Below, piece by piece: positions 1-64,000 of a stretch of DNA of 64,000 nt. The notes beneath the pieces were generated by a model that saw only the letters and a program-made list of their open reading frames with translations, searched no databases and was not told the origin of the DNA. Within the stretch, counting starts at the first letter, position 1; each line of letters starts with the position of its first letter. A program made the position numbers and the translations under genes. This DNA is from Caballeronia sp. LZ062 (GTDB taxonomy: Bacteria; Pseudomonadota; Gammaproteobacteria; Burkholderiales; Burkholderiaceae), in the NCBI RefSeq assembly GCF_031450785.1, contig NZ_JARTWB010000002.1:2108001-2172000 (forward strand), written 5' to 3'.

Positions 1-271
1 CCATGTCGGTTCCATGCCGCCGCGGAGTGACCGCGACGGTTCCTCTCGAATGCTTCGGACCAAACGGCCCGCGCGTAACCTCTGACGCCTCGCCAAAAAT
101 CGGCTCTCGGCAAGACGCCCCAAAAAAACAATGTGCCCGGTCGAGCCGTTCGGCTCGCCAGGCGCGTTTCACGTCAGACGCTCAACGCGTCCTGCCGCGG
201 TTCTTTCGCGCGAAACCTCATCGCAAAAAAACCGCGAGCGCGTGAACGTTGCCATCCACGCGCCCTGCGGC
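1..271. other. intergenic DNA downstream of dnaK
   Basis: I see no gene in this stretch. In most relatives dnaJ lies just downstream of dnaK, so this is probably the dnaK-dnaJ spacer, with dnaJ beyond the window edge. A short perfect inverted repeat, CGAGCCG-TT-CGGCTCG, lies at 142-157. Read on the minus strand it is followed about 14 nt later by a run of seven T (122-128), so it could be a weak or processed terminator between the two chaperone genes. That is inference. Confidence 0.45.
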
Positions 272-2224
272 TTAGTCCTTCTTCACTTCCTTGAAGTCGG
301 CGTCGACGACATCGTCATGCTGCTGGCTCGCGCCAGCCGATGCCGCTTCCGCGCCGGCCGCACCGGCAGCCGCACCCGCCGCGCCTTGCTGCGCCTGCAT
401 GTCGGCGTACATCTTCTCGCCGAGCTTTTGCGATGCGGTAGCCAGCGCCTCGATCTTCGCTTCGATCGTCGCCTTGTCGCTCGACGTGTTCTTCAGCGCC
501 TCTTCGAGTTCCTTCAGCGCGGCTTCGATCTTTTCCTTCTCCGAAGCGTCGACCTTGTCGCCGTACTCGGCAACCGCCTTCTTCGTGCTGTGGACCAGCG
601 CGTCGCCCTGATTGCGGGCATCGGCCAGTTCGCGCAGCTTGTGGTCTTCCTCGGCGTTGGCTTCGGCGTCCTTCACCATCTTGTCGATTTCAGCGTCCGT
701 CAGACCCGAGTTCGCCTTGATGGTGATCTTGTTTTCCTTGCCGGTCGCCTTGTCCTTCGCGCCGACGTGCAGAATGCCGTTCGCGTCGATGTCGAAAGTC
801 ACTTCGATCTGCGGCACGCCGCGCGGTGCGGGCGGAATGCCTTCGAGGTTGAACTCGCCGAGCAGCTTGTTGCCCGCCGCCATTTCGCGCTCGCCCTGGA
901 ACACCTTGATCGTCACGGCGCTCTGGTTGTCGTCCGCCGTCGAATACACTTGAGAGTGCTTCGTCGGGATCGTGGTGTTCTTGTTGATCATCTTCGTCAT
1001 CACGCCGCCGAGCGTCTCGATGCCGAGCGAAAGCGGAGTCACGTCGAGCAGCAGCACGTCCTTGCGGTCGCCCGAGAGAACCTGACCTTGAATCGCGGCG
1101 CCCACGGCCACGGCTTCGTCCGGGTTCACGTCACGGCGCGGTTCCTTGCCGAAGAACTCCTTCACCTTCTCCTGCACCTTCGGCATACGCGTCATGCCGC
1201 CGACGAGGATCACGTCGTCGATTTCGCCGACCTTCACGCCCGCATCCTTGATGGCGGTGCGGCACGGTTCGATCGTGCGCTCGATCAGGTCTTCCACGAG
1301 TGCTTCGAGCTTCGCGCGGGTGATCTTCAGGTTCAGGTGCTTAGGACCGGAAGCGTCCGCCGTGATGTACGGCAGGTTGATTTCGGTCTGCGCCGTGGAC
1401 GACAGTTCGATCTTCGCCTTCTCAGCCGCTTCCTTCAGGCGTTGCAGCGCGAGCACGTCCTTCGACAGATCGACGCCCTGCTCCTTCTTGAACTCGCTGA
1501 TGATGTAATCGATGATGCGCTGGTCGAAGTCTTCGCCGCCCAGGAACGTGTCGCCGTTCGTGGAGAGCACTTCGAACTGCATTTCGCCGTCCACATCCGC
1601 GATTTCGATGATCGAAATGTCGAACGTGCCGCCGCCCAGGTCGAACACGGCGATCTTGCGGTCGCCCTTTTCGGCCTTGTCGAGGCCGAACGCGAGCGCG
1701 GCTGCCGTCGGTTCGTTGATGATGCGCTTGACTTCCAGACCGGCGATGCGGCCCGCGTCCTTGGTGGCCTGACGCTGGCTGTCGTTGAAGTACGCCGGAA
1801 CCGTGATGACGGCTTCCGTCACCGGCTCGCCGAGGTAGTCTTCAGCGGTCTTCTTCATCTTGCGCAGCACTTCGGCCGAGATTTGCGGCGGCGCGAGCTT
1901 CTCGCCGTGCGCTTCGACCCATGCGTCGCCGTTGTCGGCCTTGACGATCTTGTAGGGCATCAGGCCGATGTCCTTCTGCACTTCCTTCTCTTCGAAGCGG
2001 CGGCCGATCAGGCGCTTGACCGCGTACAGCGTGTTGCGCGGATTCGTGACCGACTGACGCTTGGCAGGCGCGCCGACGAGGATCTCGTTGTCATCCATAT
2101 ACGCGATGATCGACGGCGTGGTGCGCGCGCCTTCCGAGTTCTCGATGACCTTGACCTGATTGCCTTCCATCAGCGCCACGCACGAGTTCGTGGTGCCGAG
2201 GTCGATGCCGATGATTTTGCCCAT
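272..2224 (-). CDS. dnaK: Molecular chaperone DnaK (Hsp70)
   Basis: Cytosolic Hsp70 that binds exposed hydrophobic segments in an ATP-dependent cycle with DnaJ and GrpE. The 650-residue protein has the usual length. The N-terminal ATPase domain opens with [12 protein letters not shown] and contains [14 protein letters not shown] and [13 protein letters not shown]. The substrate-binding domain begins near [14 protein letters not shown], and the protein ends in the typical [14 protein letters not shown] tail after an Ala/Gly-rich linker. The ATG is preceded by AGGAG at a good distance. It is the last gene of the grpE-thioredoxin-dnaK group on this strand and has an additional promoter of its own at 2330-2358. 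The identity is certain. Confidence 0.99.
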
Positions 2225-2329
2225 TTTTTATACTCTCCTAGCTTTGATCGCTTTGGCGCTGCGGCCGGGGAACGCCGGCTTTTGCGGCCGATTCAACGGG
2301 CCGAACGCCCAAAATTCATACCTGTACGC

Positions 2330-2358
2330 AAGATAAGAGCGCCGGTTTCGTTTTCAAG
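2330..2358 (-). promoter_or_regulatory. dnaK-proximal promoter, sigma70 and/or sigma32-like
   Basis: On the minus strand TTGAAA (2352-2357) and TATCTT (2330-2335) are 16 nt apart, a reasonable sigma70 arrangement about 105 bp before the dnaK start. The -35 part extends to CTTGAAA, the sigma32 -35 core, and TCTTATCT, 14 nt downstream of CTTGAA, is a partial match to the sigma32 -10 CCCCATnT. The element could therefore serve basal and heat-induced transcription of dnaK independently of the grpE promoter. The motif is seen; activity is inferred. Confidence 0.5.
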
Positions 2359-2404
2359 ACCCTGAATCCAATGCGGTCTATAACTTTTTTGCGCCCGGCT
2401 CGCG

Positions 2405-2800
2405 TCATTCCTTTGCTGCCGCCGCGCGGATTTTCTCGCGCGCCGCCGCGACTGCCGCCTGGAACTGCGCGAGCCCGTGCCAGCCGGTCGCACGGCCCAG
2501 CCGCTTGCCGCGGTGGAAGAAAAACCACGTCGGCACGCCGTGCAGCATGAAGCGGCGGCCCAACTCGCGATGCTCGTACACGTTGCTATGGAACCACTTC
2601 AGCCCGAGCGCGCGAATGGCCTCGGGCTGCGCGAGCATCGCTTTCTTCGCGATTTCGCAGTTGAAGCAGTCGAGGCCCCAGAAGAACACGACGGCCAGTT
2701 CGTCACCCGCCGACGCCAGCCCAGCGTCGAAGCCGGCAGCGTCCAGTTCCTGCATGTCGAAGACAGAGAAAGCGGTGGAATCGACGGGCACGTTGGCCAT
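2405..2800 (-). CDS. Thioredoxin-family protein with CFNC active site
   Basis: A 131-residue thioredoxin-fold protein without a signal peptide, so presumably cytosolic. The redox motif is C45-F-N-C48 in the context FFWGLDCFNCEIAKKAM, not the canonical WCGPC. The cis-Pro loop is visible as HGVPTWFFF, and the C-terminal helix is Ala-rich. It lies between grpE (19 nt gap) and dnaK on the same strand, so it is probably co-transcribed with these chaperones and heat-induced. A role as a redox partner of the chaperone system is inference; the exact substrate is unknown. Confidence 0.85.
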   Translation of the reverse strand: MANVPVDSTAFSVFDMQELDAAGFDAGLASAGDELAVVFFWGLDCFNCEIAKKAMLAQPEAIRALGLKWFHSNVYEHRELGRRFMLHGVPTWFFFHRGKRLGRATGWHGLAQFQAAVAAAREKIRAAAAKE

Positions 2801-2819
2801 GATCGCGAACCTCGCGGGC

Positions 2820-3410
2820 TTACTTCGGCGCAGCGACGGTGACGAGCGCCGGACGCAGCACGCGGTCGGCGATGATATAGCCCTTCTGCAGCACCGCGAC
2901 GACCGTGTTCGGCTCCTGATCGGCCGGCACCATGGAGATGGCCTGATGACGATGCGGGTCGAACTTCTCGCCGACCGGATTCAGCGCGACGACGCGGCCC
3001 TTTTCCAGCGCGCCGGTCAACTGGCGCAGCGTCAGTTCGACGCCTTCGCGCACCTTGGCGAGGTCGGTGGATTGATCCGCGAGCGCGGCTTCGAGGCTGT
3101 CGAGCACCGGCAGCAGGTTTTCCGCGAAATTTTCGATAGCGAACTTGTGCGCCTTGGCCACGTCTTCCTGGCCGCGGCGACGCACGTTTTCCGTTTCGGC
3201 CTTGGCGCGCAGGAATTCCTCCTGAAGCGCGGCCACGCGAGCCTGGGCTTCCGCCAGTGCGGTTTCGGTGGCTTGAGCGGCAGCTTCCGGTGTGGCGCTG
3301 CCGTCGGCGGCGGCCTGCGTGCCTGCCTGATTGGAGTCGGCGGCCTGGCGCGCGTTTTCGTCGGCGGGCGTGGGGTTCTGGCTCGCTGAATTCTCTTGCG
3401 TGTTTTCCAT
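2820..3410 (-). CDS. grpE: GrpE nucleotide exchange factor of DnaK
   Basis: Cofactor that releases ADP from DnaK. The 196-residue protein has an acidic, disordered N-terminus, a long coiled coil (roughly residues 45-110, with [22 protein letters not shown]) and a C-terminal beta domain containing [14 protein letters not shown] and [13 protein letters not shown] chose the start at MENTQEN, which matches the family's usual beginning in this group. An upstream in-frame ATG five codons earlier (3425) is possible, and neither has a clear Shine-Dalgarno. A sigma32-type promoter lies 88-117 bp upstream. Confidence 0.96.
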
Positions 3411-3497
3411 GTCGCTGAATGTCATTACCGTGAATGGATGGATCGGGAATACCGCCGGTCATCAAGCGGCCGACGCGCTTCCTCGCGCTAGCTGCCG

Positions 3498-3527
3498 AAA
3501 TTGGGGCAGCGGAAAAGTTTTCAAGGC
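3498..3527 (-). promoter_or_regulatory. Sigma32 (RpoH) heat-shock promoter upstream of grpE
   Basis: On the minus strand CTTGAA (3520-3525) is followed after exactly 13 nt by CCCCAATTT (3498-3506). This is close to the RpoH consensus (CTTGAA, 13-17 nt, CCCCATnT). It points at grpE, giving an inferred untranslated leader of about 80 nt. No CIRCE-type operator is visible here, so this unit appears to be RpoH-driven rather than directly HrcA-controlled. Confidence 0.85.
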
Positions 3528-3774
3528 TTTGTCAGATCAAAATCTGAACGTCAGTGTGCCAGTGCGGGCGCGCGCGAAATAAGCGGTAACGGACGTTTCG
3601 CCGCATCGCGTAAATTGAGATTGAGGGAATGCAACGGCTCACCTACACTTCGTTTGAGCACCGCAGGACGCACGTTTACCCTAATCCTACGATTGCTTCA
3701 AACCGCTTACGCGTCGCCACTTTCCTGATCCTCGCGCGGTCGTACGGCCGCCTTTCCCGCTTTCCGGGGGTACC

Positions 3775-3936
3775 ATGAAACTGACCTTTGCCATCGCGGT
3801 GGTCGCACTGGTACTCGTCGCGGGAACCACGACCATCTGCATGTCCGGCGCACTGACCGCCCGTACCACCGAGTACGGCGGCGTGCACGCGACGGTCGAA
3901 GAATTCTTCAATCCGAACCTGAAAATCTGTCGATGA
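3775..3936 (+). CDS. Small exported or membrane-anchored protein, 53 aa
   Basis: A short open frame starting with ATG about 6 nt after a GGGGG stretch. The product starts MKLTFAIAVVALVLVAG, a basic residue followed by a hydrophobic segment of about 16 residues, which looks like a signal peptide or single membrane anchor. A polar 30-residue tail ends FFNPNLKICR. It is too short for most gene finders. Its last 29 nt overlap the convergent 3' end of hslR. I do not recognise a family. The start, the hydrophobic N-terminus and the lack of any other gene in this interval support it, but conservation has not been tested. Confidence 0.55.
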   Translation: MKLTFAIAVVALVLVAGTTTICMSGALTARTTEYGGVHATVEEFFNPNLKICR

Positions 3937-4315
3937 TGCGGCGGTCGCGCTTGGTCGGCCTGCCCTGCATCTCGGCCGCCGGCTCGCGGAAAGTCTTGCG
4001 CCGTTCTGCTTCGGCAAGACGCTTGGTGCGGCCTTCGTCCGTCTCGGCATAGAGCGTCTGCGCCACCGGCGCGGGCCCGCGCACGTCGCAAAGCCCGAGC
4101 ACCTGCACTTGCCACACGACCCGCTCGATATCGATCTCCACGATATCGCCCACGCGCACGTCCTTGGACGGCTTCACGTTCGCGCCGCCGATCCTCACCC
4201 GGCCTTTCTCGACCGCGTCGCTCGCGAGCGAACGCGTCTTGAAGAAGCGAGCTGCCCACAGCCATTTGTCGATGCGCAGACGCGCGCCCGGTTCCGTCGT
4301 GATCTTGTAATTCAT
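3908..4315 (-). CDS. hslR: Hsp15-type S4-domain RNA-binding protein
   Basis: A 135-residue protein whose residues 11-70 form an S4 RNA-binding domain (RLRIDKWLWAARFFKTRSLA, then GRVRIGGANVKPSKDVRVGD). A basic C-terminal extension includes RPTKRDRRIIDRF. This is the Hsp15/HslR architecture; the family binds 50S subunits carrying stalled nascent chains and helps recycle them under heat stress. It is downstream of hrcA and hemH on the same strand (25 nt from hemH), which fits a heat-shock cluster with grpE and dnaK. Confidence 0.9.
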   Translation of the reverse strand: MNYKITTEPGARLRIDKWLWAARFFKTRSLASDAVEKGRVRIGGANVKPSKDVRVGDIVEIDIERVVWQVQVLGLCDVRGPAPVAQTLYAETDEGRTKRLAEAERRKTFREPAAEMQGRPTKRDRRIIDRFSGSD

Positions 4316-4340
4316 GGCGATTCTCGTGCGATGAGCGGAT

Positions 4341-5408
4341 TCAGGCCGCTACCGTCACTGGTTGCGCGGCCTGTACCGGCCATCCTTGCAGATGTTGTGC
4401 CGCGATCTCGCCTAGCGCCTTGATCCACGCCGGCGACGCGTTCAGGCAGGGAATGCGATGGAATTGCTTGCCGCCCGCCTTCAGGAATTCGTCGCGCACT
4501 TCCATGCCGATTTCCTCGATGGTTTCGAGGCAGTCCGCCGTGAAGCCCGGGCAGAACACGTCCACGCGCGCGACGCCGCCCGCGCCCAGTTCCGCGAGCG
4601 TTGGCGCGGTGTACGGCTGAAGCCACTCCGCGCGGCCGAAGCGCGACTGGAACGTCACGCGGCATTCCACGGGCGTCAGCCCCAACGCCGACGCGAGCAG
4701 CGAGCCCGTCAACTGGCATTGGTCGTGATAAGGGTCGCCTAAGTCCATGGTCCGCTTCGGGACGCCGTGGAAACTCAGCACCAGTTTGTCGCCCGAGGCG
4801 AAGTCCGGCTGACCGTGCTGCCGCCAGTAGTCGCGGACCTGCTCGGCGAGCGCTGCGATATAGGCCGGATGATCCGCGTAGTGGCGAATGGTGCGGATCT
4901 CCGGCTGATTGCGCACGCGCTTGAGCGCAGTGAAGGCGTCGTCGAAAGCGGTGGCCGTGGTCGACGACGAATACTGCGGATACATCGGCACGAACAGAAT
5001 GCGGTCGGCGCCTTCCAGCTTCAGCTGATTCAGCATGGCGCCGATGCCCGGCGTGCCGTAGCGCATCGCGTAGTCGACGATCACGTGATAGTCGTTTGCC
5101 GCGAAAAGCCGCCGCAAACCTTCGACCTGCCGTTCCGTATAGACGCGTAACGGCGAGCCTTCAGGCATCCACACTTGGGCGTACTTTTTAGCCGATGCCC
5201 GCCCGCGAAACGGCAGGATGATGCCGCGCAGAATGATTTGCCAGATGAACGACGGGATTTCGACGACGCGCGGATCGCTCAAAAATTGCGCGAGATATTT
5301 GCGCACCGCGCGCGGCGTGGGCGCGTCCGGCGTGCCGAGATTGATCAGCAGCACCGCGACACGATGGGAGGCGCTGGGCTGCGAGGGCAACTCGAGGTCG
5401 AAACGCAT
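4341..5408 (-). CDS. hemH: Ferrochelatase
   Basis: Last step of protoheme synthesis: insertion of Fe2+ into protoporphyrin IX, at the cytosolic face of the membrane. The protein has 355 residues. The N-terminal motif [14 protein letters not shown] is present, the catalytic His is in LSFHGVP (His214) and the conserved acidic residue in CLETIEEI (Glu295). [13 protein letters not shown] is the family signature. It lies between hrcA and hslR on the same strand, a gene order I associate with Burkholderia. Confidence 0.97.
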
Positions 5409-5536
5409 AGGGCAAGGCAGCCGAAAGTCATCGAAAGGTGAAGGCCATTATAGCGGCGCGTTCCGACGCAGAGCATTGGCCGAACGGCCGAGTGGCGGCG
5501 CCGTCCGAGGCGCGGCAAGATGCCGGCAAAGGCGCG

Positions 5537-6553
5537 TTATTGCTGGCTGAGCGACATGGACAAGAGGCGCGCCGTGATATCGACGATGGGAATCACGCGG
5601 TTGTAGGCCATGCGCGTCGGGCCGATCACGCCGAGCGTACCGACGATCTTGCCGTTGACTTCGTACGGCGCGGTCACGACGCTCATTTCCTCGATCGGCA
5701 CGAGATTCGATTCCCCGCCGATGAAGATCTGCACGCCCTGCGCGTGACTCGAAACATCCAGCAATTGCAGGAGGCTCGTCTTTTGGTCGAAGAGGTCGAA
5801 AAGTTTGCGCAGGCGCGCCATGTCGGACGAAAGGTCCGCGACTTCGAGCAGATTGCGCTCGCCGGAAATCAGCACGGTCTCGCCGGGATCGGTCTCGGCC
5901 GTGCTCGCGACGACCGCCGCTTGCATGAGCGTGGTCATGTCGCCGCGCAATTGGTCGATTTCCTCGCGCAGCCGGCGGCGCACTTCGTCGAAGGACAGGC
6001 CCGCGAAATGCGCGTTGATGTAGTTGGAGGCTTCCGTGAGTTGCGAGGGCGAGTAGTCGCGCTGCGTGGCCATCATGCGGTTCTGCACGTCGCCTTCCGG
6101 CGTCACGATGATCAGCAGAATGCGCTTGTCCGACAGCCGCATGAACTCAATCTGCTTGAACATATGGCTTCGGCGCGGGGTAAGGATCACGCCCGCGAAC
6201 GAGGACAGACTGGACAGCACGCTCGCCGCTGCCGCGACGATCTTCTGCGGCTCCTCGCCTTGCAGACGCGTCTTGACGGCCGTGGTCATCGCCTCGTCCT
6301 GCGGGGCTTCGACCGTCAGCATGGTGTCGACGAACAGGCGATAGCCGCGCGGCGTGGGAATGCGCCCGGCCGACGTATGCGGACTCGCGACGAGGCCGAG
6401 GTCCTCGAGGTCCGACATCACGTTGCGGATGGTCGCGGGACTCAGTTCGAGACCGGAGTGCCGTGATAACGTGCGCGAACCGACCGGCTGACCTTCGGCG
6501 ATGTAACGCTCGATCAACGTTTTTAGGAGGGTTTGTGCACGTGGGTCTAGCAT
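5537..6553 (-). CDS. hrcA: Heat-inducible transcription repressor HrcA
   Basis: Repressor of CIRCE-controlled heat-shock genes (typically groESL). The N-terminal winged helix includes [18 protein letters not shown] and [16 protein letters not shown], followed by [17 protein letters not shown]. The central dimerisation and insert domains and a C-terminal [18 protein letters not shown] motif are intact. I start at ATG (MLDPRAQ), the usual start in this genus; an in-frame TTG two codons upstream (6559) would extend it. No CIRCE site is visible in this window, so its targets are probably elsewhere. It is divergent from nadK. Confidence 0.96.
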
Positions 6554-6739
6554 GGGCAAATTTTAGCGCAACGTGTCAGGACGCGGCGACCGGTGCCGCC
6601 GCTTCAGCGCGCCGTTCCGGGCCGCGTCCGTCTGTTAGCCGATCGTTCAATGTCTGCTCCATTCTAGCGACAAACCGGACGCGCCCAAGACCGCGCGCGC
6701 CCGGTTCTTTTCGCCTTCCACCTATGGTGTAATGCCGGC

Positions 6740-7633
6740 ATGGAAATTGGCCAATTCAAGACCGTCGCCCTTGTCGGGCGAACCAACACACCCGGCATCG
6801 AGGCGCCGCTGCGATCCCTCGCGGAGCACATTGCGAACCAGGGCTTCGACGTCGTGTTCGAAGCGGGCACCGCGAAGGACGTCGGCGTGAGCGAATATCC
6901 CGGCTTGTCGATCGCGGAAATCGGCGCGCGGGCGGATGTCGCCGTCGTGCTAGGAGGCGACGGCACCATGCTCGGCGTCGGCCGCCAGCTCGCGCCGTAC
7001 AGGACGCCGCTCATCGGCGTGAATCACGGGCGGCTCGGCTTCATCACGGACATTCCGCTCGCGGAAATGCGCGAACGCGTGCCGCAAATGCTCGCCGGGC
7101 AGTTCGAGCGCGAGGAGCGCAGCCTGCTCGAAGCGCGGATCGTGCGCAATGACAAGCCCATTTACCACGCGCTCGCGTTCAACGACGTAGTCGTGAATCG
7201 CAGCGGCTTTTCGGGCATGGCGGAGTTGCGCGTCTCGGTGGACGGCCACTTCATGTACAACCAGCGCTCCGACGGGCTGATCGTCGCCACACCGACCGGC
7301 TCCACGGCGTATGCGCTGTCGTCGGCCGGGCCGATCCTGCATCCGCAGCTGCAAGGCTTCGTGCTCGTGCCCATTGCGCCGCATTCGCTTTCGAACCGTC
7401 CGATCGTGCTGCCCGACGACTCGAAGGTCACCATTCAGATCATCGGCGGGCGCGACGTGAACGTGAACTTCGACATGCAGTCCTTCACGGCGGTCGAACT
7501 GAACGACGCCATCGAGGTGCGGCGCTCCAGGTACACCGTGCCGGTTCTGCATCCGGTCGGCTACAGCACGTACGCCACGCTGCGCAAGAAGCTCCACTGG
7601 AACGAGCATCCCTCGCAGGACTCGTCTGTCTGA
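6740..7633 (+). CDS. nadK: NAD kinase
   Basis: ATP-dependent phosphorylation of NAD+ to NADP+, cytosolic. The protein has 297 residues, the typical length. The active-site GGDG motif is at 72-75 ([11 protein letters not shown]), NHGRLGF near 95, and [15 protein letters not shown] near 175, all diagnostic of the PpnK family. There is no convincing Shine-Dalgarno, and a TGTAAT -10-like hexamer ends only 6 nt before the ATG, so the message may be leaderless. It is followed after 35 nt by recN on the same strand. Confidence 0.97.
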
Positions 7634-7668
7634 CCGCACAACTTCGCCGAACACTTCCCGAAGCGTCC

Positions 7669-9321
7669 ATGCTCCGTCATCTCTCCATTCGAGACTTCGT
7701 CATCGTTGCCGCGCTCGACATCGAATTCGATTCGGGCTTCACGGTATTTTCGGGTGAAACCGGCGCGGGCAAGTCGATTCTGATCGACGCCCTTGCGCTC
7801 ACGCTCGGCGCGCGTGCCGACGCGAGCGTCGTGCGCACGGGCGAGCCGCGCGCGGACATCACCGCCGAGTTCGGCACGCACGCGCACGTGGTTCGCTGGC
7901 TCGACGAGCACACGCTCTCGCAGGACGGTGACACCGTGATGCTGCGCCGCGTGATCGATTCGAGCGGCCGCTCGCGCGCGTTCATCAACGGCACGCCGGC
8001 CACGCTGACGCAGCTTCGCGAAGTAGGCGAAATGCTCGTCGACATCCACGGTCAGCACGCGCATCAATTATTGATGCGGCCGGACGCGCAGCGCGAGCTG
8101 TTTGATACGCACGCCGGTCTCGTCGATACGGCGAGCACCGTGAATCGCGCATGGCGCGCGTATCGCGAGGCGCAGCAGGCCGTCGATGCCGCGCAAAGCC
8201 GCGACCGCGAACTGCAACTGGAGCGCGAGCGTCTCGCGTGGCAACTGAGCGAATTCGACAAGCTCGCGCCACAGCCCGGCGAATGGGAGGAAGTGAGCGC
8301 GGAGCACCATCGGCTGTCGCATTCGGCGAGTCTCATCGACGGAGTGCAGAACGCGCTCGGCGCGCTCTCCGAATCCGATGACGCGATGATCTCGCAACTC
8401 GGCGCGATCATCTCCAAGCTGCGGACTCTGGCGGACATCGACCCGGCGCTCAACGACGTGCTGGCCTCCCTCGAACCGGCCGAGATTCAGTTGCAGGAGG
8501 CGTCGTACTCGCTGTCGCACTACGCGCAGCGGCTGGAACTCGATCCGGACCGGCTCGCGCAAGTCGAAAAGCGCATGGATCAATTGCACTCGACGGCGCG
8601 CAAGTTCCGCCTTCAGCCCGAAGCTCTCCCGGAAGAACACGAAGCGCGCCGCCGGCAGCTTGCCGCGCTCGACGCCGCCGCCGATCTCGACGCGCTGAAC
8701 GCCGCCGCCGAAAAAGCGAAGGACGCTTATCTCGCCGAAGCGAAAGCGCTCTCGAAGGCGCGCGCGAAGGCGGCCAAGGCGCTCTCGAAAGCCGTCACCG
8801 AAGGCATGCAGGAACTGTCGATGGCGGGCGGCAGCTTCGAAGTCGCGCTCGTGCCGCTCGCGGAAGGCGGCGCGAACGGGCTCGAGCAGATCGAGTTTCG
8901 CGTCGCGGGTCACGCGGGCGTGGCGCTTCGGCCGCTCGCGAAGGTCGCGTCGGGAGGCGAGTTGGCCCGCATCAGCCTCGCGCTCGCCGTGATCGCGAGT
9001 ACCGCCAGCCCGACGCCCACGCTAATCTTCGACGAAGTGGACACGGGCATCGGCGGTGGCGTCGCGGAAGTCGTCGGAAGGCTGCTGCATCAACTCGGAC
9101 GCGACCGTCAGGTGCTGTGTGTCACGCACTTGCCGCAAGTGGCTGCGCGCGGGGATCAGCATTTCCAGGTCGCGAAGTCATCCGACGATGCCGGCGGCAC
9201 GGTCAGCACGGTGACGCCGCTCGACAAGGCGAAGCGCATCGAGGAAGTGGCGCGCATGCTCGGCGGTATCGAAATCACGGCGACGACGCGCAAGCACGCG
9301 AAGGAGATGCTGGCGGCGTGA
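7669..9321 (+). CDS. recN: DNA repair protein RecN
   Basis: SMC-like ATPase involved in double-strand break repair. The 550-residue protein has a Walker A motif at 29-36 (GETGAGKS), a long central coiled-coil region rich in Glu/Ala/Arg, the ABC signature VASGGELARISLALA and the Walker B motif TLIFDEVDTGIGG, followed by CVTHLPQVAARGDQHF. These are all standard for RecN. It lies directly after nadK, a common pairing. I see no LexA box in the 35-bp spacer, so any SOS control would have to act upstream. Confidence 0.97.
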   Translation: MLRHLSIRDFVIVAALDIEFDSGFTVFSGETGAGKSILIDALALTLGARADASVVRTGEPRADITAEFGTHAHVVRWLDEHTLSQDGDTVMLRRVIDSSGRSRAFINGTPATLTQLREVGEMLVDIHGQHAHQLLMRPDAQRELFDTHAGLVDTASTVNRAWRAYREAQQAVDAAQSRDRELQLERERLAWQLSEFDKLAPQPGEWEEVSAEHHRLSHSASLIDGVQNALGALSESDDAMISQLGAIISKLRTLADIDPALNDVLASLEPAEIQLQEASYSLSHYAQRLELDPDRLAQVEKRMDQLHSTARKFRLQPEALPEEHEARRRQLAALDAAADLDALNAAAEKAKDAYLAEAKALSKARAKAAKALSKAVTEGMQELSMAGGSFEVALVPLAEGGANGLEQIEFRVAGHAGVALRPLAKVASGGELARISLALAVIASTASPTPTLIFDEVDTGIGGGVAEVVGRLLHQLGRDRQVLCVTHLPQVAARGDQHFQVAKSSDDAGGTVSTVTPLDKAKRIEEVARMLGGIEITATTRKHAKEMLAA

Positions 9322-9359
9322 GTTCGGCGGCGGGGGCGGGACGCGGCTTACGCTACCAC

Positions 9360-10360
9360 GCCATCACCTCATCGCCACAGCCCTCTTTTGCGCGCCGCGC
9401 GGGACAGCCGGTTCCCCGCGCGCCTTCTCCATGCCGTCGAGCCGCAGCGTTTATCGCAGCATCCGGGCACACCCGCGCGCCCGCCCCTCACATCGCGTCG
9501 CCGCTCACGCGTCGTTCCAATGGCGTCGCTGAACACCAACCGCTCGCGGGCCAGCCGCACGAAAAACACCCGCTTCTCACATCGAATCACCGATACCCCG
9601 CCGCCGCAGCCTCGGCACATATCGCGCTGGACTCGGGCCTTCGCCATGCTGTCGAGCCGCAGCATGTATCGCAGCGTCCGGGCGCACCCGTGCAACCGCC
9701 GCCCGCATCGCGCCGCCGCTAACGCGTTGTTCAAACCGCCTCGCCGAACGCACGCCGCTCGCCGGCCGGTCCCGCGAAAAAACCACCCGCCTCTCACAGG
9801 CGCATCTTCAAAAGCCCGCCGCCGCAGCCTCGTCACATCATCGCGCTCGACCTGGGCCTTGTGCATGCCGGCGAGCCGCAGCGTGTGTTGCAGCTTCCGG
9901 ACACACATCACGCACGCGCCGCCCACCTGGCGCCGCCGCTCACGCGTTGTTCAAACGGCCTCGCCGAACGCACGCCGCTCGCCGGCCGGTCCGGCGAAAA
10001 AACCACCCGCCTTTCACAGGCGCATCATCAAAAGCCCGCCGCCGCAGCCTCGGCACATCATCGCGCTCGATCTGGGCCTTCTCCATACCGTCGAGCCGCA
10101 GCGTTTATCGCAGCGTCCGAGCACGACCCGCGCACCCGCCGCCGACATCGCGCCGCCGCTCACGCGTTGTCCAAACGGCATCCGCTAACATGCGCCGCTC
10201 GCTCGCCAGTTCGGCAAAGCCACCCGCCACTTACATCCCATCCCCAAACACGCGCCGCCACAGCGCCGTCACCGCTTCCCGCTCCACCCGCACGACAGCC
10301 GGATCGACGCGCGCCTTCTCCATGCCGTCGAGCCGCAGCGTGTGTTGCAGCTTCCGGTAA
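9360..10360 (-). repeat. Degenerate tandem array derived from the glnE 3' end
   Basis: Five copies of a roughly 220-bp unit lie head to tail. The anchor GTCGAGCCGCAGC (or one mismatch) occurs at 9436, 9651, 9870, 10090 and 10327, a spacing of 215, 219, 220 and 237 bp. The copy at 10327 is inside the true glnE gene and the other four lie beyond its stop codon. Each unit holds the last about 100 bp of glnE plus about 110 bp of the following spacer. The copy near 9870 still encodes KLQHTLRLAGMHKAQV against KLQHTLRLDGMEKARV in GlnE. The two middle units are nearly identical, the outer ones more diverged. No intact gene is present between recN and glnE. Confidence 0.88.
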
Positions 10361-13023
10361 TGCCGGTACGCCGCGCCGATGGTCTCTGCATCGCTCTCGG
10401 AAATAAGGCCGCTTCGCGCCGCGATCCTCAGCAGCGTGATGTTTCCCGCATTGCGCAGGAACTCGCGGTGCGTACGCGTATGCAGCAATACCCAGTACTG
10501 CACGATGAACTCGATATCCACCATGCCGCCGCGATTATGCTTCAGGTCGAACAGATCGGTGCGATTCGGATGCCCCGCCGCGACGCGCTCGCGCATGGCG
10601 ACGATTTCCAGCGCGAGCGCCGCCGCATCGCGCTCCATCACCAGCACGTCGGCGCGAATGGCTTCGAACTGCGCGCCGATGTCCGCATCGCCCGCGCTGA
10701 AGCGCGCCCGCGACAGCGCCTGATGCTCCCACACCCACGCGGTATTGGCGGCATCGCCTTCGCGCAGCTGATAGCGTCGGAACGAATCCAGGCTCGTGAC
10801 CAGCAAGCCGGACTCGCCGTTCGGCCGCAGCCGCAGGTCCACGTCGAAGAGCGTACCCGCGCCCGTCGCCGCCGTGAGCCAGGTGATGAGGCGGCGCGCG
10901 AACATCGCGTAGATGTCGGAGGCGGCGTCGTCGGGGTCGTCGTAGAGAAAGATCAGATCGAGATCGGACGCGTAACCCAGTTCCTTGCCGCCCAGCTTTC
11001 CATACGCGATGACGGAGAAGCGCGGCGTCTCGCGATGCCGCTTCGGGAACTGCTTCCAGACAGTTTCGACGGTCACGTCGAGCACCGCGTCCGCAAGTTC
11101 GGACAAGCGGTCGCTCAGGTGCTCGACCGTCAGCCGCCCGGCGAGATCGAGCAGCAGAATACGGAACACTTCGGCCTGGTGCGCGTGGCGCAGCAAATCC
11201 ATCTGATGTTCCGCATCCTCGGCGGCAGTGAGACGCGCGTTCAGCGAACGGCGGAATTCGTCCCAGTCGAACGGGCTCGAAATGGCTTCGTCGTCGAGCA
11301 ATTCGTCCAACAGTTGCGGATGGCGGATCAGATAACCCGCCGCCCAGCGCGAGCCCGACAACACCGAGAGCACGCGATCCAGCGCCGCCGGGTATTCGGT
11401 CAGCAGCGCGAGATACGCGCCGCGCTTGGCCGTCGCTTCCAGCAGATCGAAGAGCCGCGTGATGGTATCGACACGGCGCGCGGCGTCGATGGACTGCACG
11501 GCTTCGAGCGCGCGCTGCGCGACGATGTCGAAGCGCCCGCGGCTTTGCTCCGGCAACCCGGCATAGCGCGACGAATTCCACACGCCCGTCAGCCGCGCGA
11601 GCACCGGCGCCGGGTTCGCGAAGCCCAGTTCCATGAGACGCGCGGCGAGTTCCTCCTGCGCGGAATCGTCGGCGAGCGCGCTGCTCCAGATCCACGACGC
11701 CGCCGAATCGTCCGCGACGCCGCAGCCGCCCTCGCCGCTCACCTTGTCGGCGAAGATCGCGTCGAATTGCTGCTCGACGAATTCGCGATGCGCGTCGAGC
11801 TTCGCCATCAGCGCGGCGTAATCCGCGAAGCCGAGCGATGAGGCCAGCAGCGCACGCTCCTCGTCGGCGACGGGCATCGCGTGCGTCTGCGCGTCGTTGC
11901 GATATTGCAGACGATGCTCGACCGTGCGCAGGAAGAGATACGCCTCGGTGAGCGCATCGCTCACCGCAGGCGCAATCAGCCCGTTTGCCGCCGCGCGTTC
12001 GAGCACGTCGAGCGTCGGCCGAATGCGAAATTCCGCTGCCTGTCCGCCGCGAATCAACTGAAACACTTGCGCGCTGAACTCGATTTCGCGAATGCCGCCG
12101 CGCCCGAGCTTGATGTCGTCGGCCTTGTCGGGGCGCATGGACGCGCGCCGCCGCGCTTCCTGCCGTATTTGCTGATGCAGCGAGCGAATGGCGGCGATCA
12201 CGCCGTAATCGAGATAGCGGCGGTAGACGAACGGCGTCGCGATTGCGTCGAGTTGCTTCGCGAGCCGTTGCGCGGACTCGCTTTCGCGCTCGGAGACGAG
12301 CCGCGCCTTGATCCACGCGTAGCGCTCCCATTCGCGGCCCTGAACGTAGAAGTACTCTTCCAGCATGCCGAGACTGCACACGAGCGGCCCCGAATCGCCG
12401 TTCGGACGCAGCCGCATATCGACGCGAAACACGTAGCCGTCCTGCGTGATTTCCGCGAGCGCGCCGATCAGCCGCCGCCCGAGCCGCGTGAAGAATTCCT
12501 GCGTCGGGAGCGGCGCGCGCTTGCCGCCGGCAGTTTCGCCGTCGTCTTCATAGACGAAGATCAAATCGATATCCGACGACGCGTTCAGCTCGCGCCCGCC
12601 GAGCTTTCCCATGCCGACAACGCCGAGCGTCAGCCGCTCGCCATTCGGGCCGCGCGGCTCGCCGAAGAGCGTTTCGAGGTCCGCGGTCAGCACCGCGAGC
12701 GCGCACTGGATCGTGACTTCGGCGAGATCGGTCATCGCGCCGGTGACTTCGGCGACATCGGCCGCGCCGCGCAGATCGCGCTCCATGACCGTGCAGAACA
12801 CGTCCACGCGAAGGCGCCGCAGCGCGGTTTTCAGCGCGGCTTCGTCCAGCATGCCGCCGGGAGCGCAGTGCTCGCAGTGCGCGTTCAGACGCGCCTCGAT
12901 CCACTCGCGCGTGACGGGCAACTGCGCCCACTGCGCGACGTGCGCGGCCAGTTCGGCGCGCGCCGCGTAGGCGCGGGCCGCATAGTTGGAATAGTCGGAA
13001 CTGCGCAAAGTCACGTCGGTCAT
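10231..13023 (-). CDS. glnE: Bifunctional glutamine synthetase adenylyltransferase/deadenylase
   Basis: Controls glutamine synthetase by attaching and removing AMP in response to PII/nitrogen status. The 930-residue protein has two nucleotidyltransferase domains. The first has GMGKLGGRELN at 137-147 with SSDIDLIFVYED, and the second has YGKLGGKELGYASDLDLIF around residue 680. Each is followed by a helical GlnD/PII-uridylylase-type domain. The C-terminus ends RRVFGDGM. It lies head to head with yhdP. Its 3' end is the template for the tandem array downstream (9360-10230), but the gene itself looks intact. Confidence 0.96.
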   Translation of the reverse strand: MTDVTLRSSDYSNYAARAYAARAELAAHVAQWAQLPVTREWIEARLNAHCEHCAPGGMLDEAALKTALRRLRVDVFCTVMERDLRGAADVAEVTGAMTDLAEVTIQCALAVLTADLETLFGEPRGPNGERLTLGVVGMGKLGGRELNASSDIDLIFVYEDDGETAGGKRAPLPTQEFFTRLGRRLIGALAEITQDGYVFRVDMRLRPNGDSGPLVCSLGMLEEYFYVQGREWERYAWIKARLVSERESESAQRLAKQLDAIATPFVYRRYLDYGVIAAIRSLHQQIRQEARRRASMRPDKADDIKLGRGGIREIEFSAQVFQLIRGGQAAEFRIRPTLDVLERAAANGLIAPAVSDALTEAYLFLRTVEHRLQYRNDAQTHAMPVADEERALLASSLGFADYAALMAKLDAHREFVEQQFDAIFADKVSGEGGCGVADDSAASWIWSSALADDSAQEELAARLMELGFANPAPVLARLTGVWNSSRYAGLPEQSRGRFDIVAQRALEAVQSIDAARRVDTITRLFDLLEATAKRGAYLALLTEYPAALDRVLSVLSGSRWAAGYLIRHPQLLDELLDDEAISSPFDWDEFRRSLNARLTAAEDAEHQMDLLRHAHQAEVFRILLLDLAGRLTVEHLSDRLSELADAVLDVTVETVWKQFPKRHRETPRFSVIAYGKLGGKELGYASDLDLIFLYDDPDDAASDIYAMFARRLITWLTAATGAGTLFDVDLRLRPNGESGLLVTSLDSFRRYQLREGDAANTAWVWEHQALSRARFSAGDADIGAQFEAIRADVLVMERDAAALALEIVAMRERVAAGHPNRTDLFDLKHNRGGMVDIEFIVQYWVLLHTRTHREFLRNAGNITLLRIAARSGLISESDAETIGAAYRHYRKLQHTLRLDGMEKARVDPAVVRVEREAVTALWRRVFGDGM

Positions 13024-13239
13024 GAATGCTTAGGCTCGCAGGTTGCTTTGCGTCGAATGCTTCTGGGCGCGGGCGTCGGCGACACGCTTCGCCGGACTCG
13101 GACGCGCTGCCGGAAAGGCTTGCTGCACGCGTGTTTGCGGGCGGTCCGGCGTGCGCGCGCCGCGGCTGTCCGCGCCATGCCCTGTGTTACATTTCAGCGT
13201 CAAACACGCAAAACTACCATATCGCCGAACAGCCGCAGC

Positions 13240-16200
13240 ATGTCCGACAGCAGACGATCCGTCGACCCGACCGAAGTTGGACAAGCCAAGCCCAGCGCCG
13301 ACGCCGAGCGTGTTCTGTCGCGCGTTCTCAAAGTCGTTCTCGTCGTTGCCGCCGTGCTGTATTTCGCGGTGGCGTGCATCTATCTCGGCCTGCGCTATGT
13401 CGTGCTGCCGCAGATCGACTCGTTCAGGCCGCGCATCGAAGAGGCCGTGTCCTCACGGATGCATGCGCAATTGCGCATCGGCCGGCTCTCCGCGCGATGG
13501 TCGGGCATGCAGCCGACCATCGACATCGACAATCTTCGCATCGACGCCGCCGACGGCTCGCCGGGGCTCGCGGTGCCCCATGCAAGCGCGAGCGTCGCGT
13601 GGCGCTCGCTCGTGCAACTCAAGCCAAAGCTCGCGGACCTGACTGTCGATGGCCCCGACGTCATCGTCGCGCGCAACGCGAAGGGCGAGATCACTGTCGC
13701 GGGCGTGCCGATTCCCACGCATCGCACAGGGTCCAACGCGTTCACGACATGGCTGCTCGGACAAGAGCACATCCTCCTGCGCGACGGCACGCTGCGCTGG
13801 CGCGACGCCGAGCGTGCCGCGCCAGAAATCGCCTTCAAGCGGCTGCGGCTGACCATCATGAACGACGGCCTGCGTCATCGCATGGCGCTCGCCGCGCCTC
13901 CCGACGGCGACGTGCTGCACGGCCCGCTCGATCTGCGCGCGGATTTCCGTCACGAGCCGTTCAGCGCGATGGGCGCGCCCGCGAACTGGACAGGCCGCCT
14001 GTATGTCTCGACCGGTCCGCTGGATTTGCCGACGCTCGCGCGCTACGTGAAGATGCCGTTCGCCATCTACGACGGCCGCGTGGAAAACCGCATCTGGCTG
14101 AACTTCGCCCGCGGGCAGTTGCAGACGGCGAACGGCGATCTCGCAGGCGGCAACATCGCGCTGCGCGTGCGGGCGACGCAGCCGCGCCTCGATCTTCCCG
14201 TGGCGCGCTTTGGCTGGACCGTCGACAAGAAGGACGGCGCTTACACGCTGAATCTCTCCAACTTGCGCGCCGAACTCGGCCAGCCCGCGTTCGACGACGG
14301 CACGCCGGTCGCGCGGCTCTTGACCTCGCAGACGCTGAGCGCGACGTATCGTCCGGCGGCGGTGAACGTGGGCCAGCTTTTCCGCGTGACGGGCGATCAG
14401 GTCGATCTCGGCATCCTCGCCGAGTTCACGCGGGCGCTGCCGGTGCCGGCGCGCGTGCTCAACGAACTCGTGCGTTTCAATCCGCGCGGGCAGATCGCCA
14501 ATTACACGATCTACACCGAACGCGTGCCGCCGCGCAGCGAAGACGAAGTGAAGCGTCAGCGCGAGAAAGGCGACGCGAAGCTGCTGCACTACGCGTTCAA
14601 GGGCGAATTGCAGGGCATCAGTGTGCAGGCGCAGGAGCCGCCGCCGGGGCTCACCGCCAACAATCATCCGCGCGCCGGCATTCCGGGCATCGAAAACCTG
14701 TGGGGCGCGGTCGATGCGAACGAGTCGCAAGGCAGCATCAGCATCGATACGAAAAACGCGGCGGTCACCATTCCCGGCGCCTTCGACGATCCGCGCCTCC
14801 TGTTCGATTCGCTGCAGGGTCATGCAACGTGGACGGTCGCGGATGCCATCGCGCCGGGCGAATTGCGCCGCGCGTTCACGATTCATCTGGATACGCTGCG
14901 CGTGAAGAACGCCGACGCCGAAGGCGAAATCACCGCCGCATACTGGAATCAGGGCCACGGACGCGGCAACCTCGACCTGAAGGCGAAGATCGCGCATATG
15001 AACGCGACGCGCCTCGTCCGGTATCTGCCGACGAGCCTCAATGAGCGCGTGCGCGTTTATCTCGGCCACGCGTTGCAGGCGGGCACCGCGCGCAATGCCA
15101 CGCTCGAAGTCCACGGCGATCTCACGCGCTTTCCTTACGCGAAGTTTCCGGATGCCGGCGTGTTTCGCATCGAAGCGCCGTTCACGGGCGGCAAGTTCGA
15201 CCCGTCGCCCTTCCCGCCGCGCAAGATGGCCAACGGCATGCCGAACTTCTGGCCGGCGTTCGAGGGCATCGACGGCACGTTCACGCTCGCGCAGAACAAG
15301 CTCGGCTTCGACATTCATCGCGGGCATTACAAGGGCGTCGCGGTGTCGCGCGTGACAGGACGCATCGACGATACGGGCAATCGCGAGGCGAAGCTGTGGA
15401 TCGACGGCCAGGCGCACGGCCCGCTCGCCGACATGCTGCAATACGTCGACAACAGCTCGCTCGGCCTGATGGCGAAGCACGCCACGCGCAAGCTCGACGC
15501 GAAGGGCAGCGCGTCGCTCGCGCTCACGCTCGGCATTCCGCGCTATCGTCCGCCGCCGCCGCTTGCGCCGCTGCGCACGGAGTACAAAGGCTCGCTGACC
15601 TTCGCCGACAATGAAGTCGCGTATGGGAATCTGCCGCCGCTCACGCATCTGCGGGGCCGCGCGGCGTTCGCGGCGAAGACCGTCACGCTCGACTCGCTCA
15701 CGGCGCAACTGCTCGGCGGCGACGTGCGCGCGACAGGCGGCGTGCGGCCCGACGGCAGCTATACGTTCGATGTGAACGGGCGCATCGGCACCGACGCCGC
15801 CGCGCGCTTCAACGCACGCATGACGCCGCAGGTCACGCAGCTTCTGTCGCGCATCGACGGCGCCGCGCCCTATGAACTGCACGTGCGCGGCGCGAAGAAA
15901 GCGCTGCCGACCGTGCAAGGCAGCGCCGATCTCACGGGCGTGGGCATCGACTTGCCCGCGCCGTTCGGCAAGACGAAGGGTGCGCCGATGCCGTTCGCGC
16001 TGAGCTTCGCGCCCGCGTCCGGCGGCGCGTCTGGTCTGCACGACGCGCGGCTCACGCTCGGGCCGCTGCAGGCGCATTACCTGTTGCAGCAGGTCGGCCG
16101 GGCCGAGGTCAAGGTCGATCCTGAAAACCCCGCGCAGCCGATGAACATGCGCGCCACGTTGAAAGCCGTGCGCGGCGCGATCACCGTGAACAGACCCGCC

Positions 16201-17511
16201 GACTTGCCGGCAGAAGGCGTCGTCGCCGACGTGGACCTGAACACGCTCGACGCCGATGCGTGGCGCAAGGTGTTCGCGGATGCAACGGCGGCTCAAAAGA
16301 CGCCTTCCGCGCCTTCCGCGCCCGCGAGCGACACCGTTCGCCAGTTCGTGCCGACGCGCGCCGCGCTGCACATCGGCACGTTGAAGCTCCTCGACCGGCG
16401 CTGGGAAAACATCGCCATCGACGCGCACGAGGAATCGGACAATCGCAAATGGCTCGCGAACATCGCATCGGATCAGGTGACGGGCAACGTCGCGTTCACG
16501 CCCGGCGCGGTCAAGGGCGGTCCCGGCGCGGTGCAGGCGCGGCTCGACAAAGTGGCGATTCCCGAGAAGTCGGACAACGCGCCCGCCGAAAAAGCGATGA
16601 GCAAGCCGCCGCGCAACATGCCGTCCATCGATGTGATCGTTAATCAGCTCTTTCTTCGCGGCCACGATCTCGGCCGGTTCGAAGTGGACGCGCACAACGA
16701 AGTCGTCGCCGACGAGCCGATCTGGACGCTCGACAAGTTGCAGCTTGCCAACCCCGACGCGACCTTCACCGCGAACGCCATCTGGCGCACGCTGCCGGGC
16801 GCAGAGCCGCCACGCGACGACGAATCCATCCCGCGCCGCACGTCCGTCGATTTCAAGCTCGACGTGAACAACGGCGGCCAGTTTCTGGACCGCTTCGGCC
16901 TGCCGCATACCGTGAACGCCGGCACGGGTTCGGTGTCCGGTCACGCGGGCTGGAACGGCGGTCCGACCGCGGTGGACCTCGATACGCTCGACGGCAAAGT
17001 CGCCGTCGATTTGCGCCACGGGCAGATTCTGCGCGCGCCCGCCGCCGCGAAGTGGCTCGGCATCTTCAGCCTGCGCAGCCTCGCGAATCTGCTGACGCTG
17101 CATTTCGCGGATGTCGTCGGCAAGGGATTGCCGTTCGAGAAGGTCACGGGCAACGCGCGCATCGAGAATGGCATCGGCCGAACCGACGATCTTTCGATGA
17201 TCACGTCTCCCGCCCGCGTGCAGATGCAAGGCACGGTCGATCTGCCGAAGAAGACACAGGACCTTCACGTCAAGGTGATCCCGACCGTCGGCGCGGGCGC
17301 GGTGGCGCTCGGCGCAGCCGTGATCAATCCGCTGCTCGGTCTCGGCGCGCTCGCCGCCGACCTCGCGCTGTCGCAGTCGATCAAGAAAGCGTTCGCGGTC
17401 GACTATTCGATCACCGGATCGTGGAGCAAGCCGGTCGTTCAGCGCCTGCATGGCGATCAGGGTAAGATCGAATCACCCGCTGCCGTCGCGCGTCCGTCAG
17501 CCGCTCAATAA
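13240..17511 (+). CDS. yhdP: YhdP-family AsmA-like inter-membrane protein
   Basis: A very long (1423 aa) protein with one N-terminal membrane segment (about residues 30-55, VVLVVAAVLYFAVACIY) and a huge periplasmic part rich in beta-strand repeats. The C-terminal AsmA-type region contains LLGIFSLRSL-like and GNARIENGIGRTDDLSMI sequence and ends with a hydrophobic VGAGAVALGAAVINPLLGLG stretch. YhdP/TamB/YdbH proteins are thought to form bridges for phospholipid transport to the outer membrane. I chose ATG at 13240 because the membrane segment then sits near the N-terminus; the frame is open far upstream across antisense glnE. Followed by a Nit1-like gene and tldD, similar to the yhdP-tldD order of E. 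coli. Confidence 0.88.
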   Translation: MSDSRRSVDPTEVGQAKPSADAERVLSRVLKVVLVVAAVLYFAVACIYLGLRYVVLPQIDSFRPRIEEAVSSRMHAQLRIGRLSARWSGMQPTIDIDNLRIDAADGSPGLAVPHASASVAWRSLVQLKPKLADLTVDGPDVIVARNAKGEITVAGVPIPTHRTGSNAFTTWLLGQEHILLRDGTLRWRDAERAAPEIAFKRLRLTIMNDGLRHRMALAAPPDGDVLHGPLDLRADFRHEPFSAMGAPANWTGRLYVSTGPLDLPTLARYVKMPFAIYDGRVENRIWLNFARGQLQTANGDLAGGNIALRVRATQPRLDLPVARFGWTVDKKDGAYTLNLSNLRAELGQPAFDDGTPVARLLTSQTLSATYRPAAVNVGQLFRVTGDQVDLGILAEFTRALPVPARVLNELVRFNPRGQIANYTIYTERVPPRSEDEVKRQREKGDAKLLHYAFKGELQGISVQAQEPPPGLTANNHPRAGIPGIENLWGAVDANESQGSISIDTKNAAVTIPGAFDDPRLLFDSLQGHATWTVADAIAPGELRRAFTIHLDTLRVKNADAEGEITAAYWNQGHGRGNLDLKAKIAHMNATRLVRYLPTSLNERVRVYLGHALQAGTARNATLEVHGDLTRFPYAKFPDAGVFRIEAPFTGGKFDPSPFPPRKMANGMPNFWPAFEGIDGTFTLAQNKLGFDIHRGHYKGVAVSRVTGRIDDTGNREAKLWIDGQAHGPLADMLQYVDNSSLGLMAKHATRKLDAKGSASLALTLGIPRYRPPPPLAPLRTEYKGSLTFADNEVAYGNLPPLTHLRGRAAFAAKTVTLDSLTAQLLGGDVRATGGVRPDGSYTFDVNGRIGTDAAARFNARMTPQVTQLLSRIDGAAPYELHVRGAKKALPTVQGSADLTGVGIDLPAPFGKTKGAPMPFALSFAPASGGASGLHDARLTLGPLQAHYLLQQVGRAEVKVDPENPAQPMNMRATLKAVRGAITVNRPADLPAEGVVADVDLNTLDADAWRKVFADATAAQKTPSAPSAPASDTVRQFVPTRAALHIGTLKLLDRRWENIAIDAHEESDNRKWLANIASDQVTGNVAFTPGAVKGGPGAVQARLDKVAIPEKSDNAPAEKAMSKPPRNMPSIDVIVNQLFLRGHDLGRFEVDAHNEVVADEPIWTLDKLQLANPDATFTANAIWRTLPGAEPPRDDESIPRRTSVDFKLDVNNGGQFLDRFGLPHTVNAGTGSVSGHAGWNGGPTAVDLDTLDGKVAVDLRHGQILRAPAAAKWLGIFSLRSLANLLTLHFADVVGKGLPFEKVTGNARIENGIGRTDDLSMITSPARVQMQGTVDLPKKTQDLHVKVIPTVGAGAVALGAAVINPLLGLGALAADLALSQSIKKAFAVDYSITGSWSKPVVQRLHGDQGKIESPAAVARPSAAQ

Positions 17512-17575
17512 AAGCGAGTTTTCGTCGCAAGGCGCGCGGGCGGCGTCCATCTTCGACCAACCCAGCGCCACGAAC

Positions 17576-18409
17576 ATGACCGAACAATCGAGCGAAAGCA
17601 CCGTGCGGCCGTTCCCGGTCGCCGCGCTGCAAATGGTGAGCACGCCGGATCGCGACCGCAATCTCGCCGACGCCGGGCAGCTTATTGCCGAGGCGGCAGA
17701 AGGCGGCGCGCAACTCGTGCTGCTGCCCGAGTACTTCTGCTTCATGGGTTTCAAGGACACGGACAAGCTCGCGATCCGCGAGACGCCCGGCGACGGCCCC
17801 ATCCAGCAGTTTCTTTCCGATGCCGCGCGCAAACACCGCGTGTGGGTAATCGGCGGGACGTTGCCGTTGAAGTCGCCGGAAGCGTCGCGCGTGCTCAATA
17901 CATCGCTCGTCTTCGGTCCGGACGGCGAGCAGGTCGCGCGCTACGACAAGATTCATCTGTTCAATTTCGAAAAGGGCGACGAATCGTTCGACGAAGCGCG
18001 CAGCATCGTGCCCGGCGCGGACGTGCGGACTTTCGAGGCGCCGTTCGGGCGCGTGGGGCTGTCCGTCTGCTACGACCTGCGCTTTCCCGAGCTGTACCGG
18101 AAGATGGGCGATTGCGCGCTGATGGTCGTGCCTTCCGCGTTCACGTACACCACCGGCCGTGCGCACTGGGAAACGCTGCTGAAGGCGCGGGCGATCGAGA
18201 ACCAGTGCTACGTGCTCGCCGCCGCGCAAGGCGGCAAGCACGAGAACGGCCGCCGCACGTGGGGACATAGCGTGCTCATCGACCCGTGGGGCGAGGTCGT
18301 CGCCGTGCGCGAGGAAGGCGCGGGCGTCGTCGCGGGCGTGATCGATCCCGAGCGCATCGCGAGCGTGCGACAGAGTTTGCCCGCGTATCGGCATCGGGTG
18401 ATCGCGTAA
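17576..18409 (+). CDS. Nit1-type carbon-nitrogen hydrolase (probable deaminated glutathione amidase)
   Basis: A 277-residue nitrilase-superfamily enzyme with the Glu-Lys-Cys triad visible: Glu52 (LLPEYF), Lys125 (RYDKIHLF) and Cys165 (GLSVCYDLRFPELYR). The phrase KIHLFNFEKGDESFDE and the RFPELYR context match the Nit1/YbeM branch, which hydrolyses deaminated glutathione as metabolite repair. I start at ATG 17576; an upstream in-frame start at 17450 would overlap yhdP. It sits between yhdP and tldD on the same strand. The superfamily is certain and the exact substrate is inferred. Confidence 0.9.
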   Translation: MTEQSSESTVRPFPVAALQMVSTPDRDRNLADAGQLIAEAAEGGAQLVLLPEYFCFMGFKDTDKLAIRETPGDGPIQQFLSDAARKHRVWVIGGTLPLKSPEASRVLNTSLVFGPDGEQVARYDKIHLFNFEKGDESFDEARSIVPGADVRTFEAPFGRVGLSVCYDLRFPELYRKMGDCALMVVPSAFTYTTGRAHWETLLKARAIENQCYVLAAAQGGKHENGRRTWGHSVLIDPWGEVVAVREEGAGVVAGVIDPERIASVRQSLPAYRHRVIA

Positions 18410-18576
18410 GCGTTCCTACGCGATGGCCGATATCGCGATGACGCGCCACATCTCGAAAATAGGCTTTTCAACGGCCTTGAACGCGTGGAAGTGATCCCGC
18501 ACATGGCCTGAACAACGCGGACAGTAGAATTGTCCGACATTCACCGAACACGCTGCACCAACGCAATAGGCACCGC

Positions 18577-20043
18577 ATGAACATCATCGAACCCGGCATC
18601 CGCAACCTGGTCACGGCGAAGGACGTTCTCCTGACGCCGTACGGCCTCGACGAGGGTCTCATCACGCGCACGCTCGCGGAGATCTTCACGCATCGCGTCG
18701 ATTACGCCGATCTGTACTTTCAGTCCACGCGCAGCGAGGCGTGGAGTCTGGAAGAAGGCATCGTGAAATCAGGCAGTTTCAGCATCGATCAGGGCGTCGG
18801 CGTGCGCGCCGTCTCGGGCGAGCGCACGGCTTTCGCCTATTCCGACGATCTTTCGCCCGACTCCATCCGCCAGGCCGCACTCGCCACGCGGGCAATCGCC
18901 AAGGCGGGCGGCGGCAAGCACAAGATCAAGCCGGCGAGCACGCTCACGGGCGTCTCGGGCCGCGACCTGTACGTGCCCGCCGATCCGCTCCATTCGCTCG
19001 ATGCCAATGCCAAGGTCAAACTGCTGGAGCGCGTCGAACAGATGGCGCGCGGCCGCGATCCGCGCATCACGCAGGTGATGGCCGGCCTCGCGGGCGAATA
19101 CGACGTCGTGCTCGTCGCGCGCAGCGACGGCGCGCTGGCGGCGGACGTGCGGCCGCTCGTTCGCGTGTCGGTAACGGTGATCGCCGAGCAGAACGGCCGG
19201 CGCGAGATCGGCACGGGCGGCGGCGGCGGTCGCTTCGACTACGGCTATTTCACGGACGATATCTTGTCGAAGTACGTCGATGACGCCGTGCATGCGGCGC
19301 TCGTCAATCTCGAAGCGCGCCCTGCCCCGGCGGGCGCGATGACCGTCGTGCTCGGGCCGGGCTGGCCGGGCGTGCTGCTGCACGAGGCGGTCGGACACGG
19401 GCTGGAGGGCGATTTCAACCGCAAGGGATCGTCGGCGTTTGCGGGCCGCATCGGCGAGCAGGTGGCGGCGAAGGGCGTCACCGTGGTGGATGACGGCACG
19501 CTGCCGAATCGCCGCGGCTCGCTCAATATCGACGACGAAGGCAACCCGACGCAGTGCACGACGCTGATCGAAGACGGCATTCTGAAGGGCTACATTCAGG
19601 ACTCGCTCAACGCGCGCCTGATGAAGATGCCGGTGACGGGCAACGCGCGCCGCGAGTCGTATGCCGCGCTGCCGATGCCGCGCATGACGAACACGTACAT
19701 GCTCAACGGAGACAAAGATCCGCAGGAGATTCTGGCGTCGGTGAAAAACGGCTTGTACGCGGTGAATTTCGGCGGCGGTCAGGTGGATATCACCAACGGC
19801 AAGTTCGTGTTCTCGGCGTCCGAGGCATACATGATCGAGGACGGCAAGATCACGTACCCGGTGAAGGGCGCGACGCTGATCGGAAGCGGCCCCGAGTCGC
19901 TCAAATACGTGACGATGATCGGCAACGACATGTCGCTGGATAGCGGCGTGGGCGTGTGCGGCAAGGAAGGCCAGAGCGTGCCGGTGGGCGTCGGTCAGCC
20001 GACGCTGCGCATCGAGAAAATGACGGTGGGCGGCACGATCTGA
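18577..20043 (+). CDS. tldD: Metalloprotease TldD
   Basis: The larger partner of the TldD/TldE zinc protease, which degrades unfolded peptides and processes some modified peptides. The 488-residue protein contains the zinc motif HEAVGH within [15 protein letters not shown], the conserved [11 protein letters not shown] and the C-terminal [27 protein letters not shown] region (here split over two visible blocks). The partner TldE is not in the window. It is the last gene of the yhdP-nit-tldD group and is followed by the aroG leader region. Confidence 0.96.
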
Positions 20044-20127
20044 TGCAGTTTCGCCGCATTGGCGGTGACGCGTTCGGAACCGGACGCACCCGCCGATGCG
20101 GATTTCCCGCGTTCGACGCGCGGCCGC

Positions 20128-20157
20128 TTGTCACCGCCGCCTGTTTGAGGTTATAAA
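20128..20157 (+). promoter_or_regulatory. Promoter of the aroG leader
   Basis: TTGTCA (20128-20133) and TATAAA (20152-20157) with an 18-nt spacer make a good sigma70-type promoter. Transcription would start near 20164, about 30 nt before the leader peptide ATG at 20195. The predicted transcript contains the whole attenuator. Position and spacing are seen; activity is inferred. Confidence 0.65.
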
Positions 20158-20194
20158 GACGGTCAACCTTTTTGCGATGCGCCCTTTGCTCACC

Positions 20195-20260
20195 ATGTCC
20201 GCCAAGTTTTATTTTTATTTCTTTTGGCATCTCAAGCCGCTGGCGGATCGAGAGGGGTGA
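20195..20260 (+). CDS. aroG leader peptide rich in Phe and Tyr
   Basis: A 21-residue open frame whose codons 5-11 read Phe-Tyr-Phe-Tyr-Phe-Phe-Trp (20207-20227), an extreme run of aromatic codons. An in-frame ATG at 20177 could lengthen it by six residues; neither start has a strong Shine-Dalgarno. Such peptides act by ribosome stalling when the charged tRNAs are scarce. The run is followed by segments that can fold into alternative hairpins before aroG, whose product makes the first intermediate of Phe, Tyr and Trp. Function is inferred from this arrangement. Confidence 0.8.
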   Translation: MSAKFYFYFFWHLKPLADREG

Positions 20261-20327
20261 GTCGTAGGTTTCAAATACGCAAAACCGAATTCCCGAAAAA
20301 CCGCCAGCGAGTCTGGCGGTTTTTTTT
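20198..20327 (+). promoter_or_regulatory. Transcription attenuator controlling aroG
   Basis: The segments of a classical attenuator can be placed. Segment 1 is TCCGCCA (20198-20204), inside the first leader codons. Segment 2 is CGCTGGCGG (20238-20246). Segment 3 is CCGCCAGCG (20301-20309). Segment 4 is CTGGCGG (20313-20319), followed by eight T. Segments 1:2 pair over 7 bp, 2:3 over 9 bp and 3:4 over at least 7 bp. Stalling on the aromatic codons would mask segment 1, release segment 2 to pair with 3 and prevent termination. The leader stop codon (20258) lies just past segment 2, so an unstalled ribosome would cover it and let the terminator form. Confidence 0.8.
20301..20327 (+). terminator. 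Intrinsic terminator of the aroG attenuator
   Basis: CCGCCAG, loop CGAGT, CTGGCGG, then eight T. Flanking A and T runs could extend the stem to about 12 bp. It lies 45 bp before the aroG start, so it must be read through for aroG expression. Confidence 0.88.
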
Positions 20328-20371
20328 CGCCTTACCTTTTTTGCTCAGAACATTGCCGTTGGAGAATCGCC

Positions 20372-21445
20372 ATGCCCCCGCACAACACCGATGACGTTCG
20401 TATCCGTGAGTTGAAGGAGCTCGTCCCGCCCGCGCACTTGATCCGCGAATTTCCGTGCACCGAGCCGGTGTCCGATCTCATCTTCAACGCGCGGCAGTCG
20501 ATGCATCGCATTTTGCATGGCATGGATGGCCGGTTGATCGTCATCATCGGCCCGTGTTCCATTCACGATCCGAAGGCGGCGCTGGAATATGCGGGGCGGT
20601 TGATCGAACAGCGAAAGCGGTTCGCGGGCGAACTCGAAATTGTGATGCGCGTGTATTTCGAAAAGCCGCGCACGACGGTCGGCTGGAAGGGGCTGATCAA
20701 CGATCCGTATATGGATAACAGCTTCAAGATCAACGACGGTTTGCGGGCCGCGCGCGAATTGCTTATGCATGTCAATGAGCTCGGGCTGCCGGCTGGGACG
20801 GAATATCTCGATATGATCAGCCCGCAGTACATCGCGGATTTGATTTCGTGGGGCGCGATTGGCGCGCGGACGACCGAGTCGCAAGTGCATCGGGAATTGG
20901 CTTCGGGGCTTTCGTGTCCGGTCGGATTCAAGAATGGCACGGATGGCAACGTAAAAATCGCGGTCGATGCGATCAAAGCCGCTTCGCAGCCGCATCATTT
21001 TCTTTCTGTGACGAAGGGCGGGCATTCGGCAATTGTTTCGACCGCCGGCAATGAGGACTGCCATATCATTCTGCGCGGCGGTAAGACGCCGAATTTCGAT
21101 GCGGCTTCGGTCGATGCGGCTTGCATCGATATTGGCAAGGCGGGATTAGCGGCGCGGTTAATGATCGATGCGAGTCATGCCAATAGCTCGAAGAAGCATG
21201 AGAATCAGATTCCGGTTTGTGAGGATATTGGGCGGCAGTTGGCGGCTGGCGAGGAACGGATTGTCGGCGTGATGGTGGAATCGCATCTTGTCGCAGGGCG
21301 GCAGGATTTGAAGGAAGGGTGTGAGCTTACTTATGGGCAAAGCGTTACTGATGCTTGTATTGGGTGGGAGGAAAGCGTCGGGGTGCTTGAAAGATTGGCG
21401 GAGGCGGTGAAGCAGCGGCGAATCAAAAGGGTTGGTGGCAATTGA
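20372..21445 (+). CDS. aroG: 3-deoxy-7-phosphoheptulonate (DAHP) synthase, class I
   Basis: Condenses phosphoenolpyruvate and erythrose 4-phosphate, the first step of the shikimate pathway. The 357-residue protein matches the AroG/AroF/AroH type: PCTEPVSDLIFNARQ, VIIGPCSIHDPKAALEYA, MRVYFEKPRTTVGWKGLIN, and MIDASHANSSKKHENQ near the C-terminus. A GGAG Shine-Dalgarno lies 8 nt before ATG. Expression is probably controlled by the upstream attenuator. By eye the last third of the gene is less GC-rich at third codon positions than its neighbours. Which aromatic amino acid inhibits the enzyme cannot be read safely. Confidence 0.97.
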   Translation: MPPHNTDDVRIRELKELVPPAHLIREFPCTEPVSDLIFNARQSMHRILHGMDGRLIVIIGPCSIHDPKAALEYAGRLIEQRKRFAGELEIVMRVYFEKPRTTVGWKGLINDPYMDNSFKINDGLRAARELLMHVNELGLPAGTEYLDMISPQYIADLISWGAIGARTTESQVHRELASGLSCPVGFKNGTDGNVKIAVDAIKAASQPHHFLSVTKGGHSAIVSTAGNEDCHIILRGGKTPNFDAASVDAACIDIGKAGLAARLMIDASHANSSKKHENQIPVCEDIGRQLAAGEERIVGVMVESHLVAGRQDLKEGCELTYGQSVTDACIGWEESVGVLERLAEAVKQRRIKRVGGN

Positions 21446-21531
21446 TCACAGTGTAGTCACGCAGAGTCGACACCTTTGTTCCGCAATCGTTGTCGGCTCT
21501 GCGCACGTTCTAAACCTCCTCGCGCGGATTA

Positions 21532-22086
21532 TCACGCTCGCGCGTGATTCCAGAGGACATCCTCGCCTCCATCCGCCCGATTCAGAACCCGCGCCAACAC
21601 GAACAACAAATCCGACAGCCGATTAACGTATCTTCCCGGCGCGTCATTCACCGCATCGCCTTCCACACGCGTAAGCGCAACAATCGCCCGCTCTGCCCTC
21701 CGACAAACCGTCCGACAAACATGCGCCAGCGCCGCCGCCCTCGACCCGCCCGGCAAAATAAACTCCTTAAGCGGCGGCAAAGTCGAGTTGTAATCCGCGA
21801 GCCACGCATCCAACCGCGCTAAATGCGAATCTAAAATCATCGAATGTCCGGGAATCGACAATTCCCCGCCCAAATCGAATAAGTCGTTCTGAATCTGCAT
21901 CAGCGCATCGCGCACGTCCGGCGGTAACGCCTCGCACAACAACACGCCGAGCGACGAATTCAATTCATCGACGTCTCCAATCGCCGCAAAACGCGCATCG
22001 TCTTTCGGAACGCGGCGGCCATCGCCGAGTCCGGTGGTGCCATCGTCGCCGGTGCGCGTCGCAATCTTGCTGAGGCGGTTACCCAT
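21532..22086 (-). CDS. PduO-type ATP:cob(I)alamin adenosyltransferase
   Basis: Transfers adenosyl from ATP to cob(I)alamin to make coenzyme B12. The 184-residue protein starts MGNRLSKIATRTGDDGTTGL, where TRTGDDGTTGLGDG is the ATP-binding signature of this family. Further conserved segments are DELNSSLGVLL, DLFDLGGELS and the C-terminal RRAERAIVAL with YVNRLSDLLFVLAR. I start at ATG 22086, which has a GGAG Shine-Dalgarno; the frame is open much further upstream without coding support. Divergent from the D-lactate dehydrogenase-like gene. A stand-alone gene here, with no other cobalamin genes nearby. Confidence 0.92.
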   Translation of the reverse strand: MGNRLSKIATRTGDDGTTGLGDGRRVPKDDARFAAIGDVDELNSSLGVLLCEALPPDVRDALMQIQNDLFDLGGELSIPGHSMILDSHLARLDAWLADYNSTLPPLKEFILPGGSRAAALAHVCRTVCRRAERAIVALTRVEGDAVNDAPGRYVNRLSDLLFVLARVLNRADGGEDVLWNHARA

Positions 22087-22281
22087 CACTGCTCCTTGTC
22101 GTTGGAATACGCCGAAAAGCTGCCGAAGCATTATAGGCAGCGCCCTAAGCCCGCGACGCCGCGCGCCGAGAACGTCCCGCGCGTAGAATAAGACAGCATT
22201 TCGGCGAGCTGCCGTGCAACCGACAAACAGCACGCATGCCGCCCGAAGCACGAAATCGACAAAAATCCGCCGGAGACGCCC

Positions 22282-23697
22282 GTGAACCACCCCGCCTTGC
22301 CGCATGCCATCCGCCGGCCGTTTCCCGCCGCCCTGCTCGACGCGCTCAAGCAACAATTCGCCGATCGCGCCAGCACGAGCCAGGCCGTGCGCGAGCACCA
22401 CGGCCGCGACGAATCGCCGTTCGATCCGCAATTGCCCGACGCCGTCGTCTTCGCGCGCAGCACCGAAGAGGTCCAGGCCATCGTCCGGCTGTGCGCCGAG
22501 CACGACGTGCCGATCATCCCTTACGGCAACGGATCGTCGCTCGAAGGGCATCTGCTCGCGGTGCAAGGCGGCGTGTCCATCGACCTGTCGGAGATGAACA
22601 GCGTCGTCTCCATCAATGCCGAAGACCTGACCGCCACCGTGCAGCCCGGCATTTCCCGCAAGCAGTTGAACGAAGCGCTGAAGGACACCGGCCTTTTCTT
22701 CCCCATCGATCCGGGCGCGGACGCGAGCATCGGCGGCATGTCGGCGACGCGCGCCTCGGGTACCAACGCCGTGCGCTACGGCTCGATGCGCGAAAACGTC
22801 CTCGCGCTGACTGTCGTGTTGGCCGACGGCCGCGTCATCCATACCGGCACGCGCGCCCGCAAATCGTCGGCGGGCTACGACCTGACGCGGCTTTTCGTCG
22901 GCTCGGAAGGCACGCTCGGCGTCATCACCGAGATCACCGTGCGGCTCTATCCGCAGCCGGAAGCGATCTCCGCCGCCGTCTGCGCGTTTCTGTCGATGGG
23001 CGACGCGGTGCGCGCCGTCATCGAAACGATCCAGATGGGCGTGCCGATTGCGCGCGTCGAATTCCTCGATAAGCTCGCCGTGCGCGCCATCAATCGCCAT
23101 TCGAACCTCACGCTGCGCGAATCGCCGATGCTGTTTTTCGAATTCCACGGCACCGAGGCGGGCGTCAAGGAACAGGCGCAGACCGTGCAGGAGATCACCG
23201 CGCAGAATCAGGGCACGGACTTCGAATGGGCGACGCGTCCCGAAGACCGCAGCCGTCTCTGGACCGCGCGTCACAACGCCTATTTCGCGATGCTGCAATT
23301 GAAGCCCGGCTGCCGCGCCGTGACGACCGACGTCTGCGTGCCGATTTCGCGCCTGGCCGAATGCGTCGAGGAGACGGAACAGGACCTCCTCGGCTCGTCG
23401 CTGCCCTGCCCGATCGTCGGACATGTGGGCGACGGCAACTTCCACGTCGCGATGCTGCTCGATCCCGCGAAGCCCGAGGAACGCGATGAAGCCGAGCGCC
23501 TGAACCGGCGCATCGTCGAGCGCGCGCTCGCGGTCGGCGGGACGTGCACGGGCGAGCACGGCGTCGGGCTGCACAAGATGGATTTCATGATCGACGAGCA
23601 CGGCGAAGACGGCATCGATGTGATGCGGTCCATTAAGCACGCGCTCGATCCGAAGAACCTGATGAATCCGGGCAAGATTTTCGCGTTCACGCGATAA
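22282..23697 (+). CDS. FAD-binding oxidoreductase, D-lactate dehydrogenase (cytochrome)-like
   Basis: A 471-residue flavoprotein of the FAD-linked oxidase/vanillyl-alcohol oxidase superfamily. The N-terminal PCMH FAD domain contains VPIIPYGNGSSLEGH and FFPIDPGADASIGGM, with GYDLTRLFVGSEGTLGVIT. The C-terminal cap has CPIVGHVGDGNFHV and GTCTGEHGVGLHK. The closest type I recognise is the D-lactate dehydrogenase (cytochrome) of the Dld/glcD family. It precedes glcDEF on the same strand, so it may act in the same 2-hydroxyacid oxidation module. D-lactate as substrate is inferred. Confidence 0.88.
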   Translation: MNHPALPHAIRRPFPAALLDALKQQFADRASTSQAVREHHGRDESPFDPQLPDAVVFARSTEEVQAIVRLCAEHDVPIIPYGNGSSLEGHLLAVQGGVSIDLSEMNSVVSINAEDLTATVQPGISRKQLNEALKDTGLFFPIDPGADASIGGMSATRASGTNAVRYGSMRENVLALTVVLADGRVIHTGTRARKSSAGYDLTRLFVGSEGTLGVITEITVRLYPQPEAISAAVCAFLSMGDAVRAVIETIQMGVPIARVEFLDKLAVRAINRHSNLTLRESPMLFFEFHGTEAGVKEQAQTVQEITAQNQGTDFEWATRPEDRSRLWTARHNAYFAMLQLKPGCRAVTTDVCVPISRLAECVEETEQDLLGSSLPCPIVGHVGDGNFHVAMLLDPAKPEERDEAERLNRRIVERALAVGGTCTGEHGVGLHKMDFMIDEHGEDGIDVMRSIKHALDPKNLMNPGKIFAFTR

Positions 23698-23819
23698 GCG
23701 CGACAGACGCACCCGCGCGCCCGGTGGACGAAGAAGCCACGAGCGCGCAACATGGGGTGTCGCCGCGTCAGAGACTTTCATCGAATACGCGCCGTCATGT
23801 TCAGGCGCCGGGAGGAGAC

Positions 23820-25385
23820 ATGAACGCACCCGACGAACTCAAGCCCGAGTTCTCCAGCGCCGCCGCGCCGGAATTCTCGCCGAATCTGCCGCACGAGGAC
23901 GCGCCCGCGCTCACGGAAGAGCAACTCGCCGAGCGTCAGCGCGAAGTCGTGCAGGCGCTGATGGCCGTACTGCCCACGCACTGCCTGCTGTTTCGCGACG
24001 AGGACACCTCCGTCTACGAATGCGACGGTCTCGCCGCCTACCGGCGTCTGCCGCTCGCGGTCGTGCTGCCCGAAACGGAAGCGCAGGTGCAGCGCGTCGT
24101 GCAGATCTGCGCGCGGCTCGGCGTGCCTATCGTGCCGCGCGGCGCGGGCACGGGGCTTTCCGGCGGCGCCATGCCGATTCGTCACGGCATCGTGCTGTCG
24201 CTGGCGCGCTTTCGGCGCATCATCGAAGTAGATTCGTACGCGCGCACGGCCACCGTGCAGCCCGGCGTGCGCAATCTCGCCATTTCAGAAGCCGCCGCGC
24301 CCTACGGGCTGTACTACGCGCCGGACCCGTCGTCGCAGATCGCGTGCACCATCGGCGGCAACGTCTCCGAGAATTCGGGCGGCGTGCATTGCCTGAAATA
24401 CGGCCTCACCGTGCATAACGTGCTGCGTGTGCGCGCCGTGACGATGGAAGGCGAAATCGTCGAATTCGGCTCGCTCGCGCCGGACGCGCCGGGGCTCGAT
24501 CTGCTCGCGGTGCTGATCGGCAGCGAAGGCATGTTCGCCATCGTCACCGAAGTCACCGTCAAGCTGATTCCGAAGCCGCAGACCGCGCAAGTCATCATGG
24601 CGAGCTTCGACGACGTGGTGAAAGGCGGCAACGCGGTCGCGGCGATCATCGCGGCGGGCATCATCCCGGCCGGCCTCGAAATGATGGACAAGCCCGCGAC
24701 GCGCGCCGTCGAAGAGTTCGTCAACGCCGGCTACGACCTCGACGCGGCCGCCATCCTGCTGTGCGAATCCGACGGCACCTACGACGAAGTCGCCGAGGAA
24801 ATCGTGCGCATGACCGCCGTGCTGCGCGAACACGGCGCGACGCGCATCCAGATTTCGCGCTCCGAATCCGAGCGGCTCAAGTTCTGGTCCGGCCGCAAGA
24901 ACGCGTTCCCCGCCGCAGGCCGCATTTCGCCCGACTATTACTGCATGGACGGCACGGTGCCGCGCCGCGCCATCGGGCCGCTGCTCGCGCGCATCGAAGA
25001 GATGGAAAAGAAGTACGCGCTTCGCTGCATCAACGTGTTCCATGCGGGCGACGGCAACATGCATCCGCTCATTCTCTTCAACGGCAACGATCTCGACGAG
25101 TGGCATCGCGCGGAAGCGTTCGGCTCGGACATTCTCGAAACCTGCGTGGAATTGGGCGGCACGGTGACGGGCGAACATGGCGTGGGCATCGAAAAAATCA
25201 ATTCGATGTGCGTGCAGTTTTCGCCCGAAGAGCGCGACGCGTTTCACGCCGTCAAGCGCGCGTTCGATCCGCTGCGTCTGCTCAATCCCGACAAGGGCAT
25301 TCCCACGCGCGCGCGGTGCGCCGAGTACGGGAAGATGCACATTCGCGGCGGCCTTCTGCCGCATCCCGAACTGCCGCGCTTCTGA
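23820..25385 (+). CDS. glcD: Glycolate oxidase subunit GlcD
   Basis: FAD-containing subunit of membrane-associated glycolate oxidase (glycolate to glyoxylate). The 521-residue protein has the PCMH signature GVPIVPRGAGTGLSGGAMP, YYAPDPSSQIACTIGGNV, LLAVLIGSEGMFAIVTEVTV, and the C-terminal NVFHAGDGNMHPLI and GTVTGEHGVGIEK. A strong GGGAGGAG Shine-Dalgarno lies just before ATG 23820, which decides the start over an in-frame ATG at 23724. First of the glcD-glcE-glcF series. Confidence 0.95.
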   Translation: MNAPDELKPEFSSAAAPEFSPNLPHEDAPALTEEQLAERQREVVQALMAVLPTHCLLFRDEDTSVYECDGLAAYRRLPLAVVLPETEAQVQRVVQICARLGVPIVPRGAGTGLSGGAMPIRHGIVLSLARFRRIIEVDSYARTATVQPGVRNLAISEAAAPYGLYYAPDPSSQIACTIGGNVSENSGGVHCLKYGLTVHNVLRVRAVTMEGEIVEFGSLAPDAPGLDLLAVLIGSEGMFAIVTEVTVKLIPKPQTAQVIMASFDDVVKGGNAVAAIIAAGIIPAGLEMMDKPATRAVEEFVNAGYDLDAAAILLCESDGTYDEVAEEIVRMTAVLREHGATRIQISRSESERLKFWSGRKNAFPAAGRISPDYYCMDGTVPRRAIGPLLARIEEMEKKYALRCINVFHAGDGNMHPLILFNGNDLDEWHRAEAFGSDILETCVELGGTVTGEHGVGIEKINSMCVQFSPEERDAFHAVKRAFDPLRLLNPDKGIPTRARCAEYGKMHIRGGLLPHPELPRF

Positions 25386-25517
25386 CCGGCCGCCGCGCTC
25401 GCCGCGCGTTTCGCTATCCACGTTTGTCCGGGTACGGCTGCGTTAAGCGGCCGGTACAATCGACCGGACAGGCGTAGCGCAAGCCATACGGAAAGCCGAT
25501 TACAAGAGCGGGACACC

Positions 25518-26606
25518 ATGGAACAGGACGACATCGTCGCCGCCTGGTCGGAGCGGATCGCCCGGGCCAGCGAGACCGGCGCGCCGCTGCGCATTCGCGG
25601 CGGCGGCACGAAGGACTGGTACGGCCAGACGCTCCAGGGAGAGATTCTCGACACGCGCGCATACCGCGGGATCGTTTCGTACGATCCGGCGGAACTCGTC
25701 ATTACCGCGAAAAGCGGAACGCCCCTTGCTGAAATAGAAGCTGCGTTAAGAGAACATGGCCAGATGCTGCCTTTCGAGCCTCCTCACTTCGGCCGCAATG
25801 CGACGCTCGGCGGCTGCATCGCGGCGGGTCTTGCCGGACCGCGCCGCGCGTGGACCGGCGCGGCGCGCGATTTCGTGCTCGGCGCGGCCATCATGAACGG
25901 ACGCGGGCAAGTGCTGCACTTCGGCGGGCAAGTGGTGAAGAACGTCGCGGGCTACGACGTCGCGCGGCTCCTCGCGGGATCGCTCGGCACGCTCGGGCTG
26001 ATTCTCGAACTCTCGGTGAAAGTGCTGCCGCGTCCCGTCGCGGAAGCCACGCTCAAGTTCGACATGCACGCCACGGACGGCGTGCGCAAGCTCAACGAAT
26101 GGGGCGGCCACGCGTTGCCGATCAGCGGCAGTGCGTGGCGCGACGGCACGCTCGCGCTGCGTCTCGCGGGTGCGGAAGCGGCTGTGAAGACCGCGCGCAA
26201 TACGCTCGGCGGCGAAGTGGTGGATGCAGTCGAAGCCGACCGTTTCTGGGTCGGCATGCGCGAACAGACGGACCCGTTTTTCGCCGTGATCGAGCCGCGC
26301 TCGGCGCTCTGGCGGCTCGCGCTGCCGTCGATTGCCGAGCCGCTGCATCTGCCGGGCGCGCAGCTCATGGAATGGGGCGGCGCGCAACGCTGGTGGATCA
26401 CGGACACCGATCCGCAGACCGTGCGCATCAGCGCGAAGCAGGCCGGCGGTCACGCGACGATCTTTCGCGCGGGCTCGGCCTACGACCGCAACGCGGGCGT
26501 GTTCACGCCGCTGCCCGCGCCGCTCATGAAGATTCACCGCGGGTTGAAGGCCGCGTTCGATCCGGCGCGCATCTTCAACCGCGCCCGGCTCTATCCCGAT
26601 TTCTAG
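25518..26606 (+). CDS. glcE: Glycolate oxidase subunit GlcE
   Basis: Second FAD-binding subunit of glycolate oxidase, shorter than GlcD (362 residues). The N-terminal half is a PCMH-type FAD domain: LRIRGGGTKDWYG, YDPAELVITAKSGTPL, then FGRNATLGGCIAAGLAGPRR and VKNVAGYDVARLLAGSLGTL. The C-terminal half ends LKAAFDPARIFNRARLYPDF, typical of GlcE. It lies 132 bp after glcD and 19 bp before glcF; an operon is likely. Confidence 0.95.
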   Translation: MEQDDIVAAWSERIARASETGAPLRIRGGGTKDWYGQTLQGEILDTRAYRGIVSYDPAELVITAKSGTPLAEIEAALREHGQMLPFEPPHFGRNATLGGCIAAGLAGPRRAWTGAARDFVLGAAIMNGRGQVLHFGGQVVKNVAGYDVARLLAGSLGTLGLILELSVKVLPRPVAEATLKFDMHATDGVRKLNEWGGHALPISGSAWRDGTLALRLAGAEAAVKTARNTLGGEVVDAVEADRFWVGMREQTDPFFAVIEPRSALWRLALPSIAEPLHLPGAQLMEWGGAQRWWITDTDPQTVRISAKQAGGHATIFRAGSAYDRNAGVFTPLPAPLMKIHRGLKAAFDPARIFNRARLYPDF

Positions 26607-26625
26607 CCGAACCGAGCAACACGCA

Positions 26626-27852
26626 ATGCAAACCAATCTCGCCGATTTCATCCGCGGCACCGCCGATGGCGACGAAGCCGACGCGATTCTCCGCAAGTGC
26701 GTCCACTGCGGCTTCTGCACGGCGACTTGCCCGACGTATCAACTGCTCGGCGACGAACTCGACGGGCCGCGCGGGCGCATCTATCTGATGAAGCAGATGT
26801 TCGAGGGCGCGCCCGCCACGCGCAGCACGCAGACGCATCTGGACCGGTGCCTCACGTGCCGCAACTGCGAAACGACGTGCCCGTCCGGCGTGCAGTACGG
26901 CAAGCTCGTCGAGATCGGGCGCAAGGTCGTCGAACAGAAAGTGGAGCGGCCGATGCGCCAGCGCATCCAGCGCCGCTTTCTCGCGAGCTTCCTGCCGAAT
27001 AGCACGCTTTTCACTCCCGCGATGAAGCTCGGGCAGCAAGTGCGCGGCGTGCTTCCGCGCACGCTGCGCACGAAGATCCCCGTGCCCGAAAAGCCGCTCG
27101 CGCCGCCCACGCGCAAGCACGCGCGCAAGATGCTGATGCTCGCCGGATGCGTGCAGCCCGCGATGATGCCGAACGTCAACACGGCGACGGCGCGCGTGTT
27201 CGATGCGCTCGGCATCGAAATCGTGACGGCGCCGGGTGCGGGCTGCTGCGGCGCGATCCGCCTGCATCTCGGCTACAACGACGACGCGCTCGACGACGTG
27301 CGCAACAACATCGACGCGTGGTGGCCGTATGTGGAGAACGGCGTCGAGGCGATCGTGATGAACGCGTCGGGCTGCGGCGCGACGGTCAAGGAGTACGCGC
27401 ATCTGCTGCGCAACGATCCGATGTACGCGGACAAGGCGCGGCGCATCGTCGATCTGACGCGCGATCTCGCCGAAATCCTGCCGGCGTTCGAAGAGGAACT
27501 CGTCGCGCTGGCGCGGCGGCGCGCGGTGCATACGGTCGCGTTTCATCCGCCGTGCACGCTGCAACACGGGCAGCAGATTCGCGGGCGCGTCGAACATCTT
27601 CTGACGGCGCTCGGTCTCGAGGTGCGGCTGCCGGCGGATGCGCACATTTGCTGCGGATCGGCAGGAACATACTCGGTGCTGCAGCCGAAAATGGCCTACG
27701 CGCTGCGCAATCAAAAGCTCGACCGGCTGGAGAAAACCGAGCCGCAGATGATCGTGTCCGCGAACGTCGGCTGCATCGCGCATCTGCAAAGCGGGACATC
27801 CACGCCGGTGACGCACTGGATTCAGCTTTTGGAGCATCTGCTGTACGGCTAG
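26626..27852 (+). CDS. glcF: Glycolate oxidase iron-sulfur subunit GlcF
   Basis: Electron-transfer subunit of glycolate oxidase (408 residues). Two 4Fe-4S ferredoxin-like motifs are present: C25-x2-C28-x2-C31-x3-C35 and C75-x2-C78-x2-C81-x3-C85, each ending in Cys-Pro. Two CCG-type cysteine-rich domains follow, with GAGCCGAIRLHLG, NASGCGATVKEY and ICCGSAGTYSVL. This passes electrons from the GlcD/GlcE flavins to the quinone pool. Completes the glcDEF set. Confidence 0.97.
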   Translation: MQTNLADFIRGTADGDEADAILRKCVHCGFCTATCPTYQLLGDELDGPRGRIYLMKQMFEGAPATRSTQTHLDRCLTCRNCETTCPSGVQYGKLVEIGRKVVEQKVERPMRQRIQRRFLASFLPNSTLFTPAMKLGQQVRGVLPRTLRTKIPVPEKPLAPPTRKHARKMLMLAGCVQPAMMPNVNTATARVFDALGIEIVTAPGAGCCGAIRLHLGYNDDALDDVRNNIDAWWPYVENGVEAIVMNASGCGATVKEYAHLLRNDPMYADKARRIVDLTRDLAEILPAFEEELVALARRRAVHTVAFHPPCTLQHGQQIRGRVEHLLTALGLEVRLPADAHICCGSAGTYSVLQPKMAYALRNQKLDRLEKTEPQMIVSANVGCIAHLQSGTSTPVTHWIQLLEHLLYG

Positions 27853-27897
27853 GCGGATTCGTATAATCCCCGCATCCGCCTCGAATGTCGCTCACGC

Positions 27898-28593
27898 ATG
27901 TCCATCGCTCAACATCTGGAAGAAGTCCGTCAACGGATCGCGCAAGCGGCAGCAAGCGCCTCGCGCGATCCGGCGTCGGTGAAACTGCTCGCCGTATCCA
28001 AGACCTTTCCCGCCGACGACGTGCGCGCCGCCTTCGAGGCCGGCCAGCGCGCGTTCGGCGAGAACTACGTGCAGGAAGGCACCGCGAAGATCGCGGCGCT
28101 CGCCGACTTGCGCAGGGAAATCGAATGGCATTTCATCGGGCCGCTGCAATCGAACAAGACCAAGCTCGTCGCGGAGCAGTTCGACTGGGTACATTCCATC
28201 GACCGGTTGAAGATCGCCGAACGACTGTCCGCGCAGCGTCCTGAAGGCGCGACGCCGCTCAATGTTTGCGTGCAGGTGAACGTGAGCGGCGAGGCATCGA
28301 AAAGCGGCGTCGAGCCGCACGACGCTGCGGCGCTCGCCCATGCGGTGGCGGCGCTGCCCGGCCTGCGTCTGCGCGGCCTGATGTCGATTCCCGAGCCCGC
28401 CGACACGCTCGACGCCCAGCGCGCCCCGCACGCGCGCCTGCGCGATCTGATGGATACGCTGCGCGCCGACGGCCTAGAACTCGACACGCTCTCGATGGGC
28501 ATGTCCGCCGACCTCGAAGCCGCCGTGCTCGAAGGCGCGACGATGGTGCGCATCGGCACCGCAATCTTCGGCAAGCGCACTTACACCCACTGA
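27898..28593 (+). CDS. yggS: PLP homeostasis protein YggS/PROSC
   Basis: A 231-residue single-domain alanine-racemase-fold protein that binds pyridoxal phosphate and buffers free PLP. Diagnostic segments: LLAVSKTFPADDVRAA (PLP lysine), FGENYVQEG, EWHFIGPLQSNKTK, VCVQVNVSGEASKSG, LRGLMSIPEP and LSMGMSADLEAAV. It stands 13 nt before proC, an adjacency found in many bacteria, including E. coli. Confidence 0.95.
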   Translation: MSIAQHLEEVRQRIAQAAASASRDPASVKLLAVSKTFPADDVRAAFEAGQRAFGENYVQEGTAKIAALADLRREIEWHFIGPLQSNKTKLVAEQFDWVHSIDRLKIAERLSAQRPEGATPLNVCVQVNVSGEASKSGVEPHDAAALAHAVAALPGLRLRGLMSIPEPADTLDAQRAPHARLRDLMDTLRADGLELDTLSMGMSADLEAAVLEGATMVRIGTAIFGKRTYTH

Positions 28594-28606
28594 CTCATCA
28601 CTCACC

Positions 28607-29419
28607 ATGAAAATCGCATTCATCGGCGGCGGCAACATGGCCGCGGCGCTCATCGGCGGTCTCATCAAGCGCGGCGTCGCGCCTGCGGATATCTACGCCA
28701 TCGACATCAACGACGAAGCGCGCGCGCGCACCGCGAAGCAATTCGGCATCGAGACGGGCGCGGCCATCGACGCGAAGCTCGCCGGCTACGACGCCATCCT
28801 GCTTGCGGTGAAACCGCAGGTGCTCAAGGGCGTCGCCGAGGCGCTCGCGCCGCATCTGTCGCGGCAGACGGTCATCAGCATCGCGGCGGGCATCCGCGCG
28901 GCGGACCTCTCGCGCTGGCTCGGCGGCTACGCGCAAGTGGTGCGCACCATGCCGAACACGCCCGCGCTTATCGGCATGGGCGTGACGGGGCTCGCGGCGT
29001 TGCCGGCCGTGAGCGACGAAGCGAAGGCGCTTGCATCGCAGGTGCTGGAAGCCGTGGGCACGACCGTCTGGTTCGACGACGAAGCGAAGATCGACGCCGT
29101 TACCGCCATCTCCGGCAGCGGCCCCGCTTACGTGTTCTATTTCATCGAAGCGATGCAGGAAGCAGCGCGTGCGCTCGGCATGGACGAAGAGCAAGGCCGT
29201 GCGCTCGCGGTCGCGACGTTCACGGGCGCGGCGCAGCTCGCGGCGCAGTCGAGTGAACCGGCGAGCGTGCTGCGCGAGCGCGTGACGTCGAAGGGCGGCA
29301 CGACGGCAGCCGCGCTCGCCTCCTTCGATGCGCAAGGGGTGAAGGAAGCCATCGTGCGCGGCGTCCTGGCGGCAGAAGCGCGGGCCAAAGAAATGGGCGA
29401 TGAATTGGGCGCTGCGTGA
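28607..29419 (+). CDS. proC: Pyrroline-5-carboxylate reductase
   Basis: Final step of proline biosynthesis: NAD(P)H-dependent reduction of pyrroline-5-carboxylate. The 270-residue protein has an N-terminal Rossmann motif (IAFIGGGNMAAALIGGL), the central VRTMPNTPALIGMGVTG, and the C-terminal signature ITAISGSGPAYVFYFIEAM with RERVTSKGGTTAAALASF. All are diagnostic of ProC. Probably co-transcribed with yggS. Confidence 0.97.
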   Translation: MKIAFIGGGNMAAALIGGLIKRGVAPADIYAIDINDEARARTAKQFGIETGAAIDAKLAGYDAILLAVKPQVLKGVAEALAPHLSRQTVISIAAGIRAADLSRWLGGYAQVVRTMPNTPALIGMGVTGLAALPAVSDEAKALASQVLEAVGTTVWFDDEAKIDAVTAISGSGPAYVFYFIEAMQEAARALGMDEEQGRALAVATFTGAAQLAAQSSEPASVLRERVTSKGGTTAAALASFDAQGVKEAIVRGVLAAEARAKEMGDELGAA

Positions 29420-29457
29420 GGCTCTTGAACGTGCAGATCAGGCGTGGCGGGCGCCGG

Positions 29458-29884
29458 TTTTTCGATGAAAAGCCTGCTGCCGCGCCGCGCGACGTGCCTC
29501 AACAGCGGATCATGTGCGTTTAACGCGAGCAAAACGTCCGAATGAGTTTCTCGTCGCTCTCGACCACTTCGACGAGCATGACGGGCACGCACCGCTCGAT
29601 GGTTTCGTTCGCGCCCCGAATCACGACGCGGCGCGCGCGGGTTATTGGATGAAAAGCCTGCTGCCGCGCTGCGCGACGTGCCTCAACAGCGGATCATGTG
29701 CGTTCAAAGCGAGGATAAAAAACGGCGGGATGGGTTTCTCGTCGCTCTTGAGCACTTCGACGAGCTTGACGGGCGCGCACCGCTCGAGGATTCCTTCGGG
29801 CCCCGAAGCACGTCCAGTTCCATGCCTTCCACGTCGAGCTTGATGAAATCGACACGCGCGAGCATCAATAAATCGCCACGCGCC
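29458..29884 (-). pseudogene. Remnant of an FkbM-type methyltransferase, C-terminal part, tandemly duplicated
   Basis: Translated on the minus strand, the right-hand copy begins LLMLARVDFIKLDVEGMELD, with the FIKLDVEGME motif typical of FkbM-family SAM methyltransferases, then VLRGPKE. A frameshift separates this from ILERCAPVKLVEVLKSDEK. The left-hand copy, 184 bp further on, carries the matching RGAN-ETIERCVPVMLVEVVESDEK without that frameshift and then stops. The shared unit begins GATGAAAAGCCTGCTGCCGC at 29464 and 29648 on the plus strand. No N-terminal domain is present, so this is a decayed fragment directly after ubiA. Confidence 0.75.
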
Positions 29885-29892
29885 CCGCACTC

Positions 29893-30753
29893 TCAACCGG
29901 CAAGCGCGTACTGAAGCGCGATCCCCACGAACAACACGCCGCCCAGCCAGTTGTTGTGCCGGAACGCGGCGAAGCACGCCATGCGCTCCCGGTGACGAAT
30001 AAGCATGTAGTGATACGCCGCACAGCCCGCAGCGCCGAGCCAGCCGAGCCAGTACGGCCAGCCGAAGTGCAGCGTGATGCCGATGCCCGCGTAGATTGCG
30101 AGCGTCGCCGCGTAGCACAGCATCACGGCGAGCACGTCGTAGCGGCCGAAGGTCAGCGCGGACGTGCGGATGCCGATCTTGATGTCGTCGTCGCGATCGA
30201 CCATCGCGTATTCGGTGTCGTAGGCTACCGACCAGAACACGTTGGCCGCGAGCATGATCCACGCGAGCATCGGCACATGGTCCTGCACGGCGGCGAACGC
30301 CATCGGAATGCCGAAGCCGAACGCGATGCCCAGATACGCCTGCGGAATCGCGAAGAATCGCTTGGTGAACGGATACGTGCCCGCGACGAACAGCGCGAAC
30401 ACCGATAGCTCCTTCGTGAGCGCGTTGAGCGGCAGAATCAGCAGGAACGCGACGAGCGAGAGCGCCGCAGCCAGCGCCACCGCTTCCCACGCCCTGATCT
30501 TGCCCGACGTGATCGGCCGCTCGGCGGTGCGCTTCACGTAGCGGTCGAAGTCGCGGTCGGCGTAGTCGTTGATCGCGCAGCCCGCCGAGCGCATGAGCAG
30601 CGTGCCGACGGCGAAGATCACGATCAGCATCGGCGATGGCCGGCCATCCGACGCGATCCATAACGCGTTGAGCGTCGGCCACAAAAGCAGCAGGCTGCCG
30701 ATGGGCTTATCCAGGCGCACGAGGCGCATATAGAGCGGGAGACGGGCGAGCAT
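29893..30753 (-). CDS. ubiA: 4-hydroxybenzoate polyprenyltransferase UbiA
   Basis: Integral membrane prenyltransferase that attaches the polyprenyl tail to 4-hydroxybenzoate in ubiquinone synthesis. The 286-residue protein has about eight hydrophobic segments and both Asp-rich motifs: NDYADRDFD (first) and [12 protein letters not shown] (second). It begins [20 protein letters not shown], the standard UbiA start region. Transcribed towards the FkbM remnant; probably monocistronic. Confidence 0.96.
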
Positions 30754-30819
30754 GGAAGGTGATCGAAGCAGGGATAAGCTATTTTAGTCCAGCTCCGCGC
30801 GCCGCCTCCCAAAGCAAAA

Positions 30820-30845
30820 GACCCGTGCAGTCCATCGCACGGGTC
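30820..30845 (-). terminator. Intrinsic terminator downstream of dps
   Basis: On the minus strand GACCCGTGC and GCACGGGTC form a perfect 9-bp stem around an 8-nt loop, followed by TTTT. It starts about 28 bp after the dps stop codon. Confidence 0.85.
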
Positions 30846-30873
30846 TCTGAAGCGGGGAAAAAACCGCTTTAAC

Positions 30874-31362
30874 TTACGCCAGCATCGAGCGCAGCATCCA
30901 CGCGGTCTTTTCGTGCGTCTGCATGCGCTGCGTGAGCAGGTCGGCGGTCGGCTCGTCGTTGGCGGCTTCGGTCGCCGGGAAAATTTCGCGCGCCGTGCGC
31001 ACGACCGCTTCCTGGCCTTCGACCAGCTGGCGAATCATGTCTTCGGCTTCGGGCACGCCTTCGGCTTCCGGAATGGACGAGAGCTTCGCGAAGTCGCGAT
31101 AGCTGCCCGGCGCATGCACGCCCAGCGCGCGGATGCGTTCCGCGATGGAATCCACAGCGGTGGCCAGTTCGGTGTACTGCGTCTCGAACATCAGATGCAG
31201 CGTGTTGAACATCGGACCCGTGACGTTCCAGTGGAAGTTGTGCGTCTTCAGGTACAGCGTGTAAGTGTCCGCGAGCAGCCGGGACAGCCCATCGGCGATC
31301 CGTTTGCGGTCTTTGTCGTTAATGCCGATGTTGACGGCAGGTGCAATGCCTTTCTTCGCCAT
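30874..31362 (-). CDS. dps: Dps-family DNA-binding ferritin
   Basis: A 162-residue ferritin-like protein that oxidises and stores iron and can protect DNA in stress and stationary phase. The inter-subunit ferroxidase ligands are visible: His44 (HNFHWNV), His56, Asp71 and Glu75 (DSIAERI), with the same spacing as E. coli Dps residues 51, 63, 78 and 82. The short N-terminus MAKKG carries two lysines that could contact DNA. It is followed by a clear terminator. Neighbours are catalase and OxyR, consistent with peroxide control, but I found no clear OxyR site before dps. Confidence 0.95.
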
Positions 31363-31530
31363 GATGACTCCGTGAAAGAGTGATTCGAACGTGGTGCGCG
31401 CCGCGCGTGACGCATTGTTTCGCCGCGCGGCGTTTCGAGCGTTCGACAGTGTAGCTTAGAAATGCCGCCGTTTCCTTGTGCGGCAAGGCTTTGAGCCGGC
31501 CATGCCGCAGGCCGGCGGCACCGCACGACG

Positions 31531-31695
31531 TCAGGCGGCCACGCCCGCGCCGTGCAGCGCGCTCGCGACGACCAGTCCGTATCCCGCCGCCACGATTCCG
31601 AATGCGAGTGCGACGCGCGCACCGCGCGTTGCCCGGCGGCTCGTCGCTTCAAGGCGATCCACCGCCTGACCGATGATGTTCAGTGTCTGGGTCAT
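31531..31695 (-). CDS. Small membrane protein downstream of catalase, 54 aa
   Basis: Short open frame with a good Shine-Dalgarno (GGGAGAAAGGA, about 4-5 nt before ATG). The product starts MTQTLNIIGQAVDRLE, then a basic stretch (SRRATRGARV) and one hydrophobic segment of about 20 residues (ALAFGIVAAGYGLVVASAL). It ends shortly after. It lies 46 bp after the catalase stop codon on the same strand and may be co-transcribed with it. I do not recognise a family. The ribosome binding site and clean membrane segment make it a credible gene. Confidence 0.65.
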   Translation of the reverse strand: MTQTLNIIGQAVDRLEATSRRATRGARVALAFGIVAAGYGLVVASALHGAGVAA

Positions 31696-31741
31696 GATCC
31701 TTTCTCCCGTTCAACTGCTGCCGCCGCGCGTATCACGCGAA

Positions 31742-33226
31742 TCAGACGGCAGCCGTGTCTTCAATGTCCTTGTTCACGTCGATCCGCTGCCCGAGCCGCG
31801 CGAGTGCATCGACCACGCCTTGTGCATACGCCGGATCGGCGCGGCGGAAGTGCTCGATCTGCCGCGCGACGATCTCGTCCGGCACGCCGTGAATGTGCCG
31901 CGCGATGTTGCCGAACAACCGCTCGCGGTGCGCATCGTCGAACAGGCGGAAGAGCGCGCCCGGCTGGCTGTAATAGTCGCCGTCCTCGCGATGATCGTAG
32001 CGATCCACCGCGCCCGCCGCGAGCGGCGGCTCGTTCACGCTTGCATCCTGCGCGAAGTCGCCGAAGCGGTTCGGCTCGTAGTTCACGCGGCCGCCGAGAT
32101 TGCCATCGACGCGCATCCCGCCATCGCGATGGAACGGATTCGCGACCGGCGTGCGCGGCGCGTTCACCGGAATCTGATGGTGATTGATGCCGAGCCGGTA
32201 GCGTTGCGTGTCGCCGTAGGAAAAGAGACGCCCCTGCAACAGACGGTCCGGCGAGAAGCCGATGCCCGGCACCACGTTCGCCGGCGTGAACGCCGACTGC
32301 TCGACATCCGCGAAATAGTTCTGCGCGTTGCGGTTCAGTTCGATCACGCCGACATCGATCAGCGGATAGTCCTTGTGCGGCCAGACCTTCGTGATGTCGA
32401 ACGGATTGATGTGATACGTCGCTGCGTCCGCTTCCGGCATGATCTGAACGCGGAAATTCCAGCGCGGGAAGTTGCCGCGATCGATGTTCTCGACCAGATC
32501 GCGCTGCGCGCTTTCGCGGTCAGCGGCGATCACGGCGGCGGCTTCGGCATCCGTGAAATTTTCGAGCGGCTGCTGCGACTTGAAGTGGAACTTCACGTAG
32601 AAGCGCTCGTTGTCCGCGTTGATGAACGAGAACGTGTGCGAACCGAAGCCGTGCATCTGCCGGTAATTCTTCGGGATGCCGCGATCACTCATCAAAATCG
32701 TCACCTGATGCAGCGATTCCGGATGACGCGACCAGAAATCCCACGCCGCCACGTTGCTGCGCAAATTCGTGTACGGATCGCGCTTTTGCGTGTGAATGAA
32801 GTCCGGAAACTTGAGCGGATCACGAATGAAAAATACCGGCGTGTTGTTGCCGACCACGTCCCAGTTGCCCTCTTCCGTGTAGAACTTGATGGAGAAGCCG
32901 CGCACGTCGCGCTCGGCATCGGCCGCGCCGCGCTCGCCAGCTACCGTCGAAAAGCGCATGAAAATGGGCGTTTCCTTGCCGACTTCGTTGAAGAGCTTCG
33001 CCTTCGTGTAGCGCGAAATGTCGTGCGTGACGCGCAACGTGCCGAATGCGCCCGAGCCCTTCGCATGCACGCGGCGCTCGGGAATCACTTCGCGGTCGAA
33101 GTGCGCCAGCTTCTCGATGAGCCAAAAGTCTTGCAGCGTCACGGGGCCGCGCAGGCCGGCGGTCTGCGAGTTCTGGTTGTCTCCTACGGGCGCGCCGCTG
33201 GCGGTGGTGAGTCGTTGGGTCGTCAT
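31742..33226 (-). CDS. katA: Monofunctional haem catalase
   Basis: Dismutates hydrogen peroxide. The 494-residue length fits the small-subunit (clade 3) catalases. The distal His is His54 in [12 protein letters not shown], the distal Asn about residue 127 in [20 protein letters not shown], and the proximal haem Tyr lies in [14 protein letters not shown]. No signal peptide is present, so it is probably cytosolic. The start is preceded by TGGAG. oxyR lies nearby on the same strand with the DUF805 gene between; a long AT-rich dyad precedes the small frame at 33283-33393. Confidence 0.95.
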
Positions 33227-33282
33227 CGTGATACTCCAGTTTGTGTTGGCTTGGGATGATGAGTGCGTCGCTCAAGCGTTCC

Positions 33283-33393
33283 TTACGCGGTGCGGGCGAA
33301 GGCAACGAGGACGTCGAGCGCGACGGCGCGCAGTTCTGACCACGGCGTCGATAAGCTCGCGGTGCGGTATGCGTCGGGCTGGCGGGTTGTCAT
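33283..33393 (-). CDS. Possible 36-aa small ORF upstream of catalase
   Basis: ATG preceded by AGAGGA at about 8 nt; the product is MTTRQPDAYRTASLSTPWSE followed by a 16-residue hydrophobic tail ending VAFARTA. It ends 56 bp before the catalase start and is the first open frame after the AT-rich dyad at 33453-33498. It could be a true small protein or an upstream leader frame of the catalase message. It has no recognisable family and is short enough to be chance. Confidence 0.35.
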   Translation of the reverse strand: MTTRQPDAYRTASLSTPWSELRAVALDVLVAFARTA

Positions 33394-33452
33394 CGCTCTG
33401 TTCCTCTTGTCTTGTCGGAGCCGGGTGGCTCTCTGAGGACAGAGCATATCAA

Positions 33453-33498
33453 AACTATCAGATTCTAATATTCGATTAATTTTATTTATCCGATAGTT
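33453..33498. promoter_or_regulatory. AT-rich inverted repeat in the catalase upstream region
   Basis: AACTATC (33453-33459) and GATAGTT (33492-33498) form a perfect 7-bp inverted repeat around 32 bp of strongly AT-rich DNA, unlike the GC-rich surroundings. A regulator site or promoter region for catalase is likely. OxyR is the obvious candidate, but the spacing does not fit the usual ATAG-n7-CTAT repeats, so the binding protein is unassigned. Confidence 0.45.
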
Positions 33499-33534
33499 GT
33501 GACGCTGTGGACGGCGCAGTGCGCCGTCCACGCG

Positions 33535-33906
33535 TTACGCGGCGTTGAGCGGGTCCGAACCGTAGCGGTTCATGCCCTCTGTGCCGCGCGAACACGTCCA
33601 GATAAAGACCAAAATGCCGCCGATGAGCGGCACGAACGCGATGAGATAAAACCACCCGGATCGGCCGGTGTCGTGCAGTCGTCGGACCGTGACCGCGAGA
33701 CTCGGCACGAATAGCGCAAAAACAAAGAGCGTGACGAGTGAAACTATGCCTAGCGAATCTTCGTTCATGCCTATCAACCCCATTGCAAGCCCCCCGACGA
33801 TGCCCGCGAAAAGTTGGAAATACCAATATTCCGAACGGCGAGCACGGCCGTCGAAGGTAGCGAATTTCTCGATCAAAGCCACGCGAACTGCTTCAAAAAA
33901 GCCCAT
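33535..33906 (-). CDS. DUF805 membrane protein
   Basis: A 123-residue integral membrane protein of the DUF805 (YhaH-like) family, function unknown. Recognised by FATFDGRARRSEYWYFQLF near the N-terminus, two hydrophobic segments in the middle, and SLAVTVRRLHDTGRSGW followed by a third segment. The C-terminus ends NRYGSDPLN, also typical. Single gene between oxyR and catalase on the same strand, without obvious operon partner. Confidence 0.9.
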   Translation of the reverse strand: MGFFEAVRVALIEKFATFDGRARRSEYWYFQLFAGIVGGLAMGLIGMNEDSLGIVSLVTLFVFALFVPSLAVTVRRLHDTGRSGWFYLIAFVPLIGGILVFIWTCSRGTEGMNRYGSDPLNAA

Positions 33907-34052
33907 TCTTATTCTCGTTCCTGTGTATGAGGCGCGACGGAGATGCCGCGCCAGTGCGAAAATTTTAGGGCGCGAGGCACAGCGTTCTTATCGCGACAGC
34001 GGCAATTGACCAAAAAACACAGAACCGCACAAAAGTCGGCCGCCAAATAAAA

Positions 34053-34079
34053 AACCGCGCCTCTTTCGAGAGCGCGGTT
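34053..34079 (-). terminator. Intrinsic terminator downstream of oxyR
   Basis: On the minus strand AACCGCGC, CTCT, a short loop and GCGCGGTT can pair (one bulge), followed by TTTTTTATTT. It lies about 25 bp past the oxyR stop codon. Confidence 0.85.
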
Positions 34080-34104
34080 CACTGCACAGCAAAGACGGAA
34101 TCGT

Positions 34105-35064
34105 TTAATTCACCGCCACGGGCATATCCAGCTTTTTAACGCCCGGTAAATCGCAAGCGGCGATTGCATCAGAGATGGCGTCGATTGCCGGCAACCGCGT
34201 AAAGCTCTTGCGCCACGCGAGCACCACGCGCCGGTCCGGCACGGGTTCGTCGAACGGAACGTAACTGAGCAAGCCCGAGTCGATGCCCGGCGCGTGCGGC
34301 TTCACTTCCATGACCGACATGCGCGGCAGCACCGTGATGCCGACGCCGCTCGCGACCATGTGCCGAATCGTTTCCAGCGACGAGCCTTCGAACGTCTTCT
34401 GAATGCCGTCGGCGTTCTGCGAGAACCGCATGAGTTCCGGGCAGACGCCGAGCACATGATCGCGGAAGCAATGTCCGCTGCCGAGCAGCAGCATGGTTTC
34501 CTGCTTCAGATCGTCCGGGTCGATCTTGCTGCGGTTCTCCCACGCGTGCCCGGACGGCATGGCGACGACGAACGGCTCGTCGTAGAGCGCGCGCACCATC
34601 AGCCCGGTTTCGGGAAACGGCAGCGCCATGATCGCGACGTCGATTTCGCCCTGCTTCAAAAGCTCGATCAGCTTGAGCGTGTAATTTTCCTGCAGCATGA
34701 GCGGCATCTGCGGGACCGACTTGATCATCTGCTTGACGAGCGTCGGCAGCAGATACGGCCCGATGGTGTAGATGACGCCCAGGCGCAGCGGCCCGACGAG
34801 CGGATCCTTGCCCTGCTTGGCGATTTCCTTGATGGCGAGCGTCTGTTCGAGCACGCGTTGCGCCTGCGTGACGATCTGCTCGCCGATCGGCGTAACGCTG
34901 ACCTCGCTCGTGCCGCGCTCGAAGATCTGCACGTTCAGCTCGTCCTCGAGCTTCTTGATTGCCACCGACAGCGTCGGCTGGCTGACGAAGCACGCCTCGG
35001 CGGCGCGGCCGAAGTGCCGCTCGCGCGCCACCGCGACGATGTACTTCAATTCAGTGAGCGTCAT
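34105..35064 (-). CDS. oxyR: Peroxide-sensing LysR-family regulator OxyR
   Basis: A 319-residue LysR-type regulator. The N-terminal winged helix-turn-helix contains RHFGRAAEACFVSQPTLSVA. The two redox cysteines are at 199 and 208 in GSGHCFRDHVLGVCPEL, at the same positions as in E. coli OxyR, which distinguishes it from ordinary LysR proteins. It probably controls the nearby catalase and dps. A LysR/OxyR-like half site (35092-35106) sits 28 bp before the start and may mediate autoregulation. An intrinsic terminator follows. Confidence 0.95.
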   Translation of the reverse strand: MTLTELKYIVAVARERHFGRAAEACFVSQPTLSVAIKKLEDELNVQIFERGTSEVSVTPIGEQIVTQAQRVLEQTLAIKEIAKQGKDPLVGPLRLGVIYTIGPYLLPTLVKQMIKSVPQMPLMLQENYTLKLIELLKQGEIDVAIMALPFPETGLMVRALYDEPFVVAMPSGHAWENRSKIDPDDLKQETMLLLGSGHCFRDHVLGVCPELMRFSQNADGIQKTFEGSSLETIRHMVASGVGITVLPRMSVMEVKPHAPGIDSGLLSYVPFDEPVPDRRVVLAWRKSFTRLPAIDAISDAIAACDLPGVKKLDMPVAVN

Positions 35065-35091
35065 TGGGGACCAATGGAAGACATGGGTTCA

Positions 35092-35106
35092 ATAGGTTTG
35101 AGTTAT
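35092..35106. promoter_or_regulatory. Candidate OxyR autoregulatory site
   Basis: ATAG, seven bases, TTAT, one mismatch from the OxyR half-operator ATAG-n7-CTAT; it also fits the general LysR T-n11-A dyad. It lies 28 bp upstream of the oxyR start. Only one pair of half sites is seen, where a full OxyR operator has two. Confidence 0.4.
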
Positions 35107-35234
35107 ACACCTGCGAATGCCGGTTCGACAACTTGTCCATTTCCCGGCGCGCCGCTTGTAACCAGCGTAGCCCGCATGACTCGCGTAACCGGCGAATCAA
35201 ATAGGGACCGACGAAACGCCGGCAAGTTCGCGGC

Positions 35235-37433
35235 CTATGCCTTCAAATACTGCTCGCGTGCGCCGAGCCAGCGCGCCAGATGCCGCTCGACCGCATCCGG
35301 AAAGGCGTCGAGCATCTGTTGCGCGGCCTCGCGCGCGGGCTCGATCAGCCAGCCATCCTGTTCGAGACTCGCGAAGCGCAGCATGGCCTCGCCCGACTGG
35401 CGCGCGCCAAGAAATTCGCCGGGACCGCGAATCTCCAGATCGCGGCGCGCGATCTCGAAGCCATCGGTGGTTTCGCGCATGGTCTGCAAGCGAGCCCGCG
35501 CCGTCTGCGAGAGCGGATTCGAATACATCAGCACGCAGACGGACGCCGCGCTGCCCCGCCCCACGCGCCCGCGCAACTGATGCAGCTGTGCAAGGCCAAA
35601 GCGTTCGGCGTGCTCGATCACCATGAGCGACGCATTCGGCACGTCTACGCCGACTTCGATCACCGTCGTTGCAACCAGCAACTGCACCTCATTGCGCGAG
35701 AAGGCGTCCATGACCGCGGCTTTCTCGGCGGGCGCGAGCCGCCCGTGAACCAGCCCGACGCGCAATTCCGGCAGCGCAGCGACGAGCGTCTCGTAAGTCT
35801 CGACCGCCGTCTGCAACTGCAAGGTCTCGCTTTCTTCGATCAGCGGACACACCCAGTAGACCTGCCGCCCGGTCAGCGCCGCCTCGCGCACGCGGCCGAT
35901 GATCTCGTCGCGCCGGGAATCGGAGACCACTTTGGTCAAGATCGGCGTGCGGCCCGGCGGCAATTCGTCGATGGTCGAGACGTCGAGGTCCGCGTAGTAG
36001 GTCATCGCGAGCGTGCGTGGAATCGGCGTCGCGGACATCATCAGTTGATGCGGCTGGAAGTCGCGCGCGCCGTCCGCGGCTTTCTGCGCCTTCGCCCGCA
36101 ACGCGAGCCGCTGCGCGACGCCGAAGCGATGCTGCTCGTCCACGATCACGAGGCCGAGCCGCGCAAATTCCACCGTGTCCTGAATGATCGCGTGTGTGCC
36201 GATCACGAGTTGCGCCGTGCCTAGCGCCGCCGCCTCGCTCGCGGCGCGCTTGTCCTTCGCCTTCAGACTGCCCGCGAGCCACGCCACCGATACGCCGAGC
36301 GGCTCCAGCCAGCCGCGCAGCTTGCGCGCGTGCTGCTCGGCGAGAATCTCGGTCGGCGCCATGAGCGCGGCCTGATAGCCGGCGTCGATGGCCTGCGCCG
36401 CCGCGAGCGCCGCCACAATCGTCTTGCCGCTGCCGACATCGCCCTGAAGCAGCCGCTGCATCGGATACGCGAGTGTCAATTCGCCCGCGATTTCCGCGAC
36501 CACGCGCTCCTGCGCGCCGGTCAGCTTAAACGGCAGCGCATGCAATAAGCGCGTGACGAGCGAATCGGCATCGCTGGCGGTCCGGCGCGGCATTGCGGGC
36601 GCCGCGCGCGTGCGGCGCTCGGCGTGCGCGCGCTTGAGCGAAAGCTGCTGCGCGAGCAGTTCCTCGAACTTGATGCGCGTCCACGCCGGATGCGTACCGT
36701 CGATGAGCGCGGTTTCGTCCGAATCCGCGCGCGGATGATGCAGCGTCTTCACCGCGTCGAGCAGGCCCGGCAGATTCAGCGGCGCGAGGTGCGCGCGCGC
36801 CACCGGGTCCGGCATCAGTTCGGGCAGCGCCACGCGGGTGAGCGCATTGTCGATGGCCTTGCGCAAGTACGCCTGCGAGATGCCTGCCGTCGAAGGATAG
36901 ACGGGCGTCAGCGCCTGGGGCAGCGGCGTATCGCCATCGACGGGGCGCACCGCCGGATGCACCATCTCCAGCCCGAAGAAGCCGCCCCGCACGTCGCCGC
37001 GCACGCGCAGGCGCGTGCCGATGGCCATCTGCTTGACCTGCGAGCCGTAGAAGTTGAGAAAACGCAGCGTGAGTTCGTCGCCGGCGTCGTCGTGAATCTT
37101 GACGAGCAACTGCCTTCGCGGCCGATACGCAATCTCGTTGTCGAAGACGATGCCTTCGGTCTGCGCGATATCGCCAGGAATCAGCTCTGCGATGGGCGTG
37201 AGCGAGGTTTCGTCTTCGTAGCGCATGGGCAGATGCAGCACGAGGTCGATGTCCGATTTGAGCCCGAGTTTGGCGAGTTTGTCCGCGGTCTTGACGACGG
37301 GCTTTGCCTTCTTCGCCGCGTCGTCGCCGGTTTTCGCGCGCTTCGCCGCGGGCGCGGCGGCGAGCCCGGCGCCAGGCTCGGCGCTCGCGGGCGCATCGGC
37401 CGGGGAGGACAGGCGACGGTCGGACAAGGGCAT
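35235..37433 (-). CDS. recG: ATP-dependent DNA helicase RecG
   Basis: Branch-migrating helicase that regresses stalled forks and processes Holliday junctions. The 732-residue protein has an N-terminal wedge (OB) domain, including [20 protein letters not shown], and a helicase core with motif I GDVGSGKT, motif [13 protein letters not shown], motif [16 protein letters not shown] and motif [11 protein letters not shown]. The first 45 residues are an Ala/Lys-rich extension. Divergent from queA, with 78 bp between the two starts. Confidence 0.97.
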
Positions 37434-37511
37434 CTAATCTCTTCGCAAGTACAATGTGAGGTTTGTTCGGCGCTGACGTCTATTTCAGCTTCGTTCGCAC
37501 GACTTCAAGCC

Positions 37512-39765
<2,254 letters not shown>

Positions 39766-39972
39766 GCGAACGCCGGTCGCGGCCCGGCCGGCATTACAAT
39801 AAGCTTTCTATCGCTCGCCGAAACGCCTTGCGCGCGGGCCTAACGGCTTGATGCCAAAGCGCATTCCGGCGTCTTGCCGGCATGGGCGAGTGGTAGAATG
39901 TCGGGCTAATTTCTGAGCCGGTCTTCAAATCGCAATTTCGCAGTATTTTCGACGTATAACGGAGAGACCAAC

Positions 39973-40302
39973 GTGTCGTTCATTTCGAATGCCTTTGCAC
40001 AAGGCGCCACCGCGGGCAGCGCGGAATCGAGTCTGATGAGCTTTCTGCCGCTGATCCTGATGTTCGCGGTGCTGTACTTCATCATGATCCGTCCGCAAAT
40101 GAAGCGTCAGAAGGAGCATCGCAACATGCTGGCCGCCATGGCCAAGGGCGACGAAGTGGTGACCAACGGCGGTATCGTCGGCAAGGTGACGAAGGTGTCG
40201 GAAGCGTATGTCGGCGTGGAAATCGCCGAAGGCACGGAAATCACCGTGCAGAAGGCCTCCGTCACGACTATTCTCCCGAAGGGCACCATCAAGTCGCTGT
40301 AA
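39973..40302 (+). CDS. yajC: Preprotein translocase accessory subunit YajC
   Basis: Small inner membrane protein that associates with SecDF-YidC. The 109-residue product has one membrane segment (about 22-42, FLPLILMFAVLYFIMI) followed by RPQMKRQKEHRNML, the family signature, and a cytosolic domain with GDEVVTNGGIVGKV. The start codon is GTG, supported by GGAGAG about 10 nt upstream and by the expected family length. Upstream of secD and secF. Confidence 0.96.
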   Translation: MSFISNAFAQGATAGSAESSLMSFLPLILMFAVLYFIMIRPQMKRQKEHRNMLAAMAKGDEVVTNGGIVGKVTKVSEAYVGVEIAEGTEITVQKASVTTILPKGTIKSL

Positions 40303-40433
40303 GGCCAGATCCTTTCGCGTCCGGCGCGGCCTCGCTCCGAGCCCTCCGAGTCACACGAGTCACTCAAGCGGCTCGTCGCGCATAACGCCGGACGCCCTCT
40401 CCCCCGAAGCCAACTTTCTGTTCGGCCATCTCC

Positions 40434-42503
40434 ATGAATCGTTATCCCCTTTGGAAGTATGTCGTGATGCTGGTGGCGCTCGTCATCGGTCTCGTGTACA
40501 CGCTTCCCAATTTCTTCGGCGAAGCGCCCGCCGTGCAGGTGTCGAGCGGCAAGGCGACCGTCAAGCTGGATTCGTCCACGCTCGCGAATGTGGAAGGCGC
40601 GCTCGCCGCGAGCCACATCACGGCGGACGAAGTCACGTTCGACAATTCGCAGGCCAACGCGAACATTCGCGTACGCCTGAAGGACACCGACACGCAGTTG
40701 CGCGTGAAGGACCTGCTGACGAAAACGCTGAACAGCGACCCGACCGATCCGCAATACATCGTCGCGCTGAATTTGCAGAGCGCCTCGCCGCGCTGGCTGA
40801 CGGCGCTGCACGCGCTGCCGATGTACCTCGGTCTCGACTTGCGCGGCGGCGTGCACTTCCTGCTTCAGGTGGACATGGCCGGCGCGCTGAACAAAAAGCT
40901 CGATTCCGACGCAGCCGACGCCCGCACGTATCTGCGCGATCGCAATATTCGCGATGGCGGCGTGAATCGCGTGGGGCAATCGGTCGTCGTGAATTTTTCG
41001 GATCAGGCGGTCGCGGACAACGCGCGCAACCTGCTTTCGACGGGCGTTTCCGAGCTCCAATGGACGACGCGCCAGAGCGGCGACGGCGTTCAGGTGGTCG
41101 GCACGTTCTCGGCGGGCACGCAGAAGACGGTCGAAGACGGCGCGCTCAAGCAGAACATCACGACGCTGCATAACCGGGTGAATGAACTCGGCGTCGCGGA
41201 GCCGGTGATTCAGCAACAAGGCGCGGACCGCATCGTGGTCGAGCTGCCGGGCGTGCAGGACACGGCGAAGGCCAAGGACATCATCGGCCGCACGGCGACG
41301 CTCGAAGCGCGCCTTGCCGACCCGGTGAACACCTACGCCTCGAGTCCGAACGATGCCGTTCCCCCCGGCGACGAAGCGTTCAAGCAAGGCGACCGCACCG
41401 TGTTCCTGCGCAAGCAGGTTATTTTCACCGGCGACCGCATCATCGACGCCTCGGCGGGCTTCGACGATCACCAGCGTCCGTCCGTGAACATCCGTCTCGA
41501 TTCGGCCGGCGGGCGCGCAGTGGGCTCGGTCTCGCGCGACAACATCGGCAAGCCGATGGCGATGGTGCTGTTCGAGAAGGGCAAGGGCGAAGTGCTGACG
41601 GTCGCGACCATCCAGTCCGAACTCGGCGACCGCTTCCAGATCACCGGCCAGCCGACGCCGCAAGCCGCCACCGATCTCGCGCTGCTCCTGCGCGCCGGCT
41701 CGCTCGCGGCGCCGATGGACATCATCGAGGAACGCACGGTCGGCCCGAGCCTCGGCGCGGACAACATCAAGAAGGGCTTCGATTCGGTCACGTACGGTTT
41801 TGCCGCGATCGCCGTCTTCATGATCGTGTACTACCTGCTGTTCGGCCTGATCTCGATGCTCTCGCTGTCGGTGAATCTGCTGCTGCTCGTCGCGATTCTC
41901 TCGATGCTGCAGGCCACGCTGACGCTGCCGGGTATCGCTGCTATCGCGCTCGCGCTCGGTATGGCGATCGACGCGAACGTGCTGATCAACGAGCGTATCC
42001 GCGAAGAACTGCGCAACGGCGCGCCGCCGCAGACCGCGATTCAGGAAGGCTTCAAGCACGCGTGGGCGACGATTCTCGATTCGAACGTCACCACGCTGAT
42101 CGCCGGTCTCGCGCTGCTCGCGTTCGGTTCCGGCCCGGTGCGCGGCTTCGCGGTCGTGCACTGTATCGGCATTCTGACGTCGATGTTCTCGGCCGTGTTC
42201 TTCTCGCGCGGTCTCGTGAACCTGTGGTATGGCGGCAAGAAGAAGCTGAAGTCGCTGGCTATCGGTCAGGTGTGGCGTCCGGAAGGCGCAAGTGCCGAAT
42301 CCGCCGCTGCGGCTTATCTCGCCGCGCAGCACGGTGACGAAGCAGTCGTCGAGGAAGTCGTCCCGGCCGCCCGCAGCAAGGCCAAGGCGCGCGCCGCCGC
42401 GCCGCGCGCAAGCGCTCAGACGGCCGCGCCCACCGGCAAGCCGACCGTGCGCCGCCGCTCGGGCCCCGGCATCGATCAACAGAAACCGGGCCAGTCGCAC
42501 TGA
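40434..42503 (+). CDS. secD: Protein translocase subunit SecD
   Basis: Membrane protein that uses the proton gradient to complete Sec-dependent export. The 689-residue protein has TM1 near the N-terminus, a large periplasmic P1 domain beginning YLGLDLRGGVHFLLQVD, and five C-terminal membrane segments with GMAIDANVLINERIREE and GFAVVHCIGILTSMFSAV. After the last membrane segment it has a cytosolic tail of about 70 residues, rich in Ala, Lys and Arg (for example RSKAKARAAAPRASAQ), longer than in E. coli. SecF follows after 26 bp. Confidence 0.97.
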   Translation: MNRYPLWKYVVMLVALVIGLVYTLPNFFGEAPAVQVSSGKATVKLDSSTLANVEGALAASHITADEVTFDNSQANANIRVRLKDTDTQLRVKDLLTKTLNSDPTDPQYIVALNLQSASPRWLTALHALPMYLGLDLRGGVHFLLQVDMAGALNKKLDSDAADARTYLRDRNIRDGGVNRVGQSVVVNFSDQAVADNARNLLSTGVSELQWTTRQSGDGVQVVGTFSAGTQKTVEDGALKQNITTLHNRVNELGVAEPVIQQQGADRIVVELPGVQDTAKAKDIIGRTATLEARLADPVNTYASSPNDAVPPGDEAFKQGDRTVFLRKQVIFTGDRIIDASAGFDDHQRPSVNIRLDSAGGRAVGSVSRDNIGKPMAMVLFEKGKGEVLTVATIQSELGDRFQITGQPTPQAATDLALLLRAGSLAAPMDIIEERTVGPSLGADNIKKGFDSVTYGFAAIAVFMIVYYLLFGLISMLSLSVNLLLLVAILSMLQATLTLPGIAAIALALGMAIDANVLINERIREELRNGAPPQTAIQEGFKHAWATILDSNVTTLIAGLALLAFGSGPVRGFAVVHCIGILTSMFSAVFFSRGLVNLWYGGKKKLKSLAIGQVWRPEGASAESAAAAYLAAQHGDEAVVEEVVPAARSKAKARAAAPRASAQTAAPTGKPTVRRRSGPGIDQQKPGQSH

Positions 42504-42529
42504 AGCCCTGAGCCCCGGAGAGACGAAAC

Positions 42530-43480
42530 ATGGAATTCTTCCGCATTCGCCGCGACTTGCCGCTGATGCAGCGCGCGTTGATCTTCAACGCGATCTCGCT
42601 CATCACGTTCCTCGCGGCTGTCTTTTTCCTCGTGCATCGCGGGCTGCATCTGTCGGTCGAGTTCACCGGCGGCACGGTCATCGAAGTGCAGTATCCGCAG
42701 GCCGTGCCGCTCGAACCGGTGCGCGCCACCATGGCGAAGCTCGGTTACGGCGACGCGCAAGTGCAGAACTTCGGCACCTCGCGCGACGTGCTGATCCGCC
42801 TGCCGCTCAAGCAGGGCTTGACGTCCGCCCAGCAGAGCGATCAGGTGATGAGCGCGCTCAAGTCGAACGACGCGCAAGTCAGCTTGCAGCGCGTGGAGTT
42901 CGTCGGGCCGCAGGTCGGCAAGGAACTCGTGACCAACGGCCTCGCCGCGCTGGCATGCGTGGTGATCGGCATCGTGATCTACCTGTCGTTCCGCTTCGAA
43001 TGGAAGTACGCGGTGGCGGGCATCATCGCGAACCTGCACGACGTGGTGATTATTCTCGGATTCTTCGCCTACTTCCAGTGGGAGTTCTCGCTCTCGGTGC
43101 TGGCGGCGATTCTCGCGGTGCTCGGCTATTCGGTGAACGAGTCGGTGGTTATCTTCGACCGGATTCGCGAAACGTTCCGCAAGCAGCGCAAGATGACGGT
43201 GATCGAAGTCATCAACCACGCGATCACGAGCACGATGTCGCGGACCATCATCACGCACGGCTGTACCGAAATGATGGTGCTCTCGATGTTCTTCTTCGGC
43301 GGTCCGACGCTGCACTACTTCGCGCTGGCGCTGACCGTGGGTATTCTGTTCGGTATCTATTCGTCGGTGTTCGTTGCCGCCGCGCTCGCCATGTGGTTCG
43401 GCGTCAAGCGTGAAGACCTGATCAAGGAAAAGAAGGACAAGTACGACCCGAACGACCCGAACGCGGGCGCTCAGGTTTAA
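42530..43480 (+). CDS. secF: Protein translocase subunit SecF
   Basis: Partner of SecD in the proton-driven stage of protein export. The 316-residue protein has six membrane segments and a periplasmic domain after TM1, starting LSVEFTGGTVIEVQYP. The conserved C-terminal region includes ILAVLGYSVNESVVIFDRIRE and NHAITSTMSRTIITHG, both SecF signatures. The C-terminus is charged. A strong terminator follows, closing the yajC-secDF unit. Confidence 0.97.
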   Translation: MEFFRIRRDLPLMQRALIFNAISLITFLAAVFFLVHRGLHLSVEFTGGTVIEVQYPQAVPLEPVRATMAKLGYGDAQVQNFGTSRDVLIRLPLKQGLTSAQQSDQVMSALKSNDAQVSLQRVEFVGPQVGKELVTNGLAALACVVIGIVIYLSFRFEWKYAVAGIIANLHDVVIILGFFAYFQWEFSLSVLAAILAVLGYSVNESVVIFDRIRETFRKQRKMTVIEVINHAITSTMSRTIITHGCTEMMVLSMFFFGGPTLHYFALALTVGILFGIYSSVFVAAALAMWFGVKREDLIKEKKDKYDPNDPNAGAQV

Positions 43481-43505
43481 CGCTTCTTTCGCAGCGCAGA
43501 AGCAA

Positions 43506-43540
43506 AAAGGGCCGGTCTCGATGACCGGCCCTTTTCTTTT
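43506..43540. terminator. Bidirectional terminator between secF and yceI
   Basis: GGGCCGGT, a 7-nt loop and ACCGGCCC, flanked by AAAAA on the left and TTTTCTTTTT on the right, so it can end transcription from both secF (plus) and the convergent YceI gene (minus). Confidence 0.9.
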
Positions 43541-43561
43541 TCTCGCGCAATCCGTCGAGAC

Positions 43562-44140
43562 TTACTGCTTCACGCCTTCAGCCTGGATATGCAGCACCGT
43601 CTTCAGGCTGAAACCGTACGACTTGCCGTAGTCCATCCCGAAGTCGCCGCGATCGAAGGTCCCCGTCGCTTCCGTGCCGCAGACTTCCTTCTTCATCATC
43701 GGGTTCACGAAGCACTTGAAGCTCTCGATCTTGAGATTCAGCGGCTTTGTCACGCCGTGCATCGTCAGCGTGCCGACGACTTCCGACGGCTTGTCACCGT
43801 CGAACTTGATCGACGTGCCCTTGTAGACGGCCGTCGGGTACTTGGCGGCATCGAAGAATTCGGGCTTTTGCAGATGCTCGTCGAGCTTCGCGTTGCCCGT
43901 GTTGATCGACGACACGTCGATGGTCACGTCCACCGTGCCGGTCTTCGCCGCGCGGTCGAGCACCACGGTGCCGCTGGTCTTGTTGAACTTGCCGCGCCAC
44001 GTCGACACGCCGCCGAAGTGGTCCGCCTCGAAGCTCGGATACGTGTGGTTCGGGTCGAGCTGATACGTGTCAGCGGCCATCGCGCTGAAGGACAGGCCGG
44101 CTGCGAGCATGCCGGCGGCGATCATCGAAAGCTTGTTCAA
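43562..44140 (-). CDS. yceI: YceI-family periplasmic protein (first copy)
   Basis: A 192-residue secreted lipocalin-like protein that binds isoprenoid-type lipids in the family. The signal peptide is [20 protein letters not shown], cut after AMA. The mature part starts [20 protein letters not shown], with [29 protein letters not shown] and [14 protein letters not shown]. Two cysteines (in SFKCFVN and KEVCGTE) could form a disulfide. A second YceI paralogue and a cytochrome b561 follow upstream on the same strand, a common combination. Confidence 0.95.
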
Positions 44141-44197
44141 GTGCTTCTCCTGACTGATTGAGTGTTGATTTACGTTGTTGAACGAAACGGCCGCCGC

Positions 44198-44761
44198 TTA
44201 CTTCTTCGCGGCGACGATATGAAACTTGATGACGACGTCGTCCGCGACCACCGACGTGTCCTTCCACTCGCCCGTGCCCACGTCGAATTGCGTGCGCTTG
44301 ATCGGCAGCGAGCCGTCGAAGGTTTCGGTCGCGCCCTGCTGCGTGATGGTGACCGGCACCGTCACCGTCTGCGACTTGCCCTTGATCGTGATCTTGCCCG
44401 TCACCTTGTACTGATTGCCGCCCGCAGGCGCAATCGCGCTGGAAACGAACGTGGCGGTCGGATACGTCGCGCTGTCGAACCATTCCTTGCCGCGCACCTG
44501 CTTGTTGTAGTCGGCGTCGCCGAGATCGTAGCTGCCGGTGTCGATGGTGATGTTCGCGCTGCCTGCCGCAGGCTTCGCGGGATCGAATGAAATCTGCGCG
44601 TTGAACTTGTTGAACTTGCCGTCGGTGGGCACGTTCATCTGCTTGGACGTGGCGATGACCGAGCTCTTCGCCATATCGACCTGTGCCTGTGCGCCCGCTG
44701 CCGTGGCGAGCGATGCTGCGGCCACTGCCGCCAGCATCCATCCATTGAGTTTCAGTTTCAT
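44198..44761 (-). CDS. YceI-family periplasmic protein (second copy)
   Basis: A 187-residue paralogue of the neighbouring YceI protein. It has a signal peptide of about 26 residues (LNGWMLAAVAAASLATAAGA, then QAQ), and the mature part has KSSVIATSKQMNVPTDGKFN, ITIDTGSYDLGD, WFDSATYPTATFVS and GKITIKGKSQTVTVPV. No cysteines are present in the mature protein, unlike the first copy. I start at ATG 44761, preceded by AAGG. It lies between the first YceI and cytochrome b561 on the same strand. Confidence 0.93.
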   Translation of the reverse strand: MKLKLNGWMLAAVAAASLATAAGAQAQVDMAKSSVIATSKQMNVPTDGKFNKFNAQISFDPAKPAAGSANITIDTGSYDLGDADYNKQVRGKEWFDSATYPTATFVSSAIAPAGGNQYKVTGKITIKGKSQTVTVPVTITQQGATETFDGSLPIKRTQFDVGTGEWKDTSVVADDVVIKFHIVAAKK

Positions 44762-44883
44762 GTGAGCCTTTTTTATTGATTCGACGAGCAACCGGTATTG
44801 GAAATCAAAAGCATGCTGGAACCAACAGCGCGCCGGAAACGCCTTGCCAACGACGAGGAAACCATCGCAGCTCGCACCGCGCT

Positions 44884-45453
44884 TTATCTGATGAACGGCA
44901 GCATGCGGCCGAGCAAGCCGTCGCGATCCACGAAATGATGTTTGAGCGCCGCGAGCACATGCATCGCGACGAGCACCAGCAGCCCGTAGTTCAGCGCCAC
45001 ATGAACGATGCGCAGCGTGGCCTTCAGCGCCTTGTCCGGCCCGATGAGGGTCGGCAGCGGCAGCACGCCGAGGTACACCACCTGTAAGCCCGCCGCCGAA
45101 CTGTAGAGATAGCCGGAGGCGGGAATCACGATCATCAACACATACAACAACGCGTGCGTCACGTGCGCCGCGCCCTGCTGCCAGCGCGGCATGCCGGCCG
45201 GCATGGACGGCGCGCGATGCGTGAAGCGCCAGACGAGCCGCAGCGCCGCCAGCACGAACACGGTCACGCCGATCCACTTGTGCCATGAAAAATACTTGAG
45301 CTTGGTCGGCGTGAAACCGGGGATATCGGTCATGATCCAGCCGAGGTAAAACCCGCCGACGATCAAAAGCGCGATCACCCAGTGAAAAGCGATCGCCGTC
45401 GCGCCGTATCGCTCAGCCGGTTTTGCCTGCGAGATGCCAACACTGCTGTTCAT
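44884..45453 (-). CDS. Cytochrome b561-family protein (CybB-like)
   Basis: A 189-residue membrane protein with four hydrophobic segments and histidines in positions expected for haem b ligands: AIAFHWVIALLIVGGFYLG (first), YFSWHKWIGVTVFVLAALRL (second), HVTHALLYVLMIVIPASGYL (third) and VALNYGLLVLVAMHVLAALKHH (fourth, given here in part). The family transfers electrons across or within the inner membrane. It is located upstream of two yceI genes on the same strand, a widespread YceI/b561 pairing that suggests a quinone or isoprenoid-related role. This role is inference. Confidence 0.9.
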   Translation of the reverse strand: MNSSVGISQAKPAERYGATAIAFHWVIALLIVGGFYLGWIMTDIPGFTPTKLKYFSWHKWIGVTVFVLAALRLVWRFTHRAPSMPAGMPRWQQGAAHVTHALLYVLMIVIPASGYLYSSAAGLQVVYLGVLPLPTLIGPDKALKATLRIVHVALNYGLLVLVAMHVLAALKHHFVDRDGLLGRMLPFIR

Positions 45454-45876
45454 GATGCCGATGTCCTAAATATCTGTGATGTGCGTCGGCGCGATCCATT
45501 TCTGACCGATGCATGCGCCGCCATGCTACCCGAACAGCGGCAAATTGCCACCGTGCGCGCACACGACCTTGAAACGCTCCGAGGCAACACTGGCGGGGCT
45601 TTGCGTCATTCTGCGCCCGATGTACCGCGTTCATGCAACGAACTATTTCGCCCATGCAACGGTCGATGCTCCCCGCAATAATGCCCTCGCGAACGCGGCC
45701 CGAATTGAACGTAAATGCAGGCGCATTTATTCCGCTAGGAGTCTTATCGTCGCATGGCATCCGTGTTTGATACCATGCTGCTGCTACCGTGCGCGCTGGC
45801 TCGGGACTTGCTCTTACTGCCCCGGGCCGACCTTGCGGCGCCATACGAACACGCATGAGAAGGCCCGGCATCGACT
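45454..45876. other. 423-bp intergenic region before the pqi operon
   Basis: Divergent spacer between cytochrome b561 (minus) and pqiA (plus). I see no convincing gene. Open frames across it have poor composition (many Arg, Cys, His) and no ribosome binding sites. CATGCAACG occurs twice close together (around 45630-45660). The promoters for both flanking genes must be here, but no good -35/-10 pair stands out. Confidence 0.6.
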
Positions 45877-46536
45877 ATGAATGTGAACGATTCAGAAGAA
45901 CTGATCGCATGTCACGAATGCGACGCGCTCTTCACGAAGCGCGCGCTTCCCGAGCACAGCAGCGCGAATTGTGCGCGTTGCGGCGCGCGGCTCTATCGCG
46001 CCATCACACCGAATCTCGACCGTATCTGCGCGACGACGCTCGCCGCGCTCATCACCTTCGTCATCGCGCAGGCGTTTCCCATCGTCGAACTCGATGCGAA
46101 CGGCATCACGTCGCAGACGACGCTCATCGGCGCAATCATCGCGCTGTGGGGCGAGCACATGGAAGTCGTCGCGGTGCTCGTGTTCTGCGCGACCATCTTG
46201 TTTCCGCTCTGCGAGCTCACCGCCCTGCTCTATGTGCTGATGCCCGTGCGCGCCGGCTACGTGCCGCCGGGCTTTCACGTCACGTTGCGCGCCATTCAGT
46301 TCGTGCGGCCGTGGGGCATGATCGAGGTGTTCATGCTGGGCGTGCTCGTCACGCTCGTGAAGATGCTGAGCGTCGCGCGCGTGATTCCCGAAGCCGCCCT
46401 CTTCGCATTCGGCGCGCTCACGCTGATGGTGGCGGTCGTCGTCAGTTTCGATCCGCGCTCGCTGTGGGATATTGCGAGCAATCTTCCGCGGCGCGGGCGC
46501 GCGCGCGCCGTGGCGTCCATGAGGCAGAAATCGTGA
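45877..46536 (+). CDS. pqiA: Paraquat-inducible protein A, first half (PqiA-like)
   Basis: A 219-residue membrane protein with an N-terminal rubredoxin/zinc-ribbon-like motif: CHECDALF, then CARCGARLYR about 20 residues later. About four hydrophobic segments follow, including TTLAALITFVIAQAFPIVEL and VFMLGVLVTLVKMLSVARV. This corresponds to one of the two repeats of E. coli PqiA. The next gene overlaps by 4 nt (GTGA) and encodes the second repeat. Works with PqiB and PqiC in inter-membrane lipid transport or envelope stress. Confidence 0.92.
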   Translation: MNVNDSEELIACHECDALFTKRALPEHSSANCARCGARLYRAITPNLDRICATTLAALITFVIAQAFPIVELDANGITSQTTLIGAIIALWGEHMEVVAVLVFCATILFPLCELTALLYVLMPVRAGYVPPGFHVTLRAIQFVRPWGMIEVFMLGVLVTLVKMLSVARVIPEAALFAFGALTLMVAVVVSFDPRSLWDIASNLPRRGRARAVASMRQKS

Positions 46537-47222
46537 CCGACACCCCGCGCAACGCGGCCTCGCAAGAGCCCGGCGCCCAACCGCCCACGCTCTTCACGAC
46601 GGCCTCGCGCGAGGGCGTCGTCGGGTGCCACGCGTGCGGTCTCGTGCAGCCGCTCGCGCGCACGGTCGAAAAGCAGCGCTGCACGCGCTGCGGCGCGGCC
46701 GTTCACCGGCGCAATCCGGACAGCATCGCGCGGACGTGGGCGCTGCTCATCAGCGCGGCGATCCTCTACATTCCCGCGAACGTGTTTCCGATGCTGCACA
46801 CGTCGTCCATTCTCGGCTCGGAGGACGACACCATCATGAGCGGCGTCGCGCTGTTCTGGAGCGATGGCGACTATCCGCTCGCGGCCGTCATTTTCATTGC
46901 GAGCATTCTGGTGCCGATGCTCAAGCTCCTTTCGCTCGCGTTTCTGGTCGTGAGCGTACAGCGGCGCTCGACGTGGCGCCCGCGCCAGCGAACCACGCTA
47001 TTTCGCATCGTCGAAGGCATCGGCCGATGGTCCATGCTCGATATCTTCGTCGTCACGCTCACCGTCGCGCTCGTGCGTTTCAAGTCGGTCGCGGTCATCA
47101 CGGCGGGGCCGGCCGCGCTCGCGTTCGCGTCCGTCGTCGTCTTGACGATGCTCGCGTCGATGCAGTTCGACCCACGTCTGATTTGGGACAACATAGAACC
47201 GTCAGGAAAGAAATATGACTAG
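46533..47222 (+). CDS. pqiA: Paraquat-inducible protein A, second half (PqiA-like)
   Basis: A 229-residue paralogue of the preceding protein with the same plan: zinc-ribbon-like CHACGLVQP and CTRCGAAVHRR, then about four hydrophobic segments, such as TWALLISAAILYIPANVFPM and IIFIASILVP-like sequence, and KSVAVITAGPAALAFASVV. I start at GTG 46533, whose GTGA overlaps the stop of the first gene; translational coupling is likely. It overlaps pqiB by 8 nt. Together the two genes replace a single two-repeat PqiA. Confidence 0.9.
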   Translation: MTDTPRNAASQEPGAQPPTLFTTASREGVVGCHACGLVQPLARTVEKQRCTRCGAAVHRRNPDSIARTWALLISAAILYIPANVFPMLHTSSILGSEDDTIMSGVALFWSDGDYPLAAVIFIASILVPMLKLLSLAFLVVSVQRRSTWRPRQRTTLFRIVEGIGRWSMLDIFVVTLTVALVRFKSVAVITAGPAALAFASVVVLTMLASMQFDPRLIWDNIEPSGKKYD

Positions 47223-48876
47223 TGCCCAAGGTCCGAATGGGCCGGATACACCGAACACGCCCGAGGAACCCAGTGGCGGCGGGCTGCCGCCGCGATTGCC
47301 CGAACCCGTGATCGAGCCGCGCAGCCGCTGGTTGCCCTCGCTCGTGTGGGTCATTCCGATCGTCGCGGCGCTGATCGGCGTTTTTCTCGTCGTGAAGACG
47401 GTGTCGAGCCGCGGCCCGACCGTCACCATTAGTTTCGTGAGCGCTGAGGGCCTCGAACCCGGCAAGACCAAGGTCAAGTTCAAGGATGTGGACATCGGCA
47501 CGGTCAAGACCATCACGCTCTCCAAAGACCATTCGCGCGTGCTCGTGGACGTGCAACTCACGAAGGAAGCCACCGATTTCGCCGTGAAGGACACACGCTT
47601 CTGGGTCGTGCGGCCGCGCGTGGCGGCAAGCGGCGTGACCGGTCTTTCCACGCTGCTGTCCGGCGCGTATATCGGCGCGGACGCCGGTAAATCGACCGAG
47701 GACCAGACTTACTTTGTCGGGCTGGAGACGCCGCCCGCCGTCACCGGCGACCAGAAGGGCCACACATTCACGCTGCACGGCGAATCGCTCGGCTCGCTGG
47801 ATATCGGCTCGCCCGTGTATTACCGGCGCGTGCAGGTCGGTCAGGTCACGGCGTTTTCGCTCGATAAAGACGGCACCGGCGTCACCATGCAGGTCTTCGT
47901 GAACGCGCCCTACGACCAGTACGTCGGCACGAATTCGCGCTGGTGGCACGCGAGCGGCGTCGATCTGCGGCTCGATTCCAGCGGCTTCACGCTCAACACG
48001 CAGTCGCTCGCGACGGTCGTGCTGGGCGGCATCGCGTTCCAGACGCCGCCGAATCAGCAAGCCGGCGCGCAAGCGAAGGAGAACGCGACCTTCCGCCTCG
48101 CGTCGGATCAAGCCGACGCCATGCGCGACCCCGACGGCGACCCCGTGCACGTCGTGATGAACTTCAATCAGTCGCTGCGCGGCTTGTCGGTGGGCGCGCC
48201 GGTCGATTTCCGCGGCATCGTGCTCGGGCAGGTGACGGGCATCGGCGTGCGATACGACCCGCAGTCGCATTCGTTCATGATGCCCGTGACCATCGATCTT
48301 TATCCGGACCGGCTCGGCCGCCGCGCGAAAGCCGCCCTGCCCGAGCAGGGAACGGAGCAAAGCCACGACATGCTGGAACTGCTCGTCAAACGCGGCCTGC
48401 GCGGGCAGTTGCGGACCGGCAACCTGTTGACGAGCCAGTTGTACGTCGCGCTCGACTTCTTCCCGAAGGCGGCGCCTGCGAAGGTCGTCGTCGGTAACGA
48501 TCCGATCGAATTGCCGACCGTGCCGAACACGCTCGACGAGTTGCAACTGCAGATTGCCGACATCGCGCGCAAGCTGGACAAGATCCCGTTCGATCAGATC
48601 GGCACGAACCTGAACGGCTCGCTGAAGAACGCGAATACGCTGTTCGATCAACTGAACAAGGAAGTCATGCCGGAAATGCGCGACACGCTCACGCAGGCGA
48701 AGAAGACCTTCGGCGCGGCGCAATCGACGCTTCAGCAGGACTCACCGCTCCAGTCCGACGTGCATCAGGCGATGCAGGAACTGACGCGGACGCTTCAATC
48801 GCTCAATGCGCTGGCCGATTATCTGGAGCGTCATCCGGAATCGCTGTTGCGCGGCAAACCGGAGGACAAACCATGA
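47215..48876 (+). CDS. pqiB: PqiB, MCE-domain inter-membrane transport protein
   Basis: A 553-residue protein with one N-terminal membrane anchor (LVWVIPIVAALIGVFLVVKT) and three MCE domains in series. The first contains GLEPGKTKVKFKDVDIGTVK, the second ESLGSLDIGSPVYYRRVQVG, the third SLRGLSVGAPVDFRGIVLG. A helical C-terminal part ends DYLERHPESLLRGKPE. PqiB of E. coli forms a periplasm-spanning tube. It is translationally coupled to both pqiA2 and pqiC by short overlaps. Confidence 0.95.
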   Translation: MTSAQGPNGPDTPNTPEEPSGGGLPPRLPEPVIEPRSRWLPSLVWVIPIVAALIGVFLVVKTVSSRGPTVTISFVSAEGLEPGKTKVKFKDVDIGTVKTITLSKDHSRVLVDVQLTKEATDFAVKDTRFWVVRPRVAASGVTGLSTLLSGAYIGADAGKSTEDQTYFVGLETPPAVTGDQKGHTFTLHGESLGSLDIGSPVYYRRVQVGQVTAFSLDKDGTGVTMQVFVNAPYDQYVGTNSRWWHASGVDLRLDSSGFTLNTQSLATVVLGGIAFQTPPNQQAGAQAKENATFRLASDQADAMRDPDGDPVHVVMNFNQSLRGLSVGAPVDFRGIVLGQVTGIGVRYDPQSHSFMMPVTIDLYPDRLGRRAKAALPEQGTEQSHDMLELLVKRGLRGQLRTGNLLTSQLYVALDFFPKAAPAKVVVGNDPIELPTVPNTLDELQLQIADIARKLDKIPFDQIGTNLNGSLKNANTLFDQLNKEVMPEMRDTLTQAKKTFGAAQSTLQQDSPLQSDVHQAMQELTRTLQSLNALADYLERHPESLLRGKPEDKP

Positions 48877-49604
48877 GGTTCGGCGCGTTGTTGTTGACTG
48901 TGGGCGCAGCGGGCGCGCTGTGCGCGTGCGCGTCCTCGCCGTCGAGCCGGTTCTACACGCTGGGCGGCGCGGGGCAGACGCCGGCGACCGTGTCGTCGTC
49001 GCCGGTCGCGTTCTATTTCCAGCTCGCGCCGGTGGACATGCCGGAGCAGGTTTCGCGCAACCAGCTGGTTGTGCAGACGAGTCCTGCGCAGGTGAGCGTG
49101 CTGGAACAGGAGCGCTGGGCCTCGCTTCCGGGCGACGAAGTGCGGCGCGCGCTGTCGAGCGATCTCTCGCAACAGCTGAACGCGATCGATGTCTACGGCA
49201 CGCCGTATCCGGAGTCGTCGCCGGTGTATCGCGTGACGGTGAAAGTTCAGCGGTTCGAGTCCTGGCCGGGCTCGCAAGCCGTGCTCGATGCCGTCTGGAG
49301 CGTGCGCGCAGCTGGTTCGCAAGCGGTGATGACGTGCCGCACGGTGGCGGACGAACGCGTCGGCGACGGCTACGACGCGCTCGTCGACGGGCATCGCAAG
49401 GCGGTGGATACGCTTGCGTCGGCCATTTCGGCAGGCGTGCGAAGTCTCGCTTCGCTGCCGCCTGCGCCTGCGCCTGCCAACGCTTCGTCCGCGAAAGGCA
49501 AAGCTGCCGCCGCGCCGAATCCACGGCCCGCGCCGGTTCTGCCGTGCCCGGCGTCGGGCGGTGCGACAACCGCGAGCGCGCAGTACTCACCCGCGCGAAG
49601 GTGA
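48873..49604 (+). CDS. pqiC: PqiC-type outer membrane lipoprotein
   Basis: A 243-residue lipoprotein (ABC-transporter auxiliary/DUF330 family) that partners PqiB at the outer membrane. The signal is MRFGALLLTVGAAGALCAC; the lipidated residue is Cys19 or Cys17. The mature part begins SSPSSRFYTLGG and contains QVSRNQLVVQTSPAQVSVLE and RWASLPGDEVRRAL. The C-terminal 50 residues are Ala/Pro-rich. The start codon overlaps the pqiB stop by 4 nt. Last gene of the pqi operon. Confidence 0.93.
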   Translation: MRFGALLLTVGAAGALCACASSPSSRFYTLGGAGQTPATVSSSPVAFYFQLAPVDMPEQVSRNQLVVQTSPAQVSVLEQERWASLPGDEVRRALSSDLSQQLNAIDVYGTPYPESSPVYRVTVKVQRFESWPGSQAVLDAVWSVRAAGSQAVMTCRTVADERVGDGYDALVDGHRKAVDTLASAISAGVRSLASLPPAPAPANASSAKGKAAAAPNPRPAPVLPCPASGGATTASAQYSPARR

Positions 49605-49668
49605 AGCGTAGGAACCCGATGTTTTCATCAGCGGCGCCGTGTTTCGTCTGCTGATGAGCATCACTGAG

Positions 49669-49701
49669 CGTCTGCCCACAGCGTCATGTTGTGGGCAGAC
49701 G
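49669..49701. repeat. 12-bp perfect inverted repeat between pqiC and the GST gene
   Basis: CGTCTGCCCACA (49669-49680), 9-nt loop, TGTGGGCAGACG (49690-49701). It is not followed by a T run on either strand. A second dyad, CATCAGC and GCTGATG, lies just to the left (about 49626-49656). Could be a Rho-dependent or processing hairpin after pqiC, or an operator. Confidence 0.6.
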
Positions 49702-49797
49702 ACACCGGCCCGCGTCGTATCTCGAAAATGCGGTTGGCTTCCGCCCGCCCGGTTAAGATCGACCTCCGCTTTATCCGAAACGAACGCGAAGAAATAG

Positions 49798-50409
49798 ATG
49801 ATGAAACTGATCGGTTCGCACACGAGCCCATTCGTCCGCAAGGTGCGGATCGTGATGGCGGAAAAGAAGATCGACTGCGAACTGGTGCTCGAAGATGTCT
49901 GGGCATCCGATTCCAAGATCCACGATTTCAACCCGCTCGGGAAAGTGCCGTGTCTGATTCTGGACGGCGGCGAAGCGGTGTTCGATTCGCGCGTGATCTG
50001 CGAGTACGTCGACACGCTCACGCCAGTCGGCAAGCTGCTGCCGCAGGAACGGCGCGAGCGCACCGAAGTGCGCTGCTGGGAGGCGCTCGCGGACGGCATG
50101 CTCGACGCCGCCGTGCTGATTCGCCTCGAAGGCGTGCTGCGCGAGGAAGCCCACCGCAGCGACGCGTGGATCGCGCGGCAACGGCACAAGATCGAGGACG
50201 GTCTGCGCGCGATGGCGCGCGGTCTCGACACGAAGCAATGGTGTTCCGCGAACCGCTTCACGCTGGCGGATATCGCCTGCGGCTGCGCGCTCGGCTACCT
50301 GGATTTCCGTATGCCGGAGCTGAACTGGCGAGACGCGCACCCGGCGCTCGACAAGTTCTACGCGCGGCTCGCGCAACGACAATCGTTCATCGAGACCGAG
50401 CCGCGCTGA
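49798..50409 (+). CDS. Glutathione S-transferase family protein
   Basis: A 203-residue cytosolic GST-fold protein. The N-terminal thioredoxin-like domain begins LIGSHTSPFVRKVRIVMAEK, with Ser at the catalytic position, the cis-Pro in GKVPCLILDGG and the SNAIL-type SRVICEYVD. The C-terminal helical domain has RFTLADIACGCALGYLDFR with the N-capping box. It resembles the YibF subfamily. Substrate unknown. A second Met immediately after the first could be the start. Convergent with the esterase. Confidence 0.93.
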   Translation: MMKLIGSHTSPFVRKVRIVMAEKKIDCELVLEDVWASDSKIHDFNPLGKVPCLILDGGEAVFDSRVICEYVDTLTPVGKLLPQERRERTEVRCWEALADGMLDAAVLIRLEGVLREEAHRSDAWIARQRHKIEDGLRAMARGLDTKQWCSANRFTLADIACGCALGYLDFRMPELNWRDAHPALDKFYARLAQRQSFIETEPR

Positions 50410-50415
50410 GCGCCG

Positions 50416-50438
50416 CGCTCCCGGGCAAGGCGGGAGCG
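50416..50438. terminator. Hairpin between the convergent GST and esterase genes
   Basis: CGCTCCC (50416-50422) and GGGAGCG (50432-50438) around a 9-nt loop, placed between two convergent stop codons. There is no T run, so termination strength is doubtful. Confidence 0.4.
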
Positions 50439-50454
50439 TGGCGGCATCCGCGCA

Positions 50455-51480
50455 TTACTTCTTCAGCGCAGCCTTGAGCGTTGCGTTGGCCTGCGCGATC
50501 GCGGCGCGCGCGGCGGGCGTTTCCGCGAGGGCGTTCAACATCACGAAGTCGTGGATCGTGCCGTTGTAGCGCACCGAAGTCACCGGAACGCCCGCTTCGG
50601 TCAGCTTGCGCGCGTAGGCTTCGCCTTCGTCGCGCAGCACGTCGTTTTCATCCGTGATGACGAGCGCCGGCGGCAGCGCCTTCAAATCGTCGATGCTCGC
50701 GCGCAGCGGCGACGCCGTGATCTGCGCGCGGTCCGCCTCGTTCGGGGCGTAGGCGTCCCAGAACCACTTCATCGCGTCGCGCGTGAGCCACGGGCCGTTG
50801 GCGAACGCGTTATACGAGCCGTCGTCGAAATTCGCGTCCGTCACCGGATAAAACAGCACCTGCGCGCGCAGTGCCGGGCCGCCGCGTTCCTTCGCGAGCA
50901 GCGTCACGGCCGCCGCCATGTTGCCGCCGACGCTGTCGCCCGCCACCGCCATGCGCGACGCATCGACGCCGAACTCGCGGGCGTGCTCCGCCACGTAGCG
51001 GGTCGCCGCGTAGGCTTGTTCGACCGGCACCGGATACTTCGTTTCCGGCGAGCGATCGTAGTCGACGAATACGACTTCGGCATCCGCGCCGTTCGCAATC
51101 TCGCGCACGAGCCGGTCGTGCGTATTCTTGTCGCCCAGCACCCAGCCGCCGCCGTGGAAATACATGATGACGGGCAGCGCGCCTTTCGCGTGGACTGGCC
51201 GCACGATGCGGAGCGCGATCTTGCCCGTGGGACCGGCTTCGATCACGCGGTCTTCGATTTTCGCGGCCTGTTTGGCGACCGGCTGCGCTTGCGCGCCTGC
51301 GAGCACGTTGCGCGCGTCGGCGGGCGAGAGCGTGTAGATCGGCGGGCCGTTTTTCGCGGCCAGTGCATCGATGAACTGCTGCGTCGCCGGCTCGAGTACC
51401 GGCGCGGCGTCGGCTGTCGCGTGGGCGAGAACGGCGGTTGCAACGGCGCTTGCGATCAATGCGGTTTTCAGCTTTTTCAC
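50455..51480 (-). CDS. Secreted HSL-type alpha/beta-hydrolase (esterase)
   Basis: A 341-residue hydrolase with a signal peptide (MKKLKTALIASAVATAVLAH, then ATADA), so probably periplasmic or secreted. The oxyanion motif HGGGWVLGD and the nucleophile GDSVGGNMA identify the hormone-sensitive-lipase family (family IV esterases). The acid is probably in VITDENDVLRDEG and the His in GTIHDFVMLN. The tetR-like gene lies directly upstream on the same strand, and a TetR-type operator is 48-63 bp before the start, so it is likely repressed by that protein. Substrate unknown. Confidence 0.92.
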   Translation of the reverse strand: MKKLKTALIASAVATAVLAHATADAAPVLEPATQQFIDALAAKNGPPIYTLSPADARNVLAGAQAQPVAKQAAKIEDRVIEAGPTGKIALRIVRPVHAKGALPVIMYFHGGGWVLGDKNTHDRLVREIANGADAEVVFVDYDRSPETKYPVPVEQAYAATRYVAEHAREFGVDASRMAVAGDSVGGNMAAAVTLLAKERGGPALRAQVLFYPVTDANFDDGSYNAFANGPWLTRDAMKWFWDAYAPNEADRAQITASPLRASIDDLKALPPALVITDENDVLRDEGEAYARKLTEAGVPVTSVRYNGTIHDFVMLNALAETPAARAAIAQANATLKAALKK

Positions 51481-51527
51481 GATGGTTCTCCGAGACGGTA
51501 AAAAGGAAACGCTGTAACTACTGTAAA

Positions 51528-51543
51528 TCTACTACTAGATAGA
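51528..51543. promoter_or_regulatory. TetR-type operator before the esterase
   Basis: TCTACTACTAGATAGA, a 16-bp imperfect palindrome with TCTA/TAGA ends. It has the same ends and length as the sites at 51679 and 52339. It lies between a possible -35 (TTGTGT) and -10 (TTTACA) read on the minus strand, so binding would block the promoter. Confidence 0.6.
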
Positions 51544-51678
51544 TAACACAACGGGTTTGCGCCGCTTATCCACTGATGCTTTTGCCGCAGGCACTGCATG
51601 TGATGGCTTGCGGGGCATGCCAGGAGCTTGTAACACGCGACGCCAAGACACCGCCAGCAACGAGGTCGCCAAAATCTA

Positions 51679-51694
51679 TCTATCAAACGATAGA
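51679..51694. promoter_or_regulatory. TetR-type operator, second site upstream of the esterase
   Basis: TCTATCAAACGATAGA, a perfect 6-bp palindrome around 4 nt, 50 bp past the tetR stop codon and about 200 bp before the esterase start. Shares TCTA-n8-TAGA with the other two sites. Confidence 0.5.
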
Positions 51695-51744
51695 CTGAGG
51701 GGCATCAAGAATTGGGTTTTTCACATAGTTATCCACAGGGTTAT

Positions 51745-52314
51745 CTACCGGCGCACCGTCGCGGCGACTTCGTCCAACCGCGCGCGAGTCTGAAACAGTC
51801 GACAAGCGAGCAGACTGCCCTGAAACGCGGCATACAACGCCCGGGCCGCTGCTTCGGGCTTTCCTCCGGCATCGAGCGTGTTCTGCGCCTCGCCTTCCGC
51901 GAGAACCTTCGCAAGCCAGTTCTCATTGGCACGGAAAAACGCCTGAATGGCCTGCCGAACCTTCTCCGGCAACGATTCGATGTCCGCAGCGAGCATGCCG
52001 CACAGGCAAACCTGCGTTCCGTCGCCGATGATCCGCCCGAAGAGCTTCGTGTAACGGTCGAGCTTCTTGTCGGCGGAGGCCGAACTGTCGATGGCATAGA
52101 CCGACGACATGACGTCCGCGCTATAGGCGTTCACCGCTTCGAGCGCGAGGTCTTCCTTCGTCGGAAAGTAATAATGGATGCTCGACGTCTTCACGCCGAC
52201 AAGATCCGACAGATCACGGTAGCTGAAGCCGTTGTAACCGCGCTTCATCATGACCGTCTGCGCATGGTCCAGCAGCGCCTCGCGTACTGTGTTCTTGTCC
52301 ATCGCGTGACCCAT
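51745..52314 (-). CDS. TetR/AcrR-family transcriptional regulator
   Basis: A 189-residue repressor. The N-terminal helix-turn-helix reads GYNGFSYRDLSDLVGVKTSS followed by IHYYFPTKEDLALEAV, typical of TetR proteins. The C-terminal ligand domain has two cysteines in QVCLCGMLAADIESLP and resembles the branch of TetR proteins linked to xenobiotic or thiol-reactive signals. An internal ATG (52302) is an alternative start; neither has a strong Shine-Dalgarno. A matching palindrome 25-40 bp upstream suggests autorepression. The esterase is the likely target. Confidence 0.92.
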   Translation of the reverse strand: MGHAMDKNTVREALLDHAQTVMMKRGYNGFSYRDLSDLVGVKTSSIHYYFPTKEDLALEAVNAYSADVMSSVYAIDSSASADKKLDRYTKLFGRIIGDGTQVCLCGMLAADIESLPEKVRQAIQAFFRANENWLAKVLAEGEAQNTLDAGGKPEAAARALYAAFQGSLLACRLFQTRARLDEVAATVRR

Positions 52315-52338
52315 CGGTTGTTCAATGCGCTCACTTTA

Positions 52339-52354
52339 TCTACTAATAGGTAGA
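52339..52354. promoter_or_regulatory. TetR-type operator before the tetR-like gene
   Basis: TCTACTAATAGGTAGA, 14 of 16 positions identical to the site at 51528. It lies 25-40 bp before the regulator's start, as expected for autoregulation. Confidence 0.6.
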
Positions 52355-52445
52355 GAGTCAAGCACTTGTATCGAATGACTTTTTATCAGGACGATAGGAA
52401 AGCGTCATCGAGACGCCCCGGCCTTCGCGGTCCGAGGCGCGTGCG

Positions 52446-53579
52446 TCAGCTTTCGCTCGCGGCCGTCGCCAATGTCGCAGGCGATGCCGCATCGGCCGCC
52501 GCGCGCTCGATGATCCCGCCGCCGAGGCATACGTCGCCCTGGTAGAGCACGGCCGACTGTCCCGGCGTCACGGCCCATTGCGCTTCGTCGAAGCGCAGCT
52601 CGAAAAGACCGTCGTGCGCAGCGGCGAAGCGGCAGGCGGCGTCCTGCTGACGGTAGCGCGTCTTGGCGGCGCAGGCCGTGCCGTCGTCAGGCGCGAAGCC
52701 CGCGACCCAGCTCGTGTTGCCCGCGACCAGCGTCTGCGACAAGAGCCACGGATGGTCGTGCCCCTGCACGACATAGAGCGTGTTGCTCGCCATGTCCTTG
52801 CCGGCGACGAACCACGGTTCGCCGCTGCCGTCCTTCGCGCCGCCGATGCCGATGCCCTTGCGCTGCCCGAACGTATAAAACGCGAGCCCGATATGCTCGC
52901 CCACGATCTTCCCTTCCGCTGTCTTCATCGGTCCGGGTTGCGTCGGGAGATAGCGGTTCAGAAAGTCGCGGAACGGCCGCTCGCCGATGAAACAGATGCC
53001 CGTCGAATCCTTCTTCTTCGCATTCGGCAAACCGATTTCCGCGGCGATTTCGCGCACTTTCGTCTTCGGGATTTCGCCGAGCGGAAAGAGCGTCTTCGAA
53101 AGCTGCTGCTGATTCAGCCGATGCAGGAAATACGACTGATCCTTCGTCGAATCGGTGGCCTTGAGCAACTGGAAAAGCCCGTTCTGCTCGCGCACGCGGG
53201 CGTAGTGTCCGGTCGCGATGGTTTCGGCGCCGAGCGACATGGCGTGATCGAGGAACGCCTTGAACTTGATTTCGGCGTTGCACAGCACGTCCGGGTTCGG
53301 CGTGCGGCCGGCCGAATACTCGCGCAGAAATTCGGCGAACACGCGGTCCTTGTATTCGGCGGCGAAGTTCACCGCTTCGACGTCGATGCCGATCAGGTCC
53401 GCCACCGAAACGACGTCGATCCAGTCCTGACGCGTCGAGCAGTACTCGCCGTCGTCGTCGTCTTCCCAGTTTTTCATGAACAGGCCGACGACTTCGTAGC
53501 CCTGCTCTTTGAGCAGCCACGCCGTCACGGACGAATCCACGCCGCCCGACATGCCCACCACCACTTTTCGCTTGTTCAT
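52446..53579 (-). CDS. mnmA: tRNA-specific 2-thiouridylase MnmA
   Basis: Adds sulfur to uridine 34 of Lys, Glu and Gln tRNAs. The 377-residue protein has the PP-loop [13 protein letters not shown] (from residue 11), the catalytic Cys100 in [14 protein letters not shown], and the second catalytic Cys196 in [15 protein letters not shown]. The C-terminal beta-barrel region includes [21 protein letters not shown] nudJ-like gene lies directly upstream on the same strand, as in E. coli. Confidence 0.97.
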
Positions 53580-53610
53580 GGAAATACCGCGTTGTTGGCG
53601 CGCCAGCGTG

Positions 53611-54093
53611 TCACGAGCGCACCGCCGGCGCGACCGAGTGCGTATGAATAAAATCGAGTGGCACGCGCCGCCCGGCCAAATAATCGTCGACGCACTTCAT
53701 CACGAGCGGCGTGCGATGCTGCGCAACCGTCGCGCGCAGTTCGTCAGGCGTGAGCCACATTGCGCGGACGATCCCCTCGTCCAGCGCGCGCCCCGCCACT
53801 TCCCCCGCGGACTTGCCGCAGAACGTGAAGCGCAGATACGTGACATCGCGCTCAGGGCGCTGAAAGTGCGTCATGTAAGCACCGACGAGCGCCTCGGGCT
53901 CGAACCGATGCGCCGTTTCCTCCAGCGTCTCGCGGACGACCGCCTCGACGAGCGTTTCGCCCGCTTCGAGATGACCGGCCGGTTGGTTGATTCGCAGCCC
54001 TGCGGATGTGTGTTCCTCGATGACGAGGAAGCGCCCGTCCTGCTCGACAATCGCCGCGACCGTAACGTGAGGAGCCCAAGTATCTGATTTCAT
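53611..54093 (-). CDS. nudJ: NudJ-type Nudix phosphatase
   Basis: A 160-residue Nudix hydrolase. The Nudix box G-x5-E-x7-REUxEE is complete in [20 protein letters not shown] (from residue 40). Upstream [19 protein letters not shown] matches the NudJ branch (HMP-PP and nucleoside di/triphosphate phosphatase). Adjacent to mnmA on the same strand, the arrangement found in E. coli (ymfB-trmU), which supports the assignment. I start at MKSDTW; an upstream ATG three codons earlier (54102) is possible. Confidence 0.9.
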
Positions 54094-54176
54094 GGCCGAC
54101 ATTTTACCGTTACGCGTCCCATCACGTGCGCGCGGCCTAAGGGTTAGCGCGGAGTGCGATCAGGTGCCGGATCGCA

Positions 54177-54204
54177 TTGTCCGCGCATATTCTTCAGTTA
54201 CAGT
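54177..54204 (+). promoter_or_regulatory. Putative promoter of the pnt operon
   Basis: TTGTCC (54177-54182) and TACAGT (54199-54204) with a 16-nt spacer, about 110 bp before the first pnt gene. Moderate match to sigma70. Confidence 0.4.
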
Positions 54205-54312
54205 TGAGACAGCCGTCCATCAGCATCTGAAACTCGAAATCAGCCTTGGTCTCCCTCGCGCGTGGCCGCGCCCGAGGGCAAGAAAAGAAAAGGAAAGACA
54301 GGAGGATTCAAC

Positions 54313-55458
54313 ATGCACATCGGAGTGCCTGCCGAGACACGGGCGAACGAGGCGCGCGTCGCCGCCACGCCGGAGACCGTGAAAAAGCTCGTCGCGCAAG
54401 GACACCGCCTTTCGGTGCAAAGCGGCGCGGGCGTGCGGGCGAGCTATATCGACGACGCGTTCGCGCAAGCGGGCGCCGATATCGTCGATGCCGCCACCGC
54501 GTTATCAGCCGAAATCGTGCTCAAGGTCCAGTCCCCGTCCGCCGAAGAACTCGCGACGATGAAAGCGGGCGCCGTGCTCATCGGCATGCTCGATCCGTTC
54601 AACACCGAGAACACCGCGCGGCTCGCCGCCGCGAGCGTGACCGCGTTCGCGCTCGAAGCCGCACCGCGCACGACGCGGGCGCAGAGCCTCGACGTGCTGT
54701 CGTCGCAGGCGAACATCGCCGGCTACAAGGCCGTGCTGATGGCCTGCCAGTACTACCAGCGATTCATGCCGATGCTCATGACCGCCGCCGGCACCGTGAA
54801 AGCGGCGCGTGTGCTCGTCCTGGGCGCGGGCGTCGCGGGCCTTCAGGCAATCGCGACGGCGAAGCGCCTCGGCGCCGTGGTCGAAGCGTCGGATGTGCGG
54901 CCGGCCGTGAAGGAGCAGATCGAATCGCTCGGCGCGAAGTTCGTCGACGTGCCCTTCGAAACCGACGAGGAACGCGAGGCGGCTCAAGGCGTCGGCGGCT
55001 ATGCGCGGCCGATGCCGCCGAGCTGGCTCGCGCGGCAGTCGGCGCTGGTGCACGAACGCGCGAAGGCCGCCGACATCGTCATTTCGACGGCGCTGATTCC
55101 CGGCCGTCCCGCGCCGACGCTCGTCTCGGTGGAAACGGTGAAGCACATGAAACCGGGGTCGGTGATCGTCGATCTCGCCGCCGGACGCGGCCCCGAGTTC
55201 GAAGGCAGAAAAGGCGGCAACTGTCCGCTGACCGAAGTGGATCAGGTGGTGACGAAGCACGGCGTGCATATCGTCGGCCATACGAATCTGGCCTCGATGG
55301 TCGCCGCCGACGCCTCCGCGCTCTACGCGCGCAATCTGCTCGACTTCCTGAAGCTGATCCTGACGAAGGAAGGCACGCTCAACATCGACCTCGCGGACGA
55401 CATCGTCGCGGCCACGCTTCAGTGCCGCGACGGACAGCTCGCCCGCGCGACCGCCTGA
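54313..55458 (+). CDS. pntA: NAD(P) transhydrogenase subunit alpha part 1
   Basis: NAD(H)-binding domain I of proton-translocating transhydrogenase. The 381-residue protein begins [20 protein letters not shown] and contains [20 protein letters not shown], the Rossmann motif [20 protein letters not shown] and [15 protein letters not shown] strong AGGAGG lies before ATG 54313, which decides the start over upstream in-frame codons. It lacks the membrane part, which is encoded by the next small gene: the three-gene (pntAA-pntAB-pntB) form of the enzyme. Confidence 0.96.
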
Positions 55459-55471
55459 CACGGAGACGAAC

Positions 55472-55792
55472 ATGGACGTCATCAACCATACGGTGATCAA
55501 CCTCATCATCTTCGTGCTGGCGATCTACGTCGGTTATCACGTCGTCTGGAACGTGACGCCCGCGCTGCACACCCCGCTCATGGCCGTGACGAACGCCATT
55601 TCGGCCATCGTGATCGTCGGCGCGATGCTCGCGGTCGGGCTGACGGTGGGCGGCACGGGCAAGTTCTTCGGCGCGCTCGCGGTGCTGCTCGCGGCGGTGA
55701 ACGTGTTCGGCGGCTTTCTCGTGACGCGGCGCATGCTCGAAATGTTCAAGAAAAAGGAGCCGAGGAAGCTGACCAGCAAGGAGGGCGCGTAA
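55472..55792 (+). CDS. pntA: NAD(P) transhydrogenase subunit alpha part 2
   Basis: A 106-residue membrane protein, the membrane-embedded segment that is fused to the C-terminus of PntA in E. coli. About three hydrophobic segments, including [39 protein letters not shown] and [20 protein letters not shown], then [15 protein letters not shown]. The [11 protein letters not shown] motif is diagnostic. The stop codon directly abuts the pntB start. Confidence 0.95.
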
Positions 55793-57235
55793 ATGAGCAT
55801 GAACGTCGTCACTCTGCTGTATCTGATCGCGTCGGTGTGCTTCATTCAGGCGCTCAAGGGCCTGTCGAATCCGAAGACCGCGCGCATCGGCAATACGTTC
55901 GGCATGGCGGGCATGGCGATCGCGATCTTCACGACGCTCGCGCTCATCACAAAGCAAGCCGCTGATCTCGGCTCGAATCTTTCGCTCGGGCTGTCGCTGT
56001 TGTTCGCGGCGTTGATCATCGGCGGCGCGGCGGGCGCGTATATCGCGGCCAAAGTCGAGATGACGAAGATGCCCGAGCTTGTCGCGGCGATGCACTCGCT
56101 GATCGGTCTCGCGGCCGTGTGCATCGCGTATGCGGTGGTGTCGGAACCGTCCGCCTTTGGACTCGCGCCGCCGGGGTACCTGATTCCGTACGGCAATCGC
56201 GTCGAGTTGTTCATCGGCACGTTCGTCGGCGCGATCACGTTTTCGGGATCGGTGATCGCGTTCGGCAAGCTCTCGGGCAAGTACAAGTTCCGGCTCTTTC
56301 AGGGCGCGCCGGTCGTGTATTCGGGGCAGCATTTGATCAATTTGCTGCTGGCCGTGGCGATGATCGGCTTCGGCATCATTTTCATGGTGACGCAGTCGTG
56401 GCTGCCGTTCGTCATCATGACGCTGATCGCGTTCGCACTCGGCGTGCTCATCATCATTCCGATCGGCGGCGCGGACATGCCGGTCGTCGTCTCGATGCTC
56501 AATTCGTACTCGGGATGGGCGGCGGCGGGCATCGGCTTCTCGCTCAACAATCCGATGTTGATCATCGCCGGATCGCTCGTCGGTTCGTCGGGCGCGATTC
56601 TCTCGTACATCATGTGCCGCGCGATGAACCGCTCGTTCTTCAATGTGATTCTGGGCGGCTTCGGCGGCGAAGCGGGCGGCGCGGCGGCGGGCGGCGCGCA
56701 GGAGCAGCGGCCGGTGAAATCCGGTTCCGCCGATGACGCCGCCTTCATGCTCGGCAACGCGGAAAGCGTGGTGATCGTGCCCGGTTATGGACTGGCCGTC
56801 GCGCGCGCGCAGCATGCGCTGAAGGAGTTGACGGACAAGCTCGTTGAAAAGGGCATCGACGTGCGGTACGCGATTCACCCGGTCGCGGGACGCATGCCGG
56901 GGCACATGAACGTGCTGCTCGCGGAAGCCGAAGTGCCGTACGAGATGGTTCAGGAGATGGAGGACATCAACAGCGAATTCGGGCAGACGGACGTGGTGCT
57001 CGTGCTCGGGGCCAACGACGTAGTGAACCCGGCTGCGAAGACGGACCCGAAATCGCCCATCGCGGGCATGCCGATTCTTGAAGCCTATAAGGCGCGGACG
57101 ATCATCGTGAACAAGCGGTCGATGGCGGCGGGCTACGCCGGGCTCGACAACGAACTGTTCTATATGGACAAGACGATGATGGTGTTCGGAGATGCGAAGA
57201 AGGTGGTCGAGGAGATGATGAAGGCGGTGGAGTGA
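55793..57235 (+). CDS. pntB: NAD(P) transhydrogenase subunit beta
   Basis: A 480-residue protein with about eight N-terminal membrane segments (proton channel) and a C-terminal NADP(H)-binding domain. Signatures: LVAAMHSLIGLAAVCIAYAV, GADMPVVVSMLNSYSGWAAA, then VVIVPGYGLAVARAQHAL, HPVAGRMPGHMNVLLAEAEV and DVVLVLGANDVVNPAAK. The ATG follows the previous stop without spacer, so translation is probably coupled. The enzyme interconverts NADH and NADPH using the proton gradient. Confidence 0.97.
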   Translation: MSMNVVTLLYLIASVCFIQALKGLSNPKTARIGNTFGMAGMAIAIFTTLALITKQAADLGSNLSLGLSLLFAALIIGGAAGAYIAAKVEMTKMPELVAAMHSLIGLAAVCIAYAVVSEPSAFGLAPPGYLIPYGNRVELFIGTFVGAITFSGSVIAFGKLSGKYKFRLFQGAPVVYSGQHLINLLLAVAMIGFGIIFMVTQSWLPFVIMTLIAFALGVLIIIPIGGADMPVVVSMLNSYSGWAAAGIGFSLNNPMLIIAGSLVGSSGAILSYIMCRAMNRSFFNVILGGFGGEAGGAAAGGAQEQRPVKSGSADDAAFMLGNAESVVIVPGYGLAVARAQHALKELTDKLVEKGIDVRYAIHPVAGRMPGHMNVLLAEAEVPYEMVQEMEDINSEFGQTDVVLVLGANDVVNPAAKTDPKSPIAGMPILEAYKARTIIVNKRSMAAGYAGLDNELFYMDKTMMVFGDAKKVVEEMMKAVE

Positions 57236-57253
57236 GGGTTGACTGAGAAGAAG

Positions 57254-57284
57254 CGCGCTCGTTCGCCGGTGGTCGACGAGCGCG
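57254..57284. terminator. Inverted repeat after pntB
   Basis: CGCGCTCGT (57254-57262) and ACGAGCGCG (57276-57284), a perfect 9-bp stem with 13-nt loop, between the convergent pntB and the gene at 57306. No T run follows, so it is a weak or bidirectional candidate. Confidence 0.45.
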
Positions 57285-57305
57285 TAAAGTCATGCCACCT
57301 ACCAT

Positions 57306-57890
57306 TCAATAGCCAACGATCAAGATACCCTTCAGAGGAAGCCGCATTCGGTTGCCCGCGAAGAGAGTATCGAAGAACGTGACGACGCGGTCGAAGGCCG
57401 GGTTTGTCACGCCCGCGGCAACGTAGACGTTCCGGACCGCAATCGCCAGATAGTCGACGTCATCCATCATGCAAGCTTGATAGAGGTCTTTTAGGAACTG
57501 GTTGTTGGCGACTCCCCGCCCGGCCTCGACCTCGACAACGAACCGTTCGTCCGCGTGATAGGCATCGGCTTCGAAAGCCTTGGCGACTCGTCCGTTGTTT
57601 CCATATAAGACGGGGACGCGAATCTTGTCCGCGTGCTTTTTCCCAGCCTCGACGGCGAAGCCGAGTTCCGCAAGGGGCGCTGCAACGTGGGCCAAAACGC
57701 CGTTGCTCGGAAGGGTATGTATATGTGGAGCAATCGACGGATGAACTTCTTCGAACGCCTGCACAACGCCGATGGAAAGAGGCGTCGCTTTATCCGGTCT
57801 CGGGAGATAAGCCCAATTCTTTAGAATGTGGTGGCGAATGCGTGTATTAGGCTGCCTGCACGGACTAATACGTCGCGAATGAACGAGCAT
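57306..57890 (-). CDS. Hypothetical protein with possible nuclease-like motif
   Basis: A 194-residue soluble protein I cannot assign. I start at ATG 57890 (MLVHSRRISP), with GGAG 10 nt upstream. The middle region EADAYHADERFVVEVEAGRG, followed by VANNQFLKDLYQACMMDDVD, has the acidic strand-E-x-E layout of PD-(D/E)xK-type nuclease folds, and the IAVRNVY strand would follow. This is suggestive only. By eye the gene is less GC-biased than its neighbours and stands alone between pntB and the RlmL-type gene, so it is probably an acquired accessory gene. No methyltransferase, toxin or transposase is next to it. Confidence 0.65.
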   Translation of the reverse strand: MLVHSRRISPCRQPNTRIRHHILKNWAYLPRPDKATPLSIGVVQAFEEVHPSIAPHIHTLPSNGVLAHVAAPLAELGFAVEAGKKHADKIRVPVLYGNNGRVAKAFEADAYHADERFVVEVEAGRGVANNQFLKDLYQACMMDDVDYLAIAVRNVYVAAGVTNPAFDRVVTFFDTLFAGNRMRLPLKGILIVGY

Positions 57891-58044
57891 TGCACTGACT
57901 CTCCGTCTGTGTCGAGGCAAAGCGAGACGTTGCCATCTACCTGGCTGGCGCGGCCCGGAAACGACGCGGCGGCAGATTCCAGCGCACAGCCTTTCGGAGT
58001 TCGGCCGCGTACAATACCGCCTTTGAACCCCCGCAAGCGCCCCA

Positions 58045-59346
58045 ATGTCCTCCCCTCTCTTCGACTGGTTTGTCCCCTGCCCGCGCGGTCTCGAAGCGCC
58101 GCTCGCCGCCGAGCTTGCCGAGATCGGGGAGCGTCACGTCAGCACCGCGCCGCTCACGGGAAGCGGTCCGCTCACCGTCGGCGCGCAAGTGCCGGGCGGC
58201 GTGCACTTTCGGGGCGGCTGGGTCGCGGGCATGGCGGTAAATCTGCATTCGCGTATCGCGAGCCGTGTGCTGCTGAAGATCGCGCAGGGACCGTATCGCA
58301 ACGAGCACGATATCTACGAACTCACGCATCGGCAGCGGTGGGAACAGTGGTTCACGCCGAGCCAAACCATGCGCGTCGATCTCACCGCGATCAAATCGCC
58401 GCTCAAGAGTCTCGAATTCACGACGCTGCGCGTGAAAGACGCCGTGTGCGACCGCCTGCGCGACCTGAGCGGCGCGCGCCCGAGCATCGACACGGCGCAG
58501 CCCGACGTGCGCGTCTTCGCGTTCCTCACGTTGAACGAGTGCACGCTTTATCTCGACACCTCCGGCGAACCGCTCTTCAAGCGCGGCTGGCGGCTCGACA
58601 AGGGTGCCGCCCCCCTGCGCGAGAACCTTGCCGCGGGCATTTTGCGCTTGACCGGATGGACGCCCGGCACGCCGCTCTTCGATCCGATGTGCGGCAGCGG
58701 CACGTTCCTCGCCGAGGCCGCGCAGACCGCGCTCAACATCGCGCCGGGCAGCGAGCGGCGTTTCGGCTTCGAAAAGCTCAAGCCGTTCCATCCGGGCATG
58801 TGGCAGAAGCTCAAGAACGCCGCGATCGAAGCAAAGCGCGCAGGTCGCGCGAACGCCGCGAACATCAATATCTTCGGCAGCGACATTTCCGGCGACATGC
58901 TCGGCAAGGCGCGTGCGAACCTGAGCCGCGCGGGTGTGCCGGAACTGTCGCTCAAGCAGGTCGATGCCCGCAACATGACGCCGCCCACCGACGCGCCCGG
59001 CATTCTCGTCGCGAATCCGCCGTATGGCGAACGCATCGAAGTGCGCGGACGCGGCCCGCGCGGCGAGATCCGCGACACGGCCCGTTCGCGCCGCGAGGAC
59101 GACGACGCTTTCGCCCGCGCGCAGCCCGATCCCGCCGACACCGAATTCTTCGTCTCGTTCGGCAACGCGCTCAAGCAACGCTTTCCCGGCTGGCGCGCTT
59201 ACGTGCTTACGTCCGACCGCAAGCTGCCCGGCATGCTGCGGCTGCGCGAATCGACCAAGACGCCGCTTTTCAACGGCGCGCTCGAATGCCGGCTGTTCCG
59301 CTTCGACCTCGTGGCGGGCAGCGTGCGCAACCGGGCAGATGACTAG
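58045..59346 (+). CDS. rlmL: THUMP-domain class I SAM-dependent RNA methyltransferase (RlmL N-terminal type)
   Basis: A 433-residue methyltransferase. The N-terminal ferredoxin-like/THUMP part contains FVPCPRGLEAPLAAELAEIG and RVFAFLTLNECTLYLDTSGE. The catalytic domain has motif I FDPMCGSGTFLAEAA, and motif IV NPPYGER, as in the 23S rRNA m2G2445 methyltransferase half of E. coli RlmKL. The RlmK half is missing, so this is the stand-alone form. The insert GRGPRGEIRDTARSRREDDD after NPPYGER is extended and polar. Confidence 0.85.
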   Translation: MSSPLFDWFVPCPRGLEAPLAAELAEIGERHVSTAPLTGSGPLTVGAQVPGGVHFRGGWVAGMAVNLHSRIASRVLLKIAQGPYRNEHDIYELTHRQRWEQWFTPSQTMRVDLTAIKSPLKSLEFTTLRVKDAVCDRLRDLSGARPSIDTAQPDVRVFAFLTLNECTLYLDTSGEPLFKRGWRLDKGAAPLRENLAAGILRLTGWTPGTPLFDPMCGSGTFLAEAAQTALNIAPGSERRFGFEKLKPFHPGMWQKLKNAAIEAKRAGRANAANINIFGSDISGDMLGKARANLSRAGVPELSLKQVDARNMTPPTDAPGILVANPPYGERIEVRGRGPRGEIRDTARSRREDDDAFARAQPDPADTEFFVSFGNALKQRFPGWRAYVLTSDRKLPGMLRLRESTKTPLFNGALECRLFRFDLVAGSVRNRADD

Positions 59347-59462
59347 ACGCTGCGCAGGACGCTCCACTGCTTTCGGGCGAGTATGCCCCGCCTTTTGACG
59401 TCCGCCTACTAGGCCGAACGGCCTATTCGCGCGGCGTGTAGGCCGGCGCTACAATCGGGCGC

Positions 59463-60860
59463 ATGAACTCAATCACCGAACTGGGCAGCCCGATTGCCGT
59501 CGATGTCTACCGCAGCCGCCGCGAGCGCGTGCTTGCGCAGTTGCGGGCGCAGGGCGGCGGCGTCGCCGTCCTCTCGACCGCGCCGGAAGTCATGCGCAAC
59601 CGCGACACGGACTATGCGTTTCGTCACGACAGCTACTTCTATTACCTGACGGGCTTCAGCGAACCCGAGGCGACGCTCGTGCTGAACGCGAGCGCGCAGG
59701 ACGGCGAGCCAGCGTCCATCCTGTTCTGTCGCGAGAAGAATGCCGAGCGGGAGACCTGGGAAGGCTTTCGCTACGGACCGGAGGCGGCCGCCGACGCATT
59801 CGGTTTCGATGCCGCCTTCGCCATCGGCGCGCTCGACGACCACATCCCGCGCCTTCTCGCGGACCAGCCCGCGCTGTTCTACGCGCTCGGCACATCGGCC
59901 GAACTCGACGCCACGGTCCGCCGCTGGCTCGACACCGTGCGCGCGCAGAGCCGCAGCGGCGTGCGCGCGCCGACGCGGGCGCAGCATCTGCTGCCGATCA
60001 TCGACGAAATGCGGCTCGTGAAGGACGCGCACGAGATCGCGCTCATGCGCCGCGCCGCATCGATTTCCGCCGAGGCGCACTGCCGCGCGATGCGCGCTTG
60101 CCGCCCCGGCATGCGCGAGTACGAACTCGAAGCCGAGCTGCTTTACACGTTCCGGCGGCGCGGCGCGCAAGCGCCTGCGTATGGCTCCATCGTGGCCGCG
60201 GGCGCGAATGCTTGCGTGCTGCATTACCCGGCGGGCAATGCGATTCTGCGCGACGGCGATCTCATTCTGATCGACGCCGCCTGCGAACTGGACGGCTACG
60301 CATCCGACATCACGCGCACGTTTCCGGCAAACGGCCGTTTCACGCCGGCGCAGCGCGAGCTCTATGACATCGTGCTCGCCGCGCAATCCGCCGCCATCGA
60401 CGCGACGCGCGCAGGCGTGGGTTTCGACGCACCGCATCAGGCGGCGGTCCACGTACTGTCGCAGGGTCTGCTCGACACCGGCATTCTCGACAAGACGAAG
60501 TACGGCAGCGCCGAGAACGTCATCGCGGAACGGGCCTATGCGCGCTTTTACATGCACCGCACGGGCCATTGGCTCGGCATGGACGTGCACGACGCGGGCG
60601 AGTATCGCGAGGCCGACGGTCCGCGCGATGAGCAAGGCGCGCGGCCTTGGCGCACGCTCGCCGCCGGCAACGTGCTGACTATCGAGCCGGGCCTGTACGT
60701 GCGCGCGGCCGAAGACGTGCCCGAGCGTTACTGGAACACAGGCATCCGTATCGAAGACGACGCGCTCGTCACGCCCGGCGGCTGCGAGCTGCTCACGCGC
60801 GAAGTTCCCGTCGCCGCCGACGAGATCGAGGCGCTCATGCGCGAATCCATCAGCCATTGA
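59463..60860 (+). CDS. pepP: Xaa-Pro aminopeptidase P
   Basis: Cytosolic dinuclear metallopeptidase that removes the first residue before proline. The 465-residue protein has the N-terminal aminopeptidase P domain (MRNRDTDYAFRHDSYFYYLT) and a pita-bread catalytic domain. The metal ligands lie in LIDAACELDGYASDITRTFP, HRTGHWLGMDVHD, VLTIEPGLYV and GIRIEDDALVT. It is followed after 10 nt by a UbiH-type gene, as in the E. coli pepP-ubiH operon. Confidence 0.96.
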   Translation: MNSITELGSPIAVDVYRSRRERVLAQLRAQGGGVAVLSTAPEVMRNRDTDYAFRHDSYFYYLTGFSEPEATLVLNASAQDGEPASILFCREKNAERETWEGFRYGPEAAADAFGFDAAFAIGALDDHIPRLLADQPALFYALGTSAELDATVRRWLDTVRAQSRSGVRAPTRAQHLLPIIDEMRLVKDAHEIALMRRAASISAEAHCRAMRACRPGMREYELEAELLYTFRRRGAQAPAYGSIVAAGANACVLHYPAGNAILRDGDLILIDAACELDGYASDITRTFPANGRFTPAQRELYDIVLAAQSAAIDATRAGVGFDAPHQAAVHVLSQGLLDTGILDKTKYGSAENVIAERAYARFYMHRTGHWLGMDVHDAGEYREADGPRDEQGARPWRTLAAGNVLTIEPGLYVRAAEDVPERYWNTGIRIEDDALVTPGGCELLTREVPVAADEIEALMRESISH

Positions 60861-60870
60861 ACCTCACGAC

Positions 60871-62070
60871 ATGAGCGACACCACCACGCAACCGCATTAC
60901 GACTACGACATCGCCATCGTCGGCGCGGGGCCGGTCGGGCTTGCGCTCGCCGGGTGGCTCGCGCGACGCAGCGCGACCTCGCGGCTCTCCATCGCGCTGA
61001 TCGACGCGCGCACGCCCGAAGCCGCCGCGAACGATCCGCGCTCGCTCGCGCTTTCGCACGGCAGCCGCGTGATGCTCCAGCCGCTCGGCTTTCCCGCCGA
61101 CGTGACGCCGATCCGTCGTATTCATGTCTCCCAGCGCGGACATTTCGGACGCACGCTGATCGAGCACGACGAGCACGACTTGCCCGAGCTGGGTTACGTG
61201 GTGCGCTACGGCTCGCTCGTCGGCGCGCTCGCGAAGGCCGTGCGTGCGACTAAAGTCGATTGGCTCACCGATACGTCCGCCCTGCCGCCCTTGCAGGACA
61301 ACGAAAGCGTGACATTGCCGCTGCAATCGGGCGGTGTCGAGCGCACGATCCGGGTGCGCGTGCTGGTCAACGCCGAAGGCGGGCTCTATCAGCAAGGTCC
61401 GCGCGATGTCGCAATCTCCACGCAGCGCCGGGCGCGCGATTACGGCCAGACCGCCATCGTCGGCACGGTGAGCGTGTCGGACCCGCAAGCCAATGTCGCG
61501 TGGGAACGCTTCACGAACCAGGGGCCGATCGCGCTTCTGCCCTGCGGTGGCCAGCGTCACGCGGATTACTCGCTCGTCTGGTGCTGCTCGCCCGATGAAG
61601 CCGCGCGACGCATGCAACTCGGCGACGACGCGTTGCTCGCCGAACTCGGCGTCGCGTTCGGCTCGCGTATGGGGCGCTTCACGCGCATCGTCGGGCGGGC
61701 TGCTTATCCGCTCGGGCTGACCGCACTCAACGCGCTGGTCGACCGGCGCACGGTCGCCATCGGCAATGCAGCGCAGACGCTGCATCCGGTGGCAGGTCAG
61801 GGCCTGAATCTCGGGCTTCGCGACGCGCAGGCGCTCTGCGACGCCCTCTCCGTCGACGGACCGCGCCCGCTCGCGCTCGCGCATTTCGCACAGCGGCGCG
61901 CGCTCGACCGGCGCTTCACCATCGGCGCAACGGATACGCTCGCTCGCATCTTCACGATCGATTTCGCGCCGCTCGCGGCCGCGCGCGGGCTGGCGTTGAC
62001 CGCGCTCGAATTTCTGCCGCCGCTAAAAACGGCGCTCGCGCGGCAGATGATGTTCGGCCAGCGGCGCTAA
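60871..62070 (+). CDS. ubiH: UbiH/UbiF-family FAD-dependent hydroxylase
   Basis: Flavin monooxygenase of the ubiquinone hydroxylase family, 399 residues. The FAD-binding GxGxxG is in IAIVGAGPVGLALAGWLAR near residue 11, the family DRR-type segment in DPRSLALSHGSRVMLQPLGF, and the second FAD motif in AIGNAAQTLHPVAGQGLNLG. It follows pepP closely, as ubiH does in E. coli. Betaproteobacteria vary in which ring position each paralogue hydroxylates, so ubiH is a context-based name. Confidence 0.88.
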   Translation: MSDTTTQPHYDYDIAIVGAGPVGLALAGWLARRSATSRLSIALIDARTPEAAANDPRSLALSHGSRVMLQPLGFPADVTPIRRIHVSQRGHFGRTLIEHDEHDLPELGYVVRYGSLVGALAKAVRATKVDWLTDTSALPPLQDNESVTLPLQSGGVERTIRVRVLVNAEGGLYQQGPRDVAISTQRRARDYGQTAIVGTVSVSDPQANVAWERFTNQGPIALLPCGGQRHADYSLVWCCSPDEAARRMQLGDDALLAELGVAFGSRMGRFTRIVGRAAYPLGLTALNALVDRRTVAIGNAAQTLHPVAGQGLNLGLRDAQALCDALSVDGPRPLALAHFAQRRALDRRFTIGATDTLARIFTIDFAPLAAARGLALTALEFLPPLKTALARQMMFGQRR

Positions 62071-62267
62071 ATATCGGTGGCCGACGCGCGACTTATCCTC
62101 TATGGCCGCGTCGGCTTTCATAGAAGATTTAAACACTTGCACGCGATTGCTCTTAATTTCAGCACTCGCTTAGCGTTAAAATACGCGTTTCCCTTCCGCA
62201 TTTCTGCATCCGTCTGACGCGACACGGCGCTTATTGCCGACCTTCGCCCGCTCGGTGCCTCCACGTC

Positions 62268-63359
62268 ATGCCCACTATCGGTCCACACGTTCTGCGCAAT
62301 AACCTGTTCGTCGCTCCGATGGCAGGCGTCACCGACCGGCCCTTCCGCCAGCTGTGCAAGCGCATGGGCGCGGGCTACGCGGTGTCGGAGATGGTCGCGT
62401 CGAACGCACAGTTGTGGAAGAGCGAAAAGACCATGCGCCGCGCGAACCACGCGGGCGAGGTCGAGCCAATCGCCGTGCAGATTGCGGGCGCGGACCCGCA
62501 GATGCTCGCCGAAGCCGCGCGTCACAACGTCGCGAACGGCGCGCAGATCATCGACATCAACATGGGCTGCCCGGCCAAGAAGGTGTGCAACGTCGCGGCG
62601 GGATCGGCGCTCTTGCAGAACGAACCGCTGGTCGCGCGCATCGTCGAGGCGGTGGTGCAGGCGGTCGGCGTCGGCCCGGACGCGGTGCCGGTCACGCTCA
62701 AGATTCGCACGGGGTGGAATCGCGAGAACAAGAATGCGCTGACCATTGCGCGGATCGCGCAAGACGCCGGCATCTCCATGCTCACCGTTCACGGACGCAC
62801 GCGCGCCGATCTGTACAAAGGCGACGCGGAATACGAGACCATCGCAGCCGTTAAGGCGTCGGTGAGAATTCCGGTCGTCGCGAACGGCGATATCACGACG
62901 CCCGAGAAAGCGCGCCACGTGCTCGCGGCAACCGGCGCCGACGCCATCATGATCGGCCGCGCGGCGCAGGGCCGGCCGTGGCTTTTCCGCGAGATCGAGC
63001 ACTTCCTTGCGACGGGCGAGCGCATGCCGCCGCCGCGCATCGACGAGATCCAGCAGGTCATGAACGAACACCTCGAAGACCACTACGCGTTCTACGGGGA
63101 GTTCACCGGCGTTCGGACTGCGCGCAAGCACATCGGCTGGTACACTCGCGGCCTTTCCGGCGCCAACACCTTTCGGCACCGGATGAATACGCTCGACACG
63201 ACCAAAGAACAATTGTTCGCTGTCAACGAATTCTTCGACGCGCAAAAGGCGCTGTCAGACCGCCTCGTTTATGTCGACGAGGCCGGGGACGCCGACGAAG
63301 CGGCCGATGAAGAATCGTGCGGCGGACAGAACAACACAGACCGACTACTTGCCGCATGA
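62268..63359 (+). CDS. dusB: tRNA-dihydrouridine synthase DusB
   Basis: FMN-dependent reduction of uridine in tRNA D-loops. The 363-residue protein has FVAPMAGVTDRPFRQLCKRM near the start, IDINMGCPAKKVCNVAAGSA (with the catalytic Cys region), the FMN-phosphate site IPVVANGDITTPEKA and GADAIMIGRAAQGRPWLFRE. The C-terminal helical domain has RKHIGWYTRGLSGA. The stop codon overlaps the fis start (ATGA), reproducing the dusB-fis operon known from enterobacteria. Confidence 0.96.
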   Translation: MPTIGPHVLRNNLFVAPMAGVTDRPFRQLCKRMGAGYAVSEMVASNAQLWKSEKTMRRANHAGEVEPIAVQIAGADPQMLAEAARHNVANGAQIIDINMGCPAKKVCNVAAGSALLQNEPLVARIVEAVVQAVGVGPDAVPVTLKIRTGWNRENKNALTIARIAQDAGISMLTVHGRTRADLYKGDAEYETIAAVKASVRIPVVANGDITTPEKARHVLAATGADAIMIGRAAQGRPWLFREIEHFLATGERMPPPRIDEIQQVMNEHLEDHYAFYGEFTGVRTARKHIGWYTRGLSGANTFRHRMNTLDTTKEQLFAVNEFFDAQKALSDRLVYVDEAGDADEAADEESCGGQNNTDRLLAA

Positions 63360-63589
63360 GCAGACATAACATCGAACAATGCGTCCGCCAGAGCCTCGAC
63401 AGCTATTTTCAGGACCTGGACGGCTCCAACCCGCACGACGTGTACGACATGGTGATCTCGTGCGTGGAAAAACCGATGCTCGAAGTGGTGCTCGAGCAGG
63501 CGGGCGGCAATCAGTCGCTCGCGGCCGAATATCTCGGCATCAACCGCAACACGCTACGCAAGAAGCTCCAGCAGCACGGATTGATTTGA
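63356..63589 (+). CDS. fis: DNA-binding protein Fis
   Basis: A 77-residue nucleoid-associated regulator. The N-terminal part reads SRHNIEQCVRQSLDSYFQDL, and the C-terminal helix-turn-helix is GGNQSLAAEYLGINRNTLRK followed by KLQQHGLI. It is a little shorter than the 98-residue E. coli Fis, lacking part of the N-terminal arm, as usual in betaproteobacteria. The ATG overlaps the dusB stop codon, so translation is probably coupled. Confidence 0.95.
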   Translation: MSRHNIEQCVRQSLDSYFQDLDGSNPHDVYDMVISCVEKPMLEVVLEQAGGNQSLAAEYLGINRNTLRKKLQQHGLI

Positions 63590-63652
63590 TTCTTCGGACC
63601 GGGCGCGCGCCTGGTTCCGGCCTGGTTATCCTTTCTGGTTTCAGTGTTCATC

Positions 63653-64000
63653 ATGATCAAGCAAGCGCTCATCTCGGTTTCCGACAAGTCCGGCATCGTC
63701 GAATTCGCCCAATCGCTCTCGCAGCTGGGCGTCCGGCTTCTCTCGACCGGCGGCACGGCGAAACTGCTCGCGGACGCGGGTCTGCCCGTGACCGAAGTCG
63801 CCGACTACACCGGCTTTCCGGAAATGCTGGATGGGCGCGTGAAGACGCTGCATCCCAAGGTGCACGGCGGCATTCTCGCGCGCCGCGATCTGCCGGAGCA
63901 CATGGCGGCGCTTGAAAAGCACGAGATTCCGACGATCGACCTGCTCGTCGTCAACCTGTATCCGTTCGTGCAGACGGTCGCCAAGGAACAGTGCTCGCTG
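63653..64000 (+). CDS. purH: Bifunctional AICAR formyltransferase/IMP cyclohydrolase (5' part)
   Basis: The first 116 codons of purH, cut by the window edge. The N-terminal IMP cyclohydrolase (MGS-like) domain is visible: [55 protein letters not shown] and [11 protein letters not shown]. These are standard for PurH, which performs the last two steps of IMP synthesis. It follows fis after 63 bp on the same strand. The formyltransferase domain lies outside the window. Confidence 0.95.

Follow-up and report, generated by a model that had tools for sequence, protein, structure and literature searches.

In attenuators of the enterobacterial Phe leader (RF01859) and trp leader type, a leader ORF with codons for the product of the pathway precedes mutually exclusive antiterminator and terminator structures and a U run, a combination that recurs in the element described here, which is located upstream of aroG in Caballeronia sp. 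LZ062. In the trp leader of E. coli the leader stop codon comes no further downstream than the beginning of segment 2, and in mycobacteria leaderless cysteine uORFs serve as attenuators before a biosynthetic operon. Attenuation of DAHP synthase genes has been predicted in Acholeplasma, where aroF is preceded by a predicted leader, uORFC-13-1, that contains one or more Phe codons and has a terminator (PMC8632094), and for aroF and aroH of Shewanella (PMC2659441). Putative attenuators have been reported before tyrA-containing operons, one of them in Bordetella parapertussis (PMC1173090), and the TyrR and TrpR aromatic regulons have been described for gammaproteobacterial lineages (PMC5343134), all of this according to the portions of the four papers that were consulted.

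A description of an aroG leader was not found in the literature searched, which was mostly without subscription papers. For Burkholderia cenocepacia, the consulted portions of PMC4603805, PMC5688073, PMC10175445, PMC6321483 and PMC7798474 contain no aroG leader; part of PMC5688073 refers to 82 short 5′ UTRs of this species in supplementary Table S3, and aroG may be among them. Nor is such a leader described in the portions covered of PMC2965389, PMC1173090, PMC7563307, PMC3110155 and PMC2864571. Scans with Rfam (release 15) produced no match that reached the gathering score, either in the window, that is, the whole stretch of 64,000 nucleotides that was analysed, or in 34 relatives; the Phe_leader model RF01859, aligned over its full length, scored 19 bits against the element, the gathering score being 55. 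From sequence comparison we conclude that the element is very probably a ribosome-mediated transcription attenuator for aroG.

Organization of the locus

The gene directly upstream, named tldD by NCBIfam, ends at 20043, and the promoter, leader ORF and terminator all sit between tldD and aroG. The preliminary description had assigned an attenuator to 20128-20371, and all of its parts and pairings were recovered at those positions:

20128..20157, + strand: sigma-70-type promoter TTGTCA-18 nt-TATAAA (−35 TTGTCA at 20128-20133, −10 TATAAA at 20152-20157, spacer of 18 nt), from the sequence, with TATAAA kept in relatives
about 20162-20166, + strand: predicted transcript start
20195..20260, + strand: leader peptide ORF MSAKFYFYFFWHLKPLADREG plus stop (ATG at 20195, 21 codons, TGA at 20258-20260)
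20198..20204, + strand: segment 1, TCCGCCA, which can pair with 20241-20247; specific to Burkholderiaceae
20207..20227, + strand: control codons Phe-Tyr-Phe-Tyr-Phe-Phe-Trp (FYFYFFW), from the sequence and the leaders of relatives
20238..20246, + strand: segment 2, CGCTGGCGG, inside the leader frame, with core GGCGG at 20242-20246; takes part in the 2:3 pairing
20250..20257, + strand: purine, SD-like tract GAGAGGGG, 3′ of segment 2, from counts of SD-like motifs in relatives
20298..20327, + strand: intrinsic terminator with a 10-bp stem (3:4; arms 20298-20307 and 20313-20322), loop CGAGT and eight T (20320-20327), from the sequence and the alignment
20301..20309, + strand: segment 3, CCGCCAGCG, partner of either segment 2 or segment 4, from the pairing comparisons
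20361..20365, + strand: GGAGA, ribosome binding site of aroG, from the sequence and the SD-like motif at aroG in relatives
20372..21445, + strand: aroG, DAHP synthase of 357 aa (NCBIfam NF006723)

The T run is separated from the aroG ATG (20372) by 44 bases, and the leader has an extra in-frame ATG at 20177. AroG scored 595.9 bits against NF006723 (cut-off 568); the closest named relative of this aroG is that of Burkholderia sp. 8Y (L032; 97% identity), followed by those of Caballeronia species. The genome harbors a second DAHP synthase gene (contig 3, 60% identity), and no such leader was found within 600 bases upstream of it.

Leader peptide and control codons

The aromatic run varies among relatives in the manner of a coding sequence. 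The five FYFYF codons contained 3, 7 and 42 minority cells at codon positions 1, 2 and 3, respectively, in an alignment of 33 rows, and 40 of the 42 third-position cells were T or C. Residues added before the run keep the frame in relatives, which begin with MFATK, MSFAK, MTANK or MLSAK. The 5.06-Mb genome (three contigs) has two sites with six TWY codons in a row, namely the leader and a low-complexity pyrimidine tract; this pattern gave 7 overlapping matches and the reversed-pattern control 6.

The preliminary description had read the run as a sensor of the joint supply of Phe, Tyr and Trp. Phe and Tyr hold up, being present in 27/27 and 23/27 divergent leaders, respectively, whereas Trp is not constant (15/27). 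Among 59 distinct FYFYF-type leaders Trp is codon 7 in 43, but this set was preselected by the FYFYF pattern (matched by 101 of 108 leaders), and the unselected residue count in the 27 leaders is to be preferred. On the sequences compared, the best reading of the sensed signal is Phe and Tyr, with Trp optional.

Antiterminator and terminator pairings

Taken by itself, the fold of the element is ordinary (z −1.14; 25 of 200 shuffles fold equally well), so that the evidence for an attenuator is comparative. The terminator (3:4) is paired in 99.7% of cells of the clade alignment, with two pairs changed on both sides; the 9-bp 2:3 antiterminator is paired in 92.6%, as against 12-42% when slid, and shows no double change inside the Burkholderiaceae. 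Covariation was tabulated for 46 loci, 27 divergent and 19 from Burkholderiaceae, leaving out L125 and L196, which have no exact GGCGG, and L046, in which segment 3 is CCGTC. At position d0 of 2:3 we counted U-A at 27 loci, C-G at 6 and U-G at 5 (38/46 paired, p=0.0155), and at d2 G-C at 24 and C-G at 4 (31/46 paired, reached in 0 of 2000 shuffles), with no excess at d1 (37/46), d3 (21/46) and d4 (6/46); position d0 of 3:4 was A-U at 30 loci and G-C at 12 (43/46 paired). When each segment was scored with its own and with permuted partners, 2:3 gave 125 versus 84.8 (p=0.0002), and for 3:4 none of 5000 permutations did as well as the own partners. These two tests used 26 loci, with the near duplicates L119, L123, L175 and L193 taken out and L001, L084 and L094 included. 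In these comparisons, both 2:3 and 3:4 show covariation from family to family. Within single families the 2:3 covariation is not significant (p=0.20, 0.21), and because of this, and of the missing double change in Burkholderiaceae, the between-family 2:3 test is inflated by relatedness. Mutually exclusive antiterminator and terminator structures with a common segment, and a U run, are nevertheless present, and the comparison that the preliminary description had proposed, of a conserved leader frame and compensatory changes in 2:3 and 3:4, came out in favor of the attenuator at the between-family level.

The same description included a 7-bp 1:2 pairing. The window does contain this pairing, which holds in 91.8% of the cells of the clade alignment; it overlaps conserved codons and has no double change. 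It did not exceed chance expectation either at three tested Trinickia loci (p from 0.26 to 0.99) or at the 27 divergent loci, one of which was at p<0.1 (combined p=0.59), so that it has no support outside the Burkholderiaceae, where segment 1 was dropped as a general element. A conserved protector hairpin was likewise not supported across the divergent loci. As a general design, the switch has three segments, segment 2 being masked by the ribosome itself as it moves along the leader.

The GGCGG core lies in leader frame 2, 0 and 1 at 38, 5 and 3 of the 46 loci, respectively; occurring in all three frames, it is therefore selected as RNA and not as peptide. The leader RNA or peptide might in addition act in trans, besides attenuation, in the way of peTrpL from the trp leader of Sinorhizobium (as given in the portion consulted of its description). 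Prediction indeed yields a separate RNA of about 165 nt, which is strongly conserved inside the Burkholderiaceae, but the peptide tail differs between families, and we consider an additional role of this kind unlikely. It is a good deal less probable that the nascent peptide with its PLADREG tail is a TnaC-like element that arrests ribosomes or detects a ligand: well conserved as the tail is inside the Burkholderiaceae, it is lost through a frameshift after the run in four relatives (L038, L040, L041 and L045) in which the segment 2 RNA is kept, and in other families, whose tails differ, the GGCGG RNA recurs in other frames.

Purine tract after segment 2

An SD-like motif follows segment 2 at 87 of 96 loci (four loci being counted twice), made up of 22/27 divergent loci, 19/19 from Burkholderiaceae and 46/50 from three families, as compared with 15.8, 13.2 and 25.9 in the respective shuffles. 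Conservation of this tract could also be expected of a riboswitch-like RNA that binds a ligand or a protein instead of sensing the ribosome; however, we find such an RNA scarcely credible, since the run is conserved as codons, no Rfam model matches at gathering score, and no conserved fold was found beyond the attenuator stems. No pairing partner of the purine tract was supported. A local UCUC:GAGA hairpin around segment 2, found with RNAalifold (98.5% of cells paired), did equally well with a slide of +2 columns and no better with its own than with swapped flanks (264.5 versus 279.2, p=0.93), and was dropped. As part of the attenuator, the SD-like tract may delay the ribosome on segment 2 and so give the terminator time to form.

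Geometry and proposed mechanism

The aromatic window begins 32-41 nt before GGCGG in the 46 loci, and the leader stop is located 5-26 nt after the GGCGG core in all of them and 1-25 nt after it in three further families. In the preliminary description the position of the stop codon was thought to fit the trp/phe type, which was mistaken, the stop actually coming after segment 2 in 46/46 loci. A ribosome of the usual footprint would have its edge at about 20234-20237 when stalled on the run. With the edge at 20234 or 20237 and the RNA extending to the end of segment 3, the 2:3 fold was obtained (−28.1 and −27.7), and with the edge at 20234 it was still preferred when segment 4 was included (−28.8); with segment 2 masked, the terminator folds (−25.5). 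The full transcript without a ribosome gave the terminator fold (−56.5), and the ribosome-free leader transcribed no further than segment 3 gave the 2:3 antiterminator fold (−39.0), which implies that an untranslated leader might not terminate well.

One can thus picture the following sequence of events, in which we infer the position of the start, the stalling of the ribosome and the reaction to Phe and Tyr supply. RNA polymerase would start near 20164 and a ribosome would begin on the SD-less leader. With plentiful charged tRNA-Phe and tRNA-Tyr, the ribosome would clear FYFYFFW and cover segment 2, and masking of segment 2 would allow 3:4 to form and transcription to end near 20327. Under a shortage of Phe- or Tyr-tRNA, the ribosome would come to a halt within the run, its front immediately short of segment 2; segment 2 would then pair with segment 3, so that the terminator would be blocked and aroG transcribed.

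Promoters and the predicted leaderless form

A simple promoter scan returned no match at 20128-20157; it missed the promoter of the element because it demands a T at the last −10 position. A TATAA box could be assigned in 68 of 80 loci (79 named relatives plus the element itself) and not in the other 12; the −35 region has TTG in 68/68 of the boxed loci, and TTG[CT]CA at a distance of 17-18 nt in 49/68. In Cupriavidus loci (L097, L099-L103, L106, L111 and others) the nearest TATAA is found about 167-170 nt before the run, and the leader transcript may therefore be much longer there.

The leader appears to be initiated without an SD sequence, since an SD-like motif was found before the leader at none of the 79 named loci and in 1/27 divergent leaders, compared with 64/79 before aroG in the named loci. 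The pre-leader windows have a low purine content, which accounts for the absence, shuffles of the same windows having the motif in 3%. In the window the −10 box ends 37 nt before the leader ATG, hence this leader is not leaderless and has a 5′ UTR of about 30 nt, with no SD. For Burkholderiaceae, the window included, the predicted 5′ UTR measures about 30 nt or more and is likewise SD-less.

A different arrangement is predicted for other families. Of 26 divergent leaders (the 27 divergent loci minus one without an ATG), 15, belonging to eight families, have a best sigma-70 −10 element that ends 6-9 nt before the leader ATG. Three of these eight families (f49, f23 and f13; L259-L325 and L252) were sampled further and have leader and terminator in 27/30, 22/30 and 6/8 of the loci examined. 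From these families 50 distinct leaders were tested, leaving out copies of the same sequence and loci without GGCGG, and in 42 of the 50 the distance from the end of the best −10 box to the leader ATG is 5-9 nt; the same placement was found at 0/50 aroG ATGs and in 2/50 shuffles. TANNNT is present at this place in 45/50 of these leaders and TGNTANNNT in 39/50. Since a transcript commonly begins some 7 nt past its −10 box, the leader mRNAs of the three families are predicted to be leaderless. In this form the leader ATG would be at about +1 to +4, with ribosomes loading on a bare 5′ end. Nothing in the analysis is more surprising than this leaderless form, predicted for other families.

Distribution

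A covariance model built from 33 non-redundant relatives gave a single match in the genome itself, exactly at the element (E=3.8e-25), and matched 159 of 200 genomes of the family, in 18 of 25 genera. Eight genomes with a possible extra match were inspected for second copies and had one strong match each; their 26 weaker matches were terminator-only (model positions ~99-135) except two, L215 and L218, which start at model position 45 and in which no aromatic leader was seen. Leader and terminator were both found in 79 of the 80 loci from named relatives. The sole exception, L087 from Candidatus Vallotia, has a decayed leader of which remnants are kept. At L015, from the same genus, a promoter lies directly before aroG and no leader or terminator was found upstream, possibly owing to an assembly error.

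A sample of 150 genomes from the order gave 115 with a match, and a part of these matches, 88 regions upstream of aroG (L113-L200), was classified for an aromatic-run leader and a CCGCC...GGCGG-T terminator; L112 was left out, and L180 and L182 belong to the family of the window. Leader and terminator were both present in 29 regions, neither in 52, the leader only in 1 and the terminator only in 6, a co-occurrence with a Fisher p of 2.9e-16 if relatedness is ignored. The leader by itself was found in 3/89 reverse strands and 11/890 shuffles. The 29 loci with both parts span 11 families, and in all of them the terminator is 40-140 nt 3′ of the aromatic run. The order sample overlaps with the family sets (L198=L252, L141=L292, L161=L299, L170=L308). 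Several f23 genomes have two adjacent DAHP synthase genes behind one leader, for instance G221:C1:2636363-2637403 and 2637480-2638529.

In other orders of the class 114 genomes were searched, of which 84 had a match, and the closest 29 loci, 28 of them outside the order, were inspected. L231 (complement of 2550-2850), from another order, was the one among these 28 to have the full architecture, with a ARFYRWYYFPKPPAEEGVRAF leader, CCGGCGG and a terminator. L253, also outside the order, has an aromatic run at −439, and no aromatic run was found in the rest of the 28.

That the terminator is an ordinary one for tldD, which is directly upstream here and in the flank of 67/80 named loci, and the short ORF incidental, can hardly be believed, given the promoter between tldD and the terminator, the leader and terminator without tldD upstream at 13 named loci (each of them one of the 79 that have a leader) and at 7 loci of the order sample, and the conserved leader codons. 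With regard to the attenuator, the coding of the leader, the 2:3 and 3:4 pairings, the geometry and the link to aroG are supported by comparison. The central proposal of the preliminary description, a ribosome-stalling attenuator before aroG, is thereby upheld, with leader frame, 2:3 and 3:4 conserved.

Significance and comparison with known systems

The element is a candidate for the control of DAHP synthase in Burkholderiales and would, by the scans made, represent a family of RNAs that Rfam release 15 does not include. The presence of GGCGG in three reading frames makes it possible to separate selection on RNA from selection on peptide without an experiment. On promoter prediction, we see about an even chance that in much of the Burkholderiales a leaderless, SD-free leader peptide together with a protector-less three-segment switch gates aroG by Phe/Tyr decoding. 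If true, leaderless leader peptides would mean that proteobacterial attenuation is possible with initiation at a 5′ end and no SD.

The element differs from the Phe and trp leaders in its target, which is aroG, in the alternation of Phe and Tyr codons, and in having neither an SD nor, outside the Burkholderiaceae, a conserved segment 1; unlike in the E. coli trp leader, its stop codon comes after segment 2. With the mycobacterial cysteine uORFs, the form predicted for other families would share a leaderless short ORF with codons of the regulated amino acid, but those are actinobacterial and concern cysteine, whereas here the codons are aromatic, the order is Burkholderiales, and the leaderless form is predicted from promoters and does not apply to the window. 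The Acholeplasma and Shewanella leaders have in common with the element the predicted attenuation of a DAHP synthase gene; however, they belong to other lineages, and the consulted portions of the two papers (PMC8632094, PMC2659441) describe neither such a Phe/Tyr run nor any member of the Burkholderiales.
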